Assembly (NCBI GenBank): GCA_022539475.1
Contig: VCMS01000005.1
Location: forward strand, 372,001 to 436,000
Direction of reading: 5' to 3'
Source: Gracilaria domingensis
Taxonomy: Eukaryota > Rhodophyta > Florideophyceae > Gracilariales > Gracilariaceae
Length of the DNA: 64,000 nt
The notes below the pieces were generated by a model, which saw only the letters and a program-made list of their open reading frames with translations, did not search any database and was not told where the DNA came from. A program made the translations under genes and the position numbers. Below are positions 1-64,000 of the stretch, piece by piece. Each line of letters begins with the position of its first letter. Positions within the stretch are counted from its first letter, which is position 1.

Positions 1-666
1 CACACTTCTTTCCATGTGATAAGATCGAAGCAGATACAGGAATGGTTTGTGGTGCTACATGTGCTTAACTTGTGGCAACGAAAGAGTCATTTTCACGTTT
101 CAGTAAGTCGCGTATTCGCAAAGGTTTCCAGAAACCTTTCGAGCAAAGAAGACAACAGTGGTGTCGAACTTCGTCGACCGGGTTTTCTCCTCACAACCTC
201 GGTGCAGTCCACCGACAGCAAGATTTGTCGTTGCCGATTGCCTCTTTCATCTCTTTTGCGAATGATGCAGTGCTCGTGGTTGGGAAAACGCGCAAGAAAA
301 TGAGACGCTGTCGCTAAATATGGCTCTTCACGTTTCAGTAGTTAATCAAGCTTTACAGAAAGCAACATAATCATATGTCTAGCCATCGGTGGATGAAGAC
401 CTTGGCCGAATAAGACAGTCACTCAAAAAGTCGTCTAAATGCTAGTGATGAAATCGCCAATGCGAACTGGCACCATGCAGAAGAAGGTATCCATACAACT
501 CAGTATTGACAAAAGGAAGCCTCACAGAGCCATTAACAATCACTAGCTCACTGAAGTTAGATCGAAGCATGATGTGAACCACGATATCCTCAGAGAGCAT
601 GATTTAGACGTTCTCCCAGCATTCTCGGAAAGAGCTTCGCCTACAGTGATTGAGGCTGCGAGAGGT
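1..666. other. intergenic, no gene supported
   Basis: Two overlapping open frames on the plus strand (16-303 and 72-317) have no recognisable domain and no support from composition. I see no RNA gene, repeat or promoter pattern here. Confidence 0.5.
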
Positions 667-939
667 TTACATAGCCGGAGTAGGGCCACCGAAGAAACCG
701 GCACCGAAGGCACCAGCCATGGCACCTCCCGGCTTGGCAGCACCAATGACGGTACCGTCATCGGAGGAAGCACCAGCGATACCGGAGTCCTTGTCGGCGG
801 CGGCACCAGCGGAGTTGGAACCCATGGCGGCGAAACCAGCACCACCCTTGATCTGACCGGCAATCTCACTGCGCATGCGGACCGGGGCGGCCACAGCGGC
901 ACCAAAGAGGGCAACAAGAGCGAAGATCTTGGACATCAT
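667..939 (-). CDS. small secreted Ala/Gly-rich protein, copy 1
   Basis: A 90-residue protein with a clear N-terminal signal peptide (hydrophobic residues 4-18, cleavage expected after AVAA or AAP). It is followed by a short Gly/Ala/Ser-rich mature peptide of about 70 residues with no cysteines. The start is the first of two adjacent ATG codons; the frame stays open further upstream but without an ATG-led extension that matches the paralogues. It differs from copy 2 (5443-5715) at only two residues (I5 for V and D51 for H), and nucleotide identity continues about 10 bp past the stop. The 5' leader is unrelated. A TACTTAAG element about 108 bp upstream (1043-1050) may be the TATA-like core. The function is unknown; an extracellular matrix or cuticle peptide is a guess. 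Confidence 0.75.
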   Translation of the reverse strand: MMSKIFALVALFGAAVAAPVRMRSEIAGQIKGGAGFAAMGSNSAGAAADKDSGIAGASSDDGTVIGAAKPGGAMAGAFGAGFFGGPTPAM

Positions 940-1666
940 TGTTGAATTATGTAGGTTATTAAGCTCGAGAAGCTGGGAGGAGTGAAGCTTGAGATGGGCG
1001 GTGGTGGTGGAGACGGAACGGTTGGAGTACAGGGTGAAGGCGCTTAAGTAGGGCTTCAAAGTAGTCGGGAAGAGCCTCAACATGGAGTTCCCGAACCATG
1101 CAAAACGGAGGCCCGTACGCTTCCCGGTTGACCATCGTTCCGAAACGGAAAGTACCACGTCTATGAATTCAGGGCCATTTCACATATCCATCAACTGTAA
1201 TATGAAACACAGGGATGAATGATAGCGAAATTGGGGTGACAGATGAGAAGGCACAACCACTATCGCCCGTACGGCCAGGCTAGGGACAAAACTTTCGGTC
1301 GCAAGAAATTCGTTCCGTTCTGCTCTCAGAGATATGGCCTTACGTGAACCTTGGGGGTTATAGGGATGAACTTCGCCTCGTGTGGTGGTGCAACACGAGA
1401 GGGCTTGCTTTACTGTGAGCGTCCTGCTGTTTCATGCCCCTTCCCAGTGATTCGGCCCACGCATCGTCGGAATTATCGGACTGCTTTTGGCCCCTTCCAG
1501 AAGTGTATCAGATTGATGCGGATAAGGTTTCTTGGAGCAATGTTTACACCGCTGCACGTCACGCAAAGATGTCAGAGGATTCACCACAGCTTATGGTCGT
1601 AAGCTCAGTTATCCAGCTCTTCAGGAGTCCTTACCATTATCCTTCTAGCCGAATTTGAAACGCAGG
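940..1666. other. intergenic, promoter of copy 1 then nothing recognised
   Basis: The first 110 bp are the leader of the copy 1 gene, with a TACTTAAG core read on the minus strand at 1043-1050. The remainder has only short open frames (for example 1351-1602) with no recognisable product. Confidence 0.5.
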
Positions 1667-2323
1667 CTAGAAGTAGTTGTTGTGCTTCTTCTTTATTTTC
1701 CTTGCCGATCTCTCACTCGCTCTGAAACAAAGAGCTGGTAAAACCAGCTCTACAGTGTGATTGTCAACAGAGAACTGCGCAACACAAACATTCTTAGGTA
1801 CAGTGACGACTTTGTTTTTCCTAGTGACTAGCACAAATGTATTTGCGGTTTCTGCTACAAGAACACCACTGATTCCAACTAGGCTGGGGTCCTTTGAGCG
1901 AATAATTTGGATGTAGGCTCCATGCCAGTCCATTCTGAGGATGCGATCTCCAAGTGCTTGTCCACTCGTTTTGAAAACCTTGCGAGCGTACGACAACCAT
2001 AGACACTGCAATTGTTTGTATGTAGCGAACTTTGCCTCATCCCCTTGCAAATGAACTTTGCCGCTTAGTGCAACTCTCTTCCTTGAAACGCCTGAGCCAG
2101 CCTCCTTCACGATTGATCGTTTAGACAAGTTTGTAGCATTGTCGTGAAGTAGGAGAGTCTTGTTTCTAATGGCGGAGTTCAGTTCCTGCTCAGGGGGGAT
2201 CTGCACAACGTTGGAAAAGGGGAGGAGTCGGGATATTGAGGCAGAAGTCGCACGCGCATTTCGTCCTCCAAGTTCTTTCGGCAGCGGCTCATAGAGCGTT
2301 GTCTTTTCTCGCTCGTTCTCCAT
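1667..2323 (-). CDS. POP4: ribonuclease P/MRP protein subunit POP4 (Rpp29)
   Basis: A 218-residue protein of normal length for the Rpp29/POP4 family, a subunit of nuclear RNase P (tRNA 5' maturation) and RNase MRP (pre-rRNA processing). The diagnostic part is the C-terminal Rpp29 (UPF0086) Sm-like barrel, roughly residues 100-205. It contains WHGAYIQI (133-140), SLVGISGVLVAETANTF (147-163) and the strand KVVTVPKNVCVAQF (171-184). The first 70 residues are a poorly conserved extension, and the C terminus is basic (residues 205-214). The start is an ATG at 2321-2323; no in-frame upstream ATG is evident. No intron is needed. The assignment is from domain recognition; other Sm-fold proteins are less likely because the GISGVL core and spacing fit Rpp29. 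Confidence 0.87.
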   Translation of the reverse strand: MENEREKTTLYEPLPKELGGRNARATSASISRLLPFSNVVQIPPEQELNSAIRNKTLLLHDNATNLSKRSIVKEAGSGVSRKRVALSGKVHLQGDEAKFATYKQLQCLWLSYARKVFKTSGQALGDRILRMDWHGAYIQIIRSKDPSLVGISGVLVAETANTFVLVTRKNKVVTVPKNVCVAQFSVDNHTVELVLPALCFRASERSARKIKKKHNNYF

Positions 2324-3425
2324 AGTGGTTTATGAACCTCAGCCATGCAGAGGAGCTATAAGGATAGTCTTCTACCCGCGGTAGTTCGATGGACTCGGAA
2401 TGTGTTACTTATCCTTAGATACCCTTGTCTATAATCTTCCCATGGCGAAACAAAAAAACACTTCGACGATTTTTTAACTGGTCGTGGTCGTGTGACAACT
2501 GTTCATTGTACCCTTGTTTGATCCATGACATGTCACTAAAAGTAGGATAGAAGGCTAGCCTTCTACCTCTTGTTTTCGTCCAGACCGTCCAGCGCGAGTT
2601 TGCGAGTTTCGGATTTAGACCGTGAAGTTAAAAAGGAGGGCTAACATTTGATAACAGCAAAGGCACAGTAAGAGCTTTGCCCGTGCAAGGAAAACCAGAC
2701 TTTGGAGTTAGCAAGAGAGCAGCATCGTATTGGGAAGGAAGAGCACAACTTCAAGAGCGCAAATGATCAGGCATTGTCATGTCAAAGGACTGTTCTTGAA
2801 AGACATGCCTCACTTGTTTTTTGCATTCGTCACAGCCGTAGTACGGCTACAGCTGGTTTCGAGGAAAGATGGCTACGAGAGCTTAACATTAGAAGGCTAC
2901 CCTTGTTACGAACATCAAAAAAAGTTCGAAAAACACGTCGGAGATCATCGACATGTTGTCGCCTCGGAGCAACAAAGCACGGCGCGATGATGTCATCATG
3001 CAAGAGAAATCTTCCACTGCTAGGTGGCGCTCCTCGCTAATGTTGAAGCATGAGAAAATTTTGCCATCATGGTACGGAGGCAAGGACGCTCTTCTTCCTC
3101 GCCACCTGAACTATTCTCCTCTACGAAAGTATAGCTATCATCGAAGAAAAAACCGAGCTCTTGATTTCAGCGTGCGTTCGCGGCGGTTTCCATAATCGTT
3201 GACACAAAAGAGACCACAGGTTCCTCTTCAATCAAGCCCTATTTCTTCTTAAGTAAGGGTTGAGTTTAAAGCAAGAGGGAACGAATCAAGGCACAACCAT
3301 TTCACAATCGACTCAAAGTTCTTTCTCGTTAACTGGAGCCACGCGCTGTTAGGACGGTTGTTGCGTGCAGAGCAGGGTGTAAATATCAAGTATTGCGCTC
3401 CACCTTGAAGACTGAGGCGCACCTC
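2324..3425. other. intergenic, divergent promoter region; no gene supported
   Basis: This lies between the divergent POP4 and reductase genes. It contains a perfect 18-bp palindrome at about 2549-2566 (TAGAAGGCTAGCCTTCTA). Open frames at 2702-3040 and 2730-2990 overlap in different frames and match nothing I recognise. Confidence 0.45.
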
Positions 3426-4454
3426 ATGGCGGACAGGTCTCAAATTCGAGTGGCCGTAAGTGGCATATCTGGATTCATAGGAGCCCAGATAGCAGCAGAC
3501 CTTCTCGCACGGGGGTATATTGTTCACGGGACAGTTCGTTCGAATACACCCAATCAAGTGGCCCATTTAACTTCGCTTGAAGTTCCAGGTAGACTAGAGG
3601 TTTTCGAAGCCGATATGAAGAAAGACGGATCATTTGATGAACCTCTGATGGGATGCACATGTGCATTTCACGTTGCGTCTCCATATATCCTCAAAACGTC
3701 TGATCCGAAAACAGACATGATAGAACCAGCCATACAAGGCGCCCTAAACTTTTTGTCTGCTTGTGTGAAAGCTTCTGTGTCCAAGGTCATTCTGACCAGC
3801 TCAATTGGTGCTATCGCTGATCTTGGGCAACCAAACAAAGTGTTTAATGAAGCTGATTGGAATGACGAACATGAGGAACGGGCCATCCCGTTTTATTACT
3901 CCAAAGTAGCAGCAGAGCGCGCGGCTTGGTCGTATGCAACAGAGAACAAACTCAACCTCATTGTTATAAACCCGTCGCTTGTTCTTGGTCCCAGTTTGAT
4001 CCCAAGATTAAACCCTTCCAACCTCTTCATAAGAGACATAGCAAGCGGGAGAATACCGGTGATTGTGAACCTTGAACTGCCTGCTGTTGATGTACGAGAC
4101 GTATCCGAAGCCCACATCCGAGCGATGGAAACAGAGAACGCAAGTGGAAGGTACATATGCACAGCAAAGAATTTGCACTTGGAGCAGATTGCAGCGACTG
4201 CACGAGCAAATGGACTACGAGCAACTCGAATACGTTTGACATCGAGACTCGCTACGGAAATTATGAGAGGACTTTTGACATTCTCTAAACAAACGAACGA
4301 ACTCTACCCGGTGAGACGACAGCTTGGACGACCAATATACATATCAAATGACAAAATTAAGGAAGAACTAGGGGTTACGTTTCGAGACATGGATACTACT
4401 CTCATTGATTCCTTTAACGATATGATCGAATGGGGACACTTGCGAAAATCGTGA
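3426..4454 (+). CDS. NAD(P)-dependent reductase of the DFR / cinnamoyl-CoA reductase-like extended SDR family
   Basis: A 342-residue extended short-chain dehydrogenase. The Rossmann signature GxxGxxG is at G13-G16-G19 (SGISGFIG). An acidic strand end (VFEADM) and the active-site serine strand LTSSIGAI (S125/S126) follow. Typical late motifs are the VINPSLVLGPSL segment and VDVRDVSEAH. The start is ATG 3426; an upstream in-frame TTG at 3393 is not used here. One oddity: the YxxxK catalytic motif reads F156-Y-Y-S-K160, so the usual tyrosine position is phenylalanine, with tyrosines at the next two positions. Family members reduce dihydroflavonols, aldehydes or methylglyoxal with NADPH in the cytosol; the substrate cannot be told. 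It could be a moonlighting or inactive SDR. Confidence 0.85.
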   Translation: MADRSQIRVAVSGISGFIGAQIAADLLARGYIVHGTVRSNTPNQVAHLTSLEVPGRLEVFEADMKKDGSFDEPLMGCTCAFHVASPYILKTSDPKTDMIEPAIQGALNFLSACVKASVSKVILTSSIGAIADLGQPNKVFNEADWNDEHEERAIPFYYSKVAAERAAWSYATENKLNLIVINPSLVLGPSLIPRLNPSNLFIRDIASGRIPVIVNLELPAVDVRDVSEAHIRAMETENASGRYICTAKNLHLEQIAATARANGLRATRIRLTSRLATEIMRGLLTFSKQTNELYPVRRQLGRPIYISNDKIKEELGVTFRDMDTTLIDSFNDMIEWGHLRKS

Positions 4455-5323
4455 AATTTCTATGACAGCCACAAAGCAAGACGACATCACAGTACAATAG
4501 CGATTCGGTTTCCCTCTGATGCGGTTGAGGGACCAACTCAAGTCGACTTTCGGGCTGAGCCACAGAAGTAGAGGGCTTTCGGTCAAACAGAGAAGTAGAC
4601 TTGTGTGAATTGTGCGCCCTGCAGCTCAAGATGGCTTCACAAGCGAAACGCATACTGTAGGTATCTTCGTTTCAGGTAACTCACACTGGGACACAGCTAA
4701 TCTACACATGTGTCGACATTGAATAGTCCGAGAACGAAGTGACAAATTATGTAAATGATGATGAACGCAGGTCTTTCTCCAAGGCTCTCTGGGGTCCGCA
4801 AGGACCGTTGAGTGTCCAAGTGAAAACGAAGCATAGCATTACGTCAGGTGCTGCTATTCGGTGACGTCGTGTCCCTGGCCGCATTTTTTTCTTCCTCAAA
4901 TCAAATCACACATGAATCCTTTGTAAAAGTCAAGACGTTCCTGTAACCTCATACCGCAGTACAGTCCATGGTAGCTAAGTAGCCGTTGACTTGCGCCAGC
5001 TATCGATTCTCTTGTTGAGATAGGGCCTGGCGATGGCTCTTCACGTGATCGGCAAGCCCTTTGGGCAAACTGTATCATGCAGGATAAGCAAATAACATAC
5101 CCTTATGGGGCGGTTGAGTATGATTCATGGAGCAATTGAATGTGCAATTTCGGTGCTTCGTCCTTCGTCAGCAGCCCCAAACACCACTAAGTATTGGACG
5201 CCGTTGGCCATCAGAATGACGCAGCTAATCGGGCATTCTTCCTTTTGAGTACTTCGGCACTCTTCGAAAGTTTTGAACGACTCTTGTGAAGAAAGAGTTG
5301 TGTACATGGAGGATAAGGAGTGG
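4455..5323. other. intergenic, nothing recognised
   Basis: Only short minus-strand open frames of 60-80 codons are present and none has a recognisable product. The right end leads into the promoter of copy 2. Confidence 0.5.
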
Positions 5324-5330
5324 TATAAAA
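5324..5330 (+). promoter_or_regulatory. TATA box of secreted-protein copy 2
   Basis: TATAAAA lies 113-119 bp upstream of the ATG at 5443. The other family members have TTAA-type cores at a similar distance (105-117 bp), which supports this as the core promoter. Confidence 0.7.
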
Positions 5331-5442
5331 GGAATGGTTTCTTCCGCTGCTCCGTTGTCCGATACTCAGCACATCTGCAGCTATCACTACATCTTCTTAA
5401 CTTCTTCTAACTGAAGTAAACACATCACTCCCACAAAAAAAA

Positions 5443-5715
5443 ATGATGTCCAAGATTGTTGCTCTTGTTGCTCTCTTCGGTGCCGCTGTGGCCGCCCCGG
5501 TCCGCATGCGCAGTGAGATTGCCGGCCAGATAAAGGGTGGTGCTGGTTTCGCCGCCATGGGTTCCAACTCCGCTGGTGCCGCCGCCGACAAGCACTCCGG
5601 TATCGCTGGTGCTTCCTCCGATGACGGTACCGTCATTGGTGCTGCCAAGCCGGGAGGTGCCATGGCTGGTGCCTTCGGTGCCGGTTTCTTCGGTGGCCCT
5701 ACTCCGGCTATGTAA
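5443..5715 (+). CDS. small secreted Ala/Gly-rich protein, copy 2
   Basis: A 90-residue secreted peptide nearly identical to copy 1. It has a signal peptide MMSKIVALVALFGAAVAA, then a mature part with the block ADKHSGIAGASSDDG, the KPGGAMAGAFGAG segment, and an FFGGPTPAM end. The ATG follows an A-rich leader with a TATA box 113-119 bp upstream. Codons are strongly biased to GCC/GGT/GCT, a sign of high expression. Just after the stop (about 5732-5778) lies a decayed direct repeat of the gene's own 3' end (GGTGCC...CTTCGGT...GTTTCTT), suggesting past internal duplication by slippage. No cysteine, no known domain; function unknown. The open antisense frames across it follow from codon bias and are not genes. 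Confidence 0.82.
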   Translation: MMSKIVALVALFGAAVAAPVRMRSEIAGQIKGGAGFAAMGSNSAGAAADKHSGIAGASSDDGTVIGAAKPGGAMAGAFGAGFFGGPTPAM

Positions 5716-6459
5716 ACCTCTCGCAGCTGGTTGGTGCCCTCCCTGGCGCCTTCGGTCCCTGTTTCTTAGGTCGCGTTTCGCTGTCGATCTAATTTCTCTC
5801 GTGACTGCCGCCGGGAAGAGCGACTGATGGCATCCTTTCTTGTATTTATTCCTGGTACTCGATGCAAACCTACAATTGTGACTTCTTCGTTGTCTTTTTG
5901 TTGTTGCGGAGTTCTGCTCAGCAAGAAACCCTTTGAGTTCGAGAGATTCCATTGAACGCTAAGAAAATGCGACAATGAAGTCGACTGAAAGGTGAAAGCG
6001 TCGGAGAGTGTGGAGAAAACAAAGATTCATGTAGAGACGAACGCAGAAGACATGAAACCATAGTTTCATTCAATTCTAAAACATTTAAACTTCACCGCTT
6101 TGTATCGATCACTTCCTCTGGGTTTGCTGCACAACTTCTCAAATCATGATGATCTTCATGTTTTGTAGTTCGGAAATTCTATCCGTATATCTAGGTAGAG
6201 GGAACTGAGATAGAAAGCAAACTTGTGAAAGTTTCGAAAGGCTACTACGGCCGGATATGATATGGAGAACTTGTCTCCATATCAGAAATCACCAGTAGAG
6301 AGAGAGGGAGAGCTATTCTTCATGAATTTCAACGGAGACCACTTCGTAGTATATAGTGCACTATGTTCATATAAACGTAGAAAGGAAAGCAGTATTTCAT
6401 CCCGCAAAGAACAGAATGTGGACCTTCCCCAGGAGAAATAAGATTCTATAGAGCTAACT
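5716..6459. other. intergenic, nothing recognised beyond a decayed 3' repeat
   Basis: Apart from the decayed repeat of the copy 2 3' end (5732-5778) and a short GA-rich stretch near 6300, no feature is seen. Confidence 0.5.
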
Positions 6460-6518
6460 TGAGCTCAAACCTGGCAAGTGAAGGATGTTACATCCTTCAC
6501 TTGCCAGGCTTGAGCTCA
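6460..6518. repeat. 59-bp near-perfect palindrome
   Basis: Arms of 29 bp (6460-6488 and 6490-6518) around a single central base, with one mismatch. The outer arm begins TGAGCTCAA and the inner arm ends GAAGGATGT. It abuts the left end of the MITE-like element. Its innermost GATGTTACATCCT (6484-6496) recurs as a direct repeat at 6868-6880, just beyond the right end of that element. Confidence 0.85.
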
Positions 6519-6866
6519 CAGGGGTTGGTTGCAATCGGTTGATTGCGCAATCGATTGATTGCGCAATCGATTGCAATCAAAGAATTGCAATCACTGATTG
6601 CACAAGCACACTGATGAAAACGTTCTGCTTCTTATGGTAGTGATTATCATGAGCTGATTAAATAAACTGTGTTGCCGATTGTTTCTTGATGTTCTCTGTT
6701 TGTGCGGATTGCAGTTTGGTTTCAGCTCGCAGCTAAAATTGCAATCGGATCGCAGGACGCAGCTGAAATTGCAATTGTGATTGTGACGAAAGTCGATAAT
6801 TGCAATCGGGATTGGAATCTTAAGGGGAGATTGCAATCGGCTGCAATCTGATTGAACCAACCCCTG
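6519..6866. mobile_element. MITE-like element with terminal inverted repeats
   Basis: A 348-bp non-coding block whose ends are exact inverted repeats for 12 bp (CAGGGGTTGGTT at 6519-6530, complement at 6855-6866). The next 60 bp or so at each end are rich in GATTGCAATC-type words in inverted orientation. The CAGGGG terminus resembles hAT-family ends, but I cannot find a clean 8-bp target duplication directly at the ends. A 13-bp direct repeat (GATGTTACATCCT, 6484-6496 and 6868-6880) brackets the element with offset. It has no coding capacity, so any movement would have depended on an autonomous partner. Confidence 0.6.
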
Positions 6867-7637
6867 AGATGTTACATCCTGGATGTAGCACGCAGTTTGG
6901 GAGTAGTTGTAATAAACAATCTGGTCAAGACTACGTTGGCCCAGCCAATCTACTGGACTTGATGTGCTCTACTAGGACTCCTAGAGTCTAGGAGATTGCG
7001 AGAAAAAAAACAATAAACTCTTTCACAGCAGTACGAATTTCAGATCGTATTACGAGTTCGCAAGAATGGAAATCATGGGTGGAAGCTTTGTTGACCTTTC
7101 TCAAGAGAGAGAAAATTCTTCAGCGAAAGTTCTACCTCAACTTAAGAAGTAGAAGATAATGTCCGCAATACACAAAAAGAAGGGCCAAGGTTTCTGAAAG
7201 GCAGAAATGACTTCAACTCAGTTCGCCACATAAAAAAGATCTCAAATCTGTACACCCTGTTGCAAATTGTATAGGCTACAAGACTGCAAGAAAGGGGAAG
7301 CGGATCGAGTGGGGATCGATGATAGAAAAGCTGGACAACGGACCGCTACAAGTATATAGCACTTATTTGCGAAACGGGGTGATATCTGGTACAACTCTAG
7401 TGATAGGGAGCCGTAGATCAGAAGAAGAGAATTAGCAGTCTACATTCGGGCTCGTGGAAGAACGAAACGACGACGATATGAGACAGGGGATAATACTTTA
7501 GTTCTAAGGCATATCTAATAATTACATTCCGTTGGCATCAAGGCCAGCGATGAACATCCCACAAACTGCACATCACGGTATGCTCCCTGAGGGACCCAGA
7601 AATTGTGAGCTTTACTGCCACAGGAGTTTTCACTTCT
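6867..7637. other. intergenic, nothing recognised
   Basis: AT-leaning sequence with no open frame of note. It starts with the second copy of the GATGTTACATCCT repeat. Confidence 0.5.
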
Positions 7638-7919
7638 TTAGGCTGGACTTGGACTAGGGCTAGAGCCACCGAAGAAACCGATATCGAAGGCACCAGCGAG
7701 GGCACCTCCCGGCTTGGCAGCACCAATGACGGTACCGTCATCGGAGGAAGCACCAGCGATACCGGAGTGCTTGTCGGCGGCGGCACCAGCGGAGTTGGAA
7801 CCCATGGAGGCGAAACCAGCACCACCCTTGATCTGGCCGGCAATCTCACTGCGCATGCGGACCGGGGCGGCCACAGCGGCACCAAAGAGAGCAACAAGAG
7901 CAACAATCTTGGACATCAT
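7638..7919 (-). CDS. small secreted Ala/Gly-rich protein, copy 3
   Basis: A 93-residue protein with the same signal peptide and mature block as copies 1 and 2. The first 70 residues carry only an A-to-S change (FASMG), and the C terminus is rewritten to GAFDIGFFGGSSPSPSPA. The start is the first of two adjacent ATG codons at 7917-7919, matching the paralogues. A TACTTAA core on the minus strand (8030-8036) lies about 111-117 bp upstream. The 5' leader and 3' flank are unrelated to those of copies 1 and 2, so similarity is confined to the coding region. Function unknown, presumably the same extracellular role. Confidence 0.8.
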   Translation of the reverse strand: MMSKIVALVALFGAAVAAPVRMRSEIAGQIKGGAGFASMGSNSAGAAADKHSGIAGASSDDGTVIGAAKPGGALAGAFDIGFFGGSSPSPSPA

Positions 7920-9488
7920 CTTTAAAGTTAGTTGAGTTACAAGTCAAACACGATAATCCAGTTGCTTCTCGCTCTTGGCAGTGTGAGGAGGGTAGTAACG
8001 AGAGAGAAGGAAGAAGGTATGAAGGCAATTTAAGTACTTGATCGGATTGACAGGAAGGCATGTCCCGTTAGGCACTGCTGGTCTAGACTGTCAGGGAAGA
8101 AGTCTCAATGGAGAAGCAAATTTCTGGGACACCTAGGAGTGTGGAACGGGTGAGTGAGAACCATTTTCTCTCGTTAGCACCGGGGGCAGGCCCGTCGTAG
8201 TGATTAGCTTGGGCGGACTTAACTCGAGCTCAGGCATGTTTCATGGCTTTGCTGCCGTCTGAAATTGAGACACTATCAGCTTGGGTTCATCTCGAGGATG
8301 TACATACTGCGGGTGCCATAGCCTGGGCGCCATCATGGCCCGTTATGACACATGCGTTTTGCTCACGAATCTTCGGGTCTTCTGACAGCATTTTCTTAGC
8401 TGATATGATACCTTGCGCATGTGGCATGTCACTCATTTTCGATCTCTCTTTGCAATGCCAATTGAATAAGTCAAATTGAATGGGGATCTAATGCGACAGA
8501 GACGCCTACAACAGTTGTATGACAGGCCCAAGAGTGATCTGTAGTGGAGTTATCCTGCATCGTGAAGAAAAAGGGGAGCTAGCTAGGTGGTGTTCGCATT
8601 GTCCGTAGAAGGACCGCACTGGGCAAAATAAGGGTAATCCTCAATAGAATCTGGGGTTCTTTCGCTTAAACAGAGAGCATAATATGACTAGGATGATTGG
8701 AGCCATGTGAAACAACGAAAGTTATGTTCACTCTATCGAACCGCGAGCAGCAAAAAATGCTTTTCTGAGTATGGTTTGGTAGCTCAGCAAAGTAGCTCAC
8801 ATTTGGCACTAAATGTGAAACGCAGAGTAGCGAGCCGCTAACGATGCTGAATAAAGTGAGCTGCAGTTGGGTCCCAAAGCTGTCTCGGTTTAGCCTTGGC
8901 CCTTTCCTTCTAGCTAGATTGGAGGCATACTGATGTAACGGTGTTTGCTCCTGGCCTTACAAGAAAGATGAATGAGAAAGTCAGTGTGCCGTATGCATCC
9001 AGACACCATGTACGTGTACCTTTGCAGCCATCTCGTTAGGCAGCCAGGGATGTTCGAAAGCTCGAAAACCGTTTCGACATGTTTGAACTGTTTCCTATGT
9101 ACAATTGTGCCTTTGTACGACCTAATCAGTAAACTGGGCGCAAGAGCTCGCTACTCTTCATGGATATTGGCGCCCAGGTGCGCAAGTTACGCTGAAAATG
9201 CATGATAGAACGAGCCGTTTAAAACAGTTGTTGCGTGAGTGAAAATTGCCCCATAAACTTCGTGATTAGGAATAGTTGCTTTGTGCAAGACCGAGGTTAT
9301 TGCCATATGATACTCGCTAGGGCCAGCAAAACTCTTATGTTGTGACCAAGCAGAACAAGTTTGGACCAAGGGCAGCTGTTCACGAGTAGGACCTGATGGG
9401 GTTTCTGATACGTGAATCCATAACGGCCAACGCGGAAGTGCTTTGAAACTGCGCGTCAGTTGGACCAGATGGCTCGAGCGAAATGGGA
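7920..9488. other. intergenic, nothing recognised
   Basis: About 1.6 kb containing the copy 3 leader and then no supported gene. An ATG-led frame at 8243-8479 (78 codons) and another at 8972-9205 have no recognisable content. Confidence 0.5.
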
Positions 9489-9595
9489 TTTAAGGCGGAG
9501 CTCCTTCGCCGAGCGAGATTGTTCAGCCAGCAACAACCTCCCAAGCCCCTTCACATTCAGAAAAGAAAACTTCAGACAACTCTCCGCTCAGCAAA

Positions 9596-9907
9596 ATGAA
9601 GTACACCATCGCCACCCTCTTCGCGCTCGCCGCCGTTGCTGTCGCCAAGCCGGTGCCCACCGCCACCGCCACCCCCACCGTCGAGCCGACCGTGGCGGCC
9701 ACCCCGACACCGATGATCCCCGGTGTGATGATCTCCACTGGCAACGTCTCCTCCATGGCATCCGGCGAGAACGCCGTTGCCGTTGGCGCTGACAATGACT
9801 CCGGTGCCGCTGGCGCTACTGGTGAGGACTTTGCTGCGGCTGTCGCCGCCCCGGGTGGTGCCGTTGGAATCGCCGGTGACCTCATCGATCCCTCGCCGTC
9901 GGCCTAA
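9596..9907 (+). CDS. small secreted Ala-rich protein, divergent member (copy 4)
   Basis: A 103-residue protein with signal peptide MKYTIATLFALAAVAVA, then a Pro/Thr-rich stretch (PTATATPTVEPTVAATPTP) likely to be O-glycosylated. The C-terminal half can be aligned with copies 1-3: GADNDSGAAGATGEDF... matches AADKHSGIAGASSDDG..., and APGGAVGIAG matches KPGGAMAGAF. This indicates a wider family with a conserved D-x2-SG-x-AGA...PGGA module. ATG at 9596; a TTTAAGG core at 9489-9495 sits 101-107 bp upstream. Codons are again biased to GCC/ACC. Secretion is well supported; function is unknown. Confidence 0.75.
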   Translation: MKYTIATLFALAAVAVAKPVPTATATPTVEPTVAATPTPMIPGVMISTGNVSSMASGENAVAVGADNDSGAAGATGEDFAAAVAAPGGAVGIAGDLIDPSPSA

Positions 9908-10446
9908 GGCTGATATGGTAGCAGCTGATTTGAAGCGCGGAGTGCATTTCCTTGAAGTGCATGGCCCTGTATGTTATAACTTACCTAACCCCGGTATAGC
10001 ATTCATTTTGTCAAAGTAAAGCAGAGAGCTTGTCTGAATGTTTGTGTCGTCGCGACGACGTGTACACGCACGCCGTGTAGTACAGGTGACAACGTAGCAC
10101 ACGCGGAAACGATCGCCACGCCCCCCACTGTGTCCGTACGATCGACAGGGCATTGCGCGCGGTTTCGACATGCGTTGCGCAATCGGCACTTGGCCGTTCC
10201 CGCCATCTACAGCGAAACTGCGCAGTGCGCGCGCACACTTGTCTGCGCGCAAAACTAGTGTACCGTCGGTACGTTTGGCACCTTCGTATATTCTGTCCTG
10301 GCGTAGATCACCTTTCGGTACGGTCGTAGGTACCTTCGGTGTAACACACACTCGTCCTTCGTCGGCGCGCACGACTTGTAGCAGTACTTCTTCCACGCGA
10401 GACGGCAAGCCGCAACACAGCAGCTTGCTTCAACCACTTGCCCATC
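9908..10446. other. intergenic, leader of the NASP-like gene
   Basis: Rising GC content with many CG dinucleotides. Overlapping open frames on both strands match nothing and reflect base composition. Confidence 0.45.
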
Positions 10447-11745
10447 ATGAACGGTACATCCGCCCACGCTGAAAGCGCCACAACTCGCTCGCACACGGCG
10501 CAAGACATGCCGCAACCAAACTCGGCCAGCGAAAAGCACGTTGACAAAGCCAACAAGGCTGATTCACCCATGCAAAAGGAAAACGGTTCCTCTCAGGCGG
10601 CCGCAGTGGCCCACGCCAAATCGTGTGAACAGCACGATGCGGTGAACAGCGTGCCTGTTGATGAAGCCATCAAGAGCAAGCACGACCAGGTGAAGGCCTC
10701 CGACGGCGGCGAGAACGCGAACGATGCAAAAGACACTAATGATGAGGCCAACAAAGGCATTCACGACCAGCTGAAGGCCTCCGACAGTGGCGAGAACGCG
10801 AATGGTGCAAAAGATGCAAATGACGAAGTCGCCAAGAACAGCGATCACGACCAGGCGGAGGCGTCAAACAGAGGCGAGAACACACATGATGCAAACGTTG
10901 CAAATGGTGAAAGCAAGAAGAGCAATGACGACCAGGTGAAAGCTTCAAACGATGCAAATGACGACGAAGTGAAAGCTTCAGACGGTGGTGAGAAGGCACA
11001 TGACGCAAAAGATGCAAATGGTGAACACAAGAAAAGCGAGGACGCGCCGAAGGCAAAAGGCAAACTGTCGGAACAGCAAAAGGAAATCCGCGACATGATC
11101 GCGCACACGGTGAACGCGCAAGTGGCGCAGCAGTACGCGCAGGCGACAGAGATCATACAAAGCGCACCGGACGAGAGCGCGCTGCAGAAGGCATCGGAGC
11201 TGCTGGTGATGGCGCTCAGGAGCGCGGAAGACAAGGACCAGAGCGGGTTGGCGTACGCGGAGCTGAGCCTGACGTACGGACAGGTGATGCTGGGGTTTGT
11301 GATTCGTCGCGCCACGGGCGGCGGGGTGCTGGGCAACGGGGCGGACGGCGAGGCGGGCGAGGAGGACGTGGTGGAGGAGGAGGAGGAGGAGCAGATCACC
11401 TGGACGCAGCTGGAGATCGCGCGCGTGACGTTGGAGAAACTGGTTGCGGCGGGCAACGGGCGGCTGAGAGGGCGGCTGGCGGAGACGCACCGCACGTTGG
11501 GCGAGCTGCTGGTGGCATTGGATCAGGCGAGCCAGGCCGGGGCCGAGTTCGGCAAGGCCAGTGAGCTGTGCGAGGGGCGCGAGCGCGCCGAGTGCCTGCA
11601 CAAGCTGTACCTGGCGATGCGGCGGGAGGACGGCGCTGTGGCCGCCGACGCGCTGCGCAAGTGCATCGCGGCACTGGAGGCGGTGGGCGGCGCGGGCGAC
11701 GCCGCGGTGGTGCGCGAGCTGAGGGACGAGCTGCGGCTGCTGGAC

Positions 11746-11781
<36 letters not shown>

Positions 11782-11874
11782 GGCGCGGCGGGCGGTGCGG
11801 GCGGCGGGGCAGGCGCGGGCGGCGGGACGGCGGTGAAGGTGGTGAAGGTGGTGCCGAAGCGGAAGCGGGAGGGC

Positions 11875-11905
<31 letters not shown>

Positions 11906-11943
11906 ACGCGGACGCGGCGGCGAAGCGCGAGAGGCTGCGGTGA
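10447..11943 (+). CDS. NASP/Sim3/Hif1-like histone H3-H4 chaperone (SHNi-TPR)
   Basis: A 498-residue acidic protein. Residues 30-205 are four to five imperfect units of about 27 residues built on DHDQVKASDGGENANDAKD, hydrophilic and disordered. From about residue 206 the sequence is helical and fits the SHNi-TPR layout. A first TPR runs through YAELSLTYGQVMLGFVIRR and GGGVLGN. A second TPR is interrupted by an acidic insert (EEDVVEEEEEEQ, about 302-313) and continues with TWTQLEIARVTLEKL. The RLAETHRTLGELLVAL repeat and its successor follow. A Gly-Ala linker and a basic nuclear signal (PKRKR, about 470-474) end the protein. ATG 10447 is chosen; an in-frame TTG at 10438 is ignored. The family binds H3 and escorts it to the nucleus. 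The call rests on architecture, not a search. Confidence 0.62.
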
Positions 11944-12421
11944 GGCGCGCGGAAAAACGTTTTGCGGCGGGCGCGCAGCACGTACCGCGCGGCGGCGGCG
12001 GCGGCGCGGCGCTCAGCCAGCGGCGCGCGTTGCGCCGCGCGCTGACGTACCGAGCACGTGCGCGGCCGCAACACGTGTGTCGGCGCGGCGCGCGTTCCCC
12101 GCCGCCAGCGCCGATGGCGCGCTTACCGACGCGCGCGCCGCTCCTTCTTGGGCGCATCGCCGCCGCCGCAGCGCAGCCGCGACGGCGCCTCCGCCGCTCC
12201 GCCGCCCCCTTCGCCGCCGCCGTGCGCTCCTCCGCCCCTTCCCCTCCGCCCCGTCCTCTCCTCTTCCCCCCTCCGCCTCCCCCCCCTCCTCCTCCCCCCA
12301 ACCCCACCAGTCCCTGCACCGTTCCCCGTCAACGGACCCCGCCCTCTCCCGCTCCCGCTCCCGCTCCCGCTCCCGCTCCCGCTCCCGCTCCCGCTCCCCA
12401 CCCCCTTCCTCCCCCCGCAGC
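11944..12421. other. GC-rich leader of the zinc-finger gene
   Basis: The sense strand is C/T-rich. It includes a CCCGCT hexamer tract (about 12347-12397) and ends in CCCCCGCAG immediately before the ATG at 12422. That looks like a 3' splice site, so a 5' UTR intron is possible. Open frames through here on all frames follow from the very high GC. Confidence 0.5.
12347..12397 (+). repeat. CCCGCT hexanucleotide tandem repeat
   Basis: About 8-9 near-perfect copies of CCCGCT within the 5' leader of the C2H2 gene. Confidence 0.8.
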
Positions 12422-13285
12422 ATGCAACCGTCGACGCTGGCTTTTGCGTCGCCCGCCGTCGCGCTGCACGCCGCGCCCGCGCTGGCGCCTGCCTCCCGCA
12501 TGGACGCGTCGTCCGTGCCCGCCGCCTGCGCGTCGCTGCTGTCGCTGCGACACGGCGGCTGCGCCGTGCGCGGCGCCGCCGGCGCCGCCGCACCGGCGCC
12601 CGCCGCGCCCGCTGCGCCGCCCGCCGCGCCCGCTGCGCCGCCCACCGCGCGCGCGTCGTCGCGCTTCTGGCAGACGGTGCTGTCCACCAGCAGCGACGGC
12701 GCGCCGGGCGCGGCGGCGGCAGCAGCAGCGGCGGCGGCGGCGGCGGCGGCGGCGGCCGTGCCGGCGGCCACGGCGGCCACGGCGCAGCGGCAGCCCAAGA
12801 TGAACATCCCGTGCGAGGTGTGCGGCGTGCTGTTCCGCAAGCCGGGGCACCTCAACATGCACTGGCGCTCCGTGCACGCGTCGGCGGCGTCGGCGGACGG
12901 CGGCGCGTACGGCGCGCGGCCGGCGGCGGCGCGGCTGGCGGCGGCGGCGGCGGCGGCGGCGGCGTGCGCCACGGCGCCGTCGGCGGCGCGGCGCGGCGCG
13001 GCGCGGCCCAGCAAGGCGGGGCGCGCGTACGGCTGCCCGCAGTGCGACGCGTGGTTCAAGCGCGGCAGCGACCGCAACCGGCACATGCGCATGGTGCACG
13101 CCAAGATCCGGCCGTTCGAGTGCAAGCTGTGCGGCAACCACTTTGGGCGCAAGAGCTTCCTGGAGGCGCACGTGCTCACCGTGCACCAGAAGCTGCGCCC
13201 GTTCCGCTGCGACTGCGGCGCCGCCTTCGGCCAGCGCAGCTCGCTCACGCGACACGCGCGCAAGATCCACAACAAGGAGCCGTGA
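12422..13285 (+). CDS. C2H2 zinc-finger protein with four fingers
   Basis: A 287-residue protein. The N-terminal 125 residues are Ala/Pro-rich with a long polyalanine run (about 95-112). Finger 1 (131-152, CEVC...HWRSVH) is separated by an Ala-rich spacer from a tandem of three. These are finger 2 (from C205, CPQC...HMRMVH), finger 3 (from C234, CKLC...HVLTVH) and finger 4 (from C263), which is written CDC, with one residue instead of two between the cysteines. TGEKP-like linkers are replaced by AKIRPFE and QKLRPFR. It is presumably a nuclear DNA-binding regulator. ATG 12422 is the first ATG; the frame is open upstream only from a GTG. The CCCCCGCAG just before the ATG could be a splice acceptor. 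Confidence 0.8.
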   Translation: MQPSTLAFASPAVALHAAPALAPASRMDASSVPAACASLLSLRHGGCAVRGAAGAAAPAPAAPAAPPAAPAAPPTARASSRFWQTVLSTSSDGAPGAAAAAAAAAAAAAAAAVPAATAATAQRQPKMNIPCEVCGVLFRKPGHLNMHWRSVHASAASADGGAYGARPAAARLAAAAAAAAACATAPSAARRGAARPSKAGRAYGCPQCDAWFKRGSDRNRHMRMVHAKIRPFECKLCGNHFGRKSFLEAHVLTVHQKLRPFRCDCGAAFGQRSSLTRHARKIHNKEP

Positions 13286-13515
13286 CGCGGCCGCCGCCGC
13301 CGCCGCCGCCGCCGCTTTCTGTAACACCACAACCCGCGCGCTGACACTTGACATTTTTACAATAAACCACACCACAAGCTCTACATCCCCCCTCCCATGA
13401 TCTCAATCTCCCGCCATCCGCCCTCCTCCTCCTCCTCCTCCTCCTCCTCCTCCTCCTCCTTCTCTTCCCCACCGTCCGCCGCACTCTATTCCCCCATCCG
13501 TCTCCTACGCGCGCC

Positions 13516-13570
13516 ATGCCACCCTCCTTCGCCCTCCCGCCTCCCGCCCCGCAGCGCCCTCGCCTGCGCG

Positions 13571-13604
<34 letters not shown>

Positions 13605-14115
13605 ACCCCCCCCGCTCCCGCCGCCGCCGCGCGCCGCCGCGCTCTCGCGCCGCGCCGTGCTGCGCCGCCTGGCGCTGCTCCCTCTCGCCGCGCCGCGCGC
13701 CGCGCGCGCCTCCCCCGCGCCCGAGCCGCCGCTGCTAGCGCTGGTGCGGCTGCGCGACTCGCTGCGCGACCTGACGGCCGACGTCGAGGTCGGCACCAAC
13801 GCCGACGTGCGCCGCGTCGTGCGCACGCTGCTGCGCGCCACCGACCTGCCGCGCAACCTGCCCGCCGCCGCGCGCGCGCTGCCCGGCGCGGAGCGCCAGG
13901 CGGCGCTGCTCGCGGGGCGCGACGCGTACGAGTACCTCAACCAGGTGGTGGAGTACTTTGACGCCACGGCCAACCGCCAGCGCGCGCCGCCCGCCGTGCT
14001 GGCGTTCTGGCTGCAGTGCATCGCCACGGCGGCCGACCGGCTGGACGACGTGCTGCGGCTGTTTGACGGCGACGAGGTGCGCGCGATGCGCGAGCGGCTG
14101 GTGGCGCCGCTGTGA
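13516..14115 (+). CDS. putative thylakoid-lumen four-helix protein, PsbQ/Psb27-like
   Basis: A 199-residue precursor with a bipartite plastid-lumen targeting signal. An Ala/Pro/Arg-rich transit region covers residues 1-42. A twin-arginine signal follows (S-R45-R46-AVLRR, hydrophobic LALLPLAAP, cleavage near ARA65). The mature part of about 130 residues is all-helical with spaced hydrophobics (LVRLRDSLRDL, VRRVVRTLLRATDLPRNL, YEYLNQVVEYFDA, FWLQCIATAADRLDDVLRLF). This fits the four-helix bundle of small photosystem II extrinsic or assembly factors. The PsbQ' of red algae is the best guess because of the RTLLRATDLPRNL segment, but Psb27 or another lumen helical protein is possible. Targeting is well supported; identity is tentative. 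Confidence 0.55.
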
Positions 14116-14166
14116 CGGCGCGCTTTTTGTTGTTGATGCTGTTTGCTGCGGTAAACAGCGCGCGCG

Positions 14167-14560
14167 CTAGTCGTTGCTGTGCGAGCCGTTGGGCGACTTG
14201 GTCTGCTTGTCGAAGCGGCGGCGGCGCAGCATGAGGTGGCGCTTGAAGTTGGTGCGGCCGTACGTGACGCACTGCGCCTTGGGCACGCACTCGCCCGTGC
14301 AGTGCGGGCACGTCCACTGCTGCTGCTTGGACACGTCGTGGAACACCTGCATGTCCCACGCGTACTTCTCGAAGCAGAACTTGCACACGACCTTGCGGCA
14401 CAGCCCCTTCTTGAGCCGGCAGCACACCATCACCTGCACGTTGTGCGCCTTGCGCCCGCACACGTGACAAAACTTGGACGCCGACGCGTGCTTGTACTGC
14501 TTGGGGCGCTGGCGTGACACGGTCGGGTACAGCGCGCGCGCCGCGCCGCGCAGCTCGGCA

Positions 14561-14594
<34 letters not shown>

Positions 14595-14871
14595 TGCTGC
14601 CGCCGCGGCGGCCGGCGGAGGAGGCGGACGCGGCGCCGCCGCCGCCGCCGCTGGCGGGCGGCAGCGGCAGCGCGTCGGGCGGCGGCGGCGCGCCGAACGG
14701 CTCGGGCGGCAGCGCCTCCCAGCGCGGCACGCACGTGTGCGCGTCCAGCAGCGGCCACGGCGGATCGGCCAGCGGGTCCACCAGCGGATCCAGCATGGCG
14801 TCCGCCCACGGCAGCTCCAGGGCGTCCAGCGCGGGCGGCGCGCCGCGCGCGGCGTGGCGATGATGCGTCAT
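14167..14871 (-). CDS. CDCA7-type zinc-finger protein (zf-4CXXC_R1 domain)
   Basis: A 234-residue protein with a low-complexity acidic/Pro/Ala N terminus (1-110). The Cys-rich C-terminal domain (133-212) matches the zf-4CXXC_R1 pattern: CHVCGRK (135-138), a CC pair (150-151), C158, CKFCFEKY (163-170), CPHC (188-191), GEC (195) and C201. That makes eleven cysteines in the domain. The domain defines CDCA7/CDCA7L and plant relatives, which work with HELLS/DDM1-type remodelers in DNA methylation maintenance. Against that, the final GxCNCSxC of animal CDCA7 is shortened here (GECVPKAQC), so it may be a distant class. ATG at 14869-14871; a run of 16 C on the sense strand lies 9 bp upstream. It converges with the lumen-protein gene, whose stop is 52 bp away. 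Confidence 0.62.
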
Positions 14872-14879
14872 GGGGTGTC

Positions 14880-14895
14880 GGGGGGGGGGGGGGGG
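14880..14895 (-). repeat. homopolymer C16 in the leader of the CDCA7-like gene
   Basis: Sixteen G on the plus strand, so C16 on the sense strand, 9 bp upstream of the start codon at 14871. Confidence 0.9.
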
Positions 14896-15540
14896 ATGGG
14901 GCGGAGGGGCGGGGCGAGCTCGGGCGCCGCTGTTCGAGGCGGCTGTGCGGCGTGGCGTCGTCCGCAGCGCTGCCGCCGCGCGCGCGCCGCTTTTGTAGCC
15001 GCGCGCGCGTCCGCCGCGCTGCGCCGCGCCGCGCCGCGCCGCGCCGCGCGCGGCGCGGGTGCGCGGCGCGCGTGGCGCCCGCGCGCGGCGCGCGCGCCGC
15101 TCAAAGGCGGCGCGCGCTTTGACTGCGCGCCTGCGCGCCGCGCGCGCGCCGCGGCTGTACGCGGTAAGCGCTTGTCAGCGACGCGTCTTTTTTTAAAACC
15201 CGACTCGGAAGGTTTTTTGCGTCGGTCCACGCCCCCCCCCGCGCCGCGCGCCGCGCGCCGCGCTCCACGCGCGCCGCCGATGCTTGCCAGGCCGCTGCAC
15301 GCATCGTGCCGCCGCCTCAAACGCGCCCCGCGTATGGGCCGTCGCGCCGCCGCCCCCCCCCCCCCTCCCCCCTGCTCCGCTCGCGAGACGCGGCGGAGGC
15401 GCGCCGCTTACGACTTGTACAACAACCAACGGTGTACTTCGTGCGGTCGCGCTTTGTCTTCTCCCCGCCCCGCCCCCCCCCCCCAGGAAACCGTTTTACT
15501 TGTCGCCAGCGCATAGATACCTTCCTGCGTTCTGTAAAAA

Positions 15541-15580
15541 TTCTCTTCTGCGCGCGCGCGCGCGCGCGCGCAGAAGAGAA
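15541..15580. repeat. perfect 40-bp palindrome with alternating CG core
   Basis: TTCTCTTCTG, then ten CG dinucleotides, then CAGAAGAGAA; the two halves are exact reverse complements. The alternating CG core is Z-DNA-prone and the whole can extrude as a cruciform. Confidence 0.9.
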
Positions 15581-17502
15581 GAGCTCCGCGCCCAACCACT
15601 GCTCGTTAAAAGCTTACTGTATGCGCGCTTTTTGGCCGCGCGCGCGCAAATGTGCATTTGCATCGCCAACGTGTGCCTGCGAGCGTAACCCCAATTCCAT
15701 GCGCCAGCATTTAATGCACGCTTACCCACTTGTCGCATCGCAAGCTGTTTTCCCCCCCAGCGCGCGCCCATCCGCCCTTACCTTTTCCCTAACTTACGCA
15801 TTTGCCCCTGCCCCAGCCTTATCGTATGGCACCTCATGTAAGCCTGCCCGCCCGTTGCCGCCCCCTGTTGTACAACCACGACTTTGTCGGTTACGGACGG
15901 CCGATGCCGCGCCTGCGCACCTCATGAGGCTTGAGCGCGCGCGCGCGTCTGCGAGCCCCAGTTACGTTTTCGTGCTGTGTGGCTGCACTCTGGGAGCAAC
16001 TAGCGCGCGCGTTCGATCGCGCAGAACAACCCACTGCTGACATGACGCGCCATTCAGCAGTCAGTTGCGCGCAATCAATTCGGCGCGTTGCGGACAGCTC
16101 AACTGCGCTTGCCGCGCGCGTTTCATACCTTGGTGCTGTATGCAGCTGCCGCCGGGTCATGCCCGCATTTGGGTCCAACCGCGATGCCGCTTCCTGCGCC
16201 GCCGCGCTGTCTTTCCGCCTTTGGCGCACGTGCGGTTCCCACTTGCTTCCAAAAGTCCATGAGACCCTCCCCCCCCCTTCCCTCTTCGCCTGTTTGTGGA
16301 CACTGCACATTTGCACGCTTCTCATATCTGCCTGCTGTATATCTCAATTTGGCCCATAAGCGTTCTTGCTTGTAAGAAGAACTTGTCGTGCTGGTTGTGC
16401 GGTCATATCCTATCTGTCCGTTGCGCCCACAATCTCAGTGCGGGTCAAACGCCCGGAGAAAATGTGGTTTCCATGCCCATGTCAACAAGCTGTCCTCCAG
16501 TACATCTCGCTCCTTGATTAAAGCATGTCCAGAAATATTTCCTCGCTGATGCGCCAAGGAGACACTCATTTGGTCATCGACCAGTACAATTTTTCGATCT
16601 CACTATTTCGCAACCCCCCCCCCCCCCCCCATGCCCAAGCAAATGGCAGGCGCCAGACTGCACGTTCCATAGCAGCTCCTGCTTTGCGAATTCGTTGCTT
16701 TTCTTTTTGACGAGTCAGCTTGGGAAACACGCCTGCATGGATGCACACACGATCCATGAAAGCAACAACTTTGAAACAATTTTTCGCATTGCTGACACCA
16801 CCACGACAATCGCAACGGCTGCGGCGACTTCAGCTACGGTCACATTTTGTTTTTTTCGTTGAATTAAGTCAATACGCGCCTAAAAAAGCGGAGTAACAAA
16901 CGGCTGCTTTCATACCAATATTGCATATGAACACGTCGATGCCATTGGAACGCCAATTAATTGAAAGGGTACAACCTAGTCGGAACGCAATGAATGCCTA
17001 GAGTTGCGCAATGACAGCGCTGTTTAGGGCTAGCATCGGCCACTGGCAATGGCGTAAAGCACATTGGTGCCATGTGTCTGTTCGATTCTAATTATTCCAC
17101 GACATGAGTCTGAAGTTAGAACTTGTATATTCAATTGCGCTCGACAAGCAGGAAGCTCTAAGTGGTCAATTCAGCAGCACTCAAAAGAGTGCACAACGCT
17201 CTGCAAGAATGCTTTATGTGTTTCGCGTCTGATAGGAACGCTGATAGCAGAAAAGGGCTAATCGGAATTTGTTGTTATCGCCCTTTTGTGGCAGCCTTGG
17301 GCTGGGCACACTACCCTGGCTGTTCCCAAGGCAACAGCGCATATGCATCTGGCCAGGGGCCAGCCCAAGATGAGAAAGTTAGTAAGCGACAACAAGCCAT
17401 ATACGGTTGGAAACAAGGAGTGATTCAGGCACTGATGCCCAAGGCGTACGCTGGTGGTGTGTGTGTGTGTGAACATGACGAACAAACTCGACGTTTGTGG
17501 CA

Positions 17503-17504
<2 letters not shown>

Positions 17505-17541
<37 letters not shown>
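17505..17541 (+). repeat. poly(T) tract of about 37 bp
   Basis: An uninterrupted T run. On the minus strand it would be poly(A), as at a retroposed 3' end, but I find no body of a LINE or SINE and no target duplication beside it. Confidence 0.85.
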
Positions 17542-18241
17542 CCTCCCCTCATATATGGTCCAAACCAATCAACCAATCATATAAATGATTGTTGGCTACG
17601 GAGGCCGGTTGCATTGGAGCAATGCGCACTCGCCGGTGTAGGGAAGAGGTGTTGTTGTTGTTGCAAGTAAGGAGTGCCTTTTTTGTGACGAAGAATAGCG
17701 GTTTCTGTGTGTGGGAACTGTTCCAACGCTGGGATGCGGAGCGAAAAGGCGCTCCGACGTAGAGCCGCGCTGCGACTGACGCGTTACGAGATATTGAGAA
17801 ATTTACATGTCAAGTGGGAAATGAGTACAATTAGCGATAAAGGATAAACTTTGAGATGCTCGAGACAAGCGTCCCCTCTCCCGTATGTAGCCGTATGCGC
17901 GAAAAAAGTTGCGAGGGTTTACAGAGGGGAGACGCCCCCGAGACACCTGCCATGCCTCCACCGTGCGGAGGCTTTCTCCGTTGGCAGCGTGCCGCACGTA
18001 CGCGGCAGCGCCCATTTTGGACGCTCTGCGTTGCACGCTTTTGGAAACGCGCTTGCTCGTTACATGCGCTCTACAGGACCGAGCGTGTTGCGGCGCAAAT
18101 CCAAAAAGTGCTCGTACGACAGCGGCGCGCGCGAGACGAGATGTTGCGCGCGCAACGGCGCGTGATTGGCCGGCTGCCCGAAACGCGTCGTGCGCGGAGC
18201 ACATTCGAGGAGGGCGCGGCGCTACCGCGCTGCGGTCGCTG

Positions 18242-18271
18242 ACGAGCGCGCGCGCGCGCGCGCGCGCTCGT
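18242..18271. repeat. perfect 30-bp palindrome with CG core
   Basis: ACGAG, ten CG dinucleotides, CTCGT. It has the same design as the palindrome at 15541-15580: a Z-DNA-prone core between short complementary arms. Confidence 0.9.
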
Positions 18272-19963
18272 TTCGCAACCAAACGCCTGTCTGCGCCATC
18301 GCCTCTGCCGAGGTTACAACGCACGGCGACGACTCGTTTTTGCTGTTTTCCGCGCCGTCGTCGCACGAGCAGCTCTTCCGACGCCTCGAAGCTTGCGGCT
18401 GACATCACGCCGTTCTTGCAGGACGTATCAACCAAAGCTGCAAAGCAAAGAAAAAGAGAAAAAAAGTCGCCGGCAACAACAACACATCGCGGCGTGCCAT
18501 TCCACATTAGAAAGCTGACCGCGTGTCATGTCACCCCACGCGAGTCGTCGCACGATCGGCGCCATGTGATTGCCTCCCCCCTGGCGCGGCGCTGCGCTGC
18601 GCTGAGCGTGGCAGAAACCACAGTTGTGGTGGATACACGCCGGAGATACCGCAGCCGTGTCTGTTTCTCTGCATATCATTTGCAGCTGATGAAGACCGCG
18701 CGCACAATGTCTCGTCAGGCGCGCCCTGGCGCAGCGTCTGCCGGCGGCGGAGAATGCCGCTGCGAGCGCCAAAGTCGAATGGTGACCATCAATTGCGCAT
18801 ATGTGATGGCCTCAACTCGGCGGCGGAGACAGCGCGCAATTCAACTTGGGGAGAAGGCGCACGTGGCTCAAATGGTGAATTCGCAGATGCCGGCGCAGCT
18901 TGCCGCTGCTGCGCCAGCATCAACATCACCATCATGGTGATGGTGGAGTGGAGTGGACAAGAGTTACAGAACTGTATCCCAATCAAATAAAAGCTTACTG
19001 AAGGTTAACCGTCTGACCTTGCACACAGTATCTGCGCGTGATGCGTGCTTTTCGGGCGGCTGCGCAACGATAACGCTCTGTTTGCGTTGAAGCACGTTGT
19101 ACGTAATGTTACGCCGAGAGTTTGACACCGAGATACACAGCAATCGTCTTCGACAAAGCCAAGCTTGTACGTATCTACTGGTACGTTTTGTGCAAATATA
19201 CGTGAAGCTCCTGAGGTGCGCACAGCAACGCGAGTGTTTCGAGAAGAAAACACGCAGAGCAAGAAGCGTACAAGCGACGGCATCACGTTTTGTCAACAAG
19301 CTGTTTACTTGTTGGGTACGCCTTTTGAACGATTCGTAAAACAAGTGTGAAGGGCGTGTCATGGCGCAGACGCAACTTCTCACGAGCGGAAGGGAGGCAG
19401 ACGGAGACGGAGACGCAAAGTGGAGCACTCAAGCCATGTCATGATGACGATGGCGATGACGGGGACGGCAGTGGAGGCGCGCAGCGTAACATTAGAGGCA
19501 GGCGTCAAGCTGCGCGCCCAAGCGCACACAGCGGCGGCGCGAGCGACGGACGCGCCGCCGCGCCGCCGCCGCCGCCCGCGCACGTGTGCTGCGGGCTGCT
19601 CCGTGGCTGACGTCATGGCGGCGCGTCGCCACTGCGCGCCCGCCACGTAGCGCGGCGCCGGCGGCGCGCACCGTTGGCTGCCACCGACAGCCGGCGCCAC
19701 CGGCGCGGCGCCGCGGCGGCCGGCGCCCGCGGCGGCCGGCGCCCGCGCGCAGTGCGCGCCGGCGGCGGCTGCATTCGCCACGCACACGCGCGCGCCACCG
19801 CGCACAGCGCCCCAGTGCACGCGCCGCCCCGCAGCCGCCGCCTCGTTGCTGCCCTCTCCCGCGTTTCTACCCCCGCGCCATAAATGACGCCGCCGAGGCC
19901 GCGCGCCGCCCGGCCTCCGCCTTGGCCGCCGCTTGCGCTCGCGGCTTTCCGCCTCTGCTTGCG

Positions 19964-22900
19964 ATGGCTTCCGCTCTCGTCTCTTTGCGCGTCGACGATT
20001 TGTTCTGCGGCGGCTGTGTTGGCACCGTCACCGAAGCGTTGGAGGCCGTGCCCGCCGTCGACAACGTCCAGGTCGACCTCGAAACCGGCGTTGCAACCCT
20101 TTTGTTCGATGGCGACCCGCAGCTTTTGCTGGATGCCACCGAGAACGTGGGCAAGACATCGACGCTCATCTCGCAGCAAAAGCCTGCAACGTCGCCGCGC
20201 CGCCTCACGTTCCGAATCGATGGCATGACGTGCAACAATTGCGTCAACAAGATATCGGCTGCCTTGTCTGCTCTGCCGTCCGCATCTGACGTCAACGTCC
20301 AGCTAGAGAGCAAAACCGCCTCGCTCCAGTTCAGCGGCGAGGTCGAGCAAGTCATTGCGGCCGTGCAGCAAACTGGAAAACGCGCCACTCTCCTCCCAGA
20401 TACGCCTCGTCCTCGTGCTCTTACTCTCGAGGTTGACGCCATGACATGCATGGCATGCGTGCGAACTGTGGCCAATGCCCTCAGTGCCGTCAACGGCACA
20501 GAAAACGTCCATGTCGATCTCGACACCGGTGTGGCAACCCTTTTGTACGCAGACGATCCGCAAAATCTCATCAACGCCGTCATTGACGCTGGAAAGGCTG
20601 CCAAGCTTGTGTCGTCAACCGGTGTTGGTGAGCAAGAGCCGCAGAACAAAGGCACAAGCACCGACGACGATATCTCCTCGAGGCAACCCATTCCCTGCTT
20701 GGAGCCTCAATCCAGTGAGTTGCTTGCTTCCGAAACCCCTGATCTGAACAAAGTCACACCGTCTACACCAGATCACTCAGTAGAACGTGCCGCAAGCACC
20801 ACGACCCATCTACGAGTGAGCGGTATGACCTGTTCTAGCTGTGTTGGCGTCGTTGAAGGTGTGCTTTCCAATCTCGAGAGCGTCTCAACAGCACGAGTCA
20901 ACCTTCTCGCTGGACGCGCCACAGTTGAGCACGACTCTTCCATCACTTCGTCCCAGGAGCTCGCGGACGCTGTATCATCGTCAGGATACACAAGTGCTGT
21001 GCTTGATGTAATCGACGCCAAGCGAAAGGCCGACACACCAGGCACCGACGTCCAGTTTCGCATTATCTTTGAAACCAGCAGACTGGCATATAATGCCATG
21101 AAGGCACTGCGATTCCAGGATAGTGTTGATCACGTTGAAACTGATGATACGGCTGCTTCAATCACCCTTTCCCCGGGTTTCTCCAAGGCTACCGTGCTGC
21201 GCTTGCTGGAGCACGATGGAACCTTTGGGAAGATGATCGTGAAACAATCCGTAAAAGCCGAAAGGGAGTCCCTGAGGTCAGCCGATCAGTTCAGCCCCAC
21301 GGACGTGATCAATGAAGAGGCTCGCATGTGGAGAACGCGTTTTCTGTGGTCGCTGGCGTTCTTCTGTCCAGTTCTTACGATAAGCATCTTGCATTCACAC
21401 ACATCATTGGTGAGTATGCGATTTTTGGAACGTGCACACTTCCTTCTGGCAACCCCTGTGCAGTTTGGGTGCGGATATGGCTTCTACAGAGCCAGTTACT
21501 ATGCTATCCGCAAGCGGCGAGCAACCATGGACGTTCTCGTTGCGATGTCAACGTCTATTGTTTACTTTTCAAGCATTTTCGTCATGTTTCTTGGCAGTCC
21601 ACGGGGAGGGGATATGGCCCTTGGTCATGCAGTTATGTTCAAAGTATCCGTTATGATCATTACTATGGTTCTCATCGGCAAATGGTTAGAAGCGTCTGCA
21701 AAGCGTCGAGCCGCAGCAGGAGTTGCAGCTCTCTCTGCGCTAGCTCCAGAAAACGCGGTCCTCTTTGACGAAGTGGATGGAGTGACGTGTCATACTGAAG
21801 TGCCTGTGAAGGCTCTCGACGTCGGTGATGTGGTGAAACTTATTCCGGGGGATCGAGTGCCAGTGGACGGGGAAGTGCTAGAGGGTGTATCCGCTGTCGA
21901 CGAATCAATGTTGACTGGGGAAAGCCGACCAGTTCCCAAGGGCAAAGGGCATTCTCTTTTCGGCGGTACAGTGAACGGGGGCGGTTCCCTGCTTGTACGG
22001 ACTTCTGCGGTCGGTGCCGATGCGGTACTGTCTCAAATCGTCAGACTTGTGAACGACGCACAAACTGCCCGGGCTCCTGTGGAGGCGTTTGCAGATAACG
22101 TCTCTAGTGTCTTTGTACCAGTTGTAATTGTCATTGCGCTGCTTGTCTTTTGCTCATGGTACGCAGCTGCTTCTCTCGAGTGGATTCCGCATGAATGGTA
22201 CGCTGATGAAGGCAAGTTGCTGTTCGCAGCATTGTTTGCTTTGGAAACACTAGTCATTGCTTGTCCATGTGCTCTGGGGCTTGCCACTCCCACTGCTGTT
22301 ATGGTTGCATCGGAAATGGGTGCCAAAATGGGTGTTTTGTTCAAAGGTGGTGGTGGTGCCATCGAGGCCGCAAGCAAAGTGAAGCACATCATATTCGACA
22401 AGACCGGAACACTGACTATGGGGAAACCTGAAGTTGCGGCAGTGTTTGTTGGAGAACGAGGTTGCGCGACCACAGAACAAGCATCAGTAATTCTTTCAGA
22501 TATCATCTACTTGGTGGAATCAGAATCCCATCATCCACTAGCTTCTGCCATCACGAGGTACATCAGAAGCAGTCAAGGTGAAGTGGCTGTTCACGTTCGA
22601 AACCATGAAGCGTACAAGATCTCTGATATCAAAGAGGTTCCTGGTCAAGGAATGAAAGCCTCGATCAACAAAGGCGAGTATTCCGTGCGAATTGGTTCAA
22701 GACAATTCGCTTTTGGTGGCTTGGAAGAGCAAAAGCTTTTGACAGAAGGGGAGCTAAGAAGCATGCAGCGCATGGAAGAGCAAGACGGTTTGACCGTAGT
22801 TGTGGCTGTTGTGAACGAGAAGCTCACTTGCGTTTTTGGCTTGGAAGATATACTAAGGCCCGAAGCTCGTGATGTTGTGACAGCAATTGAGAGGATGGGA

Positions 22901-23536
22901 ATTTCCACAAGTGTTGTCACCGGAGACTCTGAAGAAACTGCTCGTGCTGTGGCGCTTCGCAGCGGGATTCCGTTGGATTCAATTCATGCCCGAGCCATGC
23001 CATGGACAAAGGTGGCTGTTGTTGAAGAAATGCAGCCAACATGTTTTGTCGGCGACGGAATCAATGACGCTCCGGCCCTTGCAGCAGCCTCAGTCGGTAT
23101 CGCTATAGGTGCCGGGGCACCTGTAGCAGCGGAATCTGCAGCTGTGGTGTTGGTGCGAAGTAATCTTCGAGGGGTTGTGAACGCTTTAGATCTGGCACAG
23201 CATGCGTTTCGAAGGGTCAGACTGAACTTCTTTTGGGCTGTTGGTTACAACCTTCTTGGAATCCCTTTGGCAGCCGGTGCTTTGTATCCCATATTTCGAG
23301 TGAGAGTCCCGCCTTTTGTCGCTAGTGGGGCAATGGCTTTATCCAGCACGTGTGTTGTGCTAAGTTCCTTGGCACTACGATGGTATAAAGCGCCCATTAT
23401 TGGGGACGATGTAATCGGTGAACGTGGTACGGAGATGCTGGATGCTTCTCCTGAGACATTTGTGCTGGAGGAGGAAATTGCTTCGTCAGATGGCGAACAT
23501 GACGTGGAATCCCCTTTTATCAGCTCAAGAGCGTAG
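19964..23536 (+). CDS. copper-transporting P1B-type ATPase (RAN1/CCC2/ATP7 group)
   Basis: A 1190-residue P-type ATPase that pumps Cu(I) into the Golgi/endomembrane lumen or out of the cell. Four N-terminal HMA metal-binding domains carry CxxC pairs at C15/C18, C90/C93, C162/C165 and C290/C293. A fifth HMA-like fold (about 365-425) has lost its cysteines. Then come the membrane domain, the actuator loop TGES (651-654), and the transmembrane CPC motif (767-769) that defines Cu(I) specificity. The phosphorylation site DKTGTLT starts at D812. The SESHHP motif follows, and then GDGINDAPAL (from about 1030). ATG 19964 is the first in-frame ATG; the upstream open frame starts only from GTG. The 5' end is GC-rich and grades into ordinary composition. 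No intron. The C terminus has no dileucine-type signal that I can name. Confidence 0.95.
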   Translation: MASALVSLRVDDLFCGGCVGTVTEALEAVPAVDNVQVDLETGVATLLFDGDPQLLLDATENVGKTSTLISQQKPATSPRRLTFRIDGMTCNNCVNKISAALSALPSASDVNVQLESKTASLQFSGEVEQVIAAVQQTGKRATLLPDTPRPRALTLEVDAMTCMACVRTVANALSAVNGTENVHVDLDTGVATLLYADDPQNLINAVIDAGKAAKLVSSTGVGEQEPQNKGTSTDDDISSRQPIPCLEPQSSELLASETPDLNKVTPSTPDHSVERAASTTTHLRVSGMTCSSCVGVVEGVLSNLESVSTARVNLLAGRATVEHDSSITSSQELADAVSSSGYTSAVLDVIDAKRKADTPGTDVQFRIIFETSRLAYNAMKALRFQDSVDHVETDDTAASITLSPGFSKATVLRLLEHDGTFGKMIVKQSVKAERESLRSADQFSPTDVINEEARMWRTRFLWSLAFFCPVLTISILHSHTSLVSMRFLERAHFLLATPVQFGCGYGFYRASYYAIRKRRATMDVLVAMSTSIVYFSSIFVMFLGSPRGGDMALGHAVMFKVSVMIITMVLIGKWLEASAKRRAAAGVAALSALAPENAVLFDEVDGVTCHTEVPVKALDVGDVVKLIPGDRVPVDGEVLEGVSAVDESMLTGESRPVPKGKGHSLFGGTVNGGGSLLVRTSAVGADAVLSQIVRLVNDAQTARAPVEAFADNVSSVFVPVVIVIALLVFCSWYAAASLEWIPHEWYADEGKLLFAALFALETLVIACPCALGLATPTAVMVASEMGAKMGVLFKGGGGAIEAASKVKHIIFDKTGTLTMGKPEVAAVFVGERGCATTEQASVILSDIIYLVESESHHPLASAITRYIRSSQGEVAVHVRNHEAYKISDIKEVPGQGMKASINKGEYSVRIGSRQFAFGGLEEQKLLTEGELRSMQRMEEQDGLTVVVAVVNEKLTCVFGLEDILRPEARDVVTAIERMGISTSVVTGDSEETARAVALRSGIPLDSIHARAMPWTKVAVVEEMQPTCFVGDGINDAPALAAASVGIAIGAGAPVAAESAAVVLVRSNLRGVVNALDLAQHAFRRVRLNFFWAVGYNLLGIPLAAGALYPIFRVRVPPFVASGAMALSSTCVVLSSLALRWYKAPIIGDDVIGERGTEMLDASPETFVLEEEIASSDGEHDVESPFISSRA

Positions 23537-24561
23537 ATCGTCTTGGTCAATGAACGAACTGTGAAGACGAACGCAGCCGAACTTCTGGAAGCTATCCTTT
23601 TCAACTTTGGTGCCGTTGGTATCTACCAAGGTCGCCTTCCTACGAGCACCCTTGGTAAATACATGTTTTAGAGCATCCCTATCAGCGAGGCCAAATACCT
23701 GAAGACCTAAAAATGTTATTTTTGGCTTTGACATGCAATTTTGCATGCCTCTCAGAGAAGGCAAACGCACAAAATTTGGGTTTCAAGCTGAATCGAATGA
23801 CAAATCGGACGATTTTTACCCAAACGTTTGGCTTGAAAGCCAAATACGAACACAAATGAAAAGCAGCCACGTTGCATTATTATTGTTCGCTGTAATGGCA
23901 CCATTTTAAATTAACAAATCTAGGGCTTGAATACAGCTCGCATCGTTAATTCATTTTTTTAAATAAATATATAATCCCTGTACGTGTAGATCATATACTT
24001 CTGGCCTAGAAGTACTACTGGGTCCCAGAAGTTATTGTTTATTTGTAAGGATCACCTAAAGAGATAGCCTACAATTCAACACTTGACGCCGTTGCTGTGT
24101 TGGATATCAGCAAGCGTCGCCGATTGAGGGCCACGTTGAACTGTTATTGAAATTGTGAGAGCCGTGGAGAGAGACCAAGGGTGATATCAATATTGATATT
24201 GGGAGCGACGTCATTTAACGCAAGTTTGGAGTTTCTGGTGTCCCGCAGCAGGGCCTGCCGGACCTGTGGTCATGACGGTCTGACCGTATTGCGTCATGGA
24301 ATTTGACAGCCTGTTTTAAACAGGCTGTTTACCGACAGCAGCGCTAAAAAATAATCCAGAATCTTCAGTACAACAGGGGTATCTTTTTCGATCAAGCTAC
24401 ATGGTTTATCGCAGTTAGGATGATCGAATTCCTCCTGTCTTCTCTCCGCTTTCCACCCTCTTAAATCACCACGCAAGGTGCTGACAGTCTCTGGACTTCG
24501 GAAGGAGACACGACTTGGCATCGCCGCATCAACCACTTCACATCATCTCAAAAGCCTCAAA
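23537..24561. other. AT-rich intergenic region
   Basis: Contains a short stem at 24271-24299 (outer CATGAC/GTCATG, inner ACGGTC-T-GACCGT) and a 16-bp AT palindrome near 24184-24199. Open frames here are short and unrecognised. Confidence 0.5.
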
Positions 24562-25498
24562 ATGCCGGTCCCGTCCAAGAGATTTTCAGTCACATTACGT
24601 ATCTCACGAATCTTCCGTCTCATCGCTTTTTTCGCTTTCATTCTCTTCGCGATCAATGGATGTATAGTGTTTTATTCGCCAGGTCTAATTCTTTCCTTGA
24701 GAAAAGAAAAAGACTTTTCAACTCGTTGCTGCGGCCCAGGATGTCGACATTCTCTGAACGAAACAGCTGATAACATTACTGCCCATTATGACAACGATTA
24801 CTTCCAATGGCAGACACGCCTTGGTCGAGAAAAGGCTGCTGTACGGGATTGGAACCGCTTCTTTCAAGTAAAGGCTACTGACACGGTCGCTGACCTTGGC
24901 GCCGGTGGAGGTCATATCTTGGCAACGCTGAAGGTTTCGCGTCGTATTGCTGTTGAGATCAATCCCATTGCAAGGGCCTCCATTCATGCCAATTATCCGG
25001 AGCAGATTCAAACATTTACGTATCCCGAAGAGGTTCCAGACAACAGTGTCGACGTATTGTATTCGACAAGTGCTATAGAACATTTCGAATGCCCTCTAAC
25101 CGAACTTCGCGAAATGGCAAGAAAGGTTCGCAAAGGAGGTCACGTGGTAAGTTGCTTTTCTGCGCTTCTCGCCTGAAGTCTTTTTTTCTTGTTCAACGAA
25201 ATACTTACATGTTACTTGTCTTTTCTTTGTGCACAATAATTCGAAGATTATCGGCATTAAGAACGAAGGAGTACAATACGCTGGCAGCGTGAACAAGAAT
25301 GATACCGACCAACATCTCTTCACTTGGAATCGACAACTACTTCACAATCTTCTGCAGTCCGCCGGGTTTCAAGTGACAAGTGTTGATCCCCATATCAGCG
25401 AAGTCATTCGAAAGGGAAGGCAATGGAATCACCCCCAAAACTTTACATCTGGAAACACGTATATTTACCACTGGGCCAGGGGTGTCAAGCTTGATTAG
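24562..25498 (+). CDS. membrane-anchored class I SAM-dependent methyltransferase (methyltransf_11 type), one intron
   Basis: Two exons, 24562-25146 and 25247-25498, encode 278 residues. The 100-bp intron (25147-25246) has a GTAAGT donor, is phase 0, and ends in TTCGAAG. Its removal joins RKGGHV to IIGIKNEG, the usual strand after the beta-hairpin of motif III. An N-terminal hydrophobic segment (about 14-40, RLIAFFAFILFAINGC) anchors the protein. The SAM-binding motif I is VADLGAGGGH (109-118); an acidic residue ends the next strand (AVEINP), and VDVLYSTSAIEHF is motif II. ATG 24562 follows a GTG-led open frame that is ignored. The substrate is unknown. The single TM and lumenal or cytosolic catalytic part suggest a Golgi/ER enzyme such as a sugar or small-molecule O-methyltransferase, which is inference. 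Confidence 0.8.
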
Positions 25499-26164
25499 TC
25501 TCTCGGGTTGAACTTATCCCTGGAGTTGCATTGCAATATCATATTAGTGTGACCAGTATCGCAGTGATCCACGGCTTCTTGGAATAAACGTTCTATGAAC
25601 ACGTATGATACTTGCTCGGAAAGAAGGGTTGGGGGGAAGAGTTTCCTTAGGGATTTTCAATAACTCACAACTTGTGACCAAGATCTTATAGCATGGAGGC
25701 TGCAGTTTCCATCAGCTTTTTGACGCACATTAATTAGTGTCCTCTCAACCTTCGGAACACGGTTGATGAGAAGGACGCTGGTGGTAACAGCGAACGTTGC
25801 TATCATACCTCTCGTTTCTATGCTTTCAATTCAACACTCTACTTGCCAAAATTCAGTTCTTAGCCTCTAGTAGAGCCTAAAGTGCAGGGATCTATGTCTA
25901 GGATGTGAAGTTGTTCAGGTCCTAACTCCCCATACCTAATCCTCCATAAAGAAGATACGTTGTTGTGATCCACGCCCTTCCCCGTTTTCAGGTGACGTCT
26001 CATTGCCCCAGTTCGGTGCCAAAACGACCAGTATTAGGCTAACTTCGGGTACCACCAAGGAATACAAAAAAGTTAAGTTTTAGTTAGTTACGTATATACT
26101 TTCTTCGCCTAACGAAACATTTTGAAGCGGGGATCTCGCAACTTTGTACAGTTGAATTCAGAAC
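25499..26164. other. intergenic between convergent genes, nothing recognised
   Basis: About 670 bp of average composition without long open frames. It lies between the methyltransferase stop and the stop of the minus-strand hydrolase-like gene, so it holds only 3' ends. Confidence 0.5.
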
Positions 26165-27442
26165 TTATGTGGCAATTGCACGGTTCAGAACCCCAACCAC
26201 ATAGTCAATGACATTTTCCTTAAAGCGGCCATCTTCCTTCGGGTGTTCGGTCTCTATAAACACCACCTCGCGGTTGGCATCCAGCATGCGCTCTACCCCA
26301 CTGACGAGGTGATCTCCTCCTACAACTAAAGCCATACTATCCTGACTGTCTTCGGTCATCTCCCTCGGATACGTTGCCAGTAAAGGCAGACCGCCGCACG
26401 AGCTCACGACTCCATCCACACCGTACCTCATATACGCTGTTAAAGCTATCGCGCCACCTTGGCCAAAACCAATAATAATGGGACGTTGGCCGCGCGCAAA
26501 CTTCATCACCTTCTCCGTCGCGCGAAGCACCTGAGCTTCTCGCTGAGCTCCTTGAGTGACATCTGATGCGTCAAACCATGCAGATTCCTTCTTGCTCTTG
26601 TCGGAAATCCATATTTCCTTCGGCTGCACAGCAACAAACTTGGTTCGAGTGAAACCTTCTTCTCGGAGCTGCTCCACGAAGGACTCCATCTCTTCCGCTG
26701 TCTCACCAGAGTCTGGAAGCATCAGTACTACAGAATTGGTGTAACCTTTGTGTCCAAAGGTCACGGTACGGAGCGGTTTCTCTTTCGGCGATGGCGACGG
26801 CGAGGGTGTAGGGGTAGGCGTCGGCGTTGGCGTTGGCGTAGGCGTCGGCGTCGGCGTCGGCGTCGGCGATGAGGAAAGCGATGGAGCAACTGACGGCTTC
26901 GGGGATTGCTCGGCGGGCTTCGGGGTCTTAGTTGCCGTTGCGGGGGGGTACGTTGGTGGTACATCAGAGTCTTGCTCCTCATCAGTCTCGGCGATGGTCT
27001 CTTCAAGAGAGGTCTCCTCCTCAAGTTCATCAAGCTCGGTGCTGGCCACTACCGCGTCGTCCAGCGGGCTGGGTGAAGGATTCGAGAATCGCGGACGGAC
27101 GGGGCGTGTGTACGGCGGGGCGGGTGATGGCGCCATAGACGCGGTGGGCGCCAAGGAGGTGACTGCAGACAGCTGGTCAGGCTCGGCGGTGAGTTGCGGC
27201 ATTTGCTCCTCTTCGCCCTCCGCGGTGGGTTCCAAACTCATCATCTCGACAAACTCATTGACAAACTCAGTGACAGCCTCTTCAAGCTTCTCGACAATGT
27301 TGGCGACATCAATGGCGTCCACGGTTGTAAGCGACCTTGACGAGTGCTGAAGCGCGTCGAGTGCATTGCGCTCGGCGAACACACAAGTGACGGCGAGCAG
27401 CAGCACAAGCAGCGCTGACCTCAAGCTTGAGACGTGAGCCAT
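26165..27442 (-). CDS. secreted acyl-protein-thioesterase-like alpha/beta hydrolase lacking the catalytic serine
   Basis: A 425-residue protein with signal peptide MAHVSSLRSALLVLLLAVTC. An acidic/Thr/Pro-rich region (40-190), a (PT)n(PS)n linker (about 192-218) and a C-terminal LYPLA/APT1-like fold (225-425) follow. In the fold SAWFDASD aligns with APT1 PSWFD, and IIIGFGQGG aligns with the nucleophile elbow GFSQGG. The elbow residue is G327 instead of serine (codon GGC, one base from AGC). GGDHLV keeps an aspartate at the catalytic-acid position, and a late His (ETEHP) is present. The oxyanion HG near the start of the fold is also replaced (LPDSGE). So secretion is likely and hydrolysis unlikely; it may bind an acyl or glycan ligand in the wall. 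The Pro-Thr linker resembles those of modular wall proteins. Confidence 0.75.
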   Translation of the reverse strand: MAHVSSLRSALLVLLLAVTCVFAERNALDALQHSSRSLTTVDAIDVANIVEKLEEAVTEFVNEFVEMMSLEPTAEGEEEQMPQLTAEPDQLSAVTSLAPTASMAPSPAPPYTRPVRPRFSNPSPSPLDDAVVASTELDELEEETSLEETIAETDEEQDSDVPPTYPPATATKTPKPAEQSPKPSVAPSLSSSPTPTPTPTPTPTPTPTPTPTPSPSPSPKEKPLRTVTFGHKGYTNSVVLMLPDSGETAEEMESFVEQLREEGFTRTKFVAVQPKEIWISDKSKKESAWFDASDVTQGAQREAQVLRATEKVMKFARGQRPIIIGFGQGGAIALTAYMRYGVDGVVSSCGGLPLLATYPREMTEDSQDSMALVVGGDHLVSGVERMLDANREVVFIETEHPKEDGRFKENVIDYVVGVLNRAIAT

Positions 27443-28427
27443 GGTCGAGCGGGCGGCGCAGACGACGGCGATTAAGGAAGAGCCAGACGGAGGGCGAGGG
27501 GAGAACGGCGAGGGCGCGCGGACCTCGGGGGGAGTGAGCGACTCTCGCCGGTGTCAGAGGGCGGACGCACAAGCGTCAGTCAACGGACGGCAGCCGAAAC
27601 GCGACGACGAAAGGCGCGCGCGCGCAAGGCGCAACGGACGCCGGCGCGCATGCGGGCATCCGCGGCGCGGAGCGGCGGCGCGGGTGGCGCGACAGGCGCG
27701 CCACGCCCGCGCGCGACGGGGCGCGCGCGGCGGCGCGCTGTCGGCCGGCGGCGCGCGGCGGCGGCGCGGCGCGGGCCCCGGCGGCGGCGCGCGAAGTGGC
27801 GGCTGTACGGGGGCGGGGGCGTCCGGTTCCCTGGCGACGGACGAGTCGTCGCGCGCGCGGCGCGTGCGGAGATCTGCGAATGAGCGCCGCGGCCGCCGCG
27901 TCGCATGCGGCGCTTGCCGGCGGCGGCGCGCGCGGCGCGGCGCCCCGCGTCGCGGCCACGACCCACGCGAGACTGCTCCTCTCCGCGCGCGGCGCGCGCG
28001 CTGGAGCAAGTCTGTGCGCGGCGGAGCGCTGGAGGCAGCGCGCGGCGGCGCGCGGGTCGCCACTCATCGCCCTCGGCGCGCCGCGCGGCCTGTTGCTCGT
28101 GCGCTTGCGCCGCTGCCGCTGGCGCGCGCCGCCGCTGGCGCGCGCCGCGCTCGCAAATGCAGCGCGCGCCAACCCTAGCGGGCTGTCTGTCGCGCCGCTC
28201 GCTTCCTGCCCTCTGGTAGGGCGCGCGCAACCGTCAACACCGCTCCCCGTCGTGAGAGCCTACACCGCCCCTTCCCGCCTCCCGTTGCGTCTATATAAGG
28301 TCCTGAGCCGCCACGACAGCAGCCTCGTTCGTCCCTCCTCATCACCGCGCCCACGTGCACCGTCCCCTCCGCTCGAAACAACACCAACACAACCCCCCCC
28401 TTCATTATCTCTCTCCGGCAACAACCA
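27443..28427. other. GC-rich divergent promoter region
   Basis: A 985-bp shared upstream region between the minus-strand hydrolase-like gene and the plus-strand Cys-rich gene. 27600-28260 is dense in CG dinucleotides, with overlapping Arg/Ala-rich open frames on all frames that I regard as composition artefacts. Confidence 0.55.
28292..28299 (+). promoter_or_regulatory. TATA box of the small Cys-rich gene
   Basis: TATATAAG lies 129-136 bp before the ATG at 28428, at the right edge of the CG-rich block and upstream of a C-rich leader. Confidence 0.65.
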
Positions 28428-28727
28428 ATGGGCGGCAAACCGTCTGCAAGTAAATCATCTTCTTCGGCCAAAGGCGACACGCACCGTCCTCGTCGCAGTG
28501 CCTCCTCCTCCTCTGCGTCACATGATGGCGCCTCCCACGCCGCAAATGGCTCGGCTTCAAACTCGAAACCAAGCAGTAAACAGTTCTCTACCGCATACCG
28601 CTGCCCGCGCTGTCCGCATCCTATAGCAGACCACATCATTCGAAGCTGCTCTGATTGTGATGGCGTCAAACTGTACTGCGACGTCGACACATGTACCTAC
28701 TACAGATGTCTTGCGTGCGATTGTTGA
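28428..28727 (+). CDS. small protein with Ser-rich N terminus and Cys-rich C terminus
   Basis: A 99-residue protein I do not recognise. Residues 1-55 are Ser/Ala/Lys-rich and disordered. Residues 56-99 contain ten cysteines in C-x2-C type pairs (YRCPRC, SCSDC, YCDVDTC, YRCLACDC) with one histidine in PHPIADH, suggesting one or two zinc-ribbon-like sites. No signal peptide. A good TATA box 129-136 bp upstream and a C9 run (28392-28400) in the leader support it as a real gene. The gene ends in CDC-stop. It could be a small nuclear or cytosolic zinc protein; function unknown. Confidence 0.65.
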   Translation: MGGKPSASKSSSSAKGDTHRPRRSASSSSASHDGASHAANGSASNSKPSSKQFSTAYRCPRCPHPIADHIIRSCSDCDGVKLYCDVDTCTYYRCLACDC

Positions 28728-29176
28728 TCCTGGCGCAATCACGCAACTGTAGTTTTATCGCATCTCTACGCCTTCAACATCCTTCTGCTTCCCGTCCTAG
28801 CTGTGATGTCGCCATTACCTTGCTACAAACAACCTGCACTTCTTGGTAAATCACAAGTTTCGAAGCCCTGGCTTGTCGCAAGCTCCTCTCTACACTTCAC
28901 GTGTAGTCTTCAATTTGTCATCCCAATGGCCCTTTTCTCGACCTCACCTATGATACTGCCGCGCGTCAAGTACAACCGAACAAAGCTCATCAATGCGCGA
29001 CCTGTTTTGCCTTCCATTCCCGTTTGTTCAAAGTGTAAGCCAAAGTCTACATGCATCCAATTCTGTTTTGCAGGCAGGAAACGTCTCTTATACTAAACAT
29101 AGCATTTTTCTCTTAGGCTTATAGTCGACTGACGCTTCGTGCAAGTAGTTGCTTTCTACTGTGCCTACAAAGACTG
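28728..29176. other. intergenic, nothing recognised
   Basis: 3' flank of the small Cys-rich gene. An ATG-led frame at 28803-29096 has no recognisable content. Confidence 0.45.
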
Positions 29177-29626
29177 ATGGCTTGTAACGAAAACGAAAGC
29201 TGCGAAAACATGTTGCCATCGTACGTCTACCAGTTTACTGGTAACATACTTGTAGTTGTCACGCTACTTTGCTACGCACAAATCATTCAAACAATACTCG
29301 CCTACGTATGTCCAAGAATTAATTTAACGGTAGCGTTTCTTCACGAGAGATCGTGCAGAGGCGTGCTTTGTCAGCAAGGGCACGCGAAGGTTTTGTACAA
29401 AGAAAACAACATGTGTAGAACTTCACTTCTGCTTTGCCAAACCCCAACCACCGAATTTAACAGTTCTAATATAATCACGTTGTGTTATCAATCTTGCAAG
29501 GTTCTACCTGGCCCTTCTTGTCGTATGGACTTCTCCTTCTGTGAGAATTATGGAAGGTTTGGCAATAAGCAGAAAAGAACATGTAGCATCTTTCTCTTTT
29601 CTGTTAGTGAAATAGAGAAAAAATGA
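29177..29626 (+). CDS. possible Cys-rich protein, relative A of a two-member family
   Basis: An ATG-led frame of 149 codons whose last third reads CKVLPGPSCRMDFSFCEN. This matches CREMPGVKCRWRQPLCGN in the frame at 31828-32220 with identical cysteine spacing (x7, then x6) and shared PG, R and N. The upstream cysteine block that matches the relative (C...SKG...C, x5, C, x5, C; about 29356-29436) lies in a different frame from the downstream block. The gene is therefore either interrupted by an intron I cannot place or decaying. A hydrophobic stretch early in the frame might be a signal or membrane segment. No known family is recognised. Confidence 0.35.
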   Translation: MACNENESCENMLPSYVYQFTGNILVVVTLLCYAQIIQTILAYVCPRINLTVAFLHERSCRGVLCQQGHAKVLYKENNMCRTSLLLCQTPTTEFNSSNIITLCYQSCKVLPGPSCRMDFSFCENYGRFGNKQKRTCSIFLFSVSEIEKK

Positions 29627-30072
29627 CAAATCTAAGTTGGAAGAATAAATTATAAACGAAAAATGGTTGGCTGATGCATTACTCTATGTGATACCCCAAA
29701 AACCACTAGGCTACATATCCGATGTAGATGTGATGGCAGCAGCCGTTGGTAGGCGTATATGACACTACATTTGAACAAGAAGGCTGAAAGGCTAATAGGG
29801 CAGGAGGACTATCTCCTTCATTCTTCTTTTCTGAGAACCCAAGTTCCTTTTTCAGAAAATACCTGGAAAATACTGTAGCTTTAGCTGGCTATAGCACAAT
29901 TCCTCTCTCTCAGTCTCACCAAAAAGAACTTTCCGTACAATCAGGTCTATCATTGATTTCTGTCCGCCATCTTTCTTCATGGCCAGCTGTTTTATTCTCA
30001 ATGTGTGGGTTAATTAACAACGCTCCCCCACATGCTCAACGATTTTCTTGATCCCTGGGCCGTGACCATATC
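29627..30072. other. intergenic, nothing recognised
   Basis: AT-leaning sequence with no supported feature. Confidence 0.45.
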
Positions 30073-30348
30073 TCAACTGGTCGTTTGGATTAGATGGACC
30101 GAATGCGAGGCATGGAAGTGATGCCTCTTTTCGTAACCCAGTTCTTTGTAAGTTATGCGAAGGTTGTTCATTCTTTTGCGCATTCCGTAAATTGCGTCTA
30201 AATAGTGCGCTAATGGGTATCCTTGTATGATCCTCCGCGTCCAATGCGACACTAACTCTTGTACGTACCGTTTTAGAAACTTCTCGTCGTGTGCCACGAA
30301 GGCTTCTGACAACGTTTCAAGGTTTCCCCAATCATGAGAAGTATTTAT
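30073..30348 (-). other. unrecognised coding-like fragment
   Basis: A minus-strand open stretch of about 90 codons without a usable ATG at its start has protein-like composition (for example DWGNLETLSEAF, then KRYVQELVSHWTRR, then YLDAIYGMRKRM). An overlapping frame on the same strand (30014-30244) has a coding-like end (NPNDQLRYGHGPGIKKIVEH). It is probably part of a spliced or decayed gene of unknown family. I cannot assign it to a transposon or host family and do not try to assemble it. Confidence 0.3.
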
Positions 30349-31827
30349 CTACCACGACCGTTTTTAACGAAAGATTGGACATCTTTATCTTCTTTGCTTT
30401 GTTTCGCATCTCTTTCTCTCATGGCAGTAAGAGCGCATTCCTTGTCTCTTCAACGCCGTCTATTCTGTTTTATTTTGTGGAATAATGACTGCCCTCCGCT
30501 TTTGAAGAACAAAACCCATTTCTAAATGGACCAGATCAGTACGATTTGATGACAATAATAACGAGCTTCTCCCGACTTCTCGACATTGACTCAGAGGTTA
30601 TGAAGAAAAGTTTTGCATTTTTTATGTGCAGTCTCGGTAATCGAGCCAGGCTTGATTGGCTAATGTTTTCACTTTCGAGAGATTGCTAGAGCAGGTGGAA
30701 CATGGCCTCTTAGGCCATATTCCATCTGTAATGCTCTTAGCCTTTTTTCGAGCAACAGGATCCTGTCATGCATTTCTTGGAGATGCGGACGTGACAGCTT
30801 CAAAATTGTGAATCATTCTCTTATGAATTGATGGATGATGAAATAAAATAAACCTGTAGGTGTTTTCCTACGTTGGCAGTTTATGCCAGTGATTGTCTCA
30901 AGACGCAACAATTTTAAAGATAGGAAATTTAATTTAAATTTTAACAAGAGAACAGCGGAAGTGTTTGAAGTACCAATTTACCCTCAGCAACTTTACATTA
31001 GAAATGTGGGCGCTTTCTTCGCGCTCAACGCGCTGTTGGTGACTCGATTGAGTACATTCGTCGCCGCCCCAACAATACCTGAGGTCATTGCAAGAAGTCA
31101 GTAGCCAATGGCTCCTCTTTTGACTCGTCAGCAGTCTCGTGACTTACAATGCGAGCCGCATGAGACCGCCAATCTTCGGAAAGTCATTGCGTCAAAACCC
31201 TCTTGCGACCTTGGAATGAGTTGTGCTTCGTCTCAATTTCTATGGGAAGAGGCATTGACATTGTTACTGCATGCCTTTCTAAAAGGGTAATTGAAACGCA
31301 TCGGATGCCATCACAAAAGCCTTCATTGTGATGTAATAATAAGGCATAAAGACTATTGACTATTCCAGTAGAAAGTGCGGCATTATCACTTGCAAGGGTA
31401 ATCCGTCCAGAATCCATATCTTTCCGATTTGTGCAATACATTTTATGAGACCACCTATCCCTTAAATATGTATCGTAGTAAGTAGTAAGACACAGAATTT
31501 CTGATATGGCAGCAATTAAACGAGGCAGTCTTTGTTTCCATCTTTAATGTTTGCTTGGCTGTACGGCAAAGATATTTTGGGAGCCTGAACTTAGAAACAA
31601 TAATGAACGTAGCCAGTACCCCTGATAAAGGCATCACAAGGGGTTGAGCAAGGAGGAAGTCACGGAGAACACGAAGGAGTATGAACAAGGTTGTGCTCAT
31701 CAAGTTCAGGCTAAAGCAAATAACCTTACTTAACTTCCTCAGGTGAACGTCTGGCTTTCGCGGCACCTTGGCTATCCTTAAGGATAACCAGGTGAGGATA
31801 ACTTTTGTTGAGGTTGCCATTCACAAC
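30349..31827. other. gene-poor stretch with an imperfect hairpin
   Basis: No supported gene. At about 30688-30736 an imperfect hairpin (AGAGCAGGTGGAACATGGCCT against its complement, loop CTT) is followed by six T. A 14-bp palindrome (TATCCTTAAGGATA) lies near 31773-31786. Confidence 0.4.
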
Positions 31828-32220
31828 ATGACGATTGGATTCGCTCCGGAAGATATTTTGTTCCGCAGAAAAGAGGATTGTATATCAAAGGGCCACCACG
31901 ATGCAGGGCTCAACTGTACGTGGTTCAAAAGTGATTGTAAGCTGAGAGTGCACTGCCTTTCTAGTCACGGGAGCAGTTCGGGCGCGGAAGCACTTCTTGT
32001 TCACAACCAATTATATTCGAAGTGTTGCCGAGAAATGCCAGGTGTCAAATGCCGTTGGCGGCAACCTCTGTGTGGGAACTTCCCACTGGGAAGTCTCAAT
32101 TTTATTGAATGGAACGGCGAGCGATCCTTATGCTTCAAGAACGAAATAAAGTTATTGACTCTGCTCTGCAGATTTGAAACTTATTCCGTTCTTGGGATTG
32201 GCTCCAATTCAATAGTGTAG
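31828..32220 (+). CDS. possible Cys-rich protein, relative B
   Basis: A 130-residue frame from the first ATG at 31828 (open upstream only from a TTG). It has ten cysteines, eight of them arranged as C-x11-C-x6-C-x5-C-x(22-23)-CC-x7-C-x6-C and followed by GNF. The same pattern, with short spacing differences, is found at 29177-29626. The shared elements SKG after the first cysteine, PG before the sixth and CR make chance unlikely. No signal peptide is visible in this frame, so an upstream exon may be missing. The family is not recognised. Secreted Cys-rich peptides are a possibility only if a signal exon exists. Confidence 0.42.
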   Translation: MTIGFAPEDILFRRKEDCISKGHHDAGLNCTWFKSDCKLRVHCLSSHGSSSGAEALLVHNQLYSKCCREMPGVKCRWRQPLCGNFPLGSLNFIEWNGERSLCFKNEIKLLTLLCRFETYSVLGIGSNSIV

Positions 32221-33215
32221 TAGATTGGATTTTATGGGAGTCTCAGTGGATCTGTGAGACAAGACATGTATGGAATTGATAAGATAAGAAGTGGGGATGG
32301 AATAAAAAAGATGTTGAAGGGTGAGCATCATTTCTTCCTCGTAACGATATGCAATCCACAAGGAGTGGCAGGAACTCCTTGGTGAGCATATACTTATATG
32401 ACAAGGATGGGGAGCGACTTGGAAGTAATATGATCATGACCATGATGATGGGCGGTGAGACAAGTATCGTACGGAATAACAGAAGACAAATACAACTTGA
32501 ACAAATATCGTGAGAACGGCAGACAGAATGTAACCATGTTATTTAGCCTTGTTAGCAATAGCAAGACGGGGAACACAAAATGCGTCGTTCGATGCAGTTA
32601 TGTCGTCCATGATGCAACACGGACGGAAAGGAAACTCGAGAGGGTGCCGCACCTTCTGTTTGGCGTCAGAAAAGGCGCATGGTTGCCAGCACCGCGTACA
32701 CCAGCCTGAAGAGACGCAGCGAGCGCAGCTCTCCACGTGGGAAGATTACAGCGGAGTTCTATACGCGGTACTGGCGCGCGCCGTGTCACGTGCTGTCATT
32801 CGTCACGCTTGAATTGAGCTGCGCTTTGAAGCACGTGATACTAACGTGCGTGATCGCGGAGAATTCAGCATTCAGCGTGTTGCAAGATGGACCTTCGCTC
32901 TCGCTCCGCGTCGCCGCAAATCGATGAGCGTCCTCCCAAGGATATGTGCGGACCATATGTATCGCTTCCTCTGTGCCAGCAGCGCATCTCGATCCGATTT
33001 GCTTGACAGTCTGGCCACGCATCGCCTTCAGGCTCTGCTCCGCCACCGCCGTCTTTCGTGAGGTATCCTGTATGTAAAGAACGTCTTCGTTCACCGAGTT
33101 CTTGCGCCTCGGCCTCCCCGGTAGAACCAACCCCCGCATCGACCTCACCCCCCCCCCCCCCCCCCCCCCCTTGGGATCGTCTCTGCTTTCGAGACGCCGC
33201 TGTTCTTTGCCCATC
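32221..33215. other. leader region of the transporter-transferase fusion
   Basis: The only notable feature is a run of 23 C on the sense strand (33148-33170), 45 bp before the ATG. Short open frames on both strands are not supported. Confidence 0.5.
33148..33170 (+). repeat. homopolymer C23 in the leader of the fusion gene
   Basis: Twenty-three C on the sense strand, 45 bp upstream of ATG 33216. Compare C16 before the CDCA7-like gene and C9 before the gene at 28428. Confidence 0.9.
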
Positions 33216-35585
33216 ATGACAGGGCTTTCTACACCATCCGTACCCGGCGCTGCCTTTTTGTCCAAGTTCTCTACCATTGGATTCCTTTTTCTAGTATGGT
33301 GGGCTTGTAACAACATATACGCGATCGATGCCCAGATTTTGCTCACAAAATTCTCGTCTGAGTTGCTCTTCATCGATTTGTCCTTTGCGCAAATCCTCGT
33401 CGGCATGGCCATGGCCACTATGCTATCCATTTCGAAACCTGCCTTTCAGAGTTCAAACTCGAAAGATTATGCCAATCTTCCAATTTTCTCCATCCGCTCT
33501 GTTCAATACGCTTCGCTCGCAATTGGCTTCTTTCATCTTATTGGCACCATCATGACCAACTCCTCGTACAAGCTCCTCGGATCTACCTCGACGCTGATGT
33601 GGAAACTCACCGAACCACTCGCCGCATTGGTGCTGAAGCGATTAGTTCTATCTGAATCCACGTCCCTCGTTTCAGTCTTTGGAATGGCCATGGTGCTCAC
33701 AGGTGTGCTCATTTTCTCTGGAAACTCTTTCACGGTTCTCACTGTATCACCAATCGTTCTCGCCAATCTTTGCTTTCCCATGCGCAATATCCTTATCAAG
33801 AAGGATCAGCGAGATAATTCTATGAACCTCTCTACCGAACAACGTTATTTTATCTTACAAGCCTCGAGTCTCCCCTTCGCTCTCATTATTCTCAGTTACA
33901 AGTTCATTTTCTACGGTCTGCAGCTTCCATCCTTCCCTTATCTCATTCGAAATGCCGTTCTCTTCAACTCGTATCAGTTTGCAAGTATAGCCCTGCTTGA
34001 ACGAATGGATGCGCTGACACATTCACTCCTTAACACTCTGAAGCGATTCACTGGCATTCTTGTGTCTGCATTGGTTCTCGGCGACCCATTCGGGATCACT
34101 CACTTCATCGGCTTGACAATGGCCGCGTTTGGTTTCCCATTGTACTTGCTTGGAAAGGAGACAGACGCAGCGAAGAATAAGAAGAGGCGCATGAAGGCTC
34201 TGGCTTTTATTCAATTTTTCATGCTTGCCGCTGTCATTGCCTCTGCTTGCTTGGACGTCGCTCGGAAACCATCTGGGAAGTACAATGCTGCTGCTAAAGG
34301 GCCCTCCGGTCTATCACTTTTCAATACCACCGAGAAGATTTCTGCCCTACCCGTTTCTATTCAGTCACTGTCTCTTCCCTCTTCTGTGTTGTCGTGGCCA
34401 TCGGACGGTTCTGCTAATGATCCGGAATCCAAGAAAGGTTCAGACAAAGAATACATCATAGCAAATCTCGTTTCATATCCAAACGCACACATTGAATACG
34501 ATAACTACGAAGATGCCCTCAAGGATACCGGCAAAAACCACGGAAACCTGGTGTGGCAATTTGCCACGATGAACAGATTGGTCGATTTCACATCAGTTAC
34601 CACCTGCAACAACACAAGGCTTAAATGCCAGTCTGAAATAGACTTGGGTGGCAAGCAGATGATGTTCTATCGACCGATCGCTAACATTTTCGACATCACA
34701 AGTACGATGAAGTTCGCATATGAGCGACTCATTGTGGAGAGGGACGGAGACGCCTTGCTGTTTGTTGGAATTGGTATTCAACAGTTTTTCCAACCGGATA
34801 TTCGCATCGACGATTTAAATCCCGGAGAGAAGATACGAACAACGCCAAAGGACTTCAAGTTCTCCGAACACGCGTTGAAGATGCTTAAAACGTTACAGGA
34901 ACACAAATTACCCATGTTTGTCCGTGGTCAGTTTACGCTGGAGGCCGCACGGCATGCTGGGTATAAATACGGCCTCTCGACTGGATGTCCAAGTCTATTC
35001 ATCAATCAAGATGTTCATCTTGGTCGCTCCTTAGAGCAGAAATACAACGCCCTGAAAGAGAGAACTGGAGATTACAGTCTCAAAATCGCTCTGAACATGA
35101 AACCGCAGAGGAAACTGACCGATTTCTTCATCAGTGTGCTCAACGCCTATCCGAACAGCTACATGTACGCTCAAACCCTTGATGATCTGAATCAAATGAA
35201 GAAGGCTAAAATTCCGTTCAGCCGCATTAAGTTCATCAGTGACGCCGAGGAGTGGATGGATAGCTTGCGAGAAATGGATGTTGCGTTTGGAGCTCGGATT
35301 CATGGGAATATGATTGCCCTGGGCGCTGGAATTCCTGGTTTCGTTATTGCACCAGACCATCGAGTCTTGGAGTTAGTTGAACGCATGAAGATTCCACATA
35401 CTACAATCTATGACGAGAGATTGAAGGAAGGCTTGGATGTGGCCAAACTCATCACTGATATTGGTTTCTCTGGAGCGGACTTCGATTCGAATCGCTGTGG
35501 CATAGCCAAGACGTACAATGATGTGTTCGGGCGGTATGGACTTCCACTGTCAAGACATGCACAAGAGATAAGTACGATTTGCTGA
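33216..35585 (+). CDS. fusion: TPT-family transporter (PEP or nucleotide-sugar type) + polysaccharide pyruvyl transferase
   Basis: One uninterrupted 789-residue frame. Residues 15-320 form a ten-helix drug/metabolite-superfamily carrier. The TPT-like signature is ALTHSLLNTLKRFTGIL with GDPFG after it, as in triose-phosphate/PEP translocators and nucleotide-sugar carriers. After a basic cytosolic stretch (KNKKRRMK) there is an eleventh hydrophobic segment (about 328-347). A 60-residue Ser/Pro linker and a polysaccharide pyruvyl transferase domain (about 410-789) follow. Key parts of that domain are GNLVWQF, LLFVGIGIQ, PMFVRGQFTLEAA, the GCPSLF strand, and the hallmark GARIHGNMIALGAGIPGF (from 692) followed by DHRVLEL. 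These enzymes move the enolpyruvyl group of PEP to make 4,6-pyruvate ketals on galactose. The extra helix would put the enzyme in the lumen if the carrier has standard topology. ATG 33216; the upstream frame starts only from TTG. Confidence 0.85.
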   Translation: MTGLSTPSVPGAAFLSKFSTIGFLFLVWWACNNIYAIDAQILLTKFSSELLFIDLSFAQILVGMAMATMLSISKPAFQSSNSKDYANLPIFSIRSVQYASLAIGFFHLIGTIMTNSSYKLLGSTSTLMWKLTEPLAALVLKRLVLSESTSLVSVFGMAMVLTGVLIFSGNSFTVLTVSPIVLANLCFPMRNILIKKDQRDNSMNLSTEQRYFILQASSLPFALIILSYKFIFYGLQLPSFPYLIRNAVLFNSYQFASIALLERMDALTHSLLNTLKRFTGILVSALVLGDPFGITHFIGLTMAAFGFPLYLLGKETDAAKNKKRRMKALAFIQFFMLAAVIASACLDVARKPSGKYNAAAKGPSGLSLFNTTEKISALPVSIQSLSLPSSVLSWPSDGSANDPESKKGSDKEYIIANLVSYPNAHIEYDNYEDALKDTGKNHGNLVWQFATMNRLVDFTSVTTCNNTRLKCQSEIDLGGKQMMFYRPIANIFDITSTMKFAYERLIVERDGDALLFVGIGIQQFFQPDIRIDDLNPGEKIRTTPKDFKFSEHALKMLKTLQEHKLPMFVRGQFTLEAARHAGYKYGLSTGCPSLFINQDVHLGRSLEQKYNALKERTGDYSLKIALNMKPQRKLTDFFISVLNAYPNSYMYAQTLDDLNQMKKAKIPFSRIKFISDAEEWMDSLREMDVAFGARIHGNMIALGAGIPGFVIAPDHRVLELVERMKIPHTTIYDERLKEGLDVAKLITDIGFSGADFDSNRCGIAKTYNDVFGRYGLPLSRHAQEISTIC

Positions 35586-36555
35586 AAGACAGTTAGTTCT
35601 GTTTAGAGACCCATTTGTTGAATTCGAGTACGAGCTGGAACTTCACGTCCGGCACGCTTGTTAATATTCGTGTATAAATGTAGTTACCAAAGGTACAGTA
35701 GCGTATGAAGACAGCTTTGCACTAGAGCTTTCGATTGAACTTGTCTGATGATTGAGTTCAACCTGCAGGCAGCATAGGAATCCCAACAGTAAGGATAGTT
35801 GTGTTCGTCACACAACTTGTAGGCAAAACTTTGCTCCTCGACTGCTGCTTGCCAGACTTCCAGCTAACCTTTCTCCTCTCCATCAGAACCTTCCAGAGCC
35901 CTTCCAGCTCTTCAGCGTATTTCTACAGGGGAAGGCAGGTACCGTGGAGCTTTCAAGCACGTCTGTCTCCAAACACATCACAATCAGTTCGTATTGTATG
36001 ATACCGTTTTTCTGTTGTACTGTAGTTTTGTTTTCAATGTGGACATTCTGCACGAAGATAAAAAGGAGATCGGGTATCTAGATATCTATCCCTCGTAACG
36101 TCTCGATTCTTCTCTCAAATCTCCCCTATAATGGGACAGGCAATGAGTCCTAGACAGATGTTCCCAAACCTCTCGATACTTTGCAGACTTTATCTAGCGA
36201 ATCATCTGCGAGAATATGGCTCCATTAATTGACAAGCCAAATTCTTCTGGCATTTCAACCACCAGCCTGCTGGGCGAAGATGACCTGCAACCCTTGGTCA
36301 AATGATGTTTTGGCTCAACTGCCTTGCAGTAGCATCTTTTGTCTTCTATGACGGATACTTTCGCTTGCTATAAGCCCTGGCAAGCAGAAAGCAGCCAATT
36401 ACAAATATGTGTCGTTACAATGTGTCCACATATTTGAAAGTCTACCTCAACCCCAAACAGTCGAGCTTTGATGGGGAGCACTCAACCTGGTATCACAGCT
36501 CAGCAGAGAAACAAATGGGGGATTCTCGATATCGGTCTCACTCATGAATCAAAGC
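35586..36555. other. intergenic, nothing recognised before the TATA box
   Basis: 3' flank of the fusion gene and upstream region of the lactonase. Two overlapping open frames (35752-36081) have no recognisable content. Confidence 0.5.
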
Positions 36556-36562
36556 TATAAAA
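36556..36562 (+). promoter_or_regulatory. TATA box of the MBL-fold gene
   Basis: TATAAAA lies 99-105 bp upstream of the ATG at 36661, the same distance as in the small secreted genes. Confidence 0.7.
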
Positions 36563-36660
36563 GCGAGAATCTCCATCTTCCGATGGCCCTGATCGTGTCG
36601 ACAACTCATTGACACCTAGTCAATATTCAACAACATCCCACTGGTCCATTTCAAGCCATT

Positions 36661-37861
36661 ATGACGTATTTGAAGATCTTTGTTTTGACTGTTATATGTT
36701 TTATATGGCAAACAAAGGCTACCGCTTCTACATGCACTCTCAATCCTACCATCTACAGTTTCAAGTTCGCATCTCTGAACTGCACTATCGTTTCAGACGG
36801 GCCCGTTGAGTTCAACATCAACGCTTTCTCGGTTCCAGATGCCGCCTTGTTTCGTTCTTACAGGAAGAATTTCCGCGATTTCAATCCGATTCTACTTGGG
36901 CAAAATGTGCTCATTGTAGATCTGCCTGCAGGAAGAGCAATGTTCGACACAGGTGCCTTTCTGGTTTCGGAGAAACTACCGCAGTTTCCATTCTTTGAAA
37001 ATGCAGGTCAACTGATGCGCAATCTTCGTGCCGCTCGAATTCAGCCGTCCACGATTGATTTCGTGTTCGTGACACATGGGCACGCGGATCATGTGTCCGG
37101 TATTGTCACCGAGGATGGCAGACGTGCGTTTCCGAATGCAGAAGTGTTCGTGGGACTTGTAGAGCACGAGTTTTGGTCAAATCCAGCCCCGACAGCACCG
37201 GGATCTTTGATCGACGATAGTGGTTTGGGTAAGTTGAATCATACCAAATTATGGAATGATGTCCTTTTCGCATGCGTTTTGCTTACTAATGTTTGTCTTT
37301 TCGGCGAGTGTGTAGCTGCGTTTGCCAGGGTTTACCAGGATGCAGTAGCGCCATATGAGCGGGTTGGACGGCTGCATACAGTGGATTCTGAGAACGAAGA
37401 GAAGGCATCGCCTGTGGAAGGAGTTCGATTCATATCAACATTTGGACATTCACCCGGTCATTGCGCGATTGAAGTGAAAAAGGACGATGAAAGAATGATT
37501 TTCGTCGGCGACGCATGGATCACAGCGGTACGTTAGAGCGTCTTCCCGTGATGTTGATGGTGATGATGACAATTCGTGTTTGTATCTAACTTGGGTATGT
37601 AACGCTTTGTTTTGTTCACGGTGGACACAGGCGGATCAATTACAAAATCCGGAATGGGGCTTCTTCTCAGAAAGCAATCGCACAGAGGCTTACCTATCGC
37701 GCGAGAAGCTTCTGACTGACGCGGCCAAGACGGAGGCTTTGGTTGTGGCGTCCCATGAGCAATTCCCAGGCCTGGGTTTTGTGCAGGAGCGAGGACCTTT
37801 CTTCGGATGGGTGCCGAAGGCGCCTCAGCAGTTGGGATTTGGGGTGAAGCGAATGTGCTGA
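36661..37861 (+). CDS. secreted metallo-beta-lactamase-fold hydrolase (AHL-lactonase-like), two introns
   Basis: Exons 36661-37228, 37316-37527 and 37631-37861 give 336 residues. Intron 1 (87 bp, GTAAGT, branch TACTAAT, TGTAG) is a multiple of three without a stop, so the frame stays open if it is retained. Intron 2 (103 bp) has a GTACGT donor, a CTAAC branch and an ACACAG end. A signal peptide (MTYLKIFVLTVICFIW...) precedes a metallo-beta-lactamase fold. The metal ligands are THGHADH (138-144), the HSPGH loop (H234-H238) and GDAW (D255), which fits a dinuclear zinc hydrolase. The sequence around THGHADHVSGI resembles the quorum-quenching N-acyl-homoserine lactonase/MBL group. Secretion would let an alga act on bacterial lactone signals, but the substrate is not shown by sequence. 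The ATG is preceded by a TATA box 99-105 bp upstream. Confidence 0.82.
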
Positions 37862-38587
37862 GAACTGGACGCGTCACTGACGGTTGCGGAGATAATTTGG
37901 AGAGTGTGATTGGAGCTAGAGCGGTTGCTGTTTCTGCGGTGATGGACTTGATGCTTTCCGAGCGTGTTCAACTTGACGCGTCATGGGTCATGAATGACAA
38001 GTTTGGGCTTCGCACCCAAGGTGGCAGAGAAGCAGTGAATCATAAAGTGCAAAGTTTATAAACATACAGCCAATGGCGCATTCCCTTCAGTCGACTTGGG
38101 AGCCGGGGGTGACCGGTCGTTGATTCACATCAAGTTGAGGAGAAGTTTAAGTTACATATCAGATATGGAGGCGCGGTCCATCGCCAACGGCGCCTCTCGC
38201 GACGCTGCGCGGCCAGCTGAGATCGGGCGGCGGCCGTTGTCGGCTGTTGATGGCTGCCACGCCTCGGTCACGGCGCGCCGATTGGCGCGCAGGCGCACTG
38301 TCAGCGCCAACGGAATCTCCGCCGCCCGCTTTGCTGCGCTCGCAGCCACAAACCCGCGCGCTGCAAAATGGCACGCGCACACGACAGCCGGCGCGCTGTG
38401 TGGCCATTTTCTCGAGCCCGCGCACAGCCGCTCGTTGCGCGCGCCATTGCACTGACGCCACTTCTCCGCACTTCACGCGCTGCCTTATCTGCCTAGACCC
38501 GCGCGTCCCCTGCTTTCCCCGACCGCACTCGCACCCTTCCCTTCTTCCGGCGCCTGCGTTCCTCGCGGTCCTTCTCTCTATCCCGAC
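37862..38587. other. intergenic, GC-rich promoter of the branching enzyme
   Basis: The right half (38160-38560) is GC-rich with many CG dinucleotides. Open frames on both strands there are unsupported. Confidence 0.5.
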
Positions 38588-40867
38588 ATGGGGTCAGCGG
38601 ACCCCCACTACGAAGCCTGGAAGGACAACAAAGATGGCACCGCCTGCGTTCGCGACGACCGGTATCTCGAGCCGTTTGCAGACGCCTTGCGATACCGCTT
38701 TGCAAAGTATTCTGAGATCCTGTCCGCCATCGAGTCCAGCGAGAAGTCGCTGGAAAACTTCTCCAGGGGGTATGAGACCATGGGAATCCATCGCGTCAAA
38801 GGCGGCGTCCGCTACAGGGAATGGGCGCCCAGCGCTCGTGAAATGTACTTCTTCGGTGAGTTTAACAACTGGGATCGAAACGCCATCCCGATGCAGCGCG
38901 ATGAGTTTGGAATCTGGTCCTGTTTTATTCCGGAAACTGAACCCGGCGTTTCCCCTATCAAGCACGGCTCAAAGGTGAAGGCTGCCGTCGTCCCCCATCA
39001 CGGGCCCTGGCTTGATCGCAATCCTGCCTGGGCCACCTTTTGCGTGCAAAATCCTAACACTTTCCTGTACGACACCGTGTTTTGGGATCCGCCCGAGAAG
39101 TACAAATGGACTGCACCGGATCACGTGAAGCGCCCGGAGTCGCTGCGCATCTATGAATGCCATGTAGGAATGGGGTCCAATGATCTCAAGGTTGGCTCGT
39201 ATCGTGAGTTTGCTGATAATGTTTTACCACGTATTAAGGAGACCGGTTATACTGCCCTGCAGATTATGGCCATTATGGAACATGCGTACTATGCTAGTTT
39301 CGGCTATCACGTCACCAATTTCTTTGCGATTAGTTCCAGATGCGGCCACCCGGAAGATCTCAAGTACCTCATCGACAAGGCACATCAGCTCGGATTGTAT
39401 GTGCTTATGGATGTAGTCCACTCTCACGCATCGAGCAACTCTATGGATGGTATTAATAACTTTGATGGTACTGACCATCAATACTTTCACGAAGGTGAAC
39501 GGGGGCGACATTCTCTGTGGGACTCGAGACTTTTCAACTACGGCCATTGGGAAGTACTCCGTTTCCTCTTATCCAATCTCAGATGGTACATGGACGAATA
39601 TCACTTTGACGGTTTTCGGTTTGATGGCGTCACATCAATGCTGTACTTGCATTCTGGAATTGGCGTACAATTTACTGGTAACTATAGCGAGTACTTTGGT
39701 TTCCAAGTTGATGTCGATGCATGTGTTTACATGATGCTCGCTAACAAGCTTGTGCACGACCTGTACCCTGATGTGGCGGTTACCATCGCAGAGGATGTGA
39801 GTGGTATGCCGACTTTATGCGTGCCCGTAGAGCGTGGAGGTCTTGGGTTTGACTATCGTCTTGCTATGGCCATTCCTGACATGTGGATAGAGGTCTTGGA
39901 AAAGGAAAAAGATGAGAACTGGAATATGGGCAACATTGTTTTCACTCTTACAAATCGTCGTTGGAACGAGAAGTCCATTGGTTACTGCGAGAGTCATGAT
40001 CAAGCACTGGTGGGAGATAAAACGATCGCGTTCTGGTTGATGGATGCGGCGATGTATACTGACATGAGTTGCAATGGCTATCCCACACCTGTGATCGAGC
40101 GAGGCATCGCTCTTCACAAAATGATTCGATTGCTTACAATGTGTTTGTCTGGCGAGGGATACCTGACATTTATGGGAAATGAGTTTGGACATCCAGAATG
40201 GATTGATTTTCCACGTGAAGGTAACGGTAATTCCTATCAACATGCGCGTCGTCGATGGGACCTCTGTGACAATGAAGCACTTCGTTACAAGCATTTGTTC
40301 GAGTTTGAGAAAATGATGCATGCGTTGGATGGTGAGCATCCCTTCTGTCGATTCCAAGCGCATCAGTATGTAGTGCTACAACATGAAGGTGACAAACTGA
40401 TCGTGATTGAAAAGGGTGATCGGTTGTTGTTTGTGTTCAACTTCCACCATTCGCAGTCGTACAGTGATTATCGAATTGGAACATACTGGGGTGGCCGATA
40501 TAAACTTGTCCTTGATTCAGATGGAATGAACACTGGTGGACATGGTCGGGTACACTGGGATGTGGTGCATACTACTTGTACCGAGCCCTGGCAGAATCGA
40601 CCGTATTACCTACAGGTGTATGTCCCAGCGCGGACATGTCAAGTGTATTATTGCTTTGAAACATGGGAAGAGGAGAGAGAGAATGCGGAGAAGGACAAGC
40701 AGACTACGAAAAAGGCGGAGAGTGTTGTTGGCAGTACGAAAGAGAAAGCCAATACGGAAGTTGAGGAGGTTGCAGCGGTTGCAGTCAAGATTGACGAGAA
40801 AGTGCACTTGAACGGCCAAAAGGCCCCGGAGAAGCGACAGGAGAAAGTTGTAGTTGGGAAGGCTTAG
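38588..40867 (+). CDS. GBE1: 1,4-alpha-glucan (starch/glycogen) branching enzyme
   Basis: A 759-residue branching enzyme of the eukaryotic GH13_8 group. It has a CBM48 module (about 77-160, REWAPSAREMYFFGEFNNW) and a catalytic barrel. Visible catalytic elements are DVVHSHASSN, the nucleophile D346 in GFRFDGV, the general acid E402 in AEDVSGMP, and the transition-state stabiliser D471 in ESHDQALVGDK. The C-terminal beta domain follows. A Lys/Glu-rich tail of about 65 residues beyond the normal end is unusual and looks disordered. There is no transit peptide, so the enzyme should be cytosolic, where red algae make floridean starch. It creates alpha-1,6 branches. ATG 38588, no intron. Confidence 0.95.
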   Translation: MGSADPHYEAWKDNKDGTACVRDDRYLEPFADALRYRFAKYSEILSAIESSEKSLENFSRGYETMGIHRVKGGVRYREWAPSAREMYFFGEFNNWDRNAIPMQRDEFGIWSCFIPETEPGVSPIKHGSKVKAAVVPHHGPWLDRNPAWATFCVQNPNTFLYDTVFWDPPEKYKWTAPDHVKRPESLRIYECHVGMGSNDLKVGSYREFADNVLPRIKETGYTALQIMAIMEHAYYASFGYHVTNFFAISSRCGHPEDLKYLIDKAHQLGLYVLMDVVHSHASSNSMDGINNFDGTDHQYFHEGERGRHSLWDSRLFNYGHWEVLRFLLSNLRWYMDEYHFDGFRFDGVTSMLYLHSGIGVQFTGNYSEYFGFQVDVDACVYMMLANKLVHDLYPDVAVTIAEDVSGMPTLCVPVERGGLGFDYRLAMAIPDMWIEVLEKEKDENWNMGNIVFTLTNRRWNEKSIGYCESHDQALVGDKTIAFWLMDAAMYTDMSCNGYPTPVIERGIALHKMIRLLTMCLSGEGYLTFMGNEFGHPEWIDFPREGNGNSYQHARRRWDLCDNEALRYKHLFEFEKMMHALDGEHPFCRFQAHQYVVLQHEGDKLIVIEKGDRLLFVFNFHHSQSYSDYRIGTYWGGRYKLVLDSDGMNTGGHGRVHWDVVHTTCTEPWQNRPYYLQVYVPARTCQVYYCFETWEEERENAEKDKQTTKKAESVVGSTKEKANTEVEEVAAVAVKIDEKVHLNGQKAPEKRQEKVVVGKA

Positions 40868-41456
40868 AGTGGGTAGCTTGGCTTGATGGATTTGTAGGAC
40901 GGTTTCTCATCCATTACTGGACCCAAGCATTGGGTGCTGGCTATGTATGATACCTTTTAACCTGGTCACAACATGTAGTTGGGACGGGGAAGGTGCATGT
41001 GTGTAATGCCCTTGTTAAACTTCGGGTTATGTTTTGTCTGGCGTGTTCCGCGATGCGTGCATAACTCCGAAAGCTGTCTACTTCGTCATATTGTACGTGC
41101 GTTTGCTGTGACCAATAGCGGTTTCTTTACGAAACTAGACAACGACATGATGTTGGGCATTCTGGTTCCATTTCATTGATCTCGCATCGGCACCGGTTGT
41201 GCGAGGCAAGATCTTGATTGATGGCTGGCAGATCACGGGGCACCTCACAGAAGAGTCCCGTGACCACTATGGAAGTTGTGACAGGGTCTATCTACCCTAG
41301 AGGGTAGGATTACTCAAGTCTCTTATGTATCTCCAGTGGAAATCACAGATAGCTGAGGACTTTTTCGTACGCCCAGATAAACGACGGGAGCGAACTCGTT
41401 CTCTCGTCAGAACTCCTTCCGATATCTACGACGAAACTCTCTTGCTCTCCTCCAAA
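40868..41456. other. intergenic, nothing recognised
   Basis: 3' flank of the branching enzyme and leader of the dehydrogenase. No feature of note. Confidence 0.5.
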
Positions 41457-42620
41457 ATGAGCGTGCGCGACACCACTGTGCCTGAGACTATGAATGCCGT
41501 ACTATGCAGCGGCATCAAGGACTACAAGACGAAAGAGGTTGACGTTCCAGACCTATTGCCTGGGGAACTTCTGCTTCGCGTTCTGCGATGTGGCGTTTGT
41601 GCTGGGGATGCCAAATGTTATGCTGGAGCACCTATGTACGTTTGAATATCTTGTCCGGCATGGTAGGCAATACGTTTCATGTGTTTCTCTAACCAGTATA
41701 TCAGGTTTTGGGGAGATGATACACGTCCAGCGTACGTGCAAACGCCGGTGATCCCTGGTCATGAATTTTGCGGCGAGGTGCTCGTATCTAAGAGAGAAGA
41801 TATTGATGTTGGTCAGTACGTGACGGCGGAACAAGTCATGGCATGCAAAGAATGTTTCTATTGTATGAAAGGCTTGCGGTGGCTATGCGCTCCTCATGAT
41901 ATCTTTGGCTTCCATACTAATGTACATGGTGGTATGGCACAGTTCATGAAGATTCCCTCCAAGGCTATAGTTCACGTTTTCCCAAACTGCTTAAACACTT
42001 CTGATATGGTATATACAGAACCTCTCAGCTGTTCTGTGCATGGAGTCGAACGGGCTGATATTGCCTTGGGAGATGTTGCAGTCATTAGTGGATGCGGTCC
42101 AATTGGTTTAGGTATGGTCGCCGCAGCACGTCTCCGCGGTCCCTCTCGTCTCATAGCGGTCGACCTTGACGACAAACGTCTCGAAATTGCTCGCGAATGT
42201 GGGGCTGATGTTGTGCTTAACCCGACGAGAGATAATGTTGTGCAAACTGTGAGGGACATGACTTCAGGATATGGATGTGATGTGTACCTGGAAGCGGCTG
42301 GTGTTCCGTCCAGCGTGATACAGGGCTTACAATGTTGTCGAAAAGCAGCGACAATGGTAGAGTTCTCTGTGTTTGGCAAGGCCACCAACGTTGACTGGAC
42401 TATCATCGGGGATACCAAAGAATTGGTAATAAAAGGTGGCCATTGCTCAGGGGATCGTGGCTATGCAAATGCCATTGATATGATGAAAAGGGGTCTCTTG
42501 CCCACTGAGCGAATTGTATCTCATTCGTACCCCATTGATGAAGTCGTGGAAGCCATTGGCATGGTCAATGATGGCTCCAAATCTGTGAAAGTTACAGTCG
42601 ATCCGCATGCGGAATCGTAA
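41457..42620 (+). CDS. zinc-dependent medium-chain dehydrogenase, erythritol/L-threitol-dehydrogenase-like, one intron
   Basis: Exons 41457-41635 and 41705-42620 encode 364 residues. The 69-bp intron has GTACGT, a TCTAAC branch and ATATCAG, in phase 2; splicing restores GAPMFWGDDTRPAYVQTPVI. Catalytic zinc ligands are in CGVCAGD and GHEF. The structural zinc quartet is CKECFYC...WLC, and the NAD-binding turn is SGCGPIGLG. The order of motifs (CxGD, GAPMFWG, PHDIFGF, EPLSCSVHGVERA, EFSVFG, DWTIIGD) closely follows the erythritol/L-threitol dehydrogenases known from bacteria. It oxidises a polyol C2 hydroxyl with NAD. Red algae accumulate polyols, so a role in osmolyte turnover is plausible. 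A bacterial-to-algal transfer is possible but is not shown by base composition. Confidence 0.85.
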
Positions 42621-43355
42621 GTCGTTGCGGGTCAGCCCGGTTCCCTCTTTGGCATCGAGGAATATGAATGAGTGCACAGGAGACGATATATCGCTGAAGA
42701 ATCCGAACAGCCAGTATCGAGGGTTACCCTTCTTAGTTCTCGTTACATACTTGGCTCTTGGGTACCAGATTCTTTAGGCCAGCCGCGTAGACGAGCGACA
42801 TGACAGAGCTCAGCAATACGTTCTACTGAAGCTCTTCATCTTCATCTTTTGGAATATGTTCCTTTGGTAGAACGTGGGATCCTTTTTTTTAAGTTGGTTA
42901 TCTAATGTGAAATATATAAAGAAGCGGGATGTTCAAAGGCTGTTTGTTGCGGCTGTTGATGTAGAAACAATTTTCCTTAGTGAACATTTTTAAGCTTTGT
43001 TCACGGTGAGTTTAAGCGCAGAATCCGAGAAAGAAACTATGACACGCAAGCGATCATGATGATCATGATGATTATCATGATGATGCTCTTCTCTTTCGTG
43101 TAAAGTTTGGAACAACTGCAGGAGTGGTAACATACTTTCCTCATAAGCAACACAATAAAAATTAAAAGAAGCTACTCCAGCAGAAGGTAGTGGTCTAAAA
43201 TCAGGAGCAGCAGGAGAGATATTGGTCGTGATAAGATGCAGTTCTTCGTTTCCCCTTTGAAGAATACTCACGAACTACTGACGAAACACTGCACGCTAAA
43301 CGATCCGAAGCAAACTGACCTTCCACATAACTGATGGTCTGCTTTTTAGCAAAAG
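42621..43355. other. intergenic with an ATCATGATG-type repeat
   Basis: A short tandem of ATGATCATGATG words lies at 43053-43086. No gene supported. Confidence 0.5.
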
Positions 43356-43829
43356 ATGCCAGGAACGATTGAAAGTGTGTTCGGTTCAACAGCATTAGAT
43401 TGGTTACTGCAGCTGCTTTTCTTCCCCTCCGGAATAATAACAGCTTTGCTTATGGTGCTAATGATCAAAAGAACAGAATACCAACTTCGCGAAGACGATA
43501 AGATCACAAAAGCAGCCCGTTTTCAGAATGAGAATTCGACGTTGCGACGTTTAAGAGACGACGAAATCCATTACTTCTGCAATCAATACCGAATCTCACA
43601 AACTAAGCTCAACTCTCTAAGAAACGAAGGGAAAATAAGTGCGCAAAGCTGCGGATTATGTATGGGAGATGGAAGCGGAGCGTATCTGCAGATACCTTGT
43701 GGTGATTATGCGCATGTACGATGTATGAAAAAAGCTTTACAACAAGACATTGCTACCTGTGCCGATTGCGGGTTTTCCATGAAGAGCGTGTTTGACATCA
43801 AACCCGAGGTGGATCGTGCGGAACTTTAG
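43356..43829 (+). CDS. single-pass membrane protein with a degenerate RING-like Cys motif
   Basis: A 157-residue protein. A membrane segment lies at about 17-38 (LLQLLFFPSGIITALLMVLMI), followed by a charged helical region. The Cys/His cluster is CGLCMGDGSG, PCGDYAHVRC and CADC. This resembles a RING in the order C-x2-C...C-x4-H-x2-C...C-x2-C, but the sixth ligand expected two residues after the fifth is absent. Zinc binding by seven of eight ligands, or a variant fold, is possible. E3 ubiquitin ligase activity is only a guess. ATG 43356, no intron. It converges with the Tim22-like gene 353 bp downstream. Confidence 0.62.
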   Translation: MPGTIESVFGSTALDWLLQLLFFPSGIITALLMVLMIKRTEYQLREDDKITKAARFQNENSTLRRLRDDEIHYFCNQYRISQTKLNSLRNEGKISAQSCGLCMGDGSGAYLQIPCGDYAHVRCMKKALQQDIATCADCGFSMKSVFDIKPEVDRAEL

Positions 43830-44182
43830 AACCATCATACACTGGACGGGAAAAACAAGAAGCGAATGGAGCAATAAATGTTCTCTGTTCGGGGAGGGGA
43901 ATGATGAATGCTGTACATGAAATACACATTCGATCGCAGGGAAGACGTTGCCTTGGCGCACATTGGCGCCAGTGACGAGATAGCAAACGATGATGGTTGC
44001 AGAACCAGGTACTACACGTACGATCACCGGCATGAGTGCATGGCTGCACGAGCGTGTGCGCGCGTGTGTGTGTGTCTGTACGTGAGGGCGGTGGTGGTGA
44101 GCTTGTTCGGAGGGCTGTGCGCATGCGTAGGTGCGCGCTTGTGCGATAGTGTGTTGGTGAGTGATGGAGATAGTGGGTGAAA
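43830..44182. other. intergenic between convergent genes
   Basis: Contains a GT/CG-rich stretch (44050-44085). Nothing else recognised. Confidence 0.5.
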
Positions 44183-44722
44183 TTAGCGTTTTCTAAGTAT
44201 AGCCTCATCACTGTTAGGATCTTCCTTTGGTACCACCAGCGCATCGATCAGGTAACTCAGTGCGGCGAAAGTGACACAGCCTTGGGCGGCAGCGCGCGGA
44301 CCCGAACGAACATAAAAGGTAGCACCACTGCCACAAGCACCGATAACAGAGTTGTAACGATCGTCCTTGTTACGAATCACCTTACTAGCAGTCTGCAAGC
44401 CGGCATAAACGGCGGAAATGGCCGCCCACGACCGGAGGTTATTGCCAGCCTCCGCAAACGCCGGTCGAAAAGCGCCGCGGTTGGTCCACATGCCCGAGAA
44501 GAAGCCGAAGATGGCGCCGAACACGCCGCCGTTGAACATGCTGGACGTGGTGGCGAGGAACACCTCGAGCAGGCGCTCGGCCGGCGTGAGCGACTGCAGC
44601 GTGAGCTGCTGGCCGAGCTGCGGCGCCGACGGGGCGGCGTGCGCGTGCGCAAACGCCGGCACGCGGCGGACGGAGCGCGGGTGCCGGCACAGCGCGGGCG
44701 TGAGGGCGGATCGGCGTTGCAT
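44183..44722 (-). CDS. Tim17/Tim22/Tim23 (PRAT) family membrane protein, Tim22-like
   Basis: A 179-residue protein. The N-terminal 40 residues are Arg/Ala/His-rich (MQRRSALTPALC...), compatible with organelle targeting. The PRAT domain (about 60-165) shows GGVFGAIFGFFSGMW, then SWAAISAVYAGLQTASKVIRNKDDRYNSVIGACGSGATFYVRSGPRAAAQGCVTFAALS split over three helices. The last part matches the Tim22/HP30 pattern R-x-K-D-D-x2-N-x3-G...G-A. Such proteins form preprotein or solute channels in mitochondrial or plastid envelopes. ATG at 44720-44722 is the first in-frame ATG; the open frame upstream starts from TTG. The 5' half is GC-rich and the 3' half is not. Which organelle it serves is not clear. 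Confidence 0.75.
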   Translation of the reverse strand: MQRRSALTPALCRHPRSVRRVPAFAHAHAAPSAPQLGQQLTLQSLTPAERLLEVFLATTSSMFNGGVFGAIFGFFSGMWTNRGAFRPAFAEAGNNLRSWAAISAVYAGLQTASKVIRNKDDRYNSVIGACGSGATFYVRSGPRAAAQGCVTFAALSYLIDALVVPKEDPNSDEAILRKR

Positions 44723-45584
44723 GGCGGCGGGGCGGGCGGCGGAGGGCGGCGGCGGGGGGCGGACGACGGCGGCGGCGGACGACGGCGGCGGCGGACGACG
44801 ACGGCGGCGGACGACGGCGGCGGCGGGCGCACTCGAGCGCGACGGTTGGAGATCTGGCGCTGGAAAGCGCGCGCCCGGATCTGGCGGCGCGCGAAGCGCA
44901 GGCGCGCGCGTGCAACGTGGCCACGTGCGCCGGCCCCAACGCGAGCTTTGTTGATTGTGAGTCGGCAACGGCCGCGCCAATCCGCCACATCATCCCCGCG
45001 CGCCGAGCAACGCGCGCGACAGCCGCGGCCGCGCAGCGCCGCGCCGCGCGGCCTCCTGCGCGATGCCGCGCGGGGCGCGCGCGGCCGGAGAGCGGCCGCG
45101 CGCGCGCTCGCGCTCGCGCGCAGGCGGCGGCGCTCGGCCGTCGCGCGCGCGCGCTGCGGCGCGCACGGCGCGCGCGCGCTCGCGTGCGTCGGCGACTCCG
45201 ACGCACGCGAGCTGCGCCCACGGGCGCCTAGATCGACTGTGCGCCCGACAACAGTTTGACCGCGCGCGCCCTGCCATGGCGCGCGGCGGATTTCGTCTCG
45301 ACACATTTTGTCATAGGGGGCCAACTGCTGTGGCGGCCGCGTGCTGTGCGCGCGCGTGGCTGCAGCAAGTATTAGGAAAGCCTTCCACGCGCCCATCCCC
45401 CCGTAGGTGGGCAATCCGTATATCCCTAGCTACTAGCTAGTAGCTAGTAGAAGGCTAGCTGCACGCGTGTGGACCCCTTGTTCACCCGACACCTCCGTCG
45501 TCTTCCCCACACTAGTTCGGGCAGCCATCGCCACGCCTTAGCTTGCGCGCAGCGCTCATCCTCCGCTGTCTTGCGCGCGCCGTC
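44723..45584. other. GC-rich divergent promoter region with a palindrome
   Basis: 44740-45260 is dense in CG dinucleotides. A perfect 22-bp palindrome (CTAGCTACTAG and its complement) lies at 45426-45447. Overlapping Arg/Ala-rich frames are composition artefacts. Confidence 0.5.
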
Positions 45585-46516
45585 ATGTCCAACTGCGTCA
45601 TTTGCCTCACTGCGCCAGTCACAACACGTCTCCTTCCGTGCCAGCACGCCGCGCTCTGCCACGCCTGCTCTCCGCGTCTCGAGACATCTCAGTGTCCTCT
45701 CTGTCGAGCACGCATCTTCGATATCCACCTTTTCGATTCCAACACCACGCTTTCGTTCTCCTCCTTGCTCAAGGAGCGCATTGTCTACGACCGTCGCGTG
45801 CTCGACGCCGTCGCCCAGATTGTCGTGTGCGCCCGCTCTGATACCCGTGCCGCTGCTTTGCAGTATGTTTCTACCGTGTGTCACTTGTTTCCACCAGTGC
45901 CTGTGAGCGTTTGCAAACCGCCGGCATTGCGTCATGTGCCGTATGTCAGTGATTTTGCACCCAATGCTTTCATCGACTCTACTCCCGTTCGTTTGCAAGT
46001 GTTTCTTCTCCCGGACAGAGTACGTTATTCAATTCTGTGTGTCATTGCAAACTTCGCTACTCTAACATTAGCGCAAACCATCGTCATCGCCCCACACAGC
46101 CATCGTTTCAATCACTGTCGGCTCTTAGAGCTCTACAACCAGACTTTTTGCTCATGAGCTGTTTACTACATCCAAGACCATCCTTTCGTTTCATGCTCAA
46201 CTGGGATGCAACCCTGAGAACAAATCCTTTGACCTTCCCACTTCCAAAGCGAATGTGGCTCTTTCTACTGCCACCTCCGACCGCCAAAGCCAACATCGCT
46301 TCCCCAAATTTGGACTTCAAAGAAGATGTTTATCACGCTTTACAGGCTATGCCATTGCTCTCCCGCCCCCTCACTTATCACGTCATAAAGCCACTCTCAA
46401 CATGGACACGGCCTATCAGAAAGATGTCCAAGAGAATCGTCTACCATGTTCGAATGTCTCGTGTGTTGGCCACAGCCCACTTGCAGAAATCCGTGTCAAA
46501 GATAACAGTTCGCTAA
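45585..46516 (+). CDS. RING-HC zinc-finger protein, probably one intron
   Basis: The N terminus is a compact C3HC4 RING (residues 4-41: CVIC, PCQHAALCHAC, CPLC) as in MGRN1/BIRC-type ubiquitin ligases. The simple frame stops at 46157. A better model removes an 80-bp intron, 46020-46099 (GTACGT donor, CTAAC branch, CCACACAG end, phase 0). That joins FLLPDR to PSFQSL and continues to 46516, giving 283 residues. In favour: the extension carries KRMWLFLLPPP, which echoes RLQVFLLPDR in exon 1, and it stays open for 139 codons. The middle and end have no domain I recognise. ATG 45585; the upstream frame starts from TTG. It is likely an E3 ubiquitin ligase, with the splice model moderately sure. Confidence 0.6.
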
Positions 46517-46723
46517 TTGGGAACGTGCTCATTGCCATTCATGTATCCATCTTTCCGTATGTTCAGCTATGCTTGCTTCTCAGTAACGTTCAATTAGCTA
46601 TGGACGCCATGTAAATCAGTACAGTAAAACAACCCTAACGCCATGCTAACAAAGCCCCAGAAGAACAAGCCAGATAAGAAGTAAGCGTTTTATCCAGCTT
46701 CAAAAATCATGCCTCTCTTCTTG

Positions 46724-48394
46724 CTAGGGGTACACTTTCACTGCACCTGAACACACCTCAATTCGTCTATTGGCCAGCAGTTTCACATACTGTTTCAACA
46801 GCTCATCTACATATGTCTGAATCCCCGAGGTCGACAAGTAATCTGCAGCAAACTGCCTCGCGTTTCGTACGATTTGCAGCACTTCTTCGTCATGCCCGCG
46901 AGCCCATTTGATCTTTCGAACCACATTCCCAAACCAAAAGTCCACTCCAATATAGTGCACGTTCGGTTTCAGTAGTGGTTCGAAGAACATTCCACATGGC
47001 GTTTCTTGCTTCAGAATTGCACTTGAACCAAAGAGTAGCAGCAACAGCCTATCTGCCCAAAAAGAGTTACCTTCCACATGAACAATATATTTGTACCCAG
47101 CTTGTTTTTGCATCGACATCTTATCGGACACATAGATTCGCTTTCCACATGTGCCATCTATCTTAACGTCGAGAAGCGACTCTGTCTTTGGAAGAAACCA
47201 CAATATAGGCCATGGCCAGATTCTTTTCTCAAGTGCTTTCGAATGCGCCCATTTCCTTAACCTTTCTCCATGCTTTTGTGCCTGAGCCCATAGAGCTGTT
47301 CTTCCAACTCTATCACATGACTCGTCAAAATCATCCCTTTGCCTTAAGAATGCAGAAATCCGAATGCGGCCCCTGAACACCGCACGCGCCTTTTTTAAGT
47401 TCCATGGCACCACATCGGCGTCAAGTCGCGCGAAACGATCCATTGCATCATCCCACTCGTCCACTGTTTGGGATTTAACCTCCCAAAACTCATGGGGAAC
47501 TCCTCTTCTCAATACATCCGATAGCATTAAAGGGAAAGGAATGTTATCCGAGACGTTGCATGTAATAGATCCAAAAATCGGTCTCGATGGTCCAGGAGCA
47601 GGCATCCGATATGAGTGATTCTTAGATGTAGTCGCTACTCCATCTGTGGTCGAAATCACCATTTCGAAGTTATCGACGACTCCTCGAGACACGCTTGATT
47701 CTATCCACCTTAGAGCTTCTCGTAATCTCAGAACGCGATGTGGTGCCATCTTCGTCAGGACTTCCTGGCGGTCATGGAGGAATATTGAGCCATTCTTTAC
47801 TTGCAAAAGAAAACAACCACTGGCCTGGCCTTCACTGGTCGAGTAGAACTCCATGTACGAGCTGTTGGTGATTTTGCCACGCTTTTCGAATGATGACAAG
47901 TACGAACGAGCAAGACGAGCATATGCTTTTCGAATGGTAGAGTTGGCACCAGGTAGCTCCCGGATCATGGAAACAGCACCCATGCTCACATTCTGCGTAT
48001 GACCTTGGTTACTTAAATCCTCTATTTCATCAACAGCAGCTCTGGTTGCCTGTGCAGTGCGAAGATGGTAAACTCTGTGACCAGTTGATTTAGAAGCAGG
48101 TTTATGAGGACCAGGGCTTGAAGGTATTCGAGTGTTGAGGACGGGTATCGGTCGCATGGCTTTCGCGTGGGGGTATTCAACCGTGTAAACGGCTATGGCA
48201 CAAACCGTTAACAGAAAGAGGGATAGCATGGGGATGCGACGAAATTTGCGACGCATGGATATGAAGCAGCTGTCCGCAGCAGCGCTCCATGATGTGGTGA
48301 GCTCCCGAAATTCAGCCGTATTGACGGAGCGCGATCGGGGCTGCAAGTTGCCCATGTTGAACTTCCCATGACAAGTTGAGCAACGGACATACAT
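46724..48394 (-). CDS. type II membrane glycosyltransferase of family GT90 (CAP10/POGLUT-like)
   Basis: A 556-residue protein with a 47-residue cytosolic tail and a membrane anchor at about 55-74 (PMLSLFLLTVCAIAVYTVEY). A stem and a C-terminal GT90 (CAP10) domain (about 300-545) follow. Recognisable parts are PWNLKKARAVFRGRIR, IDGTCGKRIYVSD, the nucleotide-binding core YKYIVHVEGNSFWADRLLLLL, then SAILKQETPCGMFFEPLLKPNVHYI and the terminal ARQFAADYL helix. GT90 enzymes use UDP-xylose or UDP-glucose in the Golgi/ER to build wall polysaccharides or O-glycans. The first ATG (48392-48394) gives the tail; M47 just before the anchor is an alternative start. It lies divergent to tripeptidyl-peptidase II. 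Confidence 0.8.
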   Translation of the reverse strand: MYVRCSTCHGKFNMGNLQPRSRSVNTAEFRELTTSWSAAADSCFISMRRKFRRIPMLSLFLLTVCAIAVYTVEYPHAKAMRPIPVLNTRIPSSPGPHKPASKSTGHRVYHLRTAQATRAAVDEIEDLSNQGHTQNVSMGAVSMIRELPGANSTIRKAYARLARSYLSSFEKRGKITNSSYMEFYSTSEGQASGCFLLQVKNGSIFLHDRQEVLTKMAPHRVLRLREALRWIESSVSRGVVDNFEMVISTTDGVATTSKNHSYRMPAPGPSRPIFGSITCNVSDNIPFPLMLSDVLRRGVPHEFWEVKSQTVDEWDDAMDRFARLDADVVPWNLKKARAVFRGRIRISAFLRQRDDFDESCDRVGRTALWAQAQKHGERLRKWAHSKALEKRIWPWPILWFLPKTESLLDVKIDGTCGKRIYVSDKMSMQKQAGYKYIVHVEGNSFWADRLLLLLFGSSAILKQETPCGMFFEPLLKPNVHYIGVDFWFGNVVRKIKWARGHDEEVLQIVRNARQFAADYLSTSGIQTYVDELLKQYVKLLANRRIEVCSGAVKVYP

Positions 48395-49129
48395 GCAGCT
48401 GAGGCAGAAAGAGCGCTAGAGAATGGCTCACGAGGCCTTCGGACAGGCGATGACGGAGCACGCGACTTAATTCGAACTTACGGTTGTGATGGCATCAGTA
48501 CTGGAGCGCCGTGTTGCCTCGGTTGCTGATCAGCCAAAACGACGAAATCCATAACGGACATTTGTGTACTCCAAAGAACGGAGTCATAAGAAAGTAGTGC
48601 GCGCAGCTTTAGACACTTGCACCTGTTTTCCGCTTCGCCTTCAGCTGCTGTCCATCTTGTTCAGGCGGTGGGAGTCGAAGCATGACCAACCTTGTCGTCC
48701 CATGATAGGCCGAGGACACATTTTACCGAAGGCAGCATTAAGTGCAGTTTCCCAAAGCTGGAAGCGGAAGCGACAGCGGCAAACAAGTTCGAGCTTCCCC
48801 TCACGCAAGGTTCCCCCTGGAAGCTCCAGGCTGCATCGCAAGCCGTTTGCTGTTTGGGACAGGACCACTGGCTTCCAGATGGAGTTCGGGGGGACGGCGC
48901 TGTCGACAGTGTCGAGCAGGGTTTTATGGTCGACGCAGTTCATTACACGTGGGCGGCGCCCATTGGACTCGACGCACATTTGCAGGAATGGCGTTGCCGA
49001 CAGAACCCTTTTGGAGCACTGGGTGCTTCCGTTCCGTTCTGTTCCAGACAGACCACTCTGCGCCGTTTCCAGTACGCCTAGGTGCCGCAGCCACACCTTC
49101 CGCACTCTCCAGGACCACCCCTCGCCCAA
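48395..49129. other. shared upstream region of GT90 and TPP II genes
   Basis: Frames on both strands (for example 48641-49156 minus) are open but overlap and lack recognisable content. A 5' exon of the peptidase cannot be ruled out but is not needed. Confidence 0.45.
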
Positions 49130-52100
49130 ATGCCCCTTCGACATATACGCTCGCACATTCCGCCGCGTCCATCCAGTCTCATCCCAAAGGATGTCACTCG
49201 CGTCTCCGCCCTCGTCAACTCCTCTGGCGCGGATGGCTCCGGAATCACCGTCGCTGTACTGGATACAGGCGTGGATCCAGGCGCGCCTGGTCTCTCGTAT
49301 ACCACCGACAATAAGAGAAAAATCGTGGATATCGTCGACTGCACTGCGTCTGGAGATGTGATTACCACCACCTCAATAACTTTGGCCTCCTCTGAAAATA
49401 CCATTCAAGGTCTTTCAGGTCGCACACTTACTGTTCCGCAGCATATTATTGCCCTCAATCCGTCAAGAGTGTTCAAGTTGGGGATCAAGCAAGGTTACGA
49501 GCTCTTTCCAAGTACTCTAATATCCCGATTAAGGAAAGAAAGGAGAGCCGCGTGGGACAAGCATCTCCGTGGCTCCCTAAACTGCGTTCGACAACAATTG
49601 TACCAACAAAACGAGAGAAAGATCGGCCAACCCAGTGTGGAGGAGTTGGAAGCTCGCCAAGCCGTTTTGCTGTCTATGGATAAAGCTTATGTCGACTACG
49701 GTCCTCTGTACGACGTCCTTGTTTTCCATGACGGCACCAGATGGCGGGCGGTCGTGGACACCTCTGAGAACGGAAATCTTGAGCACTGCGACGTTCTAGA
49801 GGATTATGCGGTGCATGGAAACTACTCTCAGTTTGGTGGGGGCGTCATGATGAACTTTGGCATAAATATATATGAGGACGGCGATCTCGTCAGCATAGTC
49901 GTCGACGGTGGTTCCCATGGGACGCACGTGGCAGGCATTCTCGCTGCTCATTTTTCCGACTCTCCGCATCTAAATGGTCTTGCTCCAGGAGCCAGAATTG
50001 TCAGTCTCAAAATAGGCGATTCACGTCTATCTAGCATGGAAACGCACCAAGGCGCTATGCGTGCATTAGCGTACGTTCTCAATCACAGTGGCCCTTCACG
50101 AGCAGGGCAAGATCGGGAAGAAGCGGATGAATCTCTCTCTGGAGATGGCTCTCAGAAGGGTCCCCAGGAAACGCCGAACGATAGTCACGAGTCGCTGTCG
50201 ACTTCCCAAACTCAGAAGAATTGTGCGAAGGCTGAACCCATTCGGATTGACGTGTGCAATATGAGTTTTGGCGAACATTCTCGAGATGTTAACCAGGGGC
50301 GTTTTGTGACTTCAGTTGAAACGTTAGTGAACAAGCACAATGTGCTTTTTTTAAGTTCAGCTGGAAACGAGGGTCCGGGGCTTTCTTCCGTGTCTGCACC
50401 AGGTGGTACTACGGATTCTATCATTGGAGTCGGAGCGTATGTAACGCCGTCGATGTTGACTGAAGCGTACTCATTGCTCCATTCGGAGTTTGGGGACTAT
50501 GAAACGAGTATGACCGGCGCAGATGATGATTCACGTCGAGGGGAAGCGAGCACTGCAAATGATCCTTCTGCCCACACAGAGCAACGCCCAGTTGTTGCCT
50601 TGCCATATACCTGGTCTTCACGTGGACCTACTTGGGATGGTGCTATGGGAGTGAGTATCTGCTCACCTGGAGGTGCTATCGCCCCTGTTCCGCTGTGGAT
50701 GTTGCGTAAGAAGATGTTGCTGAATGGCACATCTATGTCCTCACCTTCGGCGGCGGGAGCTGTAGCAGTCGTCTTGTCATTTTTGAAAAGCCGAAAGATT
50801 CCTTACACATCTGCTCTTATTCGACGGGCGCTTGAAAACACGGCTAGACCGCTTAAGTCTCCGTCATATAGTTTGGATCCGAAGGCGAAACGTATAACCT
50901 CAGAATCTCACTTAGAAGAACAGAAGTCCAAGTTTGACTCGGAGTACTATCATGACATAGTTTTTGCTGCAGGATATGGCAGTGTTGACGCCCTTGCAGC
51001 TTGTCAGTATATTGAAAGGTACATGTCTTCAAGAAGAGTAGTAAGTGAGTCGGAATTGCAGAATACCGTACCGCACAGGACACGAGCTGCTGAGGCTGTT
51101 GCGACATCGCTGCTTGAAGTATCAGATTCGGCAATAGAGAAGCATCAAGAGAAGAAGAGCTCGAACGGTCCGACGAAGGCTGAAAACGGCATTTATTATC
51201 GCAGTCACGAAAACTGCGGAGACTCCACATTTTGTTTACAAGACTGGTGCATTAAGGTGAAAGTCGAGGATGGCTCTCCCGCACGCAGGAGCTCGAGTAA
51301 TCCTGGGTTTGGTGCGCTCAACACAACCAGAGGAATATATCTTCGTGGTGCATCCCAAACGAGTTCGATACACAAAGCTAGTATATCGATTGAACTGGTC
51401 CCAGGAGATGAAGAGTGTGTTGAGTCTAAGAAAGCCTTGGCTGATATGGAGGTTGTCATTTCTTTACACTGCTCAGCATCGTGGGTTGAGGTACCGTCCA
51501 CAATGTTGCTACTGGGGGCGGGCCGATCGTTTTCAGCTTGTATAGATCCAACAAAGCTAACTTCAGGACGGGCTCATTTCGCGGAGGTGGTCGGTATGGT
51601 ATTCAATCAAGGACAACAGAAAGGGAACGAAGGTCCTGTTTTTCGAGTGCCAATCGCAGTTCACAAACCAGAGCCTTTGGTTGATGGGGTAACTATAAAG
51701 CCATTGAGAGACCTCTCCTTTGCTCCGGGTTCTGTCATTCGAAGGTTTTACGATGCTCCAATTGGCGCTACTTATGCGCTGTTGAGGATCAATACTGGGA
51801 GATTGTCTCTCCCTGTCAACTCGAATGCAACAGGTTTGAACTCAAGCATTCATGGCCGTCTCAGTGAGGAAGCCAGCGCTGTCGAATTCTCAGAACTGTC
51901 GTCAAATCCTTCCCAGCCAGATGAATTAGGCGGATTTCCTCTCGTCAAGAGACATAGAGCCAGATCAGCCGGAGAGCAGAGGTCTGATTCGAGTGATGCG
52001 AAAATGCATGCCGCGCAGAAGAAGACGAGCAGTGAATCGACTGGTATTGCACACACGAACAGACCGGCGTCGAGTAGGATAACCGGTGCTGCAGACGCAA

Positions 52101-54127
52101 GAAGCTTTGAAGTTCATGTGGTACAACTGGGCCCTCGGAAGCACTGCGGGGAACTAGAATCAAGACAGTTTTGCACATTACGACCGGGTATGGTGAAGGA
52201 GCTTATTATACAGGTGAAAGGTGGATCTACTCTGGAGTTGTGCTTAGCACAACTATGGTCATCTCCTGGAGATTCTATCATTGAATCCGTCGACCTCGCG
52301 TTTGGAGGTCTGCTTCCTAGCCCATCTTCCTTGTGTGTCTCATCTGGAGCGTCCTGCTTTCCCCATGTGGAAGTAACGAACTTCCTTGAAGCTCCAATAT
52401 CTCACGTACGGGGTGTTGGATACATATCTGGGTATGCCCCGCGCGGATCGATGAACAAAATACAACGCACTGTGTCCCCATCATCGTCGAAGTTGAGAGC
52501 TCTTGTCGTGAGAGATATTTTCCCGGAGAAAGGAACTATGTTCCAACTAGAACTTCAATACGAATTTGATGTGTATGACTCTTCTTCTATTGTTCGTCTT
52601 CTATTTCCGGGTCTTAATGGTGCTGTGTATGAGGCTGAGGTAGAAGGGGGGCCCTACGTAACGGTCCATGATCGGAACAAACAATTCATGTGCGCCTCAG
52701 ATATTTATCCTCGAGAGATATCGCTTGGTAAAGGTGAGTACAGTGCCACCGCCTATCTTCGTCATGACAAAGTGGACGTTCTTGAAAAACTCCGAGATCT
52801 CGGTGTAACAGTTCAGTACGATATGTCAAGCCCCATCAACTTAGAGGCATTCGACAGTTCTCATGCGGCAAGTCTGAGTCTTGATCAAAGACGTTCTTCG
52901 AAGGCGACAACGACTTTGGAATGTGGGGAACGAAGGGCATTCTATTTTGCAGTTCCAAAGAGATCATCTTTTCCAAAGTGGGTTGCTGTAGGTGACATCG
53001 GAATTGGCCAAATGTCGATTGACAAAGTCTTATCAGCTTCTAGCAGCAGCTCTAGACGTGGAAACTACGTTCCTTCGTATCCTATATCATTCTTCATAGG
53101 ACCGTTGACATCGTCATCAAAAGGCGAGAATAAGACCTCCCGGGAGAAGAATAAATCGAAGGAAGGTGCAGATGATTCAATTCGAAACGGTGACGACTCC
53201 TCTGATCAGGTAGAAGGGAATGGCAATCAGTTAAATGGATCGAATGAAGAGCCAGACAAATGGTTTGAAGACGCAGCACGGAAGCTAAGGTTAAAGAGGC
53301 TGCGTTCGCTTTTGAAAGAGAGCAAGTTTTCTACCTTTGATACGCTTTGTACATCCCTGCGAGAGAAGTATCAAGAAGACACTGAATTCCTTCTCTTGAA
53401 CCTAGAGCGCCATGATGTCCATGCAGCGAGATTGTATCGGAAAGACGGTCTAACAGACAGTTTCCGCGAAATTGTTGATCGCATTGTTCAAATCGCAGAT
53501 ACGATTAGCAGAAATCTCAACCCAACAGCGGTTGCCACTCATTTTGGAATGATGGTTGACACAGAGAACTCGGAGGAAGTGAGTCGAAGAAAGCAATTTG
53601 AAACGAAGAGGGCGCAGTTGATAGAAGCCTTATTCCGCAAGACCCGTGCATTGTGCCTTTGCTCGCTGCCAAACCTGACTACGTTTGCAAGCAATAGTGC
53701 TGCTACATCAGTACAGAGCACCGCAGAGAATGGGCAGCATGAGGACTGTTCTTCAAGTGAGCATATGGGCAAGGATACGGAAGATAAGTGCGAGCAAGCG
53801 TTTAAGGACTTGATAAGGTGGGTCACGCTTGATGGGAAGGGTTCCATGCCTGGTTCGTCGGCAAAGGCTGAAATGCGTGACGGGTCAACAACTAGTGAGG
53901 ACTTAGCACTGCTGGGAGCGTTGAGAGAGGTACGAAGAGGCCAACTAGGATTTGCGCTTCGAGTATTGGATAACTACTATGGGGGCGGATCATCGAGGAG
54001 AACAGAGGCTCAAATCGTCATTACTTTTCGGGAGGCTCTTTTTGGACGACTGGGATGGACGCAGCTGGCAGACAGAGAAAGAGATTATGCTAGAGTGCGA
54101 TATCCGAAGCATTTCGCTCCGTTTTAA
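49130..54127 (+). CDS. TPP2: tripeptidyl-peptidase II
   Basis: A 1665-residue giant subtilisin-family exopeptidase that removes tripeptides from oligopeptides released by the proteasome in the cytosol. The catalytic aspartate is D45 in AVLDTGVDPGAPG, the histidine H263 in GGSHGTHVAGI, the oxyanion N413 in SAGNEGPG, and the serine S535 in NGTSMSSPSAAG. A long insert between D and H (about 75-260) is typical of TPP II. The remaining 1100 residues are the beta and helical C-terminal domains, with charged linkers (about 930-980 and 1325-1380) longer than usual. The length is above the animal form (about 1250). The N-terminal IPKDVTRVSALVN matches the family start. ATG 49130; an upstream in-frame GTG at 49082 is not used. 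No intron. Confidence 0.93.
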   Translation: MPLRHIRSHIPPRPSSLIPKDVTRVSALVNSSGADGSGITVAVLDTGVDPGAPGLSYTTDNKRKIVDIVDCTASGDVITTTSITLASSENTIQGLSGRTLTVPQHIIALNPSRVFKLGIKQGYELFPSTLISRLRKERRAAWDKHLRGSLNCVRQQLYQQNERKIGQPSVEELEARQAVLLSMDKAYVDYGPLYDVLVFHDGTRWRAVVDTSENGNLEHCDVLEDYAVHGNYSQFGGGVMMNFGINIYEDGDLVSIVVDGGSHGTHVAGILAAHFSDSPHLNGLAPGARIVSLKIGDSRLSSMETHQGAMRALAYVLNHSGPSRAGQDREEADESLSGDGSQKGPQETPNDSHESLSTSQTQKNCAKAEPIRIDVCNMSFGEHSRDVNQGRFVTSVETLVNKHNVLFLSSAGNEGPGLSSVSAPGGTTDSIIGVGAYVTPSMLTEAYSLLHSEFGDYETSMTGADDDSRRGEASTANDPSAHTEQRPVVALPYTWSSRGPTWDGAMGVSICSPGGAIAPVPLWMLRKKMLLNGTSMSSPSAAGAVAVVLSFLKSRKIPYTSALIRRALENTARPLKSPSYSLDPKAKRITSESHLEEQKSKFDSEYYHDIVFAAGYGSVDALAACQYIERYMSSRRVVSESELQNTVPHRTRAAEAVATSLLEVSDSAIEKHQEKKSSNGPTKAENGIYYRSHENCGDSTFCLQDWCIKVKVEDGSPARRSSSNPGFGALNTTRGIYLRGASQTSSIHKASISIELVPGDEECVESKKALADMEVVISLHCSASWVEVPSTMLLLGAGRSFSACIDPTKLTSGRAHFAEVVGMVFNQGQQKGNEGPVFRVPIAVHKPEPLVDGVTIKPLRDLSFAPGSVIRRFYDAPIGATYALLRINTGRLSLPVNSNATGLNSSIHGRLSEEASAVEFSELSSNPSQPDELGGFPLVKRHRARSAGEQRSDSSDAKMHAAQKKTSSESTGIAHTNRPASSRITGAADARSFEVHVVQLGPRKHCGELESRQFCTLRPGMVKELIIQVKGGSTLELCLAQLWSSPGDSIIESVDLAFGGLLPSPSSLCVSSGASCFPHVEVTNFLEAPISHVRGVGYISGYAPRGSMNKIQRTVSPSSSKLRALVVRDIFPEKGTMFQLELQYEFDVYDSSSIVRLLFPGLNGAVYEAEVEGGPYVTVHDRNKQFMCASDIYPREISLGKGEYSATAYLRHDKVDVLEKLRDLGVTVQYDMSSPINLEAFDSSHAASLSLDQRRSSKATTTLECGERRAFYFAVPKRSSFPKWVAVGDIGIGQMSIDKVLSASSSSSRRGNYVPSYPISFFIGPLTSSSKGENKTSREKNKSKEGADDSIRNGDDSSDQVEGNGNQLNGSNEEPDKWFEDAARKLRLKRLRSLLKESKFSTFDTLCTSLREKYQEDTEFLLLNLERHDVHAARLYRKDGLTDSFREIVDRIVQIADTISRNLNPTAVATHFGMMVDTENSEEVSRRKQFETKRAQLIEALFRKTRALCLCSLPNLTTFASNSAATSVQSTAENGQHEDCSSSEHMGKDTEDKCEQAFKDLIRWVTLDGKGSMPGSSAKAEMRDGSTTSEDLALLGALREVRRGQLGFALRVLDNYYGGGSSRRTEAQIVITFREALFGRLGWTQLADRERDYARVRYPKHFAPF

Positions 54128-55256
54128 CTTTCTAGGTAGAAGCATAGCTTTCTTCAAGCTCATAACGATGCCAAACAGATGTTTCTAGTTGTTCACTCCA
54201 TTTATTAGGGAGTATCGAGTACAAAGATTGCTGTATCTGTGGATGACGACATCTTTAATCTAAGTGTATCATGCGACTTTATTTCATGTACCAAGTCTCT
54301 GACGGTAGTCCTGCGAGGTTGGACCAGGCACTTCCTCAGCACACTGTTGGACCCTGATAAAAGAAAAGTTGCTTCTCCGCGTGCACTGCAGACCGGTCCA
54401 CGAATGGGGAGCACTACAGTTCAAGGCTCTTGCCATGGCATTGCATGCCGACAACTTCGTGGCACGAACCTGGATCATAGAAGAACAAGACATGAAACAA
54501 GTCAGAAGCACGTACTACCGCAAGATTGCGCGTCGTGGAGTTTGTGCACGGCATCCTAAATGCAATGATTGTACGGAACGATCATGACGAGGGCAAAGCG
54601 TTAGAACTTGGATCGGCAGGCACCCAATGGCGAAAGACTCGTTTTCGAGTTGCAATCACTGAAGACTTTAGCTAGAGGTACATCCTCCTGCCTGCGAAGA
54701 ACTCCATCTGATCAGTCAGCGAAAAGACACAGAGTTAGAAGCGTGCTTGGGGGAAGTCGCAGAGCGACGGAAAAAATTAGTGCAAAGAACGCTCGTGGTT
54801 TACCACGGTGTTCCCAAGCCCAGTCTCCTTTAGTAAAAAGCGAAAAGAGAGTTTCATGACAGGGGAACGCGTCCTGGGGAGGGAGGAAACGGATGGGTGG
54901 CCGGCGGTCACCGCCGACTTTTATACTGGTCTCGCCCACATGATCCAAGCGGGGAGCCTCTGCAATTGGGCAACTTTCACCAACGGCTATTATTTTTTTT
55001 GATGTACATGGAAGCAAGGTGTAACAGTTGTACAGATCTGATGTTGGCAGTACACGTCGTCGAGACGAGGGCATTGTTTTCGCATGGATCGGCGACGCCG
55101 GCGGTAGCCATCCAAGTTTTCGCCTTCTAGCTAGTACGTAAGCAGAAATAGGGCAGCAGACCGTCTAGGAGTGACTGCGCCGGGCATTCACGAGACCGTC
55201 TACCCAGCTAACCGTAAACCTCCGTTGAAGTGCGGTCGGTCTGCTTCACTGCAATC
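54128..55256. other. intergenic, nothing recognised
   Basis: About 1.1 kb with short overlapping frames and no domain. A stretch near 54925-54932 (TTTTATAC) is too far from the next gene to be its TATA box with confidence. Confidence 0.5.
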
Positions 55257-55718
55257 ATGGCTCCGAGACAAGTTTTCCTCAAGACGATCTCGGGTAGCAC
55301 CGCGGTGCTCCCATCCGTTGAGACCACAGCCGATCTGTTTGCTGCTGCCGCCGAAGTGGAACAGATCCCTATCGATGACCTCCGTCTTACTCACGCTACT
55401 CGCGATATTACTTCCGATGATCAGTTGCTTGAAGAGCTCGGTATCTTTGACGGTGCCAACATTTTCGCGCTAGCCAGGCTCCGTGGTGGCGGAAAGAAGC
55501 GCAAGAAGAAGACGTACACCAAGCCAAAGAAGATCAAGCACAAGCACAAGACCGTGAAAATGGCCGTTCTTAACTACTATAAGATCGATAGCGATGGAAG
55601 GATTGAGCGATTGAGGAGGGAATGTCCAGCTGATGTTTGTGGAGCTGGTGTCTTTATGGCAAAACATGAAGATCGTGTCTACTGCGGAAAGTGCAGCCTT
55701 ACATACGTTCACTCTTGA
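55257..55718 (+). CDS. RPS27A: divergent ubiquitin-like / ribosomal protein eS31 (S27a) fusion
   Basis: A 153-residue fusion. Residues 4-78 are a ubiquitin-like domain ending LRGG. The cleavage site is after G78, followed by GKKRKKKTY of ribosomal protein eS31. eS31 has a basic N-terminal tail, then the zinc finger CPADVC and CGKC. The ubiquitin part is strongly diverged: of the seven ubiquitin lysines only the K6 equivalent (K9) remains, K48 is Arg, K63 is Asp and I44 is Thr. The IPxDxxRL turn and the RLRGG tail are kept. So it probably acts as a folding/processing leader and may not be used as a ubiquitin. ATG 55257, no intron. Confidence 0.93.
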
Positions 55719-56149
55719 CTGTGCCCACTGGGACAGTTCTGTACTCCAGTTCAGTGCGTGCGTTATAGGAAAACCGTAACAGAATGTACATTGTCTCTCA
55801 CGGCATTTGTGCCTTGCAGAGGGGTACTGGTATTCTGTGGGATTATTACTACGCTAACGTAGGATGGGAGCGCATGATGTCTTGGGTAATGACTTTCACG
55901 AGAGGAGTACGACAGTTAGAACCCGGCGATATACGATATCGTAACAGGAAGTAAAGAATGTGCACCATTTTCCTCAAAGTTGGCAAGCTTCAGATGCGAA
56001 TCGATTGTTCTTCATTTTCTAGTCTTGGTTGCGGGAATTGGACACGCCCATCTAGAGAGCTTTGCCCCTAGAGGAGTATTGCTCATCACGTCTGCGGTAA
56101 GAGTTCTGGTTCGATAGATGTCTTCAAGAGGACTGCGGTAGCTCTTCTT
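55719..56149. other. intergenic between convergent genes
   Basis: No feature seen apart from 3' flanks. Confidence 0.5.
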
Positions 56150-57382
56150 CTAGTCAGTGGTTGGTGAAGATATCCCATCCACATTTTGCTGAACAAGTTC
56201 TGCAGAAAGCGTAGCCAGACGTCGCTGTCGATCTACAGACGGAAGAAGCTCTTGCGGTACGCAACCCCTATATGCGACGTAGTCACATTGGTCCGTGAGT
56301 TCCTGACAAAGAGAATAAACCAAACAAATCTTTCTACACTGGCTTTTCTCTTGCAACTGGTGCACAAACCGTGATCCAGTCGTTTGGCTTGTCCGAAGCC
56401 CTTTCAAATCCTTAACTAGTTCTCTGGCTATGCTCTGTAATTTTCTAATCGCGTCATCTCGAGTTCTGATGAGCTTCACCACGTCCTTGACCGATTGTTC
56501 CGAATTTCGCTCGCAAGGAATGTGACGCCTCTCAGCGAGAGAACTTCCATAATCGTCATAACACGAAAGCTTCTCGTTCGATTCTGGGGTCTGAGTTTCA
56601 CAGCCGGTGTTTCGGGGGTCCCTAAAAGGAAAGTAATTAAGAAGACTCAACTTCTCCAACTCATGGATACACTCAAACAAGGATTCAATTCTTATCTTCA
56701 GAAGTCTTACGAGTTTCTGGACATCTTCTGAACGATCTGAAGGAACCGTAGAACGATCTGAAGGAACCGTAGACACTTGTCTATCCTCCTGCTCGTACTT
56801 TTTCAACACTTCTTCAGATTCAAGCAACTGCTCCTCTTTCTTGGAAATGGAAGAACGACATTCCTCAATCTCGAGTTTAATCAACCGCGCATTCTTCGAC
56901 ATATCCTCCGCATGAGCTCTCGGTACTCCGTTTTCCTGACCCATCTTCTCAACAAACTCATGAGTTTTAGCCTTTGCACGAAAGAGGCGAAGCAGGTCAA
57001 TGCGTTCTTCCGTGTCTTGTTTGTCGCTGAGCAACTTTTTTAGAGCGTCCGTCACGTGATTGAGCTCAGTTCTCATCTTCTTAATCTTCTTGCTGCTCCT
57101 CTTTTTCAGCACATTAAAACTCTTTTTTTTTGATGCCGACAAGGAAGTCTCTTTGTCAATTTGAAAAGACATTTGTTCCCGTTCTTGAGATAGGAGATGC
57201 ATCTGATCAAGTTGGAGAGAAAGGATCTCTGACTGCTGGTATATGAGTGAGTCCGCATCTTGCACCTCAAACCAGGCTGGAATTTCGTAAGAGCCCACAG
57301 GAATGGTTCTTTGAATTTGAATGGGCTTGATATGTGTCGTTTCGTGGTCGTACTCGCCCTTCCCACTGAAACATGTCATCAT
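56150..57382 (-). CDS. coiled-coil protein, unrecognised
   Basis: A 410-residue protein from the first ATG (57380-57382; the open frame extends upstream only from GTG). Long heptad-like helices run through about residues 40-230 and 300-350 (for example LLSQEREQMSFQIDKE, then RLIKLEIEECRSSISKKEEQLLESEEVLKKYEQ). A basic run KKRSSKKIKKMR is near 90-100. There is an exact seven-residue tandem duplication, STVPSDR twice (around 56739-56780). The C-terminal third has more helices and scattered cysteines. There is no signal peptide or membrane segment. Cytoskeletal, trafficking or kinetochore roles are all possible; I do not recognise the family. Confidence 0.65.
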   Translation of the reverse strand: MMTCFSGKGEYDHETTHIKPIQIQRTIPVGSYEIPAWFEVQDADSLIYQQSEILSLQLDQMHLLSQEREQMSFQIDKETSLSASKKKSFNVLKKRSSKKIKKMRTELNHVTDALKKLLSDKQDTEERIDLLRLFRAKAKTHEFVEKMGQENGVPRAHAEDMSKNARLIKLEIEECRSSISKKEEQLLESEEVLKKYEQEDRQVSTVPSDRSTVPSDRSEDVQKLVRLLKIRIESLFECIHELEKLSLLNYFPFRDPRNTGCETQTPESNEKLSCYDDYGSSLAERRHIPCERNSEQSVKDVVKLIRTRDDAIRKLQSIARELVKDLKGLRTSQTTGSRFVHQLQEKSQCRKICLVYSLCQELTDQCDYVAYRGCVPQELLPSVDRQRRLATLSAELVQQNVDGISSPTTD

Positions 57383-58466
57383 CTTGAGCTTGTGAGAATG
57401 TTTAGATTGATGTGAGAGAATGCACCGGAAGCAATGACAAAGAGGTCTTCTTCTTCTTACTGTATCGTAGTATGATAAAGAAGAAGGTGGATGGTAACGT
57501 ATTGACAGTCTCGTCTGCTTTCGGAGAGTTAAAGCATCTTTGCCGACTTCTTTCTTGCACTCGGCTGACAACGACTGTCTGTTTTTGTGAACTCCAGACC
57601 CTCGAGCTCTTGGAGTCGCCAAGCAACAGATTAGTGTCACTCCTCATCCCCCTCGTAGCACGTCCCGGTAATGGCCGTCATGGCCCGTAAGAAAAACGAG
57701 CCATAGCAGGGCTGATGGGCAAGTAATAAGAGGGGTAGTAGCCCCCAATACTGCCCACAGAGTTTGCTGCATTTGTAAAGGAATCTCAATAGCAAATAGC
57801 ATAACATGATAAGTTGGGTACTTGCAGCGGTCGAGTCTCAAATAGCGTAATGTTTCGAGAGGCGGCGCGATTTATGTGGATATTCGAAAGTGGAGTTTTG
57901 ACGCTATGGGTTCCAAGCATGATGACAGTTCTCGTTGGACATCGCTCAATGGCTGTTTAATCGTCCCTAATGTCAGAAACAAAACTGGAGTGGGCCTCTG
58001 CGGTAGAAGTGGCCCAGAGTCAACCTGTTTGGATGAGATTCTTTCGAAAGCCGAGTCAACACCAGTTTGAGTTCATGGCACTTTTCTTGTTCATTAGTCT
58101 GTGACAGTGAGCAGTATCATACTGATGATAAATCTTAACTCATTTGTACATATTCTGAAACACACAAGGGCGATATACTCTCTAGGGGTACATTGCAATA
58201 CATTTGCTGCGGCGTTACTGAGCACTTTCAACTGATTTCCTGTTTATGGCTCGACCAATTGAAGTCATCATCCATTTCTCAAGAAATTCGGTATCACCGC
58301 TGTGTGTTCGAAACTCGGGCAAACAATCTGATATAGTTTCTCTTACGACTTGCGTCGTGCAAGCAAATGTCTGACAAGTATCGGATGAGCAATAGCCCTC
58401 TTTAGTAGGCCCCAGCTCGAAGCAGTTAGTAGCTCGCTGCTTTCATCTTCAATATTTCGCGGAAAC
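57383..58466. other. intergenic, nothing recognised
   Basis: Leader of the coiled-coil gene and further unassigned sequence. Small open frames only. Confidence 0.45.
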
Positions 58467-58574
58467 AGTATCCTTCCTTTTGTCACTCTGCTCTTCCAGG
58501 CTGCATCATGACTGCACACGATGAATGCAGCCTGGGCATTCCCGACAATGGGAAGTGATAACGGGAAGGATACT
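58467..58574. repeat. imperfect 108-bp inverted repeat (hairpin)
   Basis: Arms of about 40 and 50 bp (58467-58506, 58525-58574) share AGTATCCTTCC at the outside and CCAGGCTGCAT at the inside, with an 18-bp loop and drift between. It lies just left of a 59-bp near-palindrome. Confidence 0.6.
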
Positions 58575-58593
58575 TCAAGACACATATCACAAC

Positions 58594-58652
58594 TTAGCAA
58601 GTTCGTGAATCATGACTTGTGATTCACAAGTCGTGATTCACGAACTTGCTAA
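58594..58652. repeat. 59-bp near-perfect palindrome
   Basis: Arms of 29 bp (58594-58622 and 58624-58652) around one base with one mismatch; the outer arm starts TTAGCAAGTTCG. The geometry is identical to the palindrome at 6460-6518 but the sequence is unrelated. A further 17-bp palindrome (ACATTACA-T-TGTAATGT) overlaps its end at 58652-58668. Confidence 0.85.
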
Positions 58653-58988
58653 CATTACATTGTAATGTATCCGTCAGGGCACTTTATGAACGTCTCCAAG
58701 CTGTTGTGTTGTGGTGCTACCTTCGCCATTATCTTGTGATAATATAGATTACCCGCGCACTTCGATACTATCAATTCACCACTTTCTATGCTGAAGGTGG
58801 CGATGCAGTCGAAGAAACAATTGCGAAGAACGGCGGGCAGTGATTAGATAACTTCCTTACCTCAAAGAATTCAGAGAATTTTTGCCATCGACGTCAAGCT
58901 TGAAGGCATTTTCGACGAAGTCTCTTGGAATGACTGTGTCTCAATAGACTGCCTGTCTCTATCGAATTTAGTCGTGCAAGTAGCTACA

Positions 58989-60135
58989 ATGTTGCGAGCA
59001 TGTCTTCGTGCGGTGCAGGTAACACGGAGGTATCAAACCATCAAAAGGGCTTCATGCATCTATACCCACCGAAGGCATTTTCCGTCTACTCGTATGGAAG
59101 CGCCAGCGGCGGTGCCTTTGGCTGCCGTGGAACTAACTGCGAAGAAAACTCCGAAAGGAACTTTCATTCAAAAAGCGGATGCAGCGCAAGAACTAGGGTT
59201 AATGGTTCGCGACCTTCGTGTGGTGGATCCCAGTTTCCGCTCACAAGCTCCAGCAATACTTCCCCGACAAAGTGCTATAATCATTCATCTGGCACATGTA
59301 AGGATAATTGTCCTAGCCGACCGAGTCCTTGCATTTGATCCAACTAATCCGGCTGTTGAGTACTTTCTACCGAAACTTCAAAGAAGACTGGACGCACCTT
59401 CTCATCCAATGCCTTTTGAGTTTCGAGCTGTAGAAGCTGTTCTGGTGGAGATTGTTTCCACTTTTAATGCTACGATTGGAACTCTCATTCCAAGCTTGGA
59501 TCTTGTACTTGATACTCTCTCTACTACCCAAGATTTTGGAGGAAGCACCGTTCAGAACTGCATGGATCGCTTACTTCCGCTTGAAAACGCACTTAATGAA
59601 TTCAGTGCCAAGGTTTCCCAAACACGGGCGGCCTTGAACGAGGTGCTGGTGTCTGACGTAAGTAACGGTTTCTCTCCTTCGTTCGCATTGCTTCTTGAAA
59701 TTACTAACATATGGACCACAGGAAGATATGAGCCTTATGTACCTCTCGACCTTTAAAGAAACCGGTGTCAGAAGGCGAGTGGATCAGCATGACGAAGTTG
59801 AAATGATGTTGGAAAACTATATGAAACAAATTGACACGGTGTACAGTGAAGTCATGACCGCGCAGCAAGCTATTAAAACAACAGAGAACGCAACCCAAAT
59901 CAGACTCGACGCCATGCGGAATCGGGTTCTCAGACTAGATATATTTCTTAACCTCGGAGCGGTAAGCGTGGGAGTGGGAGGTCTCGTAGCAGGGCTCTTT
60001 GGAATGAATTTGTTGAGCGGAATGGAAGAAGACCCTAGAGCTTTTTGGATCATTAGCGGACTTTCTTTCGCCACTTCAATAATGTTCTTCCGAGGCGTTC
60101 TGGCAGTTTTGCGGATGCGCCGCATCTTTCAGTAA
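58989..60135 (+). CDS. MRS2: MRS2/CorA-type magnesium channel, one intron
   Basis: Exons 58989-59657 and 59722-60135 encode 360 residues. The 64-bp intron has GTAAGT, a perfect TACTAAC branch and CCACAG, in phase 0; it joins NEVLVSD to EDMSLMYLS. The N terminus (MLRACLRAVQVTRRYQTIKRAS) is Arg-rich without acids, a mitochondrial presequence. The body shows RDLRVVDPSF, then VRIIVLADRVLAFD, PFEFRAVEAVLVE and the long-helix cytosolic/matrix domain. Two C-terminal membrane helices carry the pore motif G317-M-N319 (FGMNLLSG). The family forms pentameric Mg2+ channels of the inner mitochondrial membrane. ATG 58989; GTG 58974 upstream is not used. Confidence 0.9.
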
Positions 60136-60350
60136 TGGACCTGCGCTCTTCCCCTGATGCGAAGAACGCTGCAAGCATATAGGGGAAGCCCGCACGAAGC
60201 TTTTTGCAGTCTGCGGAGTCTCCTTGTTTCTTGAATGCTATCGCATAATGTACATGATCATCTTGATCTTTTATCTTGGCCACCGAATCTTTTCTGTTTC
60301 TACATGGGTCCCATTGTCTATCAAACAAAAACTGTATGTGCTTGCTACTG

Positions 60351-63300
60351 TTATGTACACTCTGCTTTTGATGGCGTTGAAATGTCTTGTCGTTCACTAT
60401 TGCCTTCACGGCTAACCGTCCAAGTCCTCCCATCCTCGACTGCAACTGCGTCCTTTCCTTGAAATGGTTTCACCAAGCTGTCGATGATACGGGCGTACAT
60501 GCGATCCATGCTTCCAGATATAATTCCAACCTCATGGTGGAACTCCAGAAATTGTGTTAGAACAGCAGCGACACCTACCAAGTTATTCGATGGTATTAAC
60601 TGCTCCACCATCCTCCTGTTCTTCGCATTTTCTTGAACCAGGGCTCCAATCAACAGAGATGCGTAACCAATTGTGATCTTCTTTTCCAACAACAATTCTG
60701 CCCTTTCGGCGTGTTGTGTACGTGCTAATGCATCTGGTGGTCGTCTTCGCCCTTCTTCCTCCACGTTTTTGGTGTGTGCCTCCACGTCTTCTGCCTCTAA
60801 AACCATTTCAGCGGCGTGTAAGACTTCTATAACTATTTCCAGACCTCCCGCGTTTCTCTTTCCGAAGCCATCTACATTGATAGTATGAAACTGTTCACAA
60901 ATGTCACGTTCTTGATGGACAATAGTCGCCAGCAATGCTAGACAAAGAACTCGAACGTCAAAACTTTCATCAATGTTATCCGCACAAAGATGTTTCTCTC
61001 TTCCGGATAGTAATCCTGCAACATAGGACTCTTTTGCAACCCACATAAGGGCCAGTTCATGCCCTTTCTGCTTCACAAACTGACGAGACGCTTCCCCAAA
61101 GCCGTGACATAGGTTGATGGCCACTCGCAAAGCCGCTGAAAGAATCCATTCGCTGCCAAACATACCCTCACGAAGACATTCCACACTGCGAATGACATTA
61201 ACAACAATGGCACAAAGTCTGCTTTCACGGGCTGTTCTCGCTTGACAAACTTTGTCTAGGATGGCGAACTCAAGAATTTTCAGGGAGGCTCCCAGTACTA
61301 CCCATGATGTGGATGCTGCATTGTGGACAAACTGAAGCTTCTTCTCTTCCGAACTTGAATCCTTCTTTTGAACCATGAGCTTCTCGCAACTGTAAAGAAC
61401 GGCAACGACCTTATCCAGTCTTCGATTTTCTTGCATCAGGGAACGAACATTTCCATGAAAACACATGACAAGGGACAGAGCAGTTCCTATAAGATGAGAT
61501 GCTGCAACGGCCTCATTCCTAAACCCGGAAAACTCGTCTTCTGTGATGTTGGCCTCTGCAACCACTTTGTTCAACGCTGATAAGACGGAACGTTCCACCT
61601 TCGATTCTTCGAGAATTTTCGCAAGTCGACCCCGTCGCTTTTTTGTGTCAACCCCCTTGCCACCTTTCACAGTTGAAGATCTCCTGGAGCTTTCCATCTC
61701 GTCCTCTTTCAAAGCTGCCGCACTACTCCGGAAGAAAGCGTTGAGAAGAATGTCAAGCTCAGTAGCACTGATAAGAAGAAGTTTGGGTGTCGCTCTGAAA
61801 ACAAGCACAAAGACGACAGCCAGGATCGCATCGATACTTCTGGACTTCCCAAAAACTCCACATAACTGACTTACAATGCTCCTGAACAGCGAAGGTTGGG
61901 TGGAAAGAATTTGAATAAGAGCACTATCATTTTCATCCTCTTCCGAAGACTTCACCTCACGGGACTTTCTCATGAGAAGCTGGGTTAAAGAAATCAAAGT
62001 CCTGGATATCAGCTGGCTTTCAATCTGTGGCGACTTCTGCTCTGCCTTTCCACTCGGTTTGAAAATACCATCAAGAAGATATTGCAGTTCATCCAGAAAA
62101 ACACGTCTTTCCTTTTCATTCGGTCCGGATCCACGTATCGTCATCACAGTTACGCCATGTGGAACCAACGAAGTCATTTGCTTGCGTCGAGCTTTTCGCA
62201 GCCTCATTTTCATAATATCACTCAATCCTTTTCGGTCTATGCTCGGAAGTGAAGATCCTTCTGGCTCTGCAAAACGAACGCGTTTTGAAAACGTTTGTTT
62301 TGATTTGCTGGAATCGTGTACTGCCGTATGCGAGTTTCGAGCGGTTCCATCCTCCATGGGCCTCGCTGCTGTGAACGGTGCCTCGCAGTTGTCATTAATC
62401 ATGCGTTTTCCCAGTGATGTGTTTGCAAATGATCTAAGTCGTTCACCGAAGCCGATCTGTTTCGGTTGAGGCGATAATGTCTCATTCGTTTCCTGGACAT
62501 CTGGGGTGATTGCAGCCTCTTTTTCCGACATCTTCGTGGGGATTTTTGGTGAAACTTTTATACTTTCAACCCCTTCTTTTGGAACTTCTGTTTGTGGGTT
62601 CCTTTTTCTTTCCATCAGCTTGATCGGAACACCGCTCTTCGTCCCGAAACTTCCTTCGCCTTCCTCATTCTTCGGGACGGGTCCAACATGATCCTTTGAA
62701 GGTTCTCCTGGGACCTCTGCTTGAGATCGCGAGGGCCTTGTTTGTTCGGAAGCTGCAGCAGAATGGTCACTTTGGATGCTCTTCAGTACATTTCCTGTTG
62801 TTGACTTGTGGTTGGAATCCTGATGCTTCTCATGTTCTTCTATCGTTTCACTTTTTTGAAACTCCGTTCCCCCCATAGGCATTGCAGAATTACCCACTGG
62901 CGCTTGTGGTATTGCTGTAGCTACAGAAAGTGCAGCGTCTTCGCCTCGGGGTATAACAATAGAGGACATGTTGCCAGACCTCAACAAAGCTTTGTCTACT
63001 AGATGCGGACCCAGTTCTTCAACTTGTCCACAGCCTTCGGTGCTTGGAGATGCTCCCAAATGGGCCTCCGATTTTCGCTTTGTAGACCTCGTACAGCCAG
63101 CCTGTCCTTCACTTCGTCTTGTAATAACAGCTTGGCTTGACGACGCTGTATATGGTACGACGGTTGTAACGGTTGTTAGCTTTTCGGATGACGCCCTGCT
63201 CCCCTTTATTTCAACGCCTTTGGGTAAATTTTTCTCTTCAGTCGCATCTCTCATCGCGTCTCCTCTCTTCGCGTTTCCAGCAACTCTCAGACCTGAAGTG

Positions 63301-64000
63301 TAACCCAGGCCTACCTCGGTTGGCTGCTTAGGTGTTACCGGTGAAACGAACAAACTTGAGTCCTGATCTTTCTGCGCCGGATCAAGAACGCTCTTAAGCG
63401 GAGAGGGTTCAGATTCTTTGCCGAGTGCTGCATTGTCTCCCTGCTTCTGACTATCTTGTGATTTCTCTTGTTGTGTATAAAAACTCGTAGTGCTTCGCGC
63501 GTCTTCCTTTTTCTTCTGATCCGAAACATCACCTTCTGGGACGTTTGAATCTGGTTCCACACGAATAGGATCATGTCGGAGTTCTTTGGATTTCCCTTCA
63601 CATCTATCGATAACTGAGGGTGTTGAGCTGAAGGACCGGGCTTCTAAGTCTTGCACTTGGCTCGCGTCAATGTCTTTGCACACCGCTGACGAAGGAAGGT
63701 GCCCTGCCGGCGAAGAAGGAGGCCTCGATTCTTTTCCGTCGTCAGCTAAATTATCAGACATGTTCTTAGCTGTCAGTGCTTCCGAGCCGATATTCAAGGC
63801 GTTTGTACCTAACTTTTTTTCTGGAAGAGCATCCTTTGTTGTTTCACACCGCGCTCTATCTTTCAGTTCATCCACTTCTTCAAGTTGCGAAAGTACTTCA
63901 GCTTCCTCCAGTCCGGTCGGACAAAGCTTACTGTCCTCGTCATTGGCGGGGCGATGGTTTTTGTCAGTCTTCGAAAGAATATTTTTCTCTTTGAATGATT
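60351..64000 (-). CDS. WAPL: WAPL (wings apart-like) cohesin release factor, N terminus beyond the window
   Basis: The frame is open from the stop at 60351-60353 to the right edge of the window, at least 1215 residues, so the start lies outside. The N-terminal half (63900-62000) is disordered, Ser/Lys/Glu-rich. From about 62130 the WAPL helical domain begins: ERRVFLDELQYLLDGIF, SRTLISLTQLLMRK, and later armadillo-like helices. It ends with ASLLIGALVQENAKNRRMVEQLIPSNNLVGVAAVLTQFLEFHHE, in the characteristic order of the WAPL C-terminal part. WAPL opens the cohesin ring with PDS5 in the nucleus. The 3' end converges with the magnesium channel, whose stop is about 215 bp away. The start and any intron upstream cannot be seen. 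Confidence 0.8.
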   Translation of the reverse strand, partial: SFKEKNILSKTDKNHRPANDEDSKLCPTGLEEAEVLSQLEEVDELKDRARCETTKDALPEKKLGTNALNIGSEALTAKNMSDNLADDGKESRPPSSPAGHLPSSAVCKDIDASQVQDLEARSFSSTPSVIDRCEGKSKELRHDPIRVEPDSNVPEGDVSDQKKKEDARSTTSFYTQQEKSQDSQKQGDNAALGKESEPSPLKSVLDPAQKDQDSSLFVSPVTPKQPTEVGLGYTSGLRVAGNAKRGDAMRDATEEKNLPKGVEIKGSRASSEKLTTVTTVVPYTASSSQAVITRRSEGQAGCTRSTKRKSEAHLGASPSTEGCGQVEELGPHLVDKALLRSGNMSSIVIPRGEDAALSVATAIPQAPVGNSAMPMGGTEFQKSETIEEHEKHQDSNHKSTTGNVLKSIQSDHSAAASEQTRPSRSQAEVPGEPSKDHVGPVPKNEEGEGSFGTKSGVPIKLMERKRNPQTEVPKEGVESIKVSPKIPTKMSEKEAAITPDVQETNETLSPQPKQIGFGERLRSFANTSLGKRMINDNCEAPFTAARPMEDGTARNSHTAVHDSSKSKQTFSKRVRFAEPEGSSLPSIDRKGLSDIMKMRLRKARRKQMTSLVPHGVTVMTIRGSGPNEKERRVFLDELQYLLDGIFKPSGKAEQKSPQIESQLISRTLISLTQLLMRKSREVKSSEEDENDSALIQILSTQPSLFRSIVSQLCGVFGKSRSIDAILAVVFVLVFRATPKLLLISATELDILLNAFFRSSAAALKEDEMESSRRSSTVKGGKGVDTKKRRGRLAKILEESKVERSVLSALNKVVAEANITEDEFSGFRNEAVAASHLIGTALSLVMCFHGNVRSLMQENRRLDKVVAVLYSCEKLMVQKKDSSSEEKKLQFVHNAASTSWVVLGASLKILEFAILDKVCQARTARESRLCAIVVNVIRSVECLREGMFGSEWILSAALRVAINLCHGFGEASRQFVKQKGHELALMWVAKESYVAGLLSGREKHLCADNIDESFDVRVLCLALLATIVHQERDICEQFHTINVDGFGKRNAGGLEIVIEVLHAAEMVLEAEDVEAHTKNVEEEGRRRPPDALARTQHAERAELLLEKKITIGYASLLIGALVQENAKNRRMVEQLIPSNNLVGVAAVLTQFLEFHHEVGIISGSMDRMYARIIDSLVKPFQGKDAVAVEDGRTWTVSREGNSERQDISTPSKAECT

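Follow-up and report, generated by a model that had tools for sequence, protein, structure and literature searches.

The locus considered here, in Gracilaria domingensis, raises the question of whether a membrane carrier and an enzyme that could use its cargo are made as one polypeptide and, if so, on which side of the membrane that enzyme would work. In the 64,000-nucleotide stretch of DNA that was analysed, called the window hereafter, the first-pass annotation had pointed to one 789-residue chain made of a ten-helix TPT-type carrier, an additional hydrophobic helix after KNKKRRMK and a polysaccharide pyruvyl transferase recognisable by its GARIHGNM motif, and each of these parts has since found support. 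The frame is unbroken (Table 1) and gives two Pfam matches above cut-off, namely PF03151 over residues 20-310 (76.6 bits, cut-off 30) for the carrier and PF04230 over residues 557-715 (42.2 bits, cut-off 25.3) for the transferase, the whole fold of which covers about residues 413-789; both the carrier signature THSLLNTLKRFTGIL and GARIHGNM are present in the protein. In the AlphaFold2 model, ten carrier helices lie within residues 10-323 (123-130 and 133-145 being counted as one), in a ten-helix fold like that of 5y78, and are followed by helix 11 (327-349), then by a stem modelled with low confidence (347-410) that leads to an independent alpha/beta domain (413-789). Right after KNKKRRMK, the segment 328-346 has a mean Kyte-Doolittle hydropathy of 2.31 over 19 residues, in agreement with the modelled helix 11. 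A long run of C occurs at window positions 33140-33175, shortly upstream of the start codon.

Table 1. Parts of the fusion gene, numbered from the first nucleotide of the window
Feature	Position	Strand	Basis or remark
Whole fusion gene	33216-35585	+	Single ATG frame, 789 codons, 0 internal stops; coordinates include the stop codon
TPT-family carrier domain, residues 20-310, ten helices	33273-34145	+	PF03151
K276-R277, putative substrate pocket	34041-34046	+	Aligned with Galdieria K362-R363; Arabidopsis TPT pocket residues as named in excerpts of PMC6981301
Internal ATG (M302), start of database protein P0003	34119-34121	+	Most of the carrier half is missing from P0003
Basic loop preceding the extra helix, residues 315-327	34158-34196	+	6 K/R of 13
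Predicted eleventh membrane helix, residues about 328-347	34197-34256	+	Hydropathy and AlphaFold2 model
Disordered stem, residues 348-411	34257-34448	+	pLDDT <50 over 347-410; one sequon, N370
Pyruvyl transferase fold, residues 413-789	34452-35582	+	AlphaFold2 model
Sequon N465, between conserved C464 and C471	34608-34616	+	12/20 family rows
R570, motif equivalent of Pvg1 R217 / CsaB R148	34923-34925	+	25/25 and 33/33 rows in two alignments
R694-I-H696, motif equivalent of Pvg1 R337-L-H339	35295-35303	+	25/25 and 33/33 rows in two alignments

The fusion is conserved and real. The G. domingensis genome contains five matches to the whole protein, three of which, on C5, C46 and C304, contain the fusion in full, and the same arrangement is found in other Gracilariales, namely Gracilariopsis chorda (P0005, P0006) and Agarophyton chilense (P0002), as well as in 13 further records, which together exclude a chance frame or a misassembly. 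Homologue searches scored the best 7993-7995 candidates of each, the 13 further records being taken as algal relatives, and no Chondrus, Porphyra or Cyanidiales appeared among the named matches listed from these candidates. Both Pfam labels were present in 14 of 17 homologue rows, one of which, P0015, is a piece of the C304 paralogue; the remaining three are P0014, where both halves are recognisable by sequence with the enzyme half at 23.3 bits, just below the 25.3 cut-off, P0003, which is part of the window protein, and P0017, which is a stand-alone enzyme. Further searches brought up P0018 and P0022, each bearing the two labels, and P0019, which has the carrier and, by sequence, part of the enzyme half; in the more distant fusions the overall identity goes down to 33-46%. 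Regarding transcription, P0001 (a Trinity transcript by its name, 814 aa, 80% identical to the window protein) and P0002 (811 aa, 77% identical, represented by a genome record and by a GEZJ entry that we take to be a transcriptome accession) both hold the two halves in one frame at full length, so that in relatives at least the single transcript proposed for this locus is corroborated. Public names cover one half only, P0005 and P0006 being named chloroplast translocators and the G. domingensis protein P0015, which begins at an inner Met, pyruvyl transferase; in other words, the fusion has been hidden in public records by such one-half names.

Altogether, four pyruvyl transferase loci were found in the G. 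domingensis genome, i.e. the three fusions and a separate PF04230 protein on C381 (L009:1228-2439, 403 aa), in which an N-terminal hydrophobic segment is seen by eye and which displays NxGD as well as SYH where R-x-H is expected. The fusion paralogue on C304 (L003:1498-3801) sits on a long branch, with Tyr at the place of Pvg1 D106 and Pro at position 716, and its activity is possibly changed or lost.

As for the carrier half, the 20 sequences counted (including P0020 and P0021, which show no enzyme half) form one clade (100/100) when a tree is built from them and 21 further TPT-family genes of G. domingensis. This tree was made without P0016 and P0022, whose carrier part is short, without L018, which equals L017, and without the short L035-L038; no tree included P0003 or P0015, which are pieces of the window protein and of the C304 protein. 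The carrier clade is weakly grouped (89/52) with L010-L012, among which the best own-genome BLAST match is found for all 20 carrier halves, the best score going in 18 of the 20 rows to L010 or L011 and not to L012, which we take to be PPT-like. No gene of the genome matches PF03151 more strongly than L010-L012 (338, 303 and 298 bits), and these three, from their scores and long N-terminal regions, appear to be of plastid type; with the carrier profile, three plastid-type translocators score 69, 68 and 57 bits and the other own carriers listed at most 21 bits. A Lys-Arg pair (SYSVANTFKRVCI) also occurs in the carrier L014 (C28), which does not belong to the plastid-type group, and the two TPT-family genes L017 (C138) and L018 (C524) have identical scores and frame lengths, so one may be an assembly duplicate.

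Pocket positions are given in the Galdieria numbering (185, 188, 204, 263, 339, 362, 363), which we assume in part, its offset agreeing with the entry numbering. In the window protein, K130, Y253, K276 and R277 align with Lys204, Tyr339, Lys362 and Arg363. The Tyr and the Lys-Arg pair are kept in all 20 carrier halves and K130 in all 18 having that column, the four residues occurring together in only 2 of the 21 other own TPT-family genes. The pocket His of TPT (Arabidopsis His184, Galdieria His185) is absent in 18/18, being replaced by Thr, as in the window carrier, or by Ser, Ala, Cys or Val, and position 263 is Phe in 14 of the 20 carrier halves, Ile in 3, Leu in 2 and Tyr in 1. Plastid phosphate translocators are described as antiporters of phosphate and phosphorylated compounds, with a PEP-specific member in the red alga Galdieria, and, in the excerpts of the same source that name the TPT pocket residues, Phe is proposed to bar PEP from Arabidopsis TPT (PMC6981301). 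With the Lys/Tyr/Lys-Arg set kept, the His lost and the Phe mostly retained, the assignment of the window protein as a carrier of phosphate compounds is well supported at the level of conserved residues, PEP being one candidate among these compounds. Plastid translocators (TPT, GPT, PPT; Galdieria 5y78) are single-domain proteins, whereas the window protein has an enzyme attached, is devoid of a long N-terminal extension and has the pocket His replaced.

In the enzyme half, R570, R694 and H696 are found in all 33 rows aligned, nine bacterial relatives included, and R716, which corresponds in position to CsaB K328, in 32 of them; eight of the nine bacterial rows were retrieved with a search pattern holding RIHG, outside of which R570 lies, so that only R570 and R716 are independent in those eight. 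The equivalent Arg and R-x-H residues, as matched here by motif and spacing to Pvg1 and CsaB, are tied to PEP binding in the portions of the two reports concerned (PMC4872226; PMC10435577), the latter of which also describes that a CsaB K328R enzyme is active and that pyruvyl transfer by CsaB frees phosphate from PEP. Where Pvg1 has the acceptor/catalytic Asp106, the window protein has Asn444, and this column reads Asn in 16, Asp in 2 and Tyr in 1 of the 19 rows labelled fused that contain it (a label that includes P0026, a record without carrier). Since Asn also occupies this place in all nine bacterial relatives examined, the window enzyme looks like a member of an NxGN subfamily, in which acceptor handling may differ, rather than like a dead enzyme. 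These bacterial CsaB-type/NxGN enzymes are likewise of PF04230 type with the PEP residues and, in 9/9 examined, with the NxGN motif, but they have no carrier half within the stretches taken and do not share the cysteine set of the fusions. The fold search could not separate Pvg1 (5ax7) from other GT-B proteins, and the CsaB equivalog TIGR03609 scored 20.8 bits, below its cut-off of 213.1.

On which side of the membrane this enzyme lies was approached by loop counts in which the AlphaFold helices were treated as membrane-spanning, P0010, P0012, P0014, P0016, P0019 and P0022 being left out. Lys plus Arg are more numerous in the loops of the N-terminal side than in those of the other side in all 14 full-length fusions (8-16 vs. 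0-6), the former loops being also longer in total, with about 0.15 vs. 0.07 Lys or Arg per residue. The loop preceding helix 11 has a mean of 4.57 K/R in 14.6 residues over these 14 fusions, exceeding the 15 residues after the helix in 12 and equalling them in 2, although basic residues are not rare past the helix, the window protein having 4 K/R among the 15 residues just after it. Behind the carrier, a hydrophobic segment was seen in each of the 21 KRF-containing rows tested (1.56-2.48), as well as in P0014. Together with the charge bias, this segment indicates that helix 11 would bring the enzyme to the non-cytosolic side, so the topology anticipated in the first-pass annotation holds as a prediction. 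Besides, among non-bacterial rows, C761 and C789 are present in 24/24, C471 in 23/23 and C464 in 22/23, and the same four columns contain one Cys in total among the nine bacterial relatives; such near-universal enzyme cysteines follow the pattern expected of disulfides. To a lumenal enzyme can be opposed that sequons are only in modest excess in the lumenal part (49 observed vs. 36.4 in the shuffled expectation), that the commonest one, N115 (15/20 rows), sits within a carrier helix and that N204 (5/20 rows) is in loop 6 on the cytosolic side. The charge bias and the cysteines without bacterial counterpart nevertheless make a lumenal enzyme the strongly favoured prediction.

The stand-alone relatives P0017, P0024 and P0025 have a type II-like N-terminal anchor, the P0023 record being without anchor, and in this light the fusion would correspond to a type II enzyme whose short cytosolic tail has its place taken by a ten-helix carrier. 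In the enzyme tree built without bacterial rows, the fused and stand-alone forms are split (97/94), and well-supported sister groups common to the carrier and enzyme trees are P0004/P0005, P0006/P0007 and the window protein with P0001 and P0002, an agreement as expected of a jointly inherited unit; with bacterial rows, the branching order is unsettled. All enzyme trees were computed without P0019, P0020 and P0021; P0026 was left out of the enzyme trees without bacterial rows and of one tree with them, and the C304 paralogue of a second enzyme tree without bacterial rows and of one with them.

From these features, the protein is probably a fused carrier-enzyme of the secretory pathway, in which a PEP/phosphate antiporter would feed a tethered lumenal pyruvyl transferase acting on a wall galactan. 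The carrier half would most likely swap cytosolic PEP for lumenal phosphate, the eleventh helix would take the flexible stem and the pyruvyl transferase into the lumen, and the imported PEP would end up as pyruvate ketals on galactose of the wall galactan, while the phosphate released would serve as the counter-substrate of the antiporter and exit through the carrier. With a carrier of phosphate-antiporter type, the phosphate from the enzyme could drive the exchange, and a single chain with a 1:1 ratio would close the cycle; antiport and phosphate release are properties described for the two families concerned, which the fusion protein may share. PEP as the carried substrate, the Golgi membrane and an agar-type galactan as acceptor are the presumed elements of this scheme. 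In its fullest version, one Golgi protein would import PEP, pyruvylate the wall galactan and expel its own phosphate, making a separate PEP carrier or phosphate exit unneeded, which is put forward tentatively, its chance being judged slightly short of even. With a modelled disordered stem of about 64 residues, local supply would be favoured over a rigid tunnel, and "tethered" is a safer word than the "channelled" used initially.

Other explanations can be weighed against this tethered import. An artefact of prediction or assembly, with two genes in reality, could be suspected from the G. domingensis database proteins P0003 and P0015, which begin within the carrier, but an unbroken frame, three own paralogues and full-length relatives from transcripts and other genomes make it vanishingly improbable. 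An enzyme on the cytosolic side, or a chain in the plastid envelope, would fit the plastid type of the nearest own carriers, the chloroplastic names of the Gracilariopsis records, the loop-6 sequons and the K/R after helix 11; it is nonetheless very unlikely given a charge bias without exception, cysteines missing from bacterial relatives, only about 16 residues ahead of helix 1 in the window protein and a C-terminal side reversed by helix 11.

More serious, though still unlikely, is the idea of a genuine fusion with a lumenal enzyme in which the carrier would transport a phosphate compound other than PEP (triose phosphate, 3-PGA or phosphate alone); acting as a phosphate exit, it would ease product build-up, PEP entering otherwise. 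The pocket Lys, Lys-Arg and Tyr are indeed kept in the absence of a PEP-specific signature, the supposedly PEP-excluding Phe prevails at the Galdieria 263 place and most of the best BLAST scores go to L010/L011 instead of L012, to which can be opposed the covalently joined enzyme that takes PEP as donor and the disappearance of the TPT pocket His in every carrier half having that column. It could also be conceived that the carrier half no longer transports and is a polytopic membrane anchor for the enzyme. Stand-alone relatives do with one anchor helix, so that a carrier is not required for anchoring as such. In an anchor without transport the pocket residues should have been lost, and their strict retention at 33-46% identity makes this explanation very improbable.

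Among known systems, the closest is that of Schizosaccharomyces pombe, where Pvg1 is a type II Golgi pyruvyl transferase (PMC4872226) and Pet1/Pet2 bring PEP into the Golgi, according to a review; these published descriptions, as far as their excerpts go, support the separation of PEP carriers and enzyme mentioned in the first-pass annotation. Both systems would be alike in having a PEP-using pyruvyl transferase behind a membrane anchor, but Pvg1 and Pet1/Pet2, the latter likened by description only, are separate proteins, whereas Gracilaria has one chain, with Asn in place of Pvg1 D106. A carrier and a lumenal user enzyme are likewise held together in the complexes of SLC35A2 with UGT8, B4GalT1 and Mgats, which, in the excerpts of the source, are non-covalent and concern nucleotide-sugar substrates (PMC9368800), in contrast to the covalent fusion of Gracilaria. 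Gracilaria agars are reported as commonly bearing pyruvate ketals (PMC10741836); no value for the pyruvate content of G. domingensis agar was found in the literature searched. In the portions of the literature found, the pyruvyl transferase of agar synthesis is mentioned only through the annotation of a unigene or as one category of a pathway scheme, and no title or abstract start in the open-access literature searched describes a carrier-pyruvyl transferase fusion, so that, within that literature, this fusion of two known families is apparently undescribed so far. The family thus offers a concrete candidate for the agar pyruvyl transferase, suggests a route by which PEP gets to the lumen and provides a natural case in which the carrier-enzyme coupling argued from the non-covalent complexes of the mammalian Golgi is covalent.

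Elsewhere in the window, a GT90 glycosyltransferase gene (PF05686; 46724-48394, minus strand) would be another possible wall or secretory enzyme. On the plus strand, the gene at 38588-40867 combines CBM48, alpha-amylase and alpha-amylase C domains and is starch branching enzyme-like, and that at 19964-23536 encodes a metal-transporting P-type ATPase with four heavy-metal-associated stretches.
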